A program made the position numbers and the translations under genes. From a virus: 42,730 nucleotides of DNA. Shown here piece by piece: positions 1-42,730 of the stretch. Numbering within the stretch: the stretch's first letter is position 1; each line of letters starts with the position of its first letter. Location: IMG/VR virus record IMGVR_UViG_3300032275_000007, positions 1-42,730 of that record; one strand, 5' to 3'. The notes below the pieces were generated by a model, which did no database searches, was not told the DNA's origin, and worked only from the letters and a program-made list of their open reading frames with translations.

Positions 1-221
1 CTTCTGCCATGTGTTAGCTGCGTACTTCTTAGCACCGCCCTCAAGGACTTGCTGCACAGCGTTTAAGGCATTAGCACAACCACTGAACAGCATAGTCGGA
101 TCACCCTTACTCCCATCATCCTTCCCATCGTGGTTTACAGTGGGTGGTACGGATACCTCTGGTAGCGTAGGTGGTGTGTCGATCGTATCAACCCGCTGTA
201 GGAGACAATGACCTACTACTG
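1..221. repeat. Terminal direct repeat, left copy (221 bp)
   Basis: Bases 1-221 are identical to 42510-42730. The repeat lies wholly inside one reading frame (the diphosphohydrolase-like gene), which becomes intact when the ends are joined. True terminal repeats of T7-like phages usually lie outside genes, so I read this as the overlap of a circularly assembled or arbitrarily opened genome. A real direct terminal repeat cannot be excluded from sequence alone. Confidence 0.9.
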
Positions 222-375
222 TGGCATAGATATCTGATTTAAGTACTGGAACCGATAACGCAAAACCATTTCTGGTGCGGTCATCGCCAGGTCTTAATGT
301 ATACTCCTGCCCTAGACTAAACGCCCGATTACTCACACTTTCAGTCGTGATACTGACAACACGGTATAACACCAT
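1..375 (-). CDS. dATP/dGTP diphosphohydrolase-like protein, N-terminal part (gene continues at 42509-42339)
   Basis: The ATG is at 375-373 and overlaps the stop of the phosphoesterase gene (TAATG), so the two are translationally coupled. The frame runs off the window after 125 codons and continues without a break at the other end, giving a 181-aa protein. The first ~65 residues form an unrecognised N-terminal segment. An acidic, glycine-rich linker follows. Then comes a segment with GGAKKYAANTW, which resembles the phage dATP/dGTP diphosphohydrolase family (DUF5664-like) that hydrolyses purine deoxynucleotides. Family assignment is by pattern only; the N-terminal segment may be a separate domain. 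Confidence 0.7.
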   Translation of the reverse strand, partial: MVLYRVVSITTESVSNRAFSLGQEYTLRPGDDRTRNGFALSVPVLKSDIYATVVGHCLLQRVDTIDTPPTLPEVSVPPTVNHDGKDDGSKGDPTMLFSGCANALNAVQQVLEGGAKKYAANTWQK

Positions 376-1343
376 TATAAAGCTCCAATCCAATGACCTT
401 TGCTATCTAGCACCATAGGCACTAGCTGCGGTCTACCGTTAAGAATTACCATGCACCCAATAATAGGTTTCTTAGGGAATACTTTTCCATAAGAGAACGC
501 AAGGCTCGTATTGTCTACTAAACAACCTGCTGTAGCAGCCCAGTATAATTTACCTGTAGATGCTGCGTAGCTGATTTCAAATAGACTGTGGTTATGCCCA
601 ACTACCAGATTGCAGCCTACGTGCGCTGCTTCACCTAGTGGATTACCCGCTTGGTGCTGGAATCGAATAGGGCCAAGTGCTGTCTGCAATACCCAATGAT
701 CTGCCCACGACCAACCATTACCCCCACCGTGTGGGAATAGAATATCTCGGTAGGACTTAATAGCCTGTACCGGAATACCATGATGCTTCGCTTTGCGGAA
801 CACCATTGAACCGTGGTTACTATCACAGATTAGTTGCTTAGGGAATAGCTTTGCTAGTTCCCGTACTGCCACCTGTGCTTTATGTAGTTCAACACCGGCA
901 CTGTCAAGGTTTGGGTCTGCATCATGGAATGATAGGGCATGGAAGTCCGTTTCGTCACCAAGGTTCACCACTACTTCAGGTAGGTATTTAAGACCTACTG
1001 CACGTAGAAAATTATTAGTGTCTGGGTGGCCGTATGGAGCATGTTGATCTGGGATTACTAGGATAGAGCTGTACTCTCGCGCTAGGTCTGGTAGCGCACC
1101 TAGATCATCACCAGGTAACGCTTTACGGATGGGTTTAGCTTCTGCAATGATACCTGCGTCAGCCTTGGCTTGACTGCCTTGGTGGTCAATGAAGATGCTC
1201 CGCCAATAGACTACGTTCTGGTAGGTTACTGGCTTGTGCATCAGCTCTGTGTAGGCGGTTGCCGCCGCAACGTTATCTGTGTGCTCCAATAGCAAAGCAA
1301 TATGCTGTGCCGTAGTAGCTAATTTCATTAGCGATCCGCGCAT
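375..1343 (-). CDS. Calcineurin-like metallophosphoesterase
   Basis: This is a 322-aa protein with the ordered metal-binding motifs of the metallophosphoesterase superfamily: D99-x-H101 in IPDQHAPYGH, GD129-130, N176-H177 in SNHGS, and H250-N-H252 in GHNH. It should be a two-metal phosphodiesterase or phosphatase; the substrate cannot be told. phiKMV-like phages carry such a gene beside endonuclease VII, as here. The ATG overlaps the endonuclease VII stop (TAATG) and has GGAG seven bases upstream. The first ~90 residues precede the catalytic domain and are unassigned. A role in nucleotide recycling or DNA end processing is inference. Confidence 0.85.
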   Translation of the reverse strand: MRGSLMKLATTAQHIALLLEHTDNVAAATAYTELMHKPVTYQNVVYWRSIFIDHQGSQAKADAGIIAEAKPIRKALPGDDLGALPDLAREYSSILVIPDQHAPYGHPDTNNFLRAVGLKYLPEVVVNLGDETDFHALSFHDADPNLDSAGVELHKAQVAVRELAKLFPKQLICDSNHGSMVFRKAKHHGIPVQAIKSYRDILFPHGGGNGWSWADHWVLQTALGPIRFQHQAGNPLGEAAHVGCNLVVGHNHSLFEISYAASTGKLYWAATAGCLVDNTSLAFSYGKVFPKKPIIGCMVILNGRPQLVPMVLDSKGHWIGAL

Positions 1344-1792
1344 TATTTCTCCAAAGCCTTATCTTTCAATTTAGCAGAGGCCCGCGCTAACGCGGCTGCT
1401 TTGTTTCGTTTAAGTCGAGTAGCCTCGGCCACCTCGGATGCTGATTTGTGGCCCGGGTACTGGATACCAGTGCCGGGTGCTTTGTAGTACGCTAAGCATC
1501 GCTCTAACATTGGGATCATAGCTTCATAGCTAGTGTCCTTACATACCCACTGCCCTAATGCACCCTCCATTTTACCAATACCTGCATTACAGCTACGGTG
1601 CAGTACACCTCGAATCTCTCCAGTCTGGTGGTTGTGGTCAGCTACGTAGTTCGAGCCTTTCCCCATAGTCTGCAGTGAGATGGGTAGACCACATACTGCA
1701 CACAATCCACCCTGCGCTACCTTTAGATGTCCTATAGTGAATGCTCTTAACGCACCCCTAGCTATCACACGTAACGGTTTTGGTTTATCCAC
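1343..1792 (-). CDS. Recombination endonuclease VII
   Basis: This 149-aa protein belongs to the T4 endonuclease VII family, which resolves Holliday junctions and branched DNA before packaging. It shows CAVCG (first zinc pair), the DHNHQTGEIRG catalytic segment and HRSCNAGIG. In most relatives the last motif begins with a second cysteine (LCxxCN); here that position is histidine, which would give a CCHC zinc site. It overlaps the HNH gene by 8 bp upstream and the phosphoesterase start downstream. The C-terminus is lysine/alanine rich. Length is close to the T4 enzyme (157 aa). Confidence 0.88.
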   Translation of the reverse strand: MDKPKPLRVIARGALRAFTIGHLKVAQGGLCAVCGLPISLQTMGKGSNYVADHNHQTGEIRGVLHRSCNAGIGKMEGALGQWVCKDTSYEAMIPMLERCLAYYKAPGTGIQYPGHKSASEVAEATRLKRNKAAALARASAKLKDKALEK

Positions 1793-2219
1793 GTTGCTCT
1801 CCTCGTATAAGTCTTGATACTTGGGTCATACCTATACCGTACTTCTGGCCCATAGGTTTACAACCATGTGTTCTGGAGCCATGCACATATTCAGCCCGAA
1901 GTGCTGATACTTGGATATCGGATAGCACACACCGCCCATTGGACTCACCTTTGGATTCTGGGTACTTATTCCGACCACGCTTCACAGCGTCCTGCATATT
2001 ATCTATGTGGGAGCCACCTTCTAAATGCTCAGGGTTAATGCAGCGTGGGTTGTCACACTTGTGGCGTACCACATCAGGCCACTCGCCCGTGGCTTCATAA
2101 TGCACTCGTCTGTGCTTAGTTGTAGGCTTCTTCCTACCTTCATGGACTACCCATGCCGTAGCGTAGCCCAGACCGTAGCCTTTACATCCGTGATCTTTAC
2201 ACGGGGTTAGCTCTGCCAT
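1785..2219 (-). CDS. HNH endonuclease (homing type)
   Basis: This 144-aa protein has an HNH_3-type core: VVRHKCDNPRCINPEHLEGG followed by a basic segment (DAVKRGR). The C-terminal half reads like a helix-turn-helix targeting module (residues ~98-140). An N-terminal CKDHGC pair may bind zinc. Free-standing homing endonucleases of this type are common insertions in T7-like phages. It overlaps the exonuclease gene by 13 bp and endonuclease VII by 8 bp, so it is now part of the operon. The ATG at 2219 has AAGGA upstream at long spacing. Its cleavage target is unknown. Confidence 0.85.
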   Translation of the reverse strand: MAELTPCKDHGCKGYGLGYATAWVVHEGRKKPTTKHRRVHYEATGEWPDVVRHKCDNPRCINPEHLEGGSHIDNMQDAVKRGRNKYPESKGESNGRCVLSDIQVSALRAEYVHGSRTHGCKPMGQKYGIGMTQVSRLIRGEQRG

Positions 2220-3169
2220 TCTGGATTAGTCCTTTCGATGTATTGTTCCTCGGTCATATATAACGGTAGGGTTGTACAATGCGTGATATACGCGCGGGCT
2301 TCTGGGTTTAGGTCTAGTGACCAAATGTATTTCAATGCTGAGTCATCCCTAGTTCTTAGTAGCCATAACGCTTCGGCCTCGGGTAGGATGTTCTGACTGA
2401 TGGCGGAGTAGCCCATGATAACCAGATTGGCTGCGGCAGACTCGCTTTGGATATCAACCAAAGCATTAAGTGCACCGGCAGGGCCACAAAGCTTTCCCTT
2501 GTACTTCTGAATACCTTTAACATTATCTGCTGAATCTCCCATAAGCATTTGACACCAGAAGAACTTAGTCCCGTGCCCGTCAATTTTGAGTTTCCCCGCA
2601 GGTGTTGTTGTCTCAGCTAACCAACCATACGTATCCGCAATAGAGCGCATACGTCCAGTCTTGATCTCGTACTTAACGCTAGGTGTGAGGTTCAAATCCT
2701 TATCCTCAGACCATACAACGTAGTTCTTATCTACGTGTGCGTCAATGATAATAGCATCATCGGCCTCAATATCCATACTAGCAATCACAGTCACCTGTGG
2801 ATCGTCAGCAAATAGGGTTGGGAAACTGTTACGTAGCTCCTGTAGTAGGGGTGGTTTTGTCTTAGCTGAACGGCTGAACTGGTAGACGTTGACCGCATTA
2901 AGCAATCTACGCCCGTTCTTCCAGCAACCCTCAGGTGTGGTATATACGCGAACGTGACTGGCTTTAGTGAGGTACATAGCCTCGTACACCTTTGTCACAG
3001 CTCGACGCTGAGCAGTCTCTAGCTTCGCACAATCGAATGTGGCGTGGTAGCAGATACTGTCAGCGTCGAGGAGGAGCACACGCCCCTCTACGGCATCATC
3101 AATCTTAGAAGCCTCTAGCACAGTCTCGACTGATGTACCGAAACTGGCTAAGAGGGCTACTGGGTTCAA
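2207..3169 (-). CDS. 5'-3' exonuclease (T7 gp6-like)
   Basis: This protein of up to 320 aa has the acidic motifs of phage flap/5'-3' exonucleases: LLLDADSICYH, DIEADDAIIIDA, WSEDKDLNLTP and GDSADNVKGIQKYKGK, which contains the helix-hairpin-helix region. In T7 such an enzyme degrades host DNA and removes RNA primers. The start is a TTG at 3169 that overlaps the stop of the preceding gene (TTGA). Two in-frame GTG codons further in, one with GAGG upstream just before LLLDAD, are alternatives, so the N-terminus is uncertain. The HNH gene overlaps its 3' end. Confidence 0.85.
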   Translation of the reverse strand: MNPVALLASFGTSVETVLEASKIDDAVEGRVLLLDADSICYHATFDCAKLETAQRRAVTKVYEAMYLTKASHVRVYTTPEGCWKNGRRLLNAVNVYQFSRSAKTKPPLLQELRNSFPTLFADDPQVTVIASMDIEADDAIIIDAHVDKNYVVWSEDKDLNLTPSVKYEIKTGRMRSIADTYGWLAETTTPAGKLKIDGHGTKFFWCQMLMGDSADNVKGIQKYKGKLCGPAGALNALVDIQSESAAANLVIMGYSAISQNILPEAEALWLLRTRDDSALKYIWSLDLNPEARAYITHCTTLPLYMTEEQYIERTNPEWQS

Positions 3170-4053
3170 ACCGGAGCTGCTACCGAAGCTACAAATGGTG
3201 CTTGTGGTTTCGCAATCTCAGGCATTACGGGTACGACAGCAGGCGCACTTACCATCACGCTCGGAGGCGTAGCCACGACCACACTTGCAGATGGGTTCAC
3301 CAGTGTGCTCGCTACGACGTTTGGGAGTGATGCCGCTACATGTACTGCTGGGGTAGCATCAACAGCTTTCTTCTGTGGTACTGGTAGCCCCGCCAGGACT
3401 AGCAGACTGTGCATCGGTGAGCCAAGGAAGTTCTCGGACTCTACGATATCCCTCTGCTGGAACTCGCTCAAGGAATCCCACATTAGCATGGTAGGGTTCT
3501 TGTACAGGAATAGCTTGAACAGCGTAGGTAATGTTGCTGGTACTGGATAAGGCTGTCCAGTCATCACATCCAGTGGTGCGCGGAATGATGCTAGATCAAG
3601 TTCATGACGTACTTTGTCACCAGCTTTCTTAGGTACAGAGTGCTTAATATTAACGATGTATGCTTCATTCAAGAGCTGTGCAAATGTTTTAGCCTTCTGT
3701 GACCAATTCAGTTTCTTGAACAGTAGGAAGGCTTTTGCTTTCTCGTTCTGGCTTAAGGCTAATGGCCATGTGCGGATGGTGATGGGTGTGCCATCTGGGT
3801 TGCTGTAGTTACGTCCACCAAGGTCATACAGTGCAAAGCCTAATCGGACGTGTGGTGCTGCTGGTTTTGCAACACCCTCGAAGGTCTGGATAATGTCACC
3901 GACCTCAACTACTTCCACCAATCGGGCGAAGGCTTCACCGGCTGGGGCTAAGGTGTAACCGCCACCACCGCCCTTAACGGCTTCGTTCATATCTGCGGAT
4001 TGTTCAGCATCTTGGTTGGCTAATGCTTGTAGTGCTAATAAATCTAAAGTCAT
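3166..4053 (-). CDS. Conserved-looking protein between polymerase and exonuclease; possible DNA-binding protein
   Basis: I place the start at the ATG at 4053, because AAGGA lies six bases upstream; an in-frame TTG at 4095 lacks this. The protein is 295 aa. Residues ~30-205 are a compact domain (GGGGGYTLAPAGEAFARLVE, then beta-rich segments). The last ~80 residues are a low-complexity Ala/Val/Pro/Ser tail. phiKMV-like phages have an uncharacterised gene in this place. Its position among replication genes suggests a single-stranded DNA-binding or replication accessory role, but I see no diagnostic motif. Confidence 0.75.
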   Translation of the reverse strand: MTLDLLALQALANQDAEQSADMNEAVKGGGGGYTLAPAGEAFARLVEVVEVGDIIQTFEGVAKPAAPHVRLGFALYDLGGRNYSNPDGTPITIRTWPLALSQNEKAKAFLLFKKLNWSQKAKTFAQLLNEAYIVNIKHSVPKKAGDKVRHELDLASFRAPLDVMTGQPYPVPATLPTLFKLFLYKNPTMLMWDSLSEFQQRDIVESENFLGSPMHSLLVLAGLPVPQKKAVDATPAVHVAASLPNVVASTLVNPSASVVVATPPSVMVSAPAVVPVMPEIAKPQAPFVASVAAPV

Positions 4054-4110
4054 AGTGGTTCCTTGGTTAGTGAATTCTAAAGTAGTTGGGTTCAATTACG
4101 TGGATAACTT

Positions 4111-4299
4111 CTAGCCCATAAATGTGTTACTAATCTGGGTGTGGCTAAATGTTCGCCACATGTGTATCGGTACAGAGTACATTACACCCTCCCACATATC
4201 TGGACTTATGTAGATATGTGTGGGTATTGGTAATCCGTTACGTCGGCTAAAAGTCCTTGTCGCGTGCACTTCCTGTTGTAGTTCTTCCGCGGTTAACAG
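4111..4299 (-). CDS. Small hidden gene after DNA polymerase (52-62 aa, non-ATG start)
   Basis: After the polymerase stop, a different frame stays open to a TAG at 4113-4111. It encodes a strongly protein-like sequence with AEELQQEVHATRTFSRRNG, then LPIPTHIYISPDMWEGVMYS. No ATG lies upstream of the conserved-looking part. A CTG at 4299 has GGAG eight bases upstream and overlaps the polymerase stop (CTGTTAA), giving 62 aa; a GTG at 4269 would give 52 aa with poor ribosome binding. A -1 frameshift from the polymerase end is a third possibility. Function unknown. It fills what would otherwise be a 240-bp gap. Confidence 0.55.
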   Translation of the reverse strand: MLTAEELQQEVHATRTFSRRNGLPIPTHIYISPDMWEGVMYSVPIHMWRTFSHTQISNTFMG

Positions 4300-6635
4300 T
4301 GTGTTTTCTCCATCATATTGGAACCAAACTCAGCAACGGCTGGGAATGGTGTGGTATCGTAGCGCCAAGCCTTATAGCCAGGCATTTTGTCACACATGTA
4401 CTTCGGGGTACTGGCCATAATCTCTGCGACCTGATTACCGGCCCAGCGTGCCCACTCTTCATTTACACAGTCTAGGTAGATAGCATCATGGACAGTGTTG
4501 ACACACAGCACGTTACCACCAAAGAAGTCATTAGCCACCAACCAGCGGATAACACGACCACAAGCCGTCTGTACAATGAAGGATGCTTCGCCTTGAATAA
4601 CATAATTAGCAACCTGTGTCTCCTTGTATTTCAGTATCTCTTGGCGAGCCTCCTTGTCCCATGCCATATACTGGCGGAAGGAATAGCATGTACCACCCTT
4701 GGCTTGGAAGTGTCCACGTCGGAAACTGGTGTAGTAACCACCGTCGTTAACCTCTTTGCACATAGGTGCTAGGATACCGGTACGCTCTACCTCGTCCATA
4801 ATGATGTACTTATAGCCTACTGCCTCTGGAAACAGTGAAGTCTCCAGTAATCGGAACTCAACAGCGGCTTCTAAGCTACAGCCTGACGCGTAGGATACAC
4901 CCTTATCAGATGCACCATACTGGAAGGCAAAGGATGGGCGCTTGATATCTGTACGCATCTCTTTGTAGTGCTTGTGGTCTGGATGCTCCTTGTTGTTACA
5001 CTTCTCCACCACTTCGTCGTAGTCTTCCCCAAGCTTTTCGGACAGTCGTAGACAGTGCATGTCCACGCCCATAGCTAGCTTTCCTAAGAGGTTGAAATCC
5101 CCAGCAATAGCTGCTAGGTCTACTACTTCGAGAGCTGAATAATCGACTTCAACAATTTGTCCATCTGCACCAAATCGGCTTGAGAACATCTGCTTGACAA
5201 GGCTAGTACCTTCTCGCGGCAAATTTTGAAGGTTTGGACAACTACTGGATAGTCGTGTTGTAACTGTCGATACACCATTAAGCGAATGGTTAACGATACC
5301 ATTAGGGCGTACGAACTGGAGCATTCCCTTAGTCTTGTGGATTGATCCATCGGCGTTGTATTCGTGGCTAATATAGTATGTGCCATTATCTTTATCCAGA
5401 TTGGTTAGTCGTTTCAGTGGAACTACCAATGGGCTGAACGCTGCTAAGGTATCCAGGCTATCCTTCCCTGTACTGTACACAGGTGTGCCGTCGAGAAGCG
5501 TTTGCTTCCCTTGGTACTCCGCATTCTTACCTGTGTACAGTTCTTGAACGTGCGGTGGTAGCTCTGCGATGTTGATTAGACCGGGGAATTCGTAGGTAGC
5601 CTCACCCCACTTCATCTTCAGCTCTTTGGTGTCTTCTCGGGTAATCTTAATCGTGCCTTTGTTCTTACCTGATTTATAGGTTACAAAGTTAACCCAGTAC
5701 TTGTCACAGTACTCTGCTTTAGTGAGTCGATTATCTCCATCACATAGCAATGCTGTCACTGGGTCAAGCAAGACCTTAACACCTTCCGTTGTAGTGATAC
5801 AATCCACTTTAACGTACGTTGGCGTGTCATAATGTACCTTATATCTATATGCAATTGGGCCGCCAAATAACCAAGCTGACATCATATGACCTGAGCCGAA
5901 GTTAAACTCCAGTTCATCTGGTTTATCTGCGGGGATTTGTTTCATAAGCTCTATCCGCAGAGCGTCGGCCTCGATTAGCTGTGCCTTGTGGTTCTTAGCT
6001 GCTACTTCACGGTTGATGTACAATCCTGTGTGGGTACATACCGCGTTGAACAGTAGGCTGTCCATACGTTCCCAGAAGCCATCAATCATACCGGCTTGTA
6101 CTAGGTGGGCGTACTGTGTGAAGCAAACTGTCCTTGTGTTCTCAATATCACCACTAGGGCCAGCTAAGTAGCGGCGTAGTAGTGCTGGTTCAATAGCACT
6201 GGTTAGAACGCCTTGCTCCCATAAGAGCTTCACCTCGTCGATCTTCTTAGTACCACCATATTTGATGGCACAGTCTTCAAGGGTAGCGTACTGTGTCTGC
6301 TGATGGGTTAATAGGTACTCTGCGTACTGGGTGCAGAATATCCGTCCACCACGCTTAATGAACGCAAGGAACTGCTCTCGCCTATGGGATAGGAGCCATT
6401 GGATTTCAAAGGTGGCGTTGTGTGCCACGAGGATATGTACGTCAGGGCCAAATACTGTATCAGCCCAGTTACTAGCGTTAGCTTCGTCTGCGTTGTTGTG
6501 ATACCAATCCTGAACGTCATTATTGTCTAATGCAAAGCCCACAGCTACGATGTAGTTCAATGGGCTGTGTGGTGAGGACTTACTTCCCAGGAATGGGTGT
6601 GTCTCTGTTTCAAAATCAAGAATTCCCCAAGTCAT
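4293..6635 (-). CDS. Family A DNA polymerase with 3'-5' exonuclease domain
   Basis: This 780-aa replicative polymerase is of the T7 gp5 type. The start is the ATG at 6635, with GGAGG seven bases upstream; an in-frame TTG at 6656 is not supported. The exonuclease domain has DFE (residues 7-9) and HNATFE (~72-77). Polymerase motif A is VDYSALE (D498), motif B is KRPSFAFQYG (~565-574) and motif C is VHDAIYLD (H716-D717). Motif C normally reads HDE in this family; here alanine replaces the glutamate. A hidden small gene overlaps its 3' end. In T7 the enzyme works with host thioredoxin; no thioredoxin-binding loop was identified here. Confidence 0.95.
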   Translation of the reverse strand: MTWGILDFETETHPFLGSKSSPHSPLNYIVAVGFALDNNDVQDWYHNNADEANASNWADTVFGPDVHILVAHNATFEIQWLLSHRREQFLAFIKRGGRIFCTQYAEYLLTHQQTQYATLEDCAIKYGGTKKIDEVKLLWEQGVLTSAIEPALLRRYLAGPSGDIENTRTVCFTQYAHLVQAGMIDGFWERMDSLLFNAVCTHTGLYINREVAAKNHKAQLIEADALRIELMKQIPADKPDELEFNFGSGHMMSAWLFGGPIAYRYKVHYDTPTYVKVDCITTTEGVKVLLDPVTALLCDGDNRLTKAEYCDKYWVNFVTYKSGKNKGTIKITREDTKELKMKWGEATYEFPGLINIAELPPHVQELYTGKNAEYQGKQTLLDGTPVYSTGKDSLDTLAAFSPLVVPLKRLTNLDKDNGTYYISHEYNADGSIHKTKGMLQFVRPNGIVNHSLNGVSTVTTRLSSSCPNLQNLPREGTSLVKQMFSSRFGADGQIVEVDYSALEVVDLAAIAGDFNLLGKLAMGVDMHCLRLSEKLGEDYDEVVEKCNNKEHPDHKHYKEMRTDIKRPSFAFQYGASDKGVSYASGCSLEAAVEFRLLETSLFPEAVGYKYIIMDEVERTGILAPMCKEVNDGGYYTSFRRGHFQAKGGTCYSFRQYMAWDKEARQEILKYKETQVANYVIQGEASFIVQTACGRVIRWLVANDFFGGNVLCVNTVHDAIYLDCVNEEWARWAGNQVAEIMASTPKYMCDKMPGYKAWRYDTTPFPAVAEFGSNMMEKTHC

Positions 6636-6714
6636 GGGATGCCTCCAGTGATTCAATTAAATAGTTTCTAAAAGTGTTTCCATTTGATCGTGGCCACTGT
6701 GATTAGTGCTGCGT

Positions 6715-7110
6715 TTACACGCACACCTTCCGTGGGGTTACTAATTTACATAGGAAGCCTGGTGGAAAGCAACCATCTTCACCTTGATTTACATCATCCT
6801 CATCCAACTCAGGGTCCAGCATATAACCTCCACCATCCTTGGCTTTGATGACACGACGACCGTGTGCAAAGAATATTTCACCCGAATAAACATTCTTGAA
6901 TTTCACCATATCAGAGTGTACCTTCCGCAACTCTACTGCACGGTAGTACACCAGGCCATCACTATTGGTAGCCGGTATTGCGGTGTTTAGTTCCAGGTTT
7001 CTACTGTACGTCACAGCTACTGTAACATCCCAATCACTAATTACACGGATTACATGTTCTCCGGTAGCTTTCACTTCATAAATCTTACCTACTTTACCAT
7101 GCTTTTTCAT
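6715..7110 (-). CDS. Hypothetical protein
   Basis: This 131-aa protein starts at the ATG at 7110, with AAGGAG seven bases upstream; a TTG at 7128 is weaker. It overlaps the end of the ligase gene by 17 bp, so translation is probably coupled. The sequence alternates beta-like segments (EHVIRVISDWDVTVAVTYS) with an acidic C-terminal stretch (DPELDEDDVNQGEDG). No recognised motif. Lying between ligase and polymerase it may serve in DNA metabolism, but that is only context. Confidence 0.8.
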   Translation of the reverse strand: MKKHGKVGKIYEVKATGEHVIRVISDWDVTVAVTYSRNLELNTAIPATNSDGLVYYRAVELRKVHSDMVKFKNVYSGEIFFAHGRRVIKAKDGGGYMLDPELDEDDVNQGEDGCFPPGFLCKLVTPRKVCV

Positions 7111-8038
7111 CAGGTTGCTCCTTGTCAATACGACGTTCGTTTGTTTTAGGCAGCCTCAGCACCCACTGGGATGATACTTGTAATGCTGATACGTGCCAGA
7201 TAGCACCTACCACACCACCATGTACGTGCGCATTGGTTTCCCGCTGCATACGTTCCAACGTCCAGCCCTTACCGAGTCCAGCAAAGAATGGTTTACCACC
7301 GTACTCAAACTTTAGTTTAGCAATCAGCCCAGCGAACTTCCCTTTACCGTACTCAACACCTATACACTTAAGGTCAAGGTGTAGCTGACGTACTCGCTTG
7401 ATGGTGTGGAAGCTCTTATGCCCAGCTACCCACGATGCACCAATCTGCTTCAGGACTGCACCCTCATGGCCGTCGTTGATACGAAACTGTGACCATATCT
7501 CAAACTGTTCTAGGTTATCCATAGGTACGTTCTGGATAACCTTCAACCCAGTACCTATTAAGGATTCGCACAGTGCTTCACCACGCTGAGCGTAACTCTG
7601 AGTACACACACCCTGTACGAAGTCTCCCAGCGGTACGTAGTCGTGGAAATAACATACACTAGCACTGGTCATAGCCTCGTTGGTAGCCTGATCCCACAGT
7701 GCAACCCGATTAGGATTGACTGCACCAGACAGCTCTTCAAGACTCAGCATACTATTTACTAGTTCACCGATGTATACCACCTGCTCTTCAAACATACCAG
7801 GTGTGTGGTTCAATGTGGCAGCGTCGAGGTAGAAGCGCTTACCTGTACGTGAGAAGTAAATGATCTCATCACCGAAGCGTACTACACCACACCATACCCC
7901 ATCGTACTTAACCTGGGCATATGCTGGGTACACTAGTCGCCTAGCTGCGGCTGCTGATAGGTCATCTACGTTACAGACTAGCTGTACAGGTTTGGCCGTG
8001 GTTGCTAGGTGGTCAAAGAATTGCTGCTCTACGATCAT
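7094..8038 (-). CDS. ATP-dependent DNA ligase
   Basis: This 314-aa protein carries nucleotidyltransferase motifs in order: motif I KYDG with the adenylated lysine K44, motif Ia FSRTGK (~62-67), motif III GEL (E92), motif IV HEGAVLK (E192) and motif V around K224 in DLKC. The size fits compact T7-like ligases (T7 gp1.3 is about 359 aa). It joins Okazaki fragments using ATP. The ATG at 8038 overlaps the stop of an 18-codon upstream frame (ATGA). Its end overlaps the next gene. Confidence 0.92.
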   Translation of the reverse strand: MIVEQQFFDHLATTAKPVQLVCNVDDLSAAAARRLVYPAYAQVKYDGVWCGVVRFGDEIIYFSRTGKRFYLDAATLNHTPGMFEEQVVYIGELVNSMLSLEELSGAVNPNRVALWDQATNEAMTSASVCYFHDYVPLGDFVQGVCTQSYAQRGEALCESLIGTGLKVIQNVPMDNLEQFEIWSQFRINDGHEGAVLKQIGASWVAGHKSFHTIKRVRQLHLDLKCIGVEYGKGKFAGLIAKLKFEYGGKPFFAGLGKGWTLERMQRETNAHVHGGVVGAIWHVSALQVSSQWVLRLPKTNERRIDKEQPDEKAW

Positions 8039-8091
8039 TGGTTATTCCAACCGCGGGCCATACAAGTCTTCTTACCAGACACTTGAATCAT
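8035..8091 (-). CDS. Possible 18-aa coupled peptide between helicase and ligase
   Basis: An 18-codon frame begins four bases after the helicase stop, with GGAG at good spacing inside the helicase end, and its TGA overlaps the ligase ATG. The peptide begins MIQVSGKKTC. Such an arrangement can pass ribosomes from helicase to ligase, so it may be a coupling device rather than a functional product. No family can be assigned at this length. Confidence 0.4.
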   Translation of the reverse strand: MIQVSGKKTCMARGWNNQ

Positions 8092-8092
8092 A

Positions 8093-9358
8093 TTAACTCC
8101 AGACGTTAATCTCTTTATCGAGATAGGTTTGTAATTGGGAATCATCAGGTAAGCCATCACGAGCTAGCTTATTCTTCGGGGTACTCACACCACGGGTCAT
8201 CAGGGGAACGGTATCGCAATGACCTAATAAAATTGCTAAGTCCAGCGTGGCTTGAATCCCTGTCGTAGAAAGCTGTAAGGCGCTCAGTGGTGGATACATC
8301 AGATTCTTCCCCAGGAAGCCTAACTGTGCTGTCCCTACGTGGATGAAGTCCTTGATCGTTGCTTGCTCTCGCCATGTGTTCCATACCTCCTCTAGCTGCG
8401 CTGTATCGTTAGCACCTCCAGTCTTATTGGAATTAGCTGTGATACGGCCAGTCATATCAGTAATTACCATGAATGGGTTTAGGTCATCCACTAACCGTAA
8501 TACTTGGGTCATTGTCCAGCCGTGGATATTACGTAACTGAATAGCTGTGTCCCCACCAACGATACCCGCATAAGCCTGAGCTAACGTACCGTCCCGCTGC
8601 ATTGTTACAATCTCAGGGAGTGGCTTCCGCAATGCTGTGACACGTAGACGTGGTAGTAGCGCGGCCTTGTTACTCTCATTGATAAGGTACAATACTGGGC
8701 GATTAGGGTGTAATACACGCCCTTGTATAGCGGAGTCTACTGCCATACGTAGCAGTAATGCTGTCTTACCCTTATTGGTATCTGCACCAATCAATATGTT
8801 ATGACCGGGATTCAGTCCTTTGAGCAGCCCTGTCAGTGCTGGGATAGCTAGGATTTGAATACCACTGTTGTCCATAGCCGCCTCAAGAGATGCGGTTAAC
8901 ATCTCCTCGTCGGTTACTTCAATGACACCAGCCTTTACCATACGCTCTTTAGTAGCATTGGCCTTATCAAGCAGGCTATTAGTCAGGTCGATATCATCCC
9001 CGTTATTGTAACGGGACAGGATCATACCAACATCACCGGATAGATTCAGTTCCTCTAACTGATTGATAGTAGTCTGTACTACCTCTGGGGACGGGCAGCT
9101 TTCAACCCGTCCCAATACAGCCAGTAACACCGTGGTCTGTTCAGGTGATAGGTTTCCACGTAATCGAAGGAATGTCTCGAACGCGGACTTATCTACCGAA
9201 GGATGCTCAGGGTATTGCTGGAAATACTTATCATACCAATTCAGTATAGAACTGGTATTGCTATCGATCATCTCCGTGGGTACTGCTGCCCGTAGGAACT
9301 TGAACCGGTCCCGGTTGCTAAGGGCCGCTAAGATGTTCAGGTCAATTGAAAAGGTCAC
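8093..9358 (-). CDS. Replicative DNA helicase (DnaB/T7 gp4 helicase type)
   Basis: This 421-aa protein has a RecA-like core: Walker A GADTNKGKT (residues 191-199), Walker B around VITDMTG (D301), and a later HVGTAQLGFLGKN segment fitting motif H3. The first ~170 residues are helical and probably form the primase-interaction or linker region. As in phiKMV, helicase and primase are separate genes, unlike the T7 gp4 fusion. The start is a GTG at 9358 with AAGGGAG seven bases upstream. It should unwind DNA at the fork as a hexamer. Confidence 0.92.
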   Translation of the reverse strand: MTFSIDLNILAALSNRDRFKFLRAAVPTEMIDSNTSSILNWYDKYFQQYPEHPSVDKSAFETFLRLRGNLSPEQTTVLLAVLGRVESCPSPEVVQTTINQLEELNLSGDVGMILSRYNNGDDIDLTNSLLDKANATKERMVKAGVIEVTDEEMLTASLEAAMDNSGIQILAIPALTGLLKGLNPGHNILIGADTNKGKTALLLRMAVDSAIQGRVLHPNRPVLYLINESNKAALLPRLRVTALRKPLPEIVTMQRDGTLAQAYAGIVGGDTAIQLRNIHGWTMTQVLRLVDDLNPFMVITDMTGRITANSNKTGGANDTAQLEEVWNTWREQATIKDFIHVGTAQLGFLGKNLMYPPLSALQLSTTGIQATLDLAILLGHCDTVPLMTRGVSTPKNKLARDGLPDDSQLQTYLDKEINVWS

Positions 9359-9394
9359 AGGTTAGCTCCCTTAATACATTGAATTGCAGGACAC

Positions 9395-9787
9395 TCATAC
9401 AGCGTACCCCAGGATAGCCTTGGCTAAAGGTGATTGTAATTCCCCGTGTAGGCCACGCATACCACGTTGCATAGCACGAATCTCGGTAGCTGAGAGGTAC
9501 GCACGGACTGGCCCGTGGCCAGTTGTATCCAGTTTGAAGGTGATAAGCGGTTCTACTATAGGCGCTTTAGGTACTGGCCCGAAGTATTTCCGTACACGGT
9601 CTACGTCACCGTAGTTGAAATCTTGCGATCCTGCGATGAAGTCCAGGAGTAGTGCGTAGTTCTCTTTGTCTACGGTATATGCACATGGGTTATTAAAACA
9701 CCAGTTATTGTGGATACGCCCAATAAGTCTAAACTGCACACCAGCAGCCTGCGCTGCTAGACACACTTTAATTAACTTCTTTTCCAT
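9395..9787 (-). CDS. Hypothetical protein between primase and helicase
   Basis: This 130-aa protein starts at the ATG at 9787 (AAGGAG eight bases upstream) inside the end of the primase gene; a TTG at 9808 is less likely. The sequence begins MEKKLIKVCLAAQAAG and ends with a basic helical stretch (EIRAMQRGMRGLHGE). No catalytic motif is visible. Coupling to the primase and position before the helicase suggest a replication accessory role. Confidence 0.8.
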   Translation of the reverse strand: MEKKLIKVCLAAQAAGVQFRLIGRIHNNWCFNNPCAYTVDKENYALLLDFIAGSQDFNYGDVDRVRKYFGPVPKAPIVEPLITFKLDTTGHGPVRAYLSATEIRAMQRGMRGLHGELQSPLAKAILGYAV

Positions 9788-10554
9788 AGTAATTGCTCCT
9801 TGAACCAAGCCTCGGGCATATCCTTCGGGTCATGGTTACGTGGTGGTTGATTGTTGATATGTGGAATACCCAGCATATCCAGGGTACGTCGTATCTTAAC
9901 TGTCCCCGTGTCACCTGCATCGTCGCCATCAAGGGATAGGATTACTACTGTGTGTATATTCTGGAGTAACGTAGCACTTAGTGTACCTAACTCTGTACCA
10001 CACAGACTGATACCCAATACATTGTCAGGTGTAAAGTAATCCCACTTAGCAGCACTGAATAGGTCTTCACATAGGACTACGTACTTCATCTGATTTATAC
10101 TAACATCACGACAGCGTATGTATGGTGCTGTACTGCTATACGTCAACCATTTAGCCTTACTGTGTCCCGTTATATCTCTACCAATTACTTGATCTGGGGT
10201 ATGGAACATCAACCGCTTATCATCATGAATGGATAGCTGAAATTGCTTTATGTAATCGAAGCACATACCCTTATCTTGGAGTAGGATAATAGCTCGTTTC
10301 CAATCAGCCTCAGTCATCGGCGTGTACACGTAATACGCTGCCTTATCATCCATCGTAACGGTAGTACTGTGTTTTACTTGCTCCTTGAAGTGTACTGCAC
10401 CTTCGTGACAAGAGTGACAATATGCTGTGTAACGATCAGGCATGTTACGCACCACCATATTGGGACGACCCTCAGCCCCGTGGTAGAACCGTTTAGTCAT
10501 ACCAATGGCTAGGGTCTGGGCTTCCTTGAGCCACTCGGATTTAGGCAGGTACAA
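9772..10554 (-). CDS. DNA primase (Toprim type)
   Basis: The Toprim signature is clear: VVLCEDLFSAAKWDYF supplies the conserved glutamate (E163) and LSLDGDDAGDTG the DxD pair (D209, D211). A CHSC pair near residues 46-49 may be part of a zinc-binding element that recognises the priming site. There is no ATG before the conserved region. I chose a TTG at 10554, just after a G-rich stretch, which gives 260 aa beginning YLPKSEWLKEAQ; a TTG at 10620 would add 22 residues. The gene overlaps the upstream hypothetical gene. Confidence 0.85.
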   Translation of the reverse strand: MYLPKSEWLKEAQTLAIGMTKRFYHGAEGRPNMVVRNMPDRYTAYCHSCHEGAVHFKEQVKHSTTVTMDDKAAYYVYTPMTEADWKRAIILLQDKGMCFDYIKQFQLSIHDDKRLMFHTPDQVIGRDITGHSKAKWLTYSSTAPYIRCRDVSINQMKYVVLCEDLFSAAKWDYFTPDNVLGISLCGTELGTLSATLLQNIHTVVILSLDGDDAGDTGTVKIRRTLDMLGIPHINNQPPRNHDPKDMPEAWFKEQLLWKRS

Positions 10555-11065
10555 ACCACCAACCCCCCGCCGCAATGCGCGCAATAGTAGACATGTTATA
10601 CCCCAAGCGGCTACTAACAAACTCTATCTGGTTGGCTACGAACTTATCATGCTGGTTATAGTACACTGTCTGACCATACGTATCTAATACATAGATTTTA
10701 CGTATCATATCGGCCACTTCATAGCTATCTGCATAACACGCAAGCCTAGACCACAGCACAGCATGTACGATCATCTCACCAGCGTAATCTACATCTACCT
10801 GTAGCTCAATGTGCATCATGTCATGGATGAATCGGAAATCTACGTTAGCTGCTTTACCAAGGAAGCAATCAAGGTGGCTGCTAAGGATTGGGTAGTGGCC
10901 ATTTCCGGAGTTCGCCTGGTGGTACGCTGTAGTCATCTCCTTGAGATTCTTCGGGGCGTTCAATGTCAGGTGGGGTTTTTCGTGTAGGCTGTAACTCGCT
11001 GCTAACTTGCGATAGGCTTCCCGTAGGAGTTGTGAGGCTTCTTTAACGATCTGGTCGTGGTTCAT
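10541..11065 (-). CDS. Hypothetical protein with HDMMH motif
   Basis: This 174-aa protein starts at the ATG at 11065 with GGGAT seven bases upstream. The centre reads DFRFIHDMMHIELQVDVDY, a histidine/aspartate-rich stretch that could bind metal, but it does not match a family I can name with confidence. It is mostly helical. It follows a large hairpin (11082-11149) and overlaps the primase downstream, so it opens the replication operon. Confidence 0.8.
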   Translation of the reverse strand: MNHDQIVKEASQLLREAYRKLAASYSLHEKPHLTLNAPKNLKEMTTAYHQANSGNGHYPILSSHLDCFLGKAANVDFRFIHDMMHIELQVDVDYAGEMIVHAVLWSRLACYADSYEVADMIRKIYVLDTYGQTVYYNQHDKFVANQIEFVSSRLGYNMSTIARIAAGGWWFVPA

Positions 11066-11081
11066 TGGATATCCCAGTTAA

Positions 11082-11149
11082 TTGGTTAAGGAACGGCTGC
11101 TGCACGTCAATAGGGTGTGACTTATGTACAGCAGCCTGACCTTAACCAA
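11082..11149 (-). other. Large two-part RNA hairpin
   Basis: The outer stem pairs TTGGTTAAGG with CCTTAACCAA (10 bp) and the inner stem GGCTGCTG with CAGCAGCC (8 bp), separated by a 3x3 internal loop and capped by a 26-base loop. There is no U-run, so it is not a classical terminator. It lies between the exported-protein gene and the replication genes. The form resembles T7 early-region RNase III processing sites; two others of like design lie upstream. Confidence 0.65.
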
Positions 11150-11155
11150 GTAATG

Positions 11156-11869
11156 TTAGTTAGCTAAGGTTTCTTCAAAGTCTGGTAATTCTGCATCGGG
11201 ATCAAAGCCGTTATCAACATCTGGTTCTGTAGCTTCTGGCTCTTCTTCTTGTATAGGCGCACCACGTACTACTTGTGAACCGTACACCTTCACTGTTGCT
11301 GCATCAAAGCCAGCACCAAAGAAGAAGTTGTATTGCTTAGCACCGTTCTCTTGTGTAGCTTCACCCAACAGGATAGCTGCTACAACACGAGTTGTATCAC
11401 CACGGCCTAGCTTGATATCATATTGTTGATTGATAACGAGGGCTTCACGTTCATTAGCAACAATCAACTCAGCTTGAGCTTCTGCTAGACGTGCGGTTAC
11501 ATCTTCCACGTTGATTGAACGGGCGATCTTAACCTTCACTTCATTACCTTCGGCATCATAGCGAACTACTTGACTGTCACCAACGATACGGAACTCTGGA
11601 GCACCGAAGTCATCGGTAGTACCAATATCAAAGCGGTATTGGTTCTTACCTTCAAACACACGCTGGCCTGTTAAGGTAGCCTGTACCGTGTTGGTGTGAC
11701 CAATCTTACCCAAGCGGATAGTGTAGCTCTGACCTACTACCAGTGGATCAAAGGTCTGTGGTGCTGCAATCTCACCTGGTTTAGCAGCCTCAGCTAATGC
11801 TGACTGCGCCGATGCAATGATAAGAACAAGGGCTGCTACTGTTTTACCTGCATAACGATTTATGGTCAT
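11156..11869 (-). CDS. Exported early protein with a duplicated domain
   Basis: This 237-aa protein has a clear Sec signal peptide: basic start, hydrophobic TVAALVLIIASAQ, and cleavage expected after A24-L-A26. Residues 43-103 and 144-202 are clearly two copies of one ~60-residue beta-rich domain. They begin LVVGQSYTIRLG and LVINQQYDIKLG, and both end in SQVVR. The last ~35 residues are very acidic. The ATG overlaps the upstream stop (ATGA) and has AGAGGA upstream. It is probably periplasmic. An exported early phage protein might block superinfection or alter the envelope, but that is inference. Confidence 0.85.
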   Translation of the reverse strand: MTINRYAGKTVAALVLIIASAQSALAEAAKPGEIAAPQTFDPLVVGQSYTIRLGKIGHTNTVQATLTGQRVFEGKNQYRFDIGTTDDFGAPEFRIVGDSQVVRYDAEGNEVKVKIARSINVEDVTARLAEAQAELIVANEREALVINQQYDIKLGRGDTTRVVAAILLGEATQENGAKQYNFFFGAGFDAATVKVYGSQVVRGAPIQEEEPEATEPDVDNGFDPDAELPDFEETLAN

Positions 11870-12306
11870 ACGGATTCCTCTGTGATGCGGTTAGCCGCGA
11901 TCTCTGCGGTGTTGTTGATAACACAATCTACTGCCCAATACACAGCACATAAGGGTGCTAAGCAGTTCTCGTCTTCAATGCTACCCATAGGGCAAGCTAA
12001 TGCAGGTACTGATCCGGTTAAGGTCTTCAGCTCAGCGTCTTCTAACTGCGCCAACACATCTGCTGCTCGGAAACCAAGCATAGCACACCGTGTAGCTACT
12101 GCTGGTGTAACGAATGCTACATCACCAGGTGACCAGTACTTACCCACAACAACAAGCAACAGATCATCATTCTTCTGTGCTAATGATGCGAGGTCATACG
12201 CAGGTGCTGATACTGATTTGGTCAAGCCAAGGAACGCTACAACAGCACGTTCGAGGCGTGCGTTGTTGATGCGGCGGGATTTGTTAATTAGTGATTGCTT
12301 AGCCAT
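11866..12306 (-). CDS. Hypothetical early protein
   Basis: This 146-aa protein has a basic N-terminus (MAKQSLINKSRRINNARLER) followed by mixed helix/strand and a cysteine-containing C-terminal half (ALACPMGS, ENCLAPLCAVYWAVDC). No recognised domain. Its stop overlaps the start of the exported protein (ATGA), so the two are made together, and it follows a large hairpin at 12345-12410. A weak AAGAG lies upstream of the ATG. Confidence 0.8.
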   Translation of the reverse strand: MAKQSLINKSRRINNARLERAVVAFLGLTKSVSAPAYDLASLAQKNDDLLLVVVGKYWSPGDVAFVTPAVATRCAMLGFRAADVLAQLEDAELKTLTGSVPALACPMGSIEDENCLAPLCAVYWAVDCVINNTAEIAANRITEESV

Positions 12307-12344
12307 GGTATATATCTCTTCGGGGTTATAGCAGAATTGCTATC

Positions 12345-12410
12345 GGACTGGCTACATTACGCTGCTACAACAGGATCAGCCCTTATGTTGTAGAATTATG
12401 TAGCTAGGCC
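12345..12410 (-). other. Large two-part RNA hairpin
   Basis: The outer arms GGCCTAGCTACAT and ATGTAGCCAGTCC pair imperfectly (perfect for ATGTAGC). The inner stem pairs CTACAACA with TGTTGTAG around a 13-base loop, with an asymmetric internal loop between. A small 7-bp hairpin (CCGATAG/CTATCGG, 12409-12427) abuts it upstream. There is no U-run. It lies between the SAM-lyase-like gene and the next early gene; RNase III processing or mRNA stabilising is the likely role. Confidence 0.6.
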
Positions 12411-12434
12411 GATAGGAACTCTATCGGGTTGTGG

Positions 12435-12854
12435 TTAGAAGTTTGATAGACGAGTGCGTTCCTGAGTACAGCTCAAGAACTTCTGTTCCCAAGGTAGATA
12501 CGTATAGTCTGGGGTACCAGGCTTTTGCTCGGTGTAGCGAGTCAGTCCTAGTAGTCTCGGGTAGTTCTTCCCTACCGTATGGAGGAACATCTGGCCGTAT
12601 GCAATCTCAATGGCTGATTCCTGCCCGTACGTCTGGAGTAGATTGCGGATACGTTGCCCAGTTAATTTATCACGGTGATTAGGCACGTACAAGCTGATCT
12701 CTGACTCACCAGCACACACTCCTTGGACAATAACAGGGCTACAGCCCATTAATACGAGGTCCTGCATAAGGTTGGTTGCCCGTTTCATGGCATACGCACC
12801 ATTAGGCTCTGATCCGGCTCTATGGGCACTGATGATTAACGCGGTTGCTATCAT
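12435..12854 (-). CDS. Possible S-adenosylmethionine lyase (T3 SAMase-like)
   Basis: This 139-aa protein starts at the ATG at 12854, which overlaps the stop of the preceding micropeptide (ATGA); a longer frame from 12893 is unlikely. By eye it shares the T3 SAMase layout: a first strand ending in SAHR, an Asn/Arg helix, a V-x-G strand, a GESEISLYV segment, and a late T-x-G strand. T3-type enzymes destroy SAM and so block type I restriction. An early position beside other small genes fits anti-restriction. Similarity is weak, so this is tentative. Confidence 0.5.
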   Translation of the reverse strand: MIATALIISAHRAGSEPNGAYAMKRATNLMQDLVLMGCSPVIVQGVCAGESEISLYVPNHRDKLTGQRIRNLLQTYGQESAIEIAYGQMFLHTVGKNYPRLLGLTRYTEQKPGTPDYTYLPWEQKFLSCTQERTRLSNF

Positions 12855-12955
12855 TTGATTAATCCAATGATTAATGTAGTGAGAGAGATACATGCGAGTA
12901 TGTAAATGGTAGACAGTATAACCCTTAGAATTAACAGGTACAGATTGTAAATCAT
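12851..12955 (-). CDS. Membrane micropeptide, 34 aa
   Basis: A short frame is coupled at both ends: its ATG overlaps the stop of the 27-aa peptide (ATGA) and its TGA overlaps the start of the SAM-lyase-like gene (ATGA). It encodes MIYNLYLLILRVILS and then an uninterrupted hydrophobic stretch, so it should span the membrane once. The chain of overlaps makes a chance frame unlikely. Function unknown. Confidence 0.65.
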   Translation of the reverse strand: MIYNLYLLILRVILSTIYILACISLTTLIIGLIK

Positions 12956-13035
12956 AATATGCACTCCAAAGCGATTAACCAAAGACAGAGGATTAAACCC
13001 CCGCCACATAGTAATACGATACCAGATTTACTCAT
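12952..13035 (-). CDS. Membrane micropeptide, 27 aa
   Basis: This 27-codon frame starts within the end of the 62-aa gene and its TGA overlaps the start of the 34-aa micropeptide. It encodes MSKSGIVLLCGGGLILCLWL and a short hydrophobic end, a single predicted membrane helix with two cysteines. No Shine-Dalgarno is needed if translation is coupled. Function unknown. Confidence 0.62.
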   Translation of the reverse strand: MSKSGIVLLCGGGLILCLWLIALECIL

Positions 13036-13216
13036 GTGTTGGTGCTGCTGGTGTATGCAAGCCGACATGACCCAGTAAGCTCTCTATGGTCTTGTCGCGA
13101 CCTACAACGATAAAGCCATTCATTACTGCGCGATCTTCTGGTCTTGTGTGTAGTGCGGCTTTACGGGCCTTCTGGAGGTATTCACTTTCATTAGGAAATA
13201 CTGGTTTGGTGTTCAT
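13028..13216 (-). CDS. Hypothetical early protein, 62 aa
   Basis: The ATG at 13216 has a weak AACAGG upstream. It encodes a soluble, mixed-charge protein (NESEYLQKARKAALHTRPED) with a Pro/Ala/His end. It is the first gene after the RNAP2 terminator and the first large hairpin, and it leads a chain of four coupled genes. Position and size suggest a host-takeover type early protein, but nothing in the sequence names it. Confidence 0.65.
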   Translation of the reverse strand: MNTKPVFPNESEYLQKARKAALHTRPEDRAVMNGFIVVGRDKTIESLLGHVGLHTPAAPTHE

Positions 13217-13236
13217 AAATGTGGCCTGTTAAGGTG

Positions 13237-13312
13237 GTTGAGGATAGTTCATGCAGTAATAACAAAGCTCAAGGATTAGGCCTAGTTTTGCTCTGTTATT
13301 TATATCCTCAAC
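13237..13312 (-). other. Large two-part RNA hairpin
   Basis: The outer stem pairs GTTGAGGATA with TATCCTCAAC (10 bp, perfect). The inner stem pairs AATAACAGAGC with GCTTTGTTATT (11 bp, one G-U). The internal loop is strongly asymmetric (2 versus 11 bases) and the apical loop about 21 bases. It lies in the leader of the 62-aa gene. Asymmetric internal loops of this kind are typical of T7 RNase III sites. Confidence 0.65.
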
Positions 13313-13551
13313 GTGACAACTGGGAGGAGCGCTAGCGACGAGTGGTTGTTGCGTGGTATGCGTCGCTGTGGTTGTTCCCAGGAGGCTGGTGGTTGCATCA
13401 CTACGCATAACTGGTGTGGTATTAGCTGTGCGTGGTTAAACGCCACACAGATGGATTACGGGCTACCAGTGGGAGTCCAGAGGGGCGCAGCTCCTTTGGT
13501 TGAGTGAGGAACGAACGAAGGGAGGCGCGTAGCGCCGACGAATTTTTTTTT
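13313..13551 (+). ncRNA. Candidate structured RNA on the plus strand
   Basis: This gene-free stretch between the RNAP2 terminator and the early genes has local structure readable on the plus strand: AGCGACG pairs with CGTCGCT across a 20-base loop (around 13335-13368), and the segment ends in a hairpin plus nine Ts. No promoter was found upstream. A GTG-started 64-codon plus-strand frame and a 59-codon minus-strand frame cross it, but neither has a ribosome binding site. Whether it is transcribed is unknown. Confidence 0.3.
13524..13551 (+). terminator. Plus-strand intrinsic terminator candidate
   Basis: GGCGC-GTA-GCGCC is followed, six bases later, by nine consecutive Ts (13543-13551) on the plus strand. 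It would stop plus-strand transcription, which is odd in a genome whose genes are all on the minus strand. The gap between stem and T-run is longer than ideal. Confidence 0.45.
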
Positions 13552-13600
13552 ACGTCTATCTCTGTAAGGAATTCCAATAGGTTATGTTGGTATAGACGAC

Positions 13601-13625
13601 AAAAGCCCAGCGGTTAGGCTGGGCT
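13601..13625 (-). terminator. Intrinsic terminator after RNAP2
   Basis: On the minus strand AGCCCAGC-CTAACC-GCTGGGCT is a perfect 8-bp stem with a 6-base loop, followed by TTTTG. It lies 28 bases after the RNAP2 stop. It would end the short host-type transcript carrying the 60-aa gene and RNAP2, separating them from the later early genes. Confidence 0.8.
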
Positions 13626-13653
13626 ATTGGGTACTCTGTTTGTACTCTGGTTG

Positions 13654-15351
13654 TTACTCTTCAGTGATAAAGCATGGTATACGGTTAGGATTAAGCCAGC
13701 TAGAATCCTTCGGACTGATACCGATTAACTTGCGTAGCTCTGCCATCGCTGGGCTATTGGCTTGTCTGCACATCACTGTCCATGCACACTTAACGAACTC
13801 AGCGCGTAATGATGCTTTGATACTGAATGAATCATGAACAGCTACCGCAGTATGGCCAAGGTCATACCAATCTGCTAGCACTTCAGCTAGGAAGGCAGCA
13901 TCAAGTGATTGAATCATATTAGCGGCTGCTGATACGGTAGCATTCTTTACTTTAGGTAGTTTCTTTGCATCAGGTAATACTTTCGTTTGTGTACCAGTGT
14001 AATCACCAACAGCTACTCTATCTGTCTTCTGCTTGTAGCAGATAACGTTTGGCATGTATTGATTAGTCTTATCGTGTGTCTTGTACTTACCTTGCAATGA
14101 TTCCCAATAGTTCTGAGTCACTGTGTTACCGGCTGGTGTAGTCCAAGATAATTGTATACCCCTGGTGGCTAGTGCTGATGCTAGTGCTGATGCTAACTCT
14201 TTCACACGGTCTAGGCGGTCATATGATGCTAAGTGTGATACCACTTCATTAGCTACTTCTAGTGACACTGGCTCAGTGCGGGTAGCATTGATGGATGCTA
14301 GCTCTTCCATTAGGCGGGAGATAGACGCATCATCCCCAGCACCATAAGCTTTAGGCATTAAGTACATCTTAGCTAGCTTGCGGATTGGGCTGCTCTTCTC
14401 TGGTACTGGACAACCTGCTGCTAATGCGTAGACACTACCGTAGAAGTCATTAGGGGTATCAGTGAAATTAGTTAGGTTACATGCACGACCTAAGCTGATA
14501 TCACCTGTTAGGATACTGATATGCTGAGCAAAGGAGGCAGTAGCATCTAGCTTGATCTCATCATCATGCGACAGGCAAAGCTTGGCAATACCACCAGACT
14601 GCGGACTCATGAGGCCAGCTACGTAATACAACCGACCACGGAAGTCTGCCATTACATCAAAGCTAAATCCATCTTTGTTACCGTTATATGCGGCTACTAG
14701 TGATTTGTAGATAGCGTACTGTGTGTCATATTGTGCAATGTCTTCCTGTGATATTGCTGGCACCCACTCAGCATCACGGTTAATAATCTTATTCTGCATA
14801 AGCATCTCACGTACAATCTTAAGGCGCGATACATTAACGATGAATACGTGCTTGCTCATTGCAATAGCACCTAGATGATGTTTAGTACCTTCAGTGATGT
14901 AACGCATCTGAACAACTGACTCACCAACTGGCTTGCATAGGCTGGCTTTGTTACCCATGAACTTACCATCTACTACTGTATAAGAGGCAGGAATCACATC
15001 ATCACCATTAGTATTGGTGGTTGCTGGGGTGTAGTCTAACCATCCATCAATAACCATTGCTTTAACGATAGGACGGGCTAGGTTCCAACCATCAGTAGAC
15101 TGCTTAGGTTGGTCCACATCGTATGCGTCAGCGTAGTTCGTTACCATGTACTGCCCAATGATAGTGAAGATACGTGAAGCAAATAGATTAGTGGTTGATT
15201 GTTTAGCCATTACTGCGCGTATCAAAGCAAAGCAATCACTAGCAACAGTATCGCACTCAGTGTCTGACATATCTTCAAAGACCGAGGCCATAGAACCTTG
15301 CAGGTTAGTATCAAGAAGAGTGTAATACAGTGCGCTATTAGTGGTGGTCAT
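13654..15351 (-). CDS. Second, short single-subunit RNA polymerase (RNAP2)
   Basis: This 565-aa protein starts at the ATG at 15351, with AGGA upstream; an in-frame TTG at 15411 would overlap the 60-aa gene. It has all core motifs of T7-type polymerases: DFRGRLYY (D236), motif A LDATASFAQH (D269), motif B R324-x3-K328-x7-Y336-G with exact T7 spacing (R627/K631/Y639), and motif C VAVHDSFS (D507). A segment like the T7 specificity loop region (LSWTTPAGNT) is present. The part before DxRGR is ~185 residues shorter than in T7, and DxRGR to motif A is 33 residues instead of ~116. T7 H784 aligns with glutamine. It is most like a minimal N4-RNAPII-style enzyme in one chain. Expected role: DNA-dependent transcription early in infection. 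Confidence 0.85.
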   Translation of the reverse strand: MTTTNSALYYTLLDTNLQGSMASVFEDMSDTECDTVASDCFALIRAVMAKQSTTNLFASRIFTIIGQYMVTNYADAYDVDQPKQSTDGWNLARPIVKAMVIDGWLDYTPATTNTNGDDVIPASYTVVDGKFMGNKASLCKPVGESVVQMRYITEGTKHHLGAIAMSKHVFIVNVSRLKIVREMLMQNKIINRDAEWVPAISQEDIAQYDTQYAIYKSLVAAYNGNKDGFSFDVMADFRGRLYYVAGLMSPQSGGIAKLCLSHDDEIKLDATASFAQHISILTGDISLGRACNLTNFTDTPNDFYGSVYALAAGCPVPEKSSPIRKLAKMYLMPKAYGAGDDASISRLMEELASINATRTEPVSLEVANEVVSHLASYDRLDRVKELASALASALATRGIQLSWTTPAGNTVTQNYWESLQGKYKTHDKTNQYMPNVICYKQKTDRVAVGDYTGTQTKVLPDAKKLPKVKNATVSAAANMIQSLDAAFLAEVLADWYDLGHTAVAVHDSFSIKASLRAEFVKCAWTVMCRQANSPAMAELRKLIGISPKDSSWLNPNRIPCFITEE

Positions 15352-15394
15352 GACGATAGTTCCTAGTGATTGAGAAGAGATACAGTGGAGTGGA

Positions 15395-15577
15395 TTATAC
15401 AGACTTAGCAATCAGGCTGTCAACATATTCTTCAGCTACTAATAATAGATCAGCAGCGTACACACCAACAGGCTCATAGATACTACCATCTAGCACTGTA
15501 CAACCATTAACAGCTAGTAGACGGTGGAACTCTTGCCATACTAACTCACCGCGCATTGATTGGATCATTGTACTCAT
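15395..15577 (-). CDS. Hypothetical protein, 60 aa, first gene of the RNAP2 operon
   Basis: The ATG at 15577 has AAGGGAG eight bases upstream, among the best ribosome binding sites in the window. The protein (MSTMIQSMRGELVWQEFHRL...) is small, acidic and probably helical at its end (ADLLLVAEEYVDSLIAKSV). It lies 38 bases after the -10 of a sigma70-like promoter and 43 bases before RNAP2. Co-expression with RNAP2 suggests a polymerase partner or early host-takeover factor; this is inference. Confidence 0.75.
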   Translation of the reverse strand: MSTMIQSMRGELVWQEFHRLLAVNGCTVLDGSIYEPVGVYAADLLLVAEEYVDSLIAKSV

Positions 15578-15614
15578 AACCTTTACTCCCTTGCGTTACT
15601 GATTCGATGTAGTG

Positions 15615-15643
15615 ATTATAGTCTAGTAGGATATACTAAGCAA
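15615..15643 (-). promoter_or_regulatory. Sigma70-like promoter for the RNAP2 operon
   Basis: On the minus strand TTGCTT (15643-15638) and a perfect TATAAT (15620-15615) are 17 bases apart. Only half of the -35 matches consensus, but the -10 and spacing are ideal. It points at the 60-aa gene and RNAP2 and would let host RNA polymerase transcribe them on entry. Confidence 0.65.
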
Positions 15644-15661
15644 CATATATCTAGTTCAATA

Positions 15662-15779
15662 CCCATTGTATATTCCTATGATGCTAATAGTCATAGGCTA
15701 TAGTATATTACTGTGATTGGTTAATAGGTTACTAGCGTAGTACTGTTGTATATTACTATGCTGGTTAATAGTTTAGTAG
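15662..15779. repeat. Degenerate AT-rich direct repeats
   Basis: GTATATTACTGTGATTGGTT followed by AATAG (from 15703) recurs as GTATATTACTATGCTGGTTA plus ATAG (from 15748), a 45-base period over about 33 bases. A third, shorter copy of the GTATATT core starts at 15668, 35 bases before the first. On the minus strand each contains AATATAC followed by a purine-ended AYRG-like tail. They lie just upstream of the RNAP2 promoter. Confidence 0.6.
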
Positions 15780-15982
15780 CTATAGGATAGACCACCCTCA
15801 TGCAGACCCGCAGTTAGCCGTGGTATAAGGATAGATAACAGTGAGGTCGCAGGACTAGAGTAGTAGTTCATGCGCAGTGACAACCAGTCCATGCAGTACA
15901 GTAGCTACATTATATATAAGGATAGAGATACCAAGCCGATAGGTGCTATAGGTTGGAGTCGAAGACTCAGCAGAGTGGGACG

Positions 15983-16310
15983 GAGATACGTAGAGGAGAT
16001 ACGTAGTATCGTAGCGTAGTATCGTAGTGGATTAACAGAGATACGTAGTAGTATCGTAGTCAACTGCTAGAGATACACAAGGATAAGAAAAGAAGTATAC
16101 ATACGCGGAGGAAAAGAAGTAGTACCCCTCTCCTACACACTCACACACTCCCATACCTCCCAACACCGCTCATACCTCCAACACTCTGATATACATACCA
16201 CCCACGGAGGTGATACTGCGGAGATACGTAGTATCGTAGTAGTATTGCCGGAGTAGGTCCGTAGTAGTCTAGCTGAGCTGCGTAGTAGCTTCGTAGTAGG
16301 ACCGTAGTAG
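15983..16310. repeat. Short repeat array (GAGATACGTAG / GTATCGTAG / CGTAGTAG)
   Basis: GAGATACGTAG occurs at 15983, 15996, 16038 and 16221. GTATCGTAG occurs at 16006, 16019, 16051 and 16231. CGTAGTAG occurs at 16235, 16260, 16281, 16292 and 16303, with a further copy at 16510 and a variant at 16520. The first two types often sit together, forming GATAC-GTA-GTATC dyads. The spacing is irregular, so this is not a CRISPR. It looks like a set of protein-binding sites (iteron-like). Confidence 0.75.
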
Positions 16311-16540
16311 CTTCCCAGCAGCTTCTCAGTAGCTGTACAGGGAAGAGGGGGCTACGGGGGAGATATGACTAGCCTGAGGGGAGAGACACCCTCGCGTTAA
16401 TATAATAAATTTTAGGTTCCTATATAACTCACATATAGACTCACATAGAACATATACAGACACACACATAGACAAATTAGCCCCACCCCGTAGAGGTAGA
16501 GCTATTGTCCGTAGTAGTCCGTAGTAATGATTAGAGACCT

Positions 16541-16574
16541 GACCGAAGGTCTACTTCTAGTCCGACCTTCGGTC
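16541..16574 (-). other. Perfect 11-bp hairpin downstream of the candidate phage promoter
   Basis: GACCGAAGGTC and GACCTTCGGTC form an 11-bp stem with a 12-base loop. There is no U-run on either strand. It lies about 45 bases downstream of the promoter motif at 16617-16635, so any transcript from that promoter would carry it near its 5' end. It could be a processing, stabilising or termination structure. Confidence 0.55.
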
Positions 16575-16616
16575 ACTTCTCCCCTCCCTTATATCCGGGC
16601 CTTATTTCACTCCGTT

Positions 16617-16635
16617 TCAATAAGTGTTACTTCAT
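16617..16635 (-). promoter_or_regulatory. Candidate phage promoter motif, copy 3
   Basis: The minus strand reads ATGAAGTAACACTTATTGA, matching the copies at 19945-19963 (identical over 19 bases) and 39879-39897 (one change, C to T). The core ACACTTAT recalls the CACTATA core of T7/SP6 promoters. It lies after the last late gene and before the control region, the place of the T7 phiOR promoter near the genome end. Confidence 0.6.
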
Positions 16636-16646
16636 AATACATTGGC

Positions 16647-16655
16647 TGTGGATAA
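16647..16655 (-). promoter_or_regulatory. Consensus DnaA box
   Basis: The minus strand reads TTATCCACA, a perfect match to the bacterial DnaA box TTATNCACA, 12 bases upstream of the candidate promoter. A near match (TTATCCACG) lies near 4100. One 9-base site can arise by chance, but its place at the edge of the control region is suggestive. Confidence 0.4.
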
Positions 16656-16660
16656 CTTAT

Positions 16661-16783
16661 TTAGTACCGTAATACAGCTCTAGTCGCTACAGTGACACCA
16701 ATTGCATCAACCCAGTCACCTGAATTGGTAGTCCACACCTGCTCTGATAGGTTGTATCGTACACATGGCGTATTACTAGGTGA
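16661..16783 (-). other. In-frame open extension after the tail-protein stop
   Basis: Directly after the TAA of the tail protein, the same frame stays open for 40 codons to another TAA. It reads like protein (EQVWTTNSGDWVDAIGVTVA). It has no good start of its own. It could be the remnant of a longer C-terminus cut by a nonsense change, or a small gene with a weak GTG start. Confidence 0.4.
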
Positions 16784-18226
16784 TTAGGCATCCAGCGTGG
16801 TCATAGCTACACACTCACCTGCTGATATCTTCCTAGCTATGTACGTCAAGTCAAACACCTGTAAAGGTATCTGCACACCACCTACACCACCCGCAGCTCC
16901 GAAGCCTACCTGTGTCACACCCGTTAAGGTATCAAATGGTGTGGAACTCACATTCGGGTTATGTCCATTCATACATACTGTGATACCGCTGCCATCATAT
17001 GCAGTAGCAACCGCAGACGCTGTTGTTGTTAATAGCTGGCTATATGTGTTTACCCCTGTCCAAGCAGAGTGGAATCCACTAGTAGTACGGGTAAACATCT
17101 CAGGTACTAACGGACCATTACAGCTAAGCATCACTGAGGCTGCTTTTGGTGTAATGAACTCGCCCGCGAATGTACCTACACTTGCGTTAAACCCAAATGA
17201 CGCTACTGGGAATATTACTATATCAGCGGCCCTAGTGACAGCGCCCGAGGTTGTTACAATATTAGATGTAGCGTAGACACCTGACTCTAACTGTATACGC
17301 GATACCGCACCACTAATCGTCAACGTTAGCGCACCGGCTGTTGCTACAACTGTACGTACCACTGCTACGGCACCTACACCTACAGTATCACCTGTGGCAG
17401 CACCGGATAGGGACACCGTACCAGTACCATAGAACGATAATGTGTAACTACCTGCGGATACCGGGATGGATTTGGTTACAGCAGTGTCGCTAGGCCACAT
17501 CAGGTTAGTGGCGGCAGGTTCTACTAACAGTGCCCTAGCCGATGTGTCTGTAATTGCGTAAACACGTACGTCATCGCAGAACACATCAGCATTGACCACA
17601 CTATAAGTCTGGAAGCCTACAACTAAACTTGTAGTGGTAGCAACAAACTCCGAACTATACTCCACCATTGTTTGTGTATCAACTGTCTGGGCGATCGTCC
17701 CAGAGGCACCCCTGAGGACTACCCACGCCAGATTATTGGCAGTCCCCCGACGTGCTTTGACTTTCACAGCGTACCGTGTACCAACCACCACTGGTATAGT
17801 CTGGGAAGACCCCCCGAATGCTGCCTTGGTTGACTTAAGTTGTAACTCCCCACTAACTACGCGGATACTACCACCTTGGGATGTGTTCCAACCTGTAGTA
17901 CCTGCGGTGAACTGGCCATTGACCGCAAGCTCAGTACCTAATGCCCGTTTAGTTACCCATTGGTAGCGTGGTACATCCACAGCCGCTTGAGTAAACACGC
18001 CCGGCGTAATCTCCGTCGTACCCGTAGATGCCCGGCTGAACGTAGCACCGCTGATTAACCTACCACCCGTAGCTACCATCTCCCAGCGGGGTGGTGTACC
18101 CACCCATAACGCAATATCATCACGGCTGATCCAAGGCATTTCATTTAGTGCATCACGGGCTGTGCCCCTATTCAGGATAGACCAGATACGACTCCCTTCC
18201 AGATAACTCAAGTAATTATGCGCCAT
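16784..18226 (-). CDS. Tail/receptor-binding protein with carbohydrate-binding-like domains
   Basis: This 480-aa protein shows the common phage tail module ATFSRASTGTTEITPG ... VDVPRYQW ... LLVEPAATNLMW, found in appendage proteins next to jelly-roll (concanavalin- or CBM-like) domains. Residues ~95-215 look like a CBM-type beta-sandwich (GTELAVNGQFTAGTTGWNTS). The C-terminal ~150 residues look like a lectin-like fold. It is probably a second receptor-binding or decoration protein. The ATG at 18226 has AGGAG seven bases upstream and overlaps the endolysin end by 11 bp. The frame stays open past its stop. Confidence 0.75.
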   Translation of the reverse strand: MAHNYLSYLEGSRIWSILNRGTARDALNEMPWISRDDIALWVGTPPRWEMVATGGRLISGATFSRASTGTTEITPGVFTQAAVDVPRYQWVTKRALGTELAVNGQFTAGTTGWNTSQGGSIRVVSGELQLKSTKAAFGGSSQTIPVVVGTRYAVKVKARRGTANNLAWVVLRGASGTIAQTVDTQTMVEYSSEFVATTTSLVVGFQTYSVVNADVFCDDVRVYAITDTSARALLVEPAATNLMWPSDTAVTKSIPVSAGSYTLSFYGTGTVSLSGAATGDTVGVGAVAVVRTVVATAGALTLTISGAVSRIQLESGVYATSNIVTTSGAVTRAADIVIFPVASFGFNASVGTFAGEFITPKAASVMLSCNGPLVPEMFTRTTSGFHSAWTGVNTYSQLLTTTASAVATAYDGSGITVCMNGHNPNVSSTPFDTLTGVTQVGFGAAGGVGGVQIPLQVFDLTYIARKISAGECVAMTTLDA

Positions 18227-18671
18227 TGAATAACTCCTGCTCGGCTTTGCGTCGACGCGTAAGGCCCGCCACGGCGGTCAAACCTTTACTGGGAACCCGT
18301 GCCTTATCCCATTTAAGGAACTCCGCGGAAGCCTTTACAGTCTCCCCCAGGGCCAAGAACTTGCGTAGGCTTGAGGTCTGGTATGCGCCTAAACCGAGGT
18401 TATATGCGAAGCTCACCAGCGCGTCAAATTGATTCTGCGTCAATGCCTTTGCGAAGCCCTTAGAGGCATTCCAGACACCTTGCTCGAATTTAGCTACATC
18501 AGCAGCAAACCATAACTGCGCTTGCTCCAGCGTAATCTTTGAGCCGGGAATCACGTCTTTCCCCGTGTGTCCCCAGCCCTGTGTCCAAACACCAGCAGAA
18601 CACTTATAAGCCACCAGCTCCAACCCCTCAAAGGCTTGGATCAGGGCGGCACCAGTAGCGCTTAATTTCAT
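18216..18671 (-). CDS. Endolysin, T4-type lysozyme (GH24)
   Basis: This 151-aa muramidase starts at the ATG at 18671, overlapping the stop of the preceding gene (ATGA) with GGGGAT upstream. The catalytic pattern E15-x8-C24-x5-T30 is the E-x8-(D/C)-x5-T motif of phage lysozymes in its cysteine form, followed by QGWGHT. The later FNALVSFAYNLG-like segment (FDALVSFAYNLGLGAYQTSS) and RRRKAEQELF are also typical. There is no signal-anchor sequence, so release to the cell wall should need a holin. Confidence 0.92.
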   Translation of the reverse strand: MKLSATGAALIQAFEGLELVAYKCSAGVWTQGWGHTGKDVIPGSKITLEQAQLWFAADVAKFEQGVWNASKGFAKALTQNQFDALVSFAYNLGLGAYQTSSLRKFLALGETVKASAEFLKWDKARVPSKGLTAVAGLTRRRKAEQELFNGA

Positions 18672-18943
18672 ACAGGCATCCCCAGCAGTTTTACAGCTTG
18701 TTGAATTGATTGGCCAGACATGACCAGACCCGCCGCAGCCAAGTACTTCCAATTCCCACGTACGAATGCGCCAACGGAGTTCTGCTTAATATGGTCCGAT
18801 AATGCGTCTAGCTTATCTGTGAAGTCCTTGCGAAGGGTTTTAAGGTCCTCCTCAGTACCGTCCATACGTTGTTCCAGCAAAGCTACCCGCACCTTAAGGT
18901 CAGGGTCACGCTGGCGCAAATGTGCGTCCTCTTGCTCGCTCAT
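18668..18943 (-). CDS. Putative holin-class protein (XhlA-like)
   Basis: This 91-aa protein has a charged coiled-coil-like N-terminal half (LLEQRMDGTEEDLKTLRKDF) and one weakly hydrophobic C-terminal segment (KYLAAAGLVMSG). That layout is seen in XhlA-type lysis proteins, though the membrane segment is modest. It sits between the terminase and the endolysin, with ATGA overlaps on both sides, which fits a lysis cassette. It could instead be a spanin-like or regulatory component; no Rz/Rz1 pair is visible nearby. Confidence 0.6.
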   Translation of the reverse strand: MSEQEDAHLRQRDPDLKVRVALLEQRMDGTEEDLKTLRKDFTDKLDALSDHIKQNSVGAFVRGNWKYLAAAGLVMSGQSIQQAVKLLGMPV

Positions 18944-19020
18944 TTATGACCTCCGGGTAGCCACTTAGCAATTTTCCCAAGGGCGGTTAATAGTCTGATG
19001 ATAGCGGTGATTGCATTCAT
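18940..19020 (-). CDS. Lysis-cassette micropeptide, 26 aa
   Basis: The ATG overlaps the stop of the large terminase (ATGA), with a strong AGGAG six to seven bases upstream. The TGA overlaps the start of the holin-like gene (ATGA). It encodes MNAITAIIRLLTALGKIAKW plus a short tail, an amphipathic cationic helix. The good ribosome binding site and double coupling argue for a real gene. It may be a small holin or antiholin. Confidence 0.6.
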   Translation of the reverse strand: MNAITAIIRLLTALGKIAKWLPGGHK

Positions 19021-20867
19021 TGAAGTCTCCTAGCATTGATACGGGCTAACGTGCCCCGCGATTTACGTTTATTTGTTTCGTAACCCATAGGGTTCTCCTT
19101 GAACTTCCGAACATCCTCTTCTTCCCGCTTGGCTTGCAACAGCTTATCGTCTGCTGCCACTAAATGCCCAAGCTGTAAACAAGCGGCTGCAAAGGCATCC
19201 GCTCTATCATCGGATACTAACGAGTCTCTATCATAGGTCATATTACTAATCTGGTAGAAGAAGCTCATTTGTGTCTGACGTTCCCTGCTATGCTTTTGCA
19301 TATACTTCGCATCGTCCTCTATAGCTCGACGATGAATTACAATCTTGTGCCTACGGGACAGTGGGCCTACCGTATCAATAACACGACGCTCTTTCTGACC
19401 TTTGGCGTAGAAGCCAGTCACACCAATACCTGTGATCTTATCCTTCTCCATCTGACCTAGAAACAGTGCCTCTACAGTACCATGACCCATATTAGACTCA
19501 ATCTGGATATCATTGATCTCTAGCTCTACACACAGGTTAATGATCTCGCGCATATTCTCCTCAGAGACACCACCAATCAAACCACCCACAGTCAAGCCAT
19601 GTAGATAACTGTTAGACGCGCCAACTGCTGCAAATGCTACCTCATCACCACCTTTACCGGCAGGGTCTACTACCATGACCTTGTGGACGTACTTCACACG
19701 TTCTTGGCTGCTATTAGCAACCCTGTACATGATCGCACCCTCTAATGCCTTGTGTTCTGATACATCGTACCTATGACGAGCCTCAGCCGTATACTGTACT
19801 GTTTCTGGTACGGTTATGTGTGCTTCGTCGATATCTAGTACCATGAAGTCTGATAACTTGATCTTAGTGCGTAGCGCATCAGATAAGGTAGTATCTAGCA
19901 TGTACTGCAATGCAAACCCTTCCTCACCAAAGTCTAGCTCTTTCTCAATAAGTGTTACTTCATCAAACATCACTGGATCAGTAGGTCTACCTAGCTTGCC
20001 TGACAAACCACCACCAGTCGTGATACTAGGGTCTGATAGTATCTGATCTACTACATAAGGTGCTAATGTACCTACAGCGTACTTCTCAGTCTGCTCAGCA
20101 TTGGGGAATCTACCCGGCCAGATACGGATATGATACCCACGGCCTGGTAATGATTTATAGATAGAATCCTTTGTCTGTGGTGTACCTAGATACAACGTTT
20201 CACCCTTGCTATTGATAGCTGCAAACTCTTTACTGATTAGTAGTAGAGTCTCCCGCATAGTCTGGGTCATAGCATTCTTCTGGGATTCAATATCGTCTGG
20301 GATTAATAGGTCTGCACGATTACCCTGTAAATTCGCAGTGATACCCATACAGCTAACACTCGCTGATTTAGATATCTCGTGCAGATCACAATGTACGTCG
20401 TACTTCTCAAACGAGCTACGATCCCCCCGGGCCTTGTCAGGGCGTAGGTAGCAGAGTAAATGCCACTGCTCAATCAACCGGATAATCATGATAGCCACAT
20501 CTGATGCTTGCTTCTCACCTGCGGATACCACAAGTATCTTATGGTTATTGTGCTGTACAAGGCTCCACACAGCATACAAAGCTGCTAGGGTTGATTTAGC
20601 CTCCCCACGCTGAGCCTGCACCATCTTCTTCTTACCATAGGACTGGTCAGCCATATAGTCAGCAATATCAAGCTGCATAGGGCTAATAGGGAACCCTAGT
20701 ACACGCATACCAACCGCAGCGAACTCTGGGAAAGATGTAAAGGTACTAGCCACCATCATGGCAATTTCGTCCCGTACATCCTTCGGCATACTCTCTGGGT
20801 GGTCATCCCACTCCCTTGTCCGGGGTGAGATCATCTGCAAACGACGCAGTGTTTTCTCTGATACCAT
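19017..20867 (-). CDS. Large terminase subunit
   Basis: This 616-aa packaging motor is of the T7 gp19 type. Walker A lies in QRGEAKST (86-93), Walker B near LLIPDDIE, and the RNase H-like nuclease has VMVVDPAGKGGDE, IQIESNMG and SDDRADAFAAA. It translocates DNA into the prohead and cuts concatemers. It follows the small terminase with a 51-bp gap. A copy of the candidate phage promoter motif lies inside the gene (19945-19963). The micropeptide start overlaps its stop. Confidence 0.95.
   Translation of the reverse strand: MVSEKTLRRLQMISPRTREWDDHPESMPKDVRDEIAMMVASTFTSFPEFAAVGMRVLGFPISPMQLDIADYMADQSYGKKKMVQAQRGEAKSTLAALYAVWSLVQHNNHKILVVSAGEKQASDVAIMIIRLIEQWHLLCYLRPDKARGDRSSFEKYDVHCDLHEISKSASVSCMGITANLQGNRADLLIPDDIESQKNAMTQTMRETLLLISKEFAAINSKGETLYLGTPQTKDSIYKSLPGRGYHIRIWPGRFPNAEQTEKYAVGTLAPYVVDQILSDPSITTGGGLSGKLGRPTDPVMFDEVTLIEKELDFGEEGFALQYMLDTTLSDALRTKIKLSDFMVLDIDEAHITVPETVQYTAEARHRYDVSEHKALEGAIMYRVANSSQERVKYVHKVMVVDPAGKGGDEVAFAAVGASNSYLHGLTVGGLIGGVSEENMREIINLCVELEINDIQIESNMGHGTVEALFLGQMEKDKITGIGVTGFYAKGQKERRVIDTVGPLSRRHKIVIHRRAIEDDAKYMQKHSRERQTQMSFFYQISNMTYDRDSLVSDDRADAFAAACLQLGHLVAADDKLLQAKREEEDVRKFKENPMGYETNKRKSRGTLARINARRLQ
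19945..19963 (-). promoter_or_regulatory. Candidate phage promoter motif, copy 2 (inside terminase)
   Basis: The minus strand reads ATGAAGTAACACTTATTGA, identical over 19 bases to the copy at 16617-16635. It is inside the large terminase gene, about 0.9 kb before the lysis cassette, and could raise transcription of lysis and last tail genes. Conservation inside a coding region argues for selection on the DNA motif. Confidence 0.55.
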
Positions 20868-20918
20868 AATACCTCCATTGTTAATCGAACAGCCTCATTA
20901 GAAGCTGCTCTGTTAACA

Positions 20919-21209
20919 CTACAGGATTGATTCCAAAGGGTCTACATTTGAGTCTGCCTTTGCTGCCATTAACTGGCGCTTAGCTTCTCTTTGTAGGCTC
21001 AACTCATCGCTGAACTCCCCTTGTAATCGCTTCATATCTTCCGCATCAACGTCAGCGGTGATATTGTTATCCTTCAAGAACTTGATAATTACTGCCTTAT
21101 CGGAAGCACTCATAGGGATACCCTCCTCCTTGCAGACAGTGATCTCTGTGATTAACAGTTCTGCCATCATCTCGTGGAGGATACTTAGCGTACCAGTCTT
21201 GGCCGCCAT
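20919..21209 (-). CDS. Small terminase subunit
   Basis: This 96-aa helical protein lies directly upstream of the large terminase, as in all T7-like phages. The sequence (MAAKTGTLSILHEMMAELLI... DMKRLQGEFSDELSLQREAK) has the length and helical pattern of gp18-type subunits, which recognise phage DNA and activate the motor. Its ATG overlaps the stop of the SGNH tail gene (TAATG). Confidence 0.85.
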   Translation of the reverse strand: MAAKTGTLSILHEMMAELLITEITVCKEEGIPMSASDKAVIIKFLKDNNITADVDAEDMKRLQGEFSDELSLQREAKRQLMAAKADSNVDPLESIL

Positions 21210-23332
21210 TATATTGAGAACATCACGGATGATAAATCAATAGGTTGACCGATCCAACCAGCCTCCACCTGCACCATACCATCCGCTGCAATGTTCAGCA
21301 GCACAGAGTACGGGGTATGCAGCCATGCCACAGGTGTACGCATAGCACGCGGTGGTCGGAATCCTGCTGGTAGCTGGAACAGTGCCACGGCATTAGCTGA
21401 TGGTGTATACAAGCCCTCTAACTGCACCATACCATTACGGCGATAGGCCACCACTGTACCAATACCTGCCAACAAGGTACTAGCCTCATTCCGTTCCCAA
21501 GCCCCGTCAGATAAGGTTAGGTCGGCTGCTTCAATAACTGGTCGTACCAGCTTCTCTACACCAACTGAAGAGTAGTGATTAACCCCATTACCACCGTAGA
21601 CTGGCTTTCTATCAGCTATAGGGGAAGATGGTCCAAACGTCTCTTCGTCCGTCAGTGATCTGTTGAACTGACCACGCGCAGGGTATCCTGTTGAGAACTC
21701 TAGTGCATTAAATGGCCCCGTAGTCAGATCATCTTGCCAACCGACAATCAGGTTATATCGGCCACCGCGTCGAACAATAGGGATACTCAGGCACGCATCA
21801 CGATCAACTACTACTGTGGCCATATTATCTACCACAGAGATACCAATCTCGAATGTACCTGTGGGTACATCCTTCGTAGAGGTCACGCTAACCGTAGCAC
21901 CGTCGTCACTGAATCCCACGATAGCGAATTTACCAGCTACGTTGCTAACCAATACTGCCTCTCCAATACTACCAGTCTTGCATGATAGTACCTTACCTAC
22001 AGGCCAAGCACCTGCTAGGACTGTACCTAAGATACTCCAATCCACAGATGGTGCACCGCTGCGTAGGGCACCGCCAGGCAGTGTCTCAGGGGTATACGAG
22101 CCTTGATGTACCAGTATATTCTTGGATACATCATACCCATCACGCATTGCCACTTGCGCTCTGTGAATATCTATTACTCCGTACCCGTGTACCCTAGCCC
22201 ACGATCGCACCCAACCAGCCGGATTATCTCGGCCTTCTTGGAAGTCAGGGCCAACAAAGCCGAAGCCATCATTCAGTTGGGTAGTCCTAGCCGGTAGCGG
22301 GTTCGTAATGAAGATGATCTTAGGTACTTTAGGCCAACTGTTAATAGCATTAACACACCGGCGTACTGCATCGGCTGCAAATCCGTTAGAGTCATTCATA
22401 CCAAAGGCAAGGAATACAATATCTGGTGCAGAACCCTTTACGGCATCCAGCCATAACTGGCTACTGTCTCCATACCACGCGGGGAATACCTCAGGACGTG
22501 TAAGTAGATTAGTCCAACGCTGCCCCCCAATGGCGCGGTTGAGGAACGTAAAGGTACGGTCCGGGTTCTTTCGGGCCATCTCGTCACATAGGATTGTGAA
22601 CATATCAGATGCTGTATTCCAGCTATCTGGGCCGCTTGTACTGATAGAGTCTCCTAACAGCATGACCACAGGGGTGGCGGTTGTAATGCCGTTCAAGTGC
22701 CTGGACGGGGTAATGTCAGAGGACGGGATAAAGTCTGGAGCATTCTGTTTAGTAGAGAATGTTCGGTATAAGCCCTCTTGCTGGACACCAGTGAAGTTTA
22801 TTAATGATGCCTTTCTAATGTCAGTGTCTGGGGTTAATGCCATCTTGGAGTCAAAGTGGATACTAGACACCTCCTTAGCTATACACGCATCAATACCAGC
22901 TATCAGCCTTGATGTGTTTGTGGTAGGGGATGCAGTTGGGCTGAGTCCAAGTTTAACTGCCGATATAGTGTCATTTGTATGCACCTCTGTCAGTAGCTTT
23001 TGATTAAGGGCAGCTTGGTTCATGTCATAAGCTGTACCAATTAATGCAGCTCCGCTAGGCGAGCCTAGCTCCGCTCTGCTAACTGCCACCATCCCGACTG
23101 GTGCATAGGTATCTGTACTGTGTGCAACAGCGTACGCTTCAACCTCCAACACCTGCGCTGAGGTTAAGTCAATGGCCTTATCTGCAAGTACAAACTTACT
23201 CATACCACCTTTGACATATGAGATGGCATCGTACTGGAACGATAGAACAGGTGCATCCCGCATCAAACTATAGAGTACACCGGAGCGGCATGTACCATCT
23301 GTACCTGTCCAGTGGAATTCAATTGTGTTCAT
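21209..23332 (-). CDS. Tail protein with SGNH hydrolase (esterase) domain
   Basis: This 707-aa protein has an SGNH/GDSL esterase in the middle: block I GDSIS (nucleophile S229), block II IGG (G270), block III GMND (N313), and a late D388-I-H390 that may provide the acid/base, though its spacing differs from the usual DxxH. Residues 1-190 are probably an attachment or assembly region, and the last ~150 residues a beta-rich trimerising end. Such tail enzymes remove acetyl groups from capsule or O-antigen sugars. It follows the T7-type tail fibre; AGGAG precedes the ATG at 23332. Whether it is anchored to the fibre is not known. Confidence 0.82.
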   Translation of the reverse strand: MNTIEFHWTGTDGTCRSGVLYSLMRDAPVLSFQYDAISYVKGGMSKFVLADKAIDLTSAQVLEVEAYAVAHSTDTYAPVGMVAVSRAELGSPSGAALIGTAYDMNQAALNQKLLTEVHTNDTISAVKLGLSPTASPTTNTSRLIAGIDACIAKEVSSIHFDSKMALTPDTDIRKASLINFTGVQQEGLYRTFSTKQNAPDFIPSSDITPSRHLNGITTATPVVMLLGDSISTSGPDSWNTASDMFTILCDEMARKNPDRTFTFLNRAIGGQRWTNLLTRPEVFPAWYGDSSQLWLDAVKGSAPDIVFLAFGMNDSNGFAADAVRRCVNAINSWPKVPKIIFITNPLPARTTQLNDGFGFVGPDFQEGRDNPAGWVRSWARVHGYGVIDIHRAQVAMRDGYDVSKNILVHQGSYTPETLPGGALRSGAPSVDWSILGTVLAGAWPVGKVLSCKTGSIGEAVLVSNVAGKFAIVGFSDDGATVSVTSTKDVPTGTFEIGISVVDNMATVVVDRDACLSIPIVRRGGRYNLIVGWQDDLTTGPFNALEFSTGYPARGQFNRSLTDEETFGPSSPIADRKPVYGGNGVNHYSSVGVEKLVRPVIEAADLTLSDGAWERNEASTLLAGIGTVVAYRRNGMVQLEGLYTPSANAVALFQLPAGFRPPRAMRTPVAWLHTPYSVLLNIAADGMVQVEAGWIGQPIDLSSVMFSI

Positions 23333-23341
23333 ATTGTCTCC

Positions 23342-24901
23342 TTAGGGTTGTGTTAAATCGTGCATTAGGGTGTGGAACCAGAAGTTACCATTAGGGTAGT
23401 CTACGTGATTCATATTTACTTGGACGTGACCTAGATACACGTGCAGCTTTCCTCTAGGATTCTTAATAATACTGGATAAACCTCTGCTGAAGTAGAACCC
23501 AAGTGCACTGGATTCAGTAGGAAACGTACCGTCTGGCTTCACAAATACAACTGTAAATCCTGTGTCACTCACATTCTTTAACTGTGTGTGCACTAGCGCC
23601 CCGTTTGACCAGGGAGTCACAATACAACTAGCGCTACCCACTAAAGTGGGGTGCACCACCTTTAGACTCCCCGTAAGAGCGTCGTATGTGTAAGTCATCT
23701 CAGCATCTGTCCATGTAGATGAGCCTATCTTCCAACCTGCATTGAACGAGATGTGCCCCGCTGCCTCTCCTAGAAGGACGCATGTGAACCCACCACTGGA
23801 TGGTGCACTTACGTAATGTACATTCAGGACTGATGCCATAGAGTTCCCTGCGAAGTGCTGAACCACAGGCATCTGCATGAGCCTTCTACTAGGGTGTGTC
23901 ACTGTCAACTGACCGCTTGCTGTCTTGGTGATACCAAACCTAACTGCACCGAAGAACTTGGTATCAAATGTTATAGCATTACTGTTATCGAAGTCGATGA
24001 CAAAGCTACATGCAGCACCCGCAGAGATTAATGCGCTCCTTGGGCCTACACTACCTCCTACCAGCACTCCATCACGAGCAAAGCTTTCATCAGGGCCAGC
24101 AATCAATGTGCCGATCTTGTCTCCTACGTACTTAATATTTAAGTCTACACCCTGCTCAATTCCAACACAGTTAATAGGAATGTGTGTAGGGTCTTCCACA
24201 AACTGCCAATCTGGGGATACTGCTGTATTTCTACGAACTGCTGCACCTGATGATATAAATGATTTACCTGCCGTACCCCTCACCAGCCCTCCTTTAGAGA
24301 ATCCATCTTGCACCGTAGCACCACTTAATGTGCCAATGATACTCGCCCCGCTTGGGGCTGGCAGTTCTATAGCAGTTACACCAGTAGTACCCACGCTCAT
24401 ATCACCCGCATCTACAGCCACGGCTGAGCTGGCTTTGGCAAGGACTGCGCTGACACCAACGCCGCTGAAGTTACCTGCTAATTCGCCTACCTGGCCTAGC
24501 GTTACCGCATCCTGTGGATTAACGGCATCTGCCATATTAGTGATGTGGTTAAGGTGCATATCAATGTTATTGTACACATCTCGTACAGCACCACCTTCCT
24601 GCGCCTCCTGTGTTAGGAACAGTGTCTGGCGGAAATTCGCATCAACACTCTCATCTCGAAAGGTAGCTCTATCCGAGAATATATTGAGTACGCTACCACT
24701 AGGTGTTACTCGCTGAAGGGTTACTACCACACCAGCGGGAATAGCACTAGGGAAGCGTACCGTAGTACCCTCCCACACGTAGTTCGTTGTGACCTGTCCA
24801 TCTAGGATTACTCGTACATGCGTCGTACTGAATACCTCCAAGGATAGCATTAGGGTTATTAACGTACCGTCTGATACTGCCTTTTGAATACTATAAGCCA
24901 T
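23342..24901 (-). CDS. Tail fibre with T7-type N-terminal domain
   Basis: This 519-aa protein has an N-terminus (residues ~1-150) matching the T7 gp17 virion-attachment domain: HVRVILDGQVTTNYVWEG, then DRATFRDESVDANFRQTLFL and LNHITNMADAVNPQDAVTLG. The rest is beta-rich and probably the distal part. At about 520 aa it is shorter than many fibres that carry a depolymerase, which suggests it acts mainly as an adaptor for the following SGNH protein. The order fibre, SGNH protein, terminases is phiKMV-like with an added enzyme. Confidence 0.88.
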   Translation of the reverse strand: MAYSIQKAVSDGTLITLMLSLEVFSTTHVRVILDGQVTTNYVWEGTTVRFPSAIPAGVVVTLQRVTPSGSVLNIFSDRATFRDESVDANFRQTLFLTQEAQEGGAVRDVYNNIDMHLNHITNMADAVNPQDAVTLGQVGELAGNFSGVGVSAVLAKASSAVAVDAGDMSVGTTGVTAIELPAPSGASIIGTLSGATVQDGFSKGGLVRGTAGKSFISSGAAVRRNTAVSPDWQFVEDPTHIPINCVGIEQGVDLNIKYVGDKIGTLIAGPDESFARDGVLVGGSVGPRSALISAGAACSFVIDFDNSNAITFDTKFFGAVRFGITKTASGQLTVTHPSRRLMQMPVVQHFAGNSMASVLNVHYVSAPSSGGFTCVLLGEAAGHISFNAGWKIGSSTWTDAEMTYTYDALTGSLKVVHPTLVGSASCIVTPWSNGALVHTQLKNVSDTGFTVVFVKPDGTFPTESSALGFYFSRGLSSIIKNPRGKLHVYLGHVQVNMNHVDYPNGNFWFHTLMHDLTQP

Positions 24902-24903
24902 TA

Positions 24904-27900
24904 TTACTCCTTTGAATCTGTTAATGCTGCACGTAGAAGGTTGGTTCCCCAGAATACTCCTACATATGGTAATTTAGATGCTGCTGTTGTTACTGAACCC
25001 AGGTCTGCATCATCCTGACCGAGGGAGCGCATTACTGCTGCGATTGATTTAGGGCCAGCGAAGGCTGCTGCACTTGGACTGAAATTACCTGCGGCCTCTG
25101 GGAATAACATCTGTGCCCCCATACCTGCGAAGGCATTAGGTAAACCGAAGGCGCTAATCTGTGAGGCTGTACTAACTACCAGCTTATCCTCAAATGGTTT
25201 ACCATTGATGACGTTCTTAGTACCTGCAATCATCGCGGTGTACGCTGCACTTACAGCAATGAACTTAGCCACTGCTGCGGCCCCCTCCTTGTGGTGGGCA
25301 CGTCTAGTGATCTTAGCTAGTGTATTAGCCTGAAAGGTCAGGAACGGTACAATGATCTTAGCAGCGCTAGAGTCTGACATCCAACGTGGCATATCTGCTG
25401 CACTAGTAGCTAATACGCTATTATCCATCTCAGCCAGTAGAATAGTCTTCAACTGCTCATCCACATCTGTAGGCCAGCTATTTGTATTAGCCCCGTACTT
25501 CTTGGAGTTATCTACAAAGGATTTCATAACTGCTTCAGACTCCTTTGTACCAACACCGTGTGAGGACTCTACTAAATACCTGAAGTAATCTGTTGATTTA
25601 GCATTACCTCTGTGAGCCATATTACCTAATGCGGTGATGTGATCTTCCCATAGGTGGGCATACGTATTGTGCATTAAGCGCTGTACGTGGTTGCCTAGAT
25701 TAAGGTTCTGTACTGACTGCTGCTTATGTGCCACCCAACCCTCGTAACCTACGTTCTGACCGAAGTGGTTATCCGCACGTTGCGATAATACATTACGCAC
25801 TGTACGACTAGCCTCCGCATTGGTGGTTAAGAAGCGGTACATATCTGATGCGTCAGTGCGGCTAGTCAGTCGGATAGACGGGCCTAGCTCACGCAGCATT
25901 GCAGCGGTTGTGTCGGCTGCACCGTGGAATGTGATAAGGTTTGCTGCTTCACCGATACCCCATAGACCTGAGAATTTCAGCATAGACGCACCACCCAGAT
26001 TAGTCAGCATAGATAGCATTGGCCCTTGCTTCTCACCAAGACCACGGTGGTAAACAATATCCTTTGCCATCTGTAGTACAGCTCGCTGCTCTTCAACAGA
26101 GGCTGGGTTAATATCTCCAGCCTTCACGTTATTAGCCTTACCTTCTAGGATCATACTATCAGCCCACGTATCAAATGAGTTCTCGTCGAACATACCTGCC
26201 TTAGTCATACCAATATCACCCGCAGTCTTCGCATTGTAGTGCTGTAGTCCCATACTCAGATCAGGGTCAATAATATCCTTTAGTGATATATTTCCAGAAC
26301 TGTCTGTTATATCCCAGGAGAACTCTGTACGTTGCTTGGTATAGCCCCGTGTGGCAAAGCCTACTGAATCCTTCTGAACCTCACCTACGGCTGTTGTAAT
26401 AGCTTCAGCAGAGGTCTGTAGCTGCTTAGATAATTTAGCAATAGCCACATCGGTTAGTCTAATAGCATCATCTGCTTTAGCACCAGATAGTTGCTGGTAG
26501 AACTCACGCCCAATGAACTGTTCTGGTGTAGCCACCTTCCCACTGTACTTGAAGCCATGTGCGCTATCCATAATAGCTGGATTAGCATCAAGCATCAGTC
26601 GGCCCAGGTAATCATAGATACCTAGACGTGTTGCTTGCCCAATATACTCCAATGCCCGCAGGCGATCAAAGTGAATCCGTTGTGGTGCGTAGTGCGCAGA
26701 TGGTTTAATCTCCGCTGCACCGGATACCCTGTGCTCCTGTAACGATTTAAGACGTTGTTGGGCAAAGCCTGTCTGCACATAACGATCACCCAGCTCGATT
26801 GCTTCTGCGGAATAAAGTGATTTATTAAAGCTGCTCTCAGGAAGCCCATCAATAATGGTGTGCTTTCGTAATTGGCCGAGGTACTGCTGAGTCTCGCCTT
26901 CAATGGCTAACCGGCTGTTCTCCCATGCCTGAGCACCGAAGAATGGTCGCTTACCTACAATCTCCCCAACTGCCTTATCCCACTCATTGAGCGGTACACG
27001 GCCCGCAGAGATGTGCATAGCAGTGGTCTGAAATGCACCGCTGTAGTCTGACGCGGCTGTTTTGCCTAATAGCATACGGGACACACCACTACCAAACATA
27101 TTCTCTAACTCGTCGTTAAAGGTACGTACAACAGCGGTATCTCCAGCCCACATAGCTAACTTACCTACTGGGGTTGTAGTATCTAAGCTGGAACTCTTAC
27201 CCTTGGCAGACCGCTCTACCTGATTAGCAATATTGGTCAACAGGTCACGATCCTTAATGGCTTTACTCGAAGCCGCAGTGATAATTGCTAAGCCCTCCTT
27301 GAAGCCTACCAAGGTACTAGCTGCTTCCCTCTGCGCATCTATATGTGCGTTGAACTCTATGGAGTCTGCATGATCCCTAATCCCTTGGGCTAAGGTAGCA
27401 TACCGTTGCTCTTCTGCACGGGCTGTTAATGCGGCATTACCTGCACTAACATCCCCAGAATCCATATAAGCCTCCTCCGCTGTCAGTGCTCGCTTATTAG
27501 CGTACGCCGCCTGCTGGTCGTAATTCTTAGCAATACTCTCTGTCTCATATCTAATATAAGAGCCGTCAAGCATTGCCTTGTAGTCACGGGTAGCACCAAG
27601 TAGCTCGTCCTCTAATTCTGGAGTCATAGAGCCAGCCTGTACCGCTGCTGTCTTATTAGCTGCGGCGGTCTCCATACGCACATGAGCATTATCAATTGAT
27701 CCTGCTGCCAATGTAACGGTAGGTGTTGCTGTCTCTGGATTAACGCCTTGGGTAACGCTACGGGATACTGGTGGTAGTGGCTCAATAGCGGCTGCTGCAT
27801 TGTCGAGCGCTGTGGTGGCTTCTGTGGCTGCTGTGGATCGGGCTGCACGACGGGCATTTACCAAGCCCCTAGCACCGCCATTCAAAGCCCACTCTATAGG

Positions 27901-28593
27901 TACACCTAACATACCAGCTACGATACTGAATGCGTAGTCAGAGCTATTAGTCACCTTCTGGACCTGCTCAGCACCTGCCACCATCGCTAGATCAGTTGTC
28001 GCCATAACGCCACCCACTACACTGGCACGGCCAGCAAAGGAGGTAATCTGAGCTGTTTTAGCCAATGCACCTGCGGGGCCGGTAACGGCCATTAATGCGA
28101 TTGTATCTGGACTAAGGAATGCCGCACCCATAGCCACCTTTGGATTAGCAGCCATCTGGGCTTTGTCTGCCCGCTGAGCCATAACCCGGTCTAGGCGGTG
28201 CTGGTAGTCGTCAGTGTTCTTAGCCCGCAATACCACGGCATCCTCATCAGGAGTCAGCGTAGTACCATTAACCTTCTCCCAAGCACGTACTGATTCATAT
28301 GGCTTGAATGAAGGATCAATCTGGTAGAACTTCGGATCGTAATCCATAATCTGAGCTACCTTGCTATCCCGCCAAGCTGCCTTAGTGGTTTGCCAATAGG
28401 TAGCTTCTGGTGATCGGTCTGGTGGTGTTACGTTGTTGAATTCTGTGCGGGGTTGCGCTGGTGCTTGCCATGAAGCAATTGAGGTTGCTTCTGGATATAC
28501 ACCAGTAATTTCGGGTGTAGTGATAGCCGGTGCTTGAACCACATCAGGGATAGCAGCAGCAAACTCACGCTTTGGATTTGTAATGTTATCCAT
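24904..28593 (-). CDS. Large internal virion protein (T7 gp16 / phiKMV gp37-like)
   Basis: This 1229-aa protein occupies the place of the largest internal core protein, which is ejected into the cell envelope and helps draw in phage DNA. The N-terminal ~300 residues have hydrophobic stretches (AAFLSPDTIALMAVTGPAG, FAGRASVVGGVMATTDLAMV); the middle is helical; the end has further hydrophobic segments (AKFIAVSAAYTAMIAGT). I see no lytic transglycosylase motif like that of T7 gp16; the cell-wall enzyme is on the preceding protein instead. GGAG precedes the ATG at 28593. Confidence 0.87.
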   Translation of the reverse strand: MDNITNPKREFAAAIPDVVQAPAITTPEITGVYPEATSIASWQAPAQPRTEFNNVTPPDRSPEATYWQTTKAAWRDSKVAQIMDYDPKFYQIDPSFKPYESVRAWEKVNGTTLTPDEDAVVLRAKNTDDYQHRLDRVMAQRADKAQMAANPKVAMGAAFLSPDTIALMAVTGPAGALAKTAQITSFAGRASVVGGVMATTDLAMVAGAEQVQKVTNSSDYAFSIVAGMLGVPIEWALNGGARGLVNARRAARSTAATEATTALDNAAAAIEPLPPVSRSVTQGVNPETATPTVTLAAGSIDNAHVRMETAAANKTAAVQAGSMTPELEDELLGATRDYKAMLDGSYIRYETESIAKNYDQQAAYANKRALTAEEAYMDSGDVSAGNAALTARAEEQRYATLAQGIRDHADSIEFNAHIDAQREAASTLVGFKEGLAIITAASSKAIKDRDLLTNIANQVERSAKGKSSSLDTTTPVGKLAMWAGDTAVVRTFNDELENMFGSGVSRMLLGKTAASDYSGAFQTTAMHISAGRVPLNEWDKAVGEIVGKRPFFGAQAWENSRLAIEGETQQYLGQLRKHTIIDGLPESSFNKSLYSAEAIELGDRYVQTGFAQQRLKSLQEHRVSGAAEIKPSAHYAPQRIHFDRLRALEYIGQATRLGIYDYLGRLMLDANPAIMDSAHGFKYSGKVATPEQFIGREFYQQLSGAKADDAIRLTDVAIAKLSKQLQTSAEAITTAVGEVQKDSVGFATRGYTKQRTEFSWDITDSSGNISLKDIIDPDLSMGLQHYNAKTAGDIGMTKAGMFDENSFDTWADSMILEGKANNVKAGDINPASVEEQRAVLQMAKDIVYHRGLGEKQGPMLSMLTNLGGASMLKFSGLWGIGEAANLITFHGAADTTAAMLRELGPSIRLTSRTDASDMYRFLTTNAEASRTVRNVLSQRADNHFGQNVGYEGWVAHKQQSVQNLNLGNHVQRLMHNTYAHLWEDHITALGNMAHRGNAKSTDYFRYLVESSHGVGTKESEAVMKSFVDNSKKYGANTNSWPTDVDEQLKTILLAEMDNSVLATSAADMPRWMSDSSAAKIIVPFLTFQANTLAKITRRAHHKEGAAAVAKFIAVSAAYTAMIAGTKNVINGKPFEDKLVVSTASQISAFGLPNAFAGMGAQMLFPEAAGNFSPSAAAFAGPKSIAAVMRSLGQDDADLGSVTTAASKLPYVGVFWGTNLLRAALTDSKE

Positions 28594-28604
28594 GATAAGA
28601 CTCC

Positions 28605-28631
28605 GATAAAATAGCAGGGCCGAAGCCCTGC
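28605..28631 (-). terminator. UUCG-tetraloop hairpin between internal virion genes
   Basis: The minus strand reads GCAGGGCTTCGGCCCTGC, a perfect 7-bp stem with a UUCG loop, followed by the U-rich TATTTTATC. It lies in the 43-bp gap between the lysozyme-bearing virion gene and the largest virion gene. It may partly terminate or protect the upstream mRNA. Confidence 0.65.
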
Positions 28632-28636
28632 ACTGA

Positions 28637-31372
28637 TTAGTTGATTACTGTGGATATACCCTTTAGGAGCATAGCCTGCTTTGCTGACCCAGATTTCTTA
28701 TACACCTTTGAGCGACGTACCAGTTCCTGTGCTTCGTCTGTCTTGCCTAGATTAGCTAACTTAATAGCATTACTATAGACCGTACCACCCTCAATACCAC
28801 CATGATAGATCATATTGGATAGTCCGGTGTACGCGGTCACAACGCTAGGCTTCACAGTCTGCCCGTTTAAGGGTGGTAGTCCTGCTGCCTGCCCTACTGT
28901 CTGTGTTGCAATGGCGTGGGGGCGCATTACCTGATCTACCCAGATAGCTACCTTAGCATCATACCCTTGAGCTTTCGATATAGCTAAATGTGCCCGTGGG
29001 TAGCCTTTGGTATGTACCCCATAACCTATGGTAGTACCCGGAGACCCATCAGTGCTCTTAGGATTATCAAGCCAACCCTCATTAGCCATAATACTAGCCA
29101 CAATGGTTGTACCTGCTGAGGTGTTACCGTACTGTCGAACAGCGTCCATAGGGATAGCTCTAGGCTGACCTTGTACCTGCACGTACATACCTGTAGCAGT
29201 CTGCTGAACATCCAGACCGGCTGCGTAGGTAATAGCCTTTGTGGTAGCCGGACCTTCATGTAGTAAACCCCGTGAAGTCTCATGCGCTTTACGTACAACC
29301 TCAATAACTTTTGCGAAGTCCTTTGGGGTGGGGTTGAACAGTATCTTATTAGTGCCCCCACCCCAGTCAATCTTCATATAACTCATAGACTGATCGGGGT
29401 TGTACACAAGCATGATATCCTTCGCTGATGTTTTATGATCTAACGCTAACTTATCCCGTAGTAGTGTATCTGCCTTGGCGATGTACTCGTCATTCACAGC
29501 ACCACCACCGGCAGCCTCAAGCCCTTTACGGAATACAGGGGCCATTGGAATCATACCGTTAGCACCCTGCACAAATAACTTGTACTGCTGCATAACCTTC
29601 AAGGCCGTCGCACCATCTGGAATATCCTTCCAATTCTGGTGCAACATCTCCTTATTGTCGGTGTACATACGGGTGGCTACCAAAGCCATAGTCCCACGGG
29701 CTGCATCACTGGCTTGGGAGCCTAGCTCTGCACCTGCTGTGGACCTACCAAGAGAACCAAACCAGCTACTCTTGAACAGGGTGTCATCGAACTTCACTGA
29801 TGAGGCACCACCCTTAGCCATTAACGCAGTCTTCGAGGACTCAGCCATAGCCTTGATCTTCGGTATATCTCTGGACACATCAAACGGCCCTGTATTGGTT
29901 TTCAGGTACGATAGCAATACTGACTTGTACTCTGCCGGCGCACCGTCAATGATAGCCGTAAAGCTATCCGACCGTCCCTTCAATAGAGCCTCCTGCGCAT
30001 TACCTACAGCGGCAGATATACCTGCTAAGGCATTGGCTGGACTGACATTAGGGTCTTGCAACTCCTTAGCTGTACGTTCCCATAGATTAGCACCAGCACC
30101 CCAAAGTAATTTACTACCCTCGGTAACTGCTACTGGATTGGTCTTCTGGATACCGTACTGGATTAGCTGTTGTGCTGCCTTTGGTACATCACCACCGGCT
30201 GCTTTCGTAAACGCCTGCATCTGCAATGTACTTGCCTTTTCATCAGTCATGCCACCGGTAATACGCATACCTAGATCACCGCTAGCAATCCCAGTATCGT
30301 TCTGTGTTGCCCAGCCCCTATCCCGTAAAGCACGTAGCTTAGACGCGGTGCTGGCTACAAAGATATCATCTGCGATATCTACGCGGTTCTTCATAAGCTG
30401 ATCTAACGCGATAGTAACGTCCTGCTCTACGTTACCCCCGCGGGCTACAGAGGACTCAATATTGTCTACTGTCTCACCAATACCTACACGCATTGTATCT
30501 CCCGCAGCTTTCTTGCGAGACTCCATTGCTGTAAATATCTTGATCTGCTCCTCAGGTTTAATTACAGTACCAGCCTCCGAGGATAGGAACGCATTAATGT
30601 GCTTCAAGCGTTCCTTACCATCGGGGGTGCTAGCATCCACACGGGCTACACCCGATAGAATACTAGCACCCATCTTCTGCCCAGCTAGGTGATCGGCATT
30701 GTCTGGATCAATAGTGCTGGACGTTGCCTTCAGTAGCTTAGCCGTGGATTCTAACATCGCCGGGATATTCTCCGCAGCTTGCTCAGGGTTAGCAATAACG
30801 TCGGCAGCCTTCGCTTGGAAGGTTAAATCTGCTGACTTCGCCTGACCAATAGCATGACTCTGCTGAGCCTTGACGTATGATGCCTGAACACCGGCTGCAC
30901 TCTGCATAGCGTTATCAGACACTTGCTTCAATACGTCCGGCGGTAATGAGCCATCCGCACCCTTGTCGGCTAGGTTTGCTAGGTATGGATTAACGAACTC
31001 CTTTGTGAAGTCCTCTAATGTCGTACCCTTTGCTACGTTAGCACGTACAGCCTGTGCTGCTGTATTCTCAAACGCAGTACCATCCTGGGCCGCTGTGGAG
31101 ATATTCACCCCAGCCTTGTAGGCATCCTCAGTCCACCAAGACTGCTCACGCAATGCCCCAGCGTTCTGATCCATAATACCCTGCATACGGGCTGAATTCT
31201 GCTTGGCCTGAATAGCACCTAGCACACCTTCCTTAGCAGATGGTACAAAGCCTGATAGGAAGTCCATAGAGCCTTGTACTGGCCCTTGGTACTGCATATT
31301 CTCTGTATTCTGCGCACCTGCTGAGAAACCACCGGATTGTACGCCAGTGGTTTGTACTTTATCAATTGGCAT
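28637..31372 (-). CDS. Internal virion protein with C-terminal lysozyme domain (phiKMV gp36-like)
   Basis: This 911-aa protein has about 750 residues of helical core protein and then a T4-lysozyme-like domain. ANEGWLDNP supplies the catalytic glutamate (E765) and TTIGYGVHTKG the following strand. The later AYTGLSNMIYHGG segment also fits. In phiKMV the equivalent protein carries a heat-stable peptidoglycan hydrolase that opens the cell wall during DNA entry, and order and layout match here. AGGAG lies five bases before the ATG. It is distinct from the endolysin gene. Confidence 0.88.
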   Translation of the reverse strand: MPIDKVQTTGVQSGGFSAGAQNTENMQYQGPVQGSMDFLSGFVPSAKEGVLGAIQAKQNSARMQGIMDQNAGALREQSWWTEDAYKAGVNISTAAQDGTAFENTAAQAVRANVAKGTTLEDFTKEFVNPYLANLADKGADGSLPPDVLKQVSDNAMQSAAGVQASYVKAQQSHAIGQAKSADLTFQAKAADVIANPEQAAENIPAMLESTAKLLKATSSTIDPDNADHLAGQKMGASILSGVARVDASTPDGKERLKHINAFLSSEAGTVIKPEEQIKIFTAMESRKKAAGDTMRVGIGETVDNIESSVARGGNVEQDVTIALDQLMKNRVDIADDIFVASTASKLRALRDRGWATQNDTGIASGDLGMRITGGMTDEKASTLQMQAFTKAAGGDVPKAAQQLIQYGIQKTNPVAVTEGSKLLWGAGANLWERTAKELQDPNVSPANALAGISAAVGNAQEALLKGRSDSFTAIIDGAPAEYKSVLLSYLKTNTGPFDVSRDIPKIKAMAESSKTALMAKGGASSVKFDDTLFKSSWFGSLGRSTAGAELGSQASDAARGTMALVATRMYTDNKEMLHQNWKDIPDGATALKVMQQYKLFVQGANGMIPMAPVFRKGLEAAGGGAVNDEYIAKADTLLRDKLALDHKTSAKDIMLVYNPDQSMSYMKIDWGGGTNKILFNPTPKDFAKVIEVVRKAHETSRGLLHEGPATTKAITYAAGLDVQQTATGMYVQVQGQPRAIPMDAVRQYGNTSAGTTIVASIMANEGWLDNPKSTDGSPGTTIGYGVHTKGYPRAHLAISKAQGYDAKVAIWVDQVMRPHAIATQTVGQAAGLPPLNGQTVKPSVVTAYTGLSNMIYHGGIEGGTVYSNAIKLANLGKTDEAQELVRRSKVYKKSGSAKQAMLLKGISTVIN

Positions 31373-31383
31373 ACAATCTCCTG

Positions 31384-31983
31384 TTAGCCGAGTAAATCAT
31401 TAGACCCACTAGATATCTTAGTCCCTACCCCTTTGAAAGCGCCTTTGCTGTACGCGGTGGCAGTCGCGCCAGCAATTGAACCTAGTGTGCTGCCCAGAAT
31501 GTCATTATTGCTATAACTGGCATCAGCTACAATCAGTGGGTTATAACGACTAGTGCTATCGTTCATTAAGCTTTGTAACTGGGAATTGAAGTTATCGTCA
31601 TCTGTGGTTGCGTTAGCATTTAGCTGTGCTTCCTGCGTATACTCCTGCATAACAATATCAGACTTCAACATTAGGGCACTGGCCCCAGCGTTGTCACCTG
31701 CCGCTGTAATGAGGTTTGCCTCGCTATAACCGGTGCTAGCCTGCCTACCTAAATGCTGTCTAGCCTGTGCATTACTAGCTAGTGTAGCCTGCCGCTGACG
31801 ATTCATCTCGACTACTTGCCGTGCGGTCTCTTTCAGCATTAAAGCATTCTTTAGCTTGCGAGACTCATTCTCTGCGGCGTTAGCTGCATCCTGCCTACGC
31901 TTCTGCTCTGCCCGCTGACTGGATTTGTTCATACCACCTAACACCGCACTACCAACGGTCACACCTACCATGATCCAACTCAT
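31384..31983 (-). CDS. Internal virion protein (T7 gp14-like)
   Basis: This 199-aa protein has a hydrophobic, glycine-rich start (MSWIMVGVTVGSAVLGGMNK), a long basic/acidic helical stretch (~25-80) and a glycine/serine end. These are the traits of gp14-type core proteins that insert in the outer membrane during ejection. Its ATG overlaps the stop of the cupin-like gene (ATGA), and it precedes the two large core proteins as expected. Confidence 0.85.
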   Translation of the reverse strand: MSWIMVGVTVGSAVLGGMNKSSQRAEQKRRQDAANAAENESRKLKNALMLKETARQVVEMNRQRQATLASNAQARQHLGRQASTGYSEANLITAAGDNAGASALMLKSDIVMQEYTQEAQLNANATTDDDNFNSQLQSLMNDSTSRYNPLIVADASYSNNDILGSTLGSIAGATATAYSKGAFKGVGTKISSGSNDLLG

Positions 31984-32360
31984 TTGAGTAACCTCGGAAC
32001 GATAAGCCGTTCCCGCAATACTTGCACATCTCTGGTATCATCTGGATTCTCGTGGTGTGTAGCCCACACTACCTCTGTATGGGTGAAGGCTACACGCTGA
32101 TCCCCCGGTGCTGACGCGTATACTGCCGGGCCTATCAACGTCTGTACAACCCCATCAGTTACAATAGACACCTCACCTGAGATGATATGCACGATGTGTC
32201 GCTTACCATGCTGCTCCCCCACAATGCAGGCCCCCGCAGGTAAAGTAATGGTGCGCTGATACCATCCCTTGGTAAAAGTGTGCACGGGTACAATCACCAA
32301 CTGCGGCATCTCGGCCATACAGTCTGCCAGAGCCGCTACGCTTTTCGTTAATCCCCGCAT
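31980..32360 (-). CDS. Cupin-fold protein in the gp13 position
   Basis: This 126-aa protein has a pattern of short beta strands with GACIVGEQHGKRHIVHIISG and a later GDQRVAFTHTEVVWATHHEN, typical of small cupins (RmlC-like barrels) with histidines that could bind metal. It lies between tail tube B and the gp14-like protein, where T7 has gp13. The ATG overlaps the tail tube B stop (TAATG). Virion assembly chaperone or minor structural part are both possible. Confidence 0.7.
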   Translation of the reverse strand: MRGLTKSVAALADCMAEMPQLVIVPVHTFTKGWYQRTITLPAGACIVGEQHGKRHIVHIISGEVSIVTDGVVQTLIGPAVYASAPGDQRVAFTHTEVVWATHHENPDDTRDVQVLRERLIVPRLLK

Positions 32361-34702
32361 TAGAACATCCTCCCTCTAGGCTGTACGTTCCTTAATGTGT
32401 ACTCAATATCTAGGATATTAAGCTCTCTGGTTCCCTGTGTGGATAGCTCTACCACCGTATCCTGCACTATGGCTCTGATGGGGATAGTCACCACGCTGTA
32501 CTTCGCCGTACGTGCCTGACCTAAGCCAAGCTCGGTACTGCTCCACAACATCGTACCAATACCATCTGACAGGATACTCTGACCACGATTCATTACAGAT
32601 GCACTGAACTCACCAGAGTTCTGGGTAGATACGCGATACCGTAGTAATGTAGTCTTCCCAGTATTAATGATATTGCCGTTCTTATCCTTCACCATAGGTG
32701 GTGTCGGCTGCATACGGCTTAGATACGGCCAACCTACAATCAACGCACCATCCCCGTAGGATTGATCTACAGCTACTTCCCATGTGGTTTGGTTGATGCT
32801 ATCAATACCTACAGGCTCGTACTTCTCGGGACCATCGGGGATTGCCAGACGTACAGAGTCCAGTCTTGCTGTACCCCGTAGGTGTGCAGGTAAAATGAAC
32901 TTACCACCCACCACATTCACCTGCATGAACATATCCAGATACCCTTGAACAGTGTTGTCCGAGGTATACGCACTGGTCTTCGTGGATAGCTGCCCAATGA
33001 TAATATTCCCACTATCTACCTGACTCACCACGATGTACTTATCCCTAGCGTAATGCACTGACATAATATCCATCGGCATCACCCAACGATGCCAAGCTAA
33101 CAGGGGTCTTGCATCACCCTCCCACACGTAGTCAAACACATATAGCACAGTACGCTCGGTATCTGAGCTGAATAGTGCGCTACTGGCTGCGTTAGCACCT
33201 ACGATACGGGTACAGCCTCCAGCCATATAGCGCGGGATGTGGTCTGTTAGATTCTGTGGGGTGTACTGACTGGCTGTACTGGTACTCGGCTGTAGCTCGC
33301 CAACTCCGAAGTATTCATCAGATAGTGGTGTAGCGTACATCAGGTTCCTGCCGATAATACTAGGCTCTGCATCAGTATCAATCAATTGATTTGAGGTGAC
33401 ACTAATCATGGCTGTTCTAGCTGTTAGTATCTGATTGGTTGCAATCACCGCTTGATGGCCCCGACTAATCAATACTAAGTCCCTGTTAAATGGTATGGCG
33501 TACTGATACGCTGCTGCACTAGTTGCACCTGAGCTAACCTCAATTGGATCATCATCCCGGATATCTGTCACCGTACTGCGGAAGAACCGCCGGGGGTTGC
33601 CAGAACCACTCATACTGACGTAGCTGCCAGACAGTAATACCAATCTGCCCTGGAATGATGCAAGCCCTGTGATGCCCTTTGTGAGCCACTGGTGTGGGAT
33701 ATTGTTCTTATCATCCCCAGCTAAACGCCCCTCAAACGCAGTAGCGCTTAATGAGAGAACGTCGGTACTGCTAGCCACCAGCTCAATAGGCACATTAGTG
33801 ATACCTGATATTGCCAAATAATTTGATGCCTCACTCCAGATACCCTTGGAATTCACCCACCTGTAATACACTAATGCTTTGTCACTGATACCAACGGCCA
33901 CTACAGCATTATCTGCATTAGGTGGTAGCTTCGCTGGTAGATCAGATACCACAGTCACCTGCATCTGGCCGGAGGTCATTAGATACGTTACACCCGTACT
34001 ACTCGTTACCGTTACAGCGGTTGCTGTGTCAGGGGCTACCATATACACGTAGCTGCCCTCACGGGTAAATACCCATCCCGGTAGTAGTGTGGTTAATTTC
34101 GTTACTAAATCCGCTGCAATGTACTCGGGGACTGCCCGTGCTGCTGGACCGTCTGTCTCTGTACCCACTGGTGTCGTATAGGTTGCTGTTACGCTACCAA
34201 CACTACTCGTCACTGATACCGCATACGCCTTAGCAAACTGCCCTAGACGTACTGAGAAGAATCCACGGTTTGTGGGGTTCTGCTTATCAGGTACACTCGC
34301 CACCACTGGCATCATCTCAGTATTGAGAATCCAACCTGATCCGGCCATAGTGGTGATACGGATACTCTTCGCTGCGGCTGCTTTCAGGTAGTTATTCTGT
34401 AACGTGAAAAGCAGGGTATCTGCTACGGCATTTAAGGCGTATAGAGTACCACTGCTTGTGTCAATTACTAGGTTATAGCCGAGGCTACCTAGCTCAACAT
34501 ATGTGCTCTTCAATCGGCCTGGAAGCCAAGCATTTGCTGGCAACGAGGCGCTATAGGCAATACCAATCCTGCGCCGAAGTCCGGTCACTGGGTCTGATAC
34601 CATATTATCCTGTGCACCTAGCTGCCCCTCCTGTCGTTCTTGTACCACCTGCTGAGATACGCCGCGCAGCACATTCTTATAGCTACCGTCTAAAGTCGTC
34701 AT
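32360..34702 (-). CDS. Tail tubular protein B (T7 gp12-like)
   Basis: This 780-aa tail nozzle protein starts at the ATG at 34702 (MTTLDGSYKNVLRGVSQQ), with GGAGG six bases upstream; a GTG four codons earlier is less likely. The beginning SYKNVLRGVSQQVVQERQEG and the beta-propeller-like, Ser/Thr-rich body are typical of gp12. It forms the lower tail and binds the fibres. It overlaps tail tube A by 20 bp upstream and the cupin start downstream. Confidence 0.93.
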   Translation of the reverse strand: MTTLDGSYKNVLRGVSQQVVQERQEGQLGAQDNMVSDPVTGLRRRIGIAYSASLPANAWLPGRLKSTYVELGSLGYNLVIDTSSGTLYALNAVADTLLFTLQNNYLKAAAAKSIRITTMAGSGWILNTEMMPVVASVPDKQNPTNRGFFSVRLGQFAKAYAVSVTSSVGSVTATYTTPVGTETDGPAARAVPEYIAADLVTKLTTLLPGWVFTREGSYVYMVAPDTATAVTVTSSTGVTYLMTSGQMQVTVVSDLPAKLPPNADNAVVAVGISDKALVYYRWVNSKGIWSEASNYLAISGITNVPIELVASSTDVLSLSATAFEGRLAGDDKNNIPHQWLTKGITGLASFQGRLVLLSGSYVSMSGSGNPRRFFRSTVTDIRDDDPIEVSSGATSAAAYQYAIPFNRDLVLISRGHQAVIATNQILTARTAMISVTSNQLIDTDAEPSIIGRNLMYATPLSDEYFGVGELQPSTSTASQYTPQNLTDHIPRYMAGGCTRIVGANAASSALFSSDTERTVLYVFDYVWEGDARPLLAWHRWVMPMDIMSVHYARDKYIVVSQVDSGNIIIGQLSTKTSAYTSDNTVQGYLDMFMQVNVVGGKFILPAHLRGTARLDSVRLAIPDGPEKYEPVGIDSINQTTWEVAVDQSYGDGALIVGWPYLSRMQPTPPMVKDKNGNIINTGKTTLLRYRVSTQNSGEFSASVMNRGQSILSDGIGTMLWSSTELGLGQARTAKYSVVTIPIRAIVQDTVVELSTQGTRELNILDIEYTLRNVQPRGRMF

Positions 34703-35252
34703 AGAATCCTCCACGTTGTGTCTGCGTCATACGTGCTCCGCGACGGTTCTTCGTTGAATTGAATTTGGAGTTCCTGAGATGGTCTCTTGCTATGGCGATC
34801 TTAGCTTCCCTAGCTAGCTCTTGTAATACCATCATAGTCTTCTCTACACCAAAGTCCTGCATATAACACAACACACCTGCTTGCCACTGGAGATACTCCT
34901 GAGCCACACTAGGTAGTTCGTCCCATACCATATCTTCAACCAGCAATATCGTTACGGCGGATGGGAATTTATACGTAGCCTCCTTTAGGTTATACAGACG
35001 TGTGCCACGAACCTCTAAGCCGGGGGCTAGGATGGATAGTGCGCTCTTAGGTACTGCAATGTACTGTTCTGCGTCCGGGTACAGTGTCGGTGTGGTCGTA
35101 TTGAACCACCAACCTTCTGTCAACAGGCTCTTACGTGTCTGATCTAGCTTCTGCCGCACTAGTGCTGCCGTAGGATGGTTTACATCCACACTGGTAACGG
35201 GGTTCTCCCCCAGGTACGGCATAATGCTATTCACTGCTTCTAATAGTTCCAA
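34683..35252 (-). CDS. Tail tubular protein A (T7 gp11-like)
   Basis: This 189-aa gatekeeper/adaptor sits between portal and nozzle. The N-terminus (ELLEAVNSIMPYLGENPV) matches the conserved gp11 start and includes GWWFNT, also typical. The start is a TTG at 35252; the first ATG lies inside the conserved region. GAGGA lies eight bases upstream, within the 3' arm of a hairpin (35255-35280), so the ribosome site may be masked in the mRNA. Confidence 0.9.
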   Translation of the reverse strand: MELLEAVNSIMPYLGENPVTSVDVNHPTAALVRQKLDQTRKSLLTEGWWFNTTTPTLYPDAEQYIAVPKSALSILAPGLEVRGTRLYNLKEATYKFPSAVTILLVEDMVWDELPSVAQEYLQWQAGVLCYMQDFGVEKTMMVLQELAREAKIAIARDHLRNSKFNSTKNRRGARMTQTQRGGFYDDFRR

Positions 35253-35254
35253 TT

Positions 35255-35280
35255 GAGCGTCCTCGTTAATGAAGACGCTC
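35255..35280 (-). promoter_or_regulatory. Hairpin covering the ribosome binding site of tail tube A
   Basis: On the minus strand GAGCGTCTTC pairs with GAGGACGCTC (10 bp, one U-G) around ATTAAC. The 3' arm holds the GAGGA of the tail tube A gene. T7 has its main terminator at the same place, after the capsid gene. There is no U-run here, so translational masking seems more likely than termination. Confidence 0.6.
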
Positions 35281-35310
35281 TCAGGACTACTAACAGCGCC
35301 TTCGGTCTAA

Positions 35311-35505
35311 TTACTCAGGTAGTACCGGGGCTACTACTTCCTCTACAGCCACTACAACTGCCTCCGCAACCTCTACGGCCGCTACAGCCGTGGTTGTAGC
35401 GCTGGCTACGAAACCGCCTACTTTATTAGCTAGGTTAGCTTCTGCCAGCGCTACAGACGCGCGCCATGCAGCACGCTGCAAGTCTTCATCTGTCTGCTTA
35501 GCCAT
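35311..35505 (-). CDS. Small protein after the capsid gene, 64 aa
   Basis: The ATG at 35505 lies three bases after the capsid stop. The first ~40 residues are helical (MAKQTDEDLQRAAWRASVAL); the rest is almost only Ala, Val and Glu (VAAVEVAEAVVVAVEEVVAP). Low complexity of this kind may form a coiled or extended segment. It might decorate the capsid, but no family is recognised. Confidence 0.7.
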   Translation of the reverse strand: MAKQTDEDLQRAAWRASVALAEANLANKVGGFVASATTTAVAAVEVAEAVVVAVEEVVAPVLPE

Positions 35506-35508
35506 AGA

Positions 35509-36507
35509 TTATGCCGCCACCAGACGTGTTACCACGCAGGTATCAGGACGACGCTGACCAACTGTGTACATAGCGTACGCATCTAAGATGTTGCAAAACT
35601 CATTCTCGTTGTTCCATACGCGGGTAACAAACGGATGTGCTTCAACAGTCACCAAGGTTTTGGTCTTAGAGAATGTCACCATCTGACAAGTGATATCCAG
35701 CGCTGCCACGTTGAATGCTGAACCCAATGGGTGTGCTGTCTCTACTGCGGTAGGGAAACATACTACTTCCACAACAGGGATACCGTTTAATGTAACAACA
35801 CGACGGCCTGCGTAATCACCACCAGCAACTGCGCTGAAGTCCTTATTCAGAAGCTTCGGGTGCTCCAGCAATGTGCTGTATATCTTGCTGGATACCAGAG
35901 TCACCATATCACCCAGTGGGGTCTTACGGTTAATCAGCAGTTCCACACCTTTCTTGTGGGCTTGGCCTAGAGCGATTGCATTAGCACGTTCTTCCGCCTC
36001 AGTTACCACACCGTCTTTGTATACGCAGGTAACTTCAGCACCATCTTGGAAGGCGGGCTTCAAGTGTGTAGGTGCAGTCCAGCTACGACCTTTAATCAAG
36101 GCAATAATGTGGGCGTTGTCGAACATCTCTGCAAACTGGGAGCCGTTGTTCTGACCCATCTCAGCAAGCCAATCTGGGGAAGTCCAATCATCTTGATAAT
36201 CAATAGGGTTACGAATGTACAGAACAGTATCCACAATGAATAGTACACGTTCATTAGTTACCTTCGTAGCGTCAAGCGCGATACCTGACTTACGGCCCTT
36301 AACAACGGATGAACCCATACGGTCAATACGGTATGTGGTAGAGTTGCCGCCGGTAGAGCGCTGCGAAGACAAACCCTTGAAGATAGCCTCATACTGGAAG
36401 CGGGTATCTACTTCGTTCTTGTATACTTCTAGGTGGATATCTTGATCTGAATTGGCACCACCTAAATGAACCTTGGTGGTTGCGCCGTTGTATATTGTAT
36501 TTGCCAT
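35509..36507 (-). CDS. Major capsid protein (T7 gp10-like)
   Basis: This 332-aa HK97-fold capsid protein is close in size to T7 gp10A. Segments such as GNSTTYRIDRMGSSVVKGRK, VDTVLYIRNPIDYQDDW and YAGRRVVTLNGIPVVEV are in the expected order for T7-like capsids. It follows the scaffold with a 42-bp leader carrying AGGAA before the ATG. No frameshift product like gp10B is evident; a separate 64-aa gene follows instead. Confidence 0.94.
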   Translation of the reverse strand: MANTIYNGATTKVHLGGANSDQDIHLEVYKNEVDTRFQYEAIFKGLSSQRSTGGNSTTYRIDRMGSSVVKGRKSGIALDATKVTNERVLFIVDTVLYIRNPIDYQDDWTSPDWLAEMGQNNGSQFAEMFDNAHIIALIKGRSWTAPTHLKPAFQDGAEVTCVYKDGVVTEAEERANAIALGQAHKKGVELLINRKTPLGDMVTLVSSKIYSTLLEHPKLLNKDFSAVAGGDYAGRRVVTLNGIPVVEVVCFPTAVETAHPLGSAFNVAALDITCQMVTFSKTKTLVTVEAHPFVTRVWNNENEFCNILDAYAMYTVGQRRPDTCVVTRLVAA

Positions 36508-36549
36508 GCTTTATTTCCTATAGGTTACTGCATTACTACGAAATTTCGC

Positions 36550-37335
36550 TTAACGCCCGTTTACTTGTCCAGTTTTGCGCTGCTGTAATAGCGCGGCATA
36601 CTCTGGATTACCATCACGACTGTTATTACCAATCTTGATTGTTAATGCTTTTAGAGCTGTTGCGAACTCTACTGCACTCAGACCGTTCTGGCCCGGTACA
36701 GATGTACCACCCAATACTGGGTTTACTGTCGATACTAAGCCTTGGCCACGTACCATTTGCAGGATAAGCTCTGCACCTTCTTTTACACTACCAGCATCAA
36801 GCATTGTACGAACTGCTGCCTGTAATGCTGGGGTTGCATTGGCTTTGAATGCTGCTGCCGCTGCTGCCCACTGTGCTTGACCACCTGCTAAGTCATAGGC
36901 GATATTGCGATTAACGTCACGTGCCTTCACACCTTCGGTTACTGCGGCTTCTGCTAATTGAATAGCCTGATCCGCATGGACACCGAAGCGCTCACGTAGG
37001 AATGCTTTATCTATTAATGACACATCACCATGTGTAATAGCAGTAGCTGTTGCTCGGGATACGTCTGCATCGGTACAACCAGATACTTTACTGAATGCGT
37101 TGATAGCTAGGTCTAATACCGCATTACCGGTAGTACCTAAGGTCTGTGCAGCATCGGCTGGTAGTAACGGTGTTACTGTCGGTGTCTTGATCTCTGGGGT
37201 AACTGGTACTACTGGAGCTACAGGTACTACCGGCTGCTCTACGACTGGTACTACTGGTGTTTGTCGATCTGCTGGTACACCATCCATACGTGGTGCTGTC
37301 CCTGCTGGGGGAATTCCTGGAGGTAATCCGCTCAT
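36550..37335 (-). CDS. Capsid assembly scaffold (T7 gp9-like)
   Basis: This 261-aa protein begins with a proline/valine-rich disordered segment (PVVPVVEQPVVPVAPVVPV) and continues with a helical Ala-rich body, ending in a basic tail that would bind the capsid. Position between portal and capsid is diagnostic. The ATG overlaps the portal stop (TAATG). It shapes the prohead and leaves before DNA fills it. Confidence 0.88.
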   Translation of the reverse strand: MSGLPPGIPPAGTAPRMDGVPADRQTPVVPVVEQPVVPVAPVVPVTPEIKTPTVTPLLPADAAQTLGTTGNAVLDLAINAFSKVSGCTDADVSRATATAITHGDVSLIDKAFLRERFGVHADQAIQLAEAAVTEGVKARDVNRNIAYDLAGGQAQWAAAAAAFKANATPALQAAVRTMLDAGSVKEGAELILQMVRGQGLVSTVNPVLGGTSVPGQNGLSAVEFATALKALTIKIGNNSRDGNPEYAALLQQRKTGQVNGR

Positions 37336-38837
37336 TACATAATTCCTTGTATAGCGCCTGTGGTATCCATTGGGTTAGCGGCTGCTGCTGCATTTTGCTG
37401 CACTACTGCCTCTGCCTTCAATTCTTCCTCACTAAGCATGATTTCTTTGAGGTCCATACCAAACGAGGTATAAACCATATCTACGATAGCTTCCTTATCT
37501 AAACGTGAGCTGATCTGCTGTAGAGCCGGCACCATAGCTGCTAATATCTGCGTTGCATTTAGCATTGCAGTCACCTTACTTGCCCTACCTAGCGCTGGGA
37601 TACCCGTTAGAATCTCTAGGGATACACCACCAGCAATTACTGCACCCATGAATTTAGGGTCTTCCTCAGCTACTAGTAGGTAGCCTAGTGGTAATTGCAT
37701 TGCTTGGGCTAAGTGGCTATGTGTTCCACCAAGGGTACGATCAGCCTCTTCCGCATTAGTACGTATCTCTTCGGCTGTAACACGTTCACCTTCACGGGTG
37801 TTACCTCTGTACATGAATGCAGTGGATAAGCGCTGGAAGATCATCTGAATATCAGCGTTGATTTGCTGTATCTTCTGGTACTCGCCACCCTCATGCACAC
37901 CTACGGCTGCTGGGTCTGCCTGCACCCACTCACCATCCTCTGCATCATTTAAGGAGTCTACGTCTACCGTACTGCCGGGCTTAACCAGATTAACTACTTT
38001 ACATGACTGAATCTCATAGATCGTTAAGGCACGCGATAGATCACTAAGCTTTGCCAGGTCCCCACTATGATCCTCTACGTGGCCTCGGCCATAAGAATCA
38101 CCGTTGATAAGGTTCCATGTGCATACAACGTAAGGGCACGCATTCTCTGTGTACGTACTCGGCTTACCTACAGGAACTCCCTCAATCTCTTGAGTGACGT
38201 AGTGTACCTTCCTACCGTTGGGTAGTAACCCACCAGCTACCTTGGTATAGAGCATCACAGAGTCATGCTCTTTCTTATTCTCAATACCAGGTACTTTTGA
38301 GCGGATATCCCTTGGCAGTCCACCGACTGACATACTCTCACGAATAATGGTACACAGGATATCACCTGTATTGTCGCGTAGGGTTACGAAGTTCTTAGGC
38401 CCGTACACTACCAACTTCCCCTCGGTACGCCATAACAGGCAGTTACCAGTAATGATTAGGTAGCGCATGGCTTGGATAAGCTGCGCATAGCTGGCATTAA
38501 GGAATAGGCGTTTACACGCATCTGTCTCTAGCACTGCTAGGTTCGACTCCATCTCTGTACCTTGACCCTTGAACTCTGCTGGGAGTACATCGGCTAGTGC
38601 CTCAGTAGCCTGAATCTTGATAAAGGCTTGGTTCACAGGGAACAACAGTGCCACTAGCTTCGCAGCTAAGTTGTTCACTAGGATTGCACCCATAGACTGG
38701 TAGTCGTGCTGTATCTGTGAATCCTTTTGATCGGTGTGTGGGAATACTGCTGGAATAGTCCACAAGGCAAAGTTCTTCCACGCTTGGAGCAGCTTCCCCT
38801 CCTCATACTTTACGTATAACTGGGCTAGCTTCTCCAT
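37335..38837 (-). CDS. Portal / head-tail connector (T7 gp8-like)
   Basis: This 500-aa protein has a T7-portal N-terminus: EEGKLLQAWKNFALWTIPAV, DSQIQHDYQSMGAILVNNLA and AKLVALLFPVNQAF. The length fits T7 gp8 (536 aa). Twelve copies form the DNA channel and dock the terminase. Overlaps (TAATG) link it to the gp7.3-like gene before and the scaffold after. The C-terminus is Gln/Ala rich. Confidence 0.95.
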   Translation of the reverse strand: MEKLAQLYVKYEEGKLLQAWKNFALWTIPAVFPHTDQKDSQIQHDYQSMGAILVNNLAAKLVALLFPVNQAFIKIQATEALADVLPAEFKGQGTEMESNLAVLETDACKRLFLNASYAQLIQAMRYLIITGNCLLWRTEGKLVVYGPKNFVTLRDNTGDILCTIIRESMSVGGLPRDIRSKVPGIENKKEHDSVMLYTKVAGGLLPNGRKVHYVTQEIEGVPVGKPSTYTENACPYVVCTWNLINGDSYGRGHVEDHSGDLAKLSDLSRALTIYEIQSCKVVNLVKPGSTVDVDSLNDAEDGEWVQADPAAVGVHEGGEYQKIQQINADIQMIFQRLSTAFMYRGNTREGERVTAEEIRTNAEEADRTLGGTHSHLAQAMQLPLGYLLVAEEDPKFMGAVIAGGVSLEILTGIPALGRASKVTAMLNATQILAAMVPALQQISSRLDKEAIVDMVYTSFGMDLKEIMLSEEELKAEAVVQQNAAAAANPMDTTGAIQGIM

Positions 38838-39130
38838 TAGCCTAAGCCTAGAGAGGAGCTATTACTATTGGCTGTACGCTTCTTCTTGACTTCACCAAGT
38901 AAATCACTAGAGGCTGTAGCATCACCACCAACCTCCACCTTCACGGTATCGTTGATGGACTTATTAGCAGCTAACTTATTAGCCTCTGCGATATCAGATA
39001 TCTGCTTATCGTACTGGGCCTTCTGTGCTGCGGCTTGTTGCTGTGCTGCGGCTGCACCGCCATCACCACCATCACTGATACCTAGCACACTACCAAGGAC
39101 TTTCTTACCCATTTTGATTACACTACCCAT
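38837..39130 (-). CDS. Small virion/tail assembly protein (T7 gp7.3-like)
   Basis: This 97-aa protein starts MGSVIKMGKKVLGSVLG, has a Gln/Ala-rich middle and ends in a KKKR basic patch followed by Ser/Gly/Leu repeats. T7 gp7.3, which lies directly before the portal, has the same size, an MGKKV-type start and a Gly/Ser end. In T7 it is needed for tail assembly and adsorption. Similarity is in layout, not strong identity. AGGA precedes the ATG and overlaps tie it to both neighbours. Confidence 0.65.
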   Translation of the reverse strand: MGSVIKMGKKVLGSVLGISDGGDGGAAAAQQQAAAQKAQYDKQISDIAEANKLAANKSINDTVKVEVGGDATASSDLLGEVKKKRTANSNSSSLGLG

Positions 39131-39540
39131 TATCGAATCCTATTATATTTGACTAAGTATTGATGTGATGCCACTCTGCGCTGGGTAAGGAACCATTGAA
39201 GGTTCTTAGCTTTACAGTCAGCCTTTAATATCTTGAATAGCTTTGGTACTAGACCTGGGTCTTGTCCTTCTGCTAGACAGTGCTGAATTACTACACCTCT
39301 ACCAGGACAAGCTGCACTCATGGTTGGTACTGAATACGCCACTAATGCACGTCCCTCATTGGACTCTGCTACTAGTACGATACAGTCACTAATCTCATGC
39401 GCTAAGCTATCTACACAATCATTAATGTTCGTAACCTCTGGGATACGGTTTGCATAGTACATACTGCGTAGTACGCAACGTAGGTCACTGTGTTGAATGT
39501 AGCTCTTTGCTACTGGATATACTACTAGGTTGTAGCTCAT
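39130..39540 (-). CDS. Hypothetical protein, possible GNAT-like fold
   Basis: This 136-aa protein has alternating strands and helices (DCIVLVAESNEGRALVAYSV; RGVVIQHCLAEGQDPGLVPK; LFKILKADCKAKNLQWFLTQ) that recall acyltransferase-like (GNAT) proteins found among T7-like head genes. The usual acetyl-CoA loop is not clear, so activity is doubtful. It overlaps the 61-aa gene upstream by 4 bp (ATGA) and the gp7.3-like gene downstream (TAATG). Confidence 0.7.
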   Translation of the reverse strand: MSYNLVVYPVAKSYIQHSDLRCVLRSMYYANRIPEVTNINDCVDSLAHEISDCIVLVAESNEGRALVAYSVPTMSAACPGRGVVIQHCLAEGQDPGLVPKLFKILKADCKAKNLQWFLTQRRVASHQYLVKYNRIR

Positions 39541-39722
39541 AGTACCTTACCTCTGTTCTTAGCTTGCGCTACAAGCATCTCCATATGCTTAATCACAGAG
39601 CGCTGACCATTACGATACATCATAATATCTGTAGTGGTAAGACTTACATCTTCTGGGAATACTCTGTTTAGTTCCTCTATCTGTTTATCAGTAAAGGTAG
39701 TATTGTGTTTAGTATCAGACAT
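39537..39722 (-). CDS. Hypothetical protein, 61 aa, first late gene
   Basis: The ATG at 39722 has GAGGG nine bases upstream. The protein is helical (FTDKQIEELNRVFPEDVSLT; SVIKHMEMLVAQAKNRGK) with no recognised motif. It is the first gene after RNAP1 and after the candidate phage promoter at 39879-39898, with a 160-base leader. Its stop overlaps the next start. Confidence 0.78.
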   Translation of the reverse strand: MSDTKHNTTFTDKQIEELNRVFPEDVSLTTTDIMMYRNGQRSVIKHMEMLVAQAKNRGKVL

Positions 39723-39878
39723 TACATAATCCCTCTTTAGTAGTTATAAAGTAGTTGTTTTAAAGTCTTTGCTTTTTCTGCTTATCCCCCTACCCCCATT
39801 CTAAGGTACATCATGTCTAGTGGCCATCCCCGAATTGCACCATAGATCATTCCTTAAAACGAGTGAGATTATGTTTCC

Positions 39879-39898
39879 TCAATAAGTATTACTTCATA
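39879..39898 (-). promoter_or_regulatory. Candidate phage promoter motif, copy 1 (late genes)
   Basis: The minus strand reads TATGAAGTAATACTTATTGA, directly after the RNAP1 stop and before all head and tail genes. It differs from the other two copies by one base in 19. This is where a T7-like phage needs a strong class III promoter. The following ~155 bases hold no convincing gene; a 22-codon frame at 39782-39850 lacks a usable ribosome site. Confidence 0.68.
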
Positions 39899-42334
39899 TC
39901 AACAAAACATAAATGGGGAATTTAGGACGTTTTTCAGATCAAAATCACCGATCACAGGACGCTCACAATCCATCGTGGTTGAGAAGTTATTTAGCTCCAA
40001 TAGCATCCCCAGCCCACGCTCCTCGTAAAGCTCTAGGAAGGTCTGGCGTATCGCTAAGTGCATATCATCAACGTCATTTGGGTGGCAGGCGAAGGAATCG
40101 TGGATTGGGAGGATAGGGAAATCACATCGGTTAATTACGGCCCATAGGTGGGCGCTATCAAGAGAATGGACGACGTTAGGGTTAATACCACTTAGCGCCT
40201 TACTTCTATCGAACACACCGGTAGGGAATCGTAGCAGTAGTGCAGCAAGCCCCATAGATCGTACGGCTAGTTGCTTCTCTACCATAACGTCTACCCAGCC
40301 TACTACAGGCATACCAATAGGACTAATCCAGCGCATAGGTGTCGGTTGTCCATCAATATCTACACAGTGCCTAGCTAGCTTGATGATGTAACGCATAGCT
40401 TCATCCGCTGCCGGTACTGCTTCCCGTACACCGGTACGTAAGGTCTTAGCTACTACAACACCAAGTCTACGTAGGCTAAATAGAACCTTACCATCTGTGT
40501 CTAGGATAGGTTCCATGTCTCTAGATACCATGTCAGCCACTACATAATCCATAGTGGATTGTAGCGTACTGCCGTATACGTAGGTCATTACCGGCCCTTT
40601 AGCCATGCTGCGGGGGATTGGGAACTCAGACCAATAGCTTTTGACTACTGCATCAATATCTTCCGATAGCTTTAATTTATCGGCTATAGAAGCAACGTAC
40701 CCGTAAATATCCGACTTCTGATCCATTCCGTTATATACCAGATTGGTGTGGGCTGCGCCGATTGGATCACGTAGCATTGCAGATAGATGTTGCAAGCCTG
40801 AGCATGTAGCATCCATCGCTACTGGGACGTGTACAAGCGTCGTGGTATCGTTCATGTAATCACGGAGGGCTATGCCAGCCTGTAATAGCGTGAACGCTGT
40901 ATCGTTCTCTGGTGGCTGTACTGCAAGGGGATTGTCAATGAAGTCTAGGATCATCTCCCAGTTATCATCTGTCCACTGTGCCTTGATTTCGGGTAGGTGC
41001 TTATCGAACCCGCAGCAATTTGCTACGTGAACCTTCAACCAGAACGCGCCTCTTTCTGTCAAGGGCTTACCGTCAGCGAATTCATAGCACGCCTTAATCG
41101 CATCACAATCTTGCATATTCACTGACGGGCGGAAATAACCTCGGCCACGCCAGTCTGCGTACATAGGGAACCACAGCTTCGATCTACCCTGATAGGTGCG
41201 TAGGTACTTGATCTTGTTTGATAAGCCCTTCACCATACCGATACGTGTCTTGCCAATGGTGTACCAGTCACGCATTTTACCGCACCAGTCTTCAAACTGC
41301 CGTAGCTCGGACTCAGTACCATCAGCTTTATCCCAGTCTTCGTGCATCGGGAATTCAGGTCTTGGTGGGCCATCTCGCAAAGGTAATCCAAGAATACCCA
41401 TGTTGCCATCCATAATGGCCTGTACGCAATTGAGTACAGGTACATTGATGCGGTATGCCACAGACTGTGCCTTGCTCATAGCGGCCCGCATAGGGTCTGC
41501 TACGGGCTTTGACAACTCTTCCTTTACCCATTCACGATATTTGCTAGGCATACCACGGAAACCAACCATCGGTGCTCGCACCTGCAACCCCTCGGATAAA
41601 TAGCCACCATCATCAAAAGCCGTCCATGGCTTCGGTGGGACGATCATGGGAGGGTAGATCATCCGGCAATTGAACTCTGTCACCATCGGGTCCAGGATGG
41701 CCTGCATTTGGGGTGTGAGGTACGCTGCGTGGATCACTTGATTACGTGTGTTCGTGCCCTTACGCCACTCGAAGAATTCTAATGGGTATAACGCCGCCAA
41801 AACGATCCTAGCTACACCTAATCTGTACTCCGTAGACCACGGCTCGTACTCAGGTACACACTCCTGTAGAGCTTTGCTATATGATCTGTTGATAACGGTA
41901 ACATCCTTTACCCTACGTTTGACCAAGTCTTTTACAGTCATCTCCAGATACACTGGGTTCTTCATCAAAACATACTGAACATATACTTCTGATTCTAGTG
42001 TCTTACCTAACTGCTGTAGTACATCCTGTGGCGTTTGCTCACCGAGGGCTAGGCCCGTAGCGCGGATGACTGTTCTAATCGCTACAACCGCAAGGATATC
42101 TGGTTTGACGATGCGGATCAGCGAGCGGTACTTACCACCTAAACCCGCTGTCCTCTCATTAAGCATATCTTCAATAGCCTTAGTAGCTTCTTCAAACAAG
42201 GATGATACAATGCGTCGAGCAGGCCCGGTATCCGCAGCCCTACCTCGCTCAAATGAGTCAAGGAGGCTGCGTTGTGTCCGAGCAATGCTCTCATTACTAT
42301 ACTGCTGTTCTAACTCAAGCTGCTCAACGCTCAT
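39899..42334 (-). CDS. T7-type single-subunit RNA polymerase (RNAP1)
   Basis: This 811-aa full-length enzyme has DWRGRGYF (D394), motif A MDATCSGLQHLSAMLRD (D508), motif B R575-x3-K579-x7-Y587-G, SLDSAHL with the preceding histidine kept (VVHSLDSAHL, ~721-730), and motif C PIHDSFACH (D746). Motif spacing is that of T7 RNAP (DxRGR to motif A is 114 residues). The N-terminal ~390 residues should hold the promoter-binding domain. Its place just before the structural genes is the phiKMV arrangement. GAGGG precedes the ATG at 42334. It most likely transcribes late genes from the repeated motif. Confidence 0.97.
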   Translation of the reverse strand: MSVEQLELEQQYSNESIARTQRSLLDSFERGRAADTGPARRIVSSLFEEATKAIEDMLNERTAGLGGKYRSLIRIVKPDILAVVAIRTVIRATGLALGEQTPQDVLQQLGKTLESEVYVQYVLMKNPVYLEMTVKDLVKRRVKDVTVINRSYSKALQECVPEYEPWSTEYRLGVARIVLAALYPLEFFEWRKGTNTRNQVIHAAYLTPQMQAILDPMVTEFNCRMIYPPMIVPPKPWTAFDDGGYLSEGLQVRAPMVGFRGMPSKYREWVKEELSKPVADPMRAAMSKAQSVAYRINVPVLNCVQAIMDGNMGILGLPLRDGPPRPEFPMHEDWDKADGTESELRQFEDWCGKMRDWYTIGKTRIGMVKGLSNKIKYLRTYQGRSKLWFPMYADWRGRGYFRPSVNMQDCDAIKACYEFADGKPLTERGAFWLKVHVANCCGFDKHLPEIKAQWTDDNWEMILDFIDNPLAVQPPENDTAFTLLQAGIALRDYMNDTTTLVHVPVAMDATCSGLQHLSAMLRDPIGAAHTNLVYNGMDQKSDIYGYVASIADKLKLSEDIDAVVKSYWSEFPIPRSMAKGPVMTYVYGSTLQSTMDYVVADMVSRDMEPILDTDGKVLFSLRRLGVVVAKTLRTGVREAVPAADEAMRYIIKLARHCVDIDGQPTPMRWISPIGMPVVGWVDVMVEKQLAVRSMGLAALLLRFPTGVFDRSKALSGINPNVVHSLDSAHLWAVINRCDFPILPIHDSFACHPNDVDDMHLAIRQTFLELYEERGLGMLLELNNFSTTMDCERPVIGDFDLKNVLNSPFMFC

Positions 42335-42338
42335 TGTG

Positions 42339-42730
42339 TTACCCTCTATTTTGTTTAAACATTAGCTCTCTAATGAATAGTAAATCTGTAATCATGTGGT
42401 CAATGTGCAGTAGACCAAAATCTGGGTTCACTGCCTCTAGTCCGTGGATATCTACCTCTACCTTGTGGCGGCTGAATGCCCTCCAATAGCGGTTGATCCC
42501 ATCGGGAACCTTCTGCCATGTGTTAGCTGCGTACTTCTTAGCACCGCCCTCAAGGACTTGCTGCACAGCGTTTAAGGCATTAGCACAACCACTGAACAGC
42601 ATAGTCGGATCACCCTTACTCCCATCATCCTTCCCATCGTGGTTTACAGTGGGTGGTACGGATACCTCTGGTAGCGTAGGTGGTGTGTCGATCGTATCAA
42701 CCCGCTGTAGGAGACAATGACCTACTACTG
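42339..42730 (-). CDS. dATP/dGTP diphosphohydrolase-like protein, C-terminal part (begins at 375)
   Basis: This is the other end of the junction-spanning gene; the part above 42509 repeats the left end. The family segment reads VLEGGAKKYAANTWQKVPDG, then RYWRAFSRHKVEVDIHGLEA and GLLHIDHMITDLLFIREL, with the histidines and aspartates expected for a metal-dependent nucleotide phosphohydrolase. The stop at 42339 lies four bases before the RNAP1 start. An internal ATG at 42602 could give an 87-aa product but would lose the first domain. Confidence 0.7.
   Translation of the reverse strand, partial: VVGHCLLQRVDTIDTPPTLPEVSVPPTVNHDGKDDGSKGDPTMLFSGCANALNAVQQVLEGGAKKYAANTWQKVPDGINRYWRAFSRHKVEVDIHGLEAVNPDFGLLHIDHMITDLLFIRELMFKQNRG
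42510..42730. repeat. Terminal direct repeat, right copy (221 bp)
   Basis: Exact copy of 1-221. Reading across the join restores an uninterrupted 181-aa frame, which supports a circular or terminally redundant map of about 42,509 unique bases. Confidence 0.9.

Follow-up and report, generated by a model that had tools for sequence, protein, structure and literature searches.

Two single-subunit RNA polymerase genes in one phage genome

The window analysed here is the complete 42,730-nt virus record IMGVR_UViG_3300032275_000007. Its first 221 bases recur as its last 221, so the assembly is closed and represents a whole genome of 42.7 kb. Nearly the entire genome is coded on the minus strand, and the gene set is that of a phiKMV/KP34-type autographivirus, with genes for a primase, a DnaB-like helicase, a ligase, a family-A DNA polymerase, an exonuclease, endonuclease VII and a metallophosphoesterase. 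The window carries two genes for single-subunit RNA polymerases (ssRNAPs), the smaller of which we call the mini:

13654..15351, minus strand: mini-ssRNAP gene (protein P0002), 565 aa from its ATG; open frame, profile matches and two homologues
39899..42334, minus strand: standard phiKMV-type RNA polymerase, 811 aa; Pfam and PHROG profile matches

The larger enzyme, already recognised in an earlier sequence-only reading of this DNA, was confirmed and assigned to the minus strand. It adjoins the structural, terminase and lysis genes and is 42–44% identical to the enzymes of Acinetobacter friunaviruses. The 565-aa open frame claimed by the same reading is present; its strand, which had been left unstated, is minus, and the plus-strand reading of the interval is full of stops. 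The profile search that this reading had called for placed the mini in the ssRNAP family, with matches to Pfam PF00940 (RNA_pol; E=3.9e-11, 42.9 bits with a cut-off of 22) and to the RNA polymerase family phrog_414 (E=8.7e-27), and a weak match to phrog_2051 (E 8e-10). A PDB profile search with the mini profile returned mitochondrial RNAPs and N4 RNAP2. Judged by its sequence, the mini is a genuine single-subunit RNA polymerase homologue, additional to the 811-aa enzyme.

With the capsid protein as bait, 56 related loci were gathered, and 44 records were searched for the mini. The sole other carrier among them (G044, 45.1 kb) encodes a full-length homologue of 568 aa, 41–44% identical to the mini and matched by PF00940 with 52.9 bits, together with a standard RNAP of 806 aa. 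A third mini was found by a pattern scan for ADFRGRxYY in a record (G045) whose contig end cuts the frame after 348 aa. Pairwise identities with these two further IMG/VR phages, which come from different samples, are 42–44%, and the catalytic motifs are invariant between the mini and both homologues; chance is thereby excluded. Between the window and G044, both enzymes have diverged to about the same degree (identity: mini 42%, standard RNAP 42%). In the mini comparison, a differing codon was seen at 121 of the 208 columns with an identical amino acid and degenerate codons, indicating purifying selection on the protein. Synteny is retained in all three mini phages, in which the lysis/terminase end is followed by the mini as first large early gene; mini-less relatives, for example G004, have small ORFs only at the corresponding place.

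No further members were recovered from IMG/VR with P0002 alone, with a two-sequence mini profile or with a DNA pattern for LMPKAYGxGD. INPHARED searches gave no mini and only distant true RNAPs, and no mini match was obtained in PLSDB or in the GTDB genomes scanned. There is no close mini homologue among annotated phage records, and a literature search on two ssRNAPs in autographiviruses found no precedent or description. To our knowledge, T7-like phages have been described with one RNAP, and two ssRNAPs in one phage are known to us only from the N4-like phages. The earlier statement that a single RNAP defines the T7-like phages held for every other relative examined but failed for G044, the one complete mini-bearing relative. 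The sequence-only reading is upheld in its central proposal: in addition to its standard RNAP, this autographivirus encodes another single-chain ssRNAP, which is divergent and has its catalytic centre complete. As a separate observation, the standard RNAP gene of record G040 (locus L051, 4148–6104) is split into two frames (4148–4657 and 5433–6104), perhaps by an intron or an inserted endonuclease.

Catalytic core, ribose pocket and predicted fold

We aligned the minis with about 196 ssRNAP frames from IMG/VR, and the following residues were assigned to their T7 RNAP positions:

14623..14646, minus strand: DFRGRLYY, residues 236–243; R238 and R240 correspond to T7 R423 and R425
14545..14547, minus strand: motif A catalytic Asp, D269 (T7 D537)
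14530..14532, minus strand: F274, at the T7 G542 position (2'-OH pocket / steric gate)
14344..14382, minus strand: motif B, R324, K328 and Y336 (T7 R627, K631 and Y639)
13909..13911, minus strand: Q481, at the T7 H784 position
13831..13836, minus strand: motif C, H506-D507 (T7 H811-D812)

The DFRGRLYY element and motifs A, B and C lie at the residues given in the sequence-only reading, with exact T7 spacing in motif B (K328 at +4 and Y336 at +12 from R324), and all catalytic residues are invariant across the minis and about 190 other ssRNAPs. The canonical ribose pocket formed by Gly542 and His784 is absent from the mini, whereas the standard RNAP has both residues. At the T7 G542 position, Phe was found in 3/3 minis, and the 172 other readable ssRNAPs have Gly (171) or Ala (1). 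The Ala, the sole non-mini exception, belongs to a full-length ssRNAP in another locus (L084, 3304–5883; DASSSAFQHF). At the T7 H784 position, the two complete minis have Gln and the other ssRNAPs His; the non-His exceptions outside the minis are two split-gene rows that look misaligned. This column is partly biased, since 116 survey rows had been collected by a pattern containing that very His; the other 80 rows agree (77 His, 2 misaligned, 1 gap). The alignment is gap-free at D269–Q276 and N478–D484, so both assignments are secure. According to a 2024 review, G542 avoids a clash with the 2'-OH and H784 contacts it; both show high conservation among phage-like RNAPs, and the residue at that place is bulkier in DNA polymerases (PMC11617373).

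In the alignment, the palm insertion of about 80 residues is gone from all three minis: R240 and D269 are spaced by 28 residues in 3/3 minis versus 106–114 in 167 other ssRNAPs. The N-terminal part of the mini comprises 235 residues compared with a median of 394 in other ssRNAPs, and the Pfam search gave a match to the RPOL_N domain (PF14700) in the standard RNAP and none in the mini. The Y336–D484 interval is equal to that of other ssRNAPs or longer. Structure prediction, also called for earlier, was performed with AlphaFold2. The model built with 30 aligned ssRNAPs reached a pLDDT of 78.7 and a pTM of 0.73, with about 90 in the core, and that from the three minis alone failed (pLDDT 42); the confident fold model thus leans on the wider ssRNAP family alignment. 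Given that alignment, which includes standard RNAPs, a palm and fingers are predicted. Foldseek ranked only mitochondrial and T7 RNAPs among the best matches of the model (E 2e-13), and its BFVD matches were phage RNAPs. A beta-hairpin stretch ahead of motif C (strands 416–424 and 436–446) is predicted where the T7 specificity loop sits, but with a pLDDT of about 50.

The phylogeny suggested by the sequence-only reading put the minis on a deep separate branch but left their placement undecided, as AU tests did not reject joining them with the clade of the resident RNAP (p 0.50) or with the ssRNAP of locus L080 (p 0.68). The deep branch speaks against a recent duplication of the resident RNAP as the origin of the mini, but the AU tests are indecisive on this point.

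We then compared the mini with known polymerases. T7-type RNAPs (PF00940, phrog_414; including the phiKMV/KP34 type) share with it DxRGR, motifs A, B and C, the motif B spacing, all catalytic residues and the predicted palm and fingers. They measure about 800–880 aa, whereas the mini has 565 aa, a shorter N-terminus, no palm insertion and the changes G542 to F and H784 to Q, and is encoded early, in addition to a standard RNAP. N4 RNAPII (gp15+gp16, Schitoviridae) is likewise a small phage ssRNAP in an early position with motifs A–C, and the weak phrog_2051 match of the mini counts as a further likeness. In the N4-type gp15/gp16 pair read in locus L227, however, the enzyme consists of two chains split between DxRGR and the palm insertion, whereas the mini is one 565-aa chain, and gp16 keeps the palm insertion, the Gly (DATSSGLQ) and the His (THSID), all three of which the mini lacks. 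Chain structure and pocket residues rule out the identification of the mini as an N4 RNAPII. The N4 virion RNA polymerase has the ssRNAP fold in common with the mini but is an injected virion protein of ~3,500 residues with a palm insertion (PMC12633501), whereas the mini lies outside the virion genes with only 565 aa. The Schitoviridae arrangement of RNAPII plus virion RNAP differs from that of mini plus standard RNAP. Mitochondrial RNAPs (POLRMT, Rpo41), which rank best for the mini both in Foldseek and in the PDB profile search, are much larger, carry N-terminal extensions and show 11–14% identity over the structural alignment. Family A DNA polymerases of the Pol I type resemble the mini in their right-hand fold and bulky ribose-gate residue; they also have no palm insertion, and Pol I carries a Tyr at the Y336 position. 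The DNA_pol_A profile did not match the mini, however, and motif A of the mini (DxTASFAQ) is not of the Pol I type, with Phe as the gate residue in place of Glu.

Predicted expression signals and the probable genome end

The following features were predicted or located around the two polymerase genes:

16617..16636, minus strand: likely standard-RNAP promoter, copy 3, after the tail-fibre gene
16379..16408, minus strand: conserved 30-nt element TTATTATATTNANGCGAGGGTGTCTCTCCC next to the terminal repeat
15395..15577, minus strand: 60-aa ORF ahead of the mini gene, with its 3' end overlapped by the sigma-70 promoter
15394..15423, minus strand: predicted host sigma-70 promoter, TTGACA-18-TATAAT, 12/12 consensus
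13604..13625, minus strand: predicted intrinsic terminator directly after the mini gene
19945..19964, minus strand: likely standard-RNAP promoter, copy 2, inside the terminase gene, before the lysis genes
39879..39898, minus strand: likely standard-RNAP promoter, copy 1 (TATGAAGTAATACTTATTGA), before the late genes

The −10 element of the predicted sigma-70 promoter ends 43 bp before the mini ATG, and no other site in the window scores above 10/12. In G044, too, a comparable terminator lies behind the mini gene, but a comparable perfect sigma-70 promoter was not found ahead of it. The first-gene position of the mini and its own predicted host-type promoter and terminator bear out the earlier assignment to the first operon. 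No promoter family tied to the mini was found in the early/middle region of the window, and an Rfam scan of the leader region returned nothing.

Three copies of a 20-bp motif, TATGAAGTAAYACTTATTGA, were found (39898, 19964 and 16636), all in late positions, and among candidate promoters of the standard RNAP this motif is the strongest. In phiKMV-like phages, early transcription normally relies on host RNAP and late transcription on the phage ssRNAP (PMC7552054).

Other repeats were also noted. A 1.2-kb non-coding stretch upstream of the early genes (window 15578–16783) is rich in CTACTACG / GATACTACGTATCTCC repeats and contains three spaced repeats at about 15762, 15717 and 15682 with the consensus AKCAYAGKAATATACWAYRG; these could be origin iterons or early promoters. 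In G044, CACAGGTATCAGTGGGNNTCAACT is repeated at 30766, in the early region, and at 12609, just after the standard RNAP gene, and is a candidate promoter of that phage. A weak repeat, AAMCMAACTACTTTAKAAYT, occurs at window positions 4092 and 39761, before a 309-aa gene (3166–4095) and the first late genes, respectively; it falls within the range given by shuffles, and no promoter is claimed.

The element TTATTATATTNANGCGAGGGTGTCTCTCCC is nearly identical in 3/3 mini phages. It recurs in Slopekvirinae, among them Pseudomonas phage Ep4, whose annotated direct terminal repeat has the element at its edge. As a mini-specific promoter, this element 1 kb upstream of the mini was ruled out by its presence in the mini-less G004 and by the repeat edge in Ep4. 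The element probably marks the genome end, in which case no other large gene lies nearer to that end than the mini. It is shared by distant phiKMV/KP34-like phages beside the terminal repeat and is probably a packaging or end-processing signal.

Possible roles of the mini polymerase

The reading we favour, with a probability of about 0.48, is that the mini belongs to the T7/mitochondrial ssRNAP superfamily as an additional, pared-down and catalytically competent enzyme, made immediately early. Its gene would enter the cell ahead of all other large genes and be transcribed by host RNA polymerase from the consensus sigma-70 promoter in a unit closed by the terminator. The mini would then use phage DNA as its template, ahead of the takeover by the standard RNAP, whose likely promoters are all late. 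The order would run from host RNAP to the mini polymerase to the late RNAP, and the product would most likely be RNA from early/middle phage DNA, made by an enzyme whose ribose pocket would no longer select NTPs as other ssRNAPs do. Homology, the complete catalytic residues, the conserved loss of the palm insertion, the conserved F274 and Q481, position and synteny are established; promoter, terminator and fold are sequence predictions, and activity, timing, template and product are inferred. The sigma-70 promoter, the terminator and the late-only likely promoters of the standard RNAP make an immediate-early, host-transcribed, active mini that works ahead of the late RNAP most likely. The reading also draws on the family membership, the fold model and its matches, the invariant catalytic residues, the two syntenic homologues under purifying selection, the predicted hairpin stretch, the length of the Y336–D484 interval and the usual phiKMV order of host RNAP before phage ssRNAP. 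The two-polymerase transcription cascade put forward in the sequence-only reading is plausible, but no promoter family of the mini's own was found, and F274 and Q481, which replace the residues that accept the 2'-OH and had gone unremarked in that reading, point away from ordinary transcription and NTP use. The small N-terminal part without a recognisable RPOL_N domain, the lack of a matching sigma-70 promoter ahead of the G044 mini, the dependence of the good fold model on standard RNAPs in its alignment and the existence of mini-less close relatives also count against the favoured reading.

The same pocket residues raise a serious rival possibility, which we hold to be less probable, that the mini is a DNA-synthesising or mixed-sugar polymerase, with a Phe steric gate, Gln for His and the RNAP-specific palm insertion lost. 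Instead of messages, such an enzyme may produce DNA or chimeric primers or strands at an early stage of infection, serving to start replication, fill in ends or evade defence. It would fit with F274 in 3/3 and Q481 in 2/2 minis at positions where nearly every other ssRNAP, N4 RNAPII and the resident RNAP among them, has Gly and His. It would also fit with the palm insertion missing from every mini, and with the published roles of G542 and H784 and the bulkier residue of DNA polymerases (PMC11617373). However, the T7 RNAP variant G542V/H772R/H784S still uses natural NTPs for transcription (PMC4551944), so a larger residue there is no proof of dNTP use. Moreover, Y336, the main ribose sensor, is kept, and the genome already encodes its own family-A DNA polymerase along with a primase and a DnaB-like helicase. 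We know of no member of the ssRNAP superfamily that is a DNA polymerase.

It is unlikely that the mini acts by interference, binding DNA or another polymerase with its own polymerase activity weak or dispensable, whereby host or resident phage transcription may be blocked or the mini may serve as a decoy. Early position is typical of host-takeover genes, the thumb and N-terminal parts are reduced, and the mini has an accessory distribution in the group; a binder, however, would have no need of the residues for catalysis and NTP binding in motifs A, B and C, which are all strictly kept at about 42% overall identity. The single copy in the window and the few relatives in collections might raise the suspicion that the mini is a chimera of the assembly, or a decayed copy of the resident RNAP that was inserted recently. 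We regard this as refuted by the intact, syntenic homologues on two other contigs from other samples; codon-level purifying selection, the intact 565-aa frame with its promoter and terminator, and the deep separate branch, without close similarity to the resident RNAP, also stand against it.

With all catalytic residues in place and a rebuilt ribose pocket, the mini constitutes a natural experiment on the sugar choice of RNA and DNA polymerases, which has so far been studied mainly through T7 RNAP mutants. A mini that transcribes would extend the phiKMV-type programme by a third stage. A mini that uses dNTPs would be an RNAP turned into a DNA polymerase and made the first expressed enzyme of a T7-like phage. 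Either way, it offers an ssRNAP of about 565 residues that can be directly expressed and assayed.
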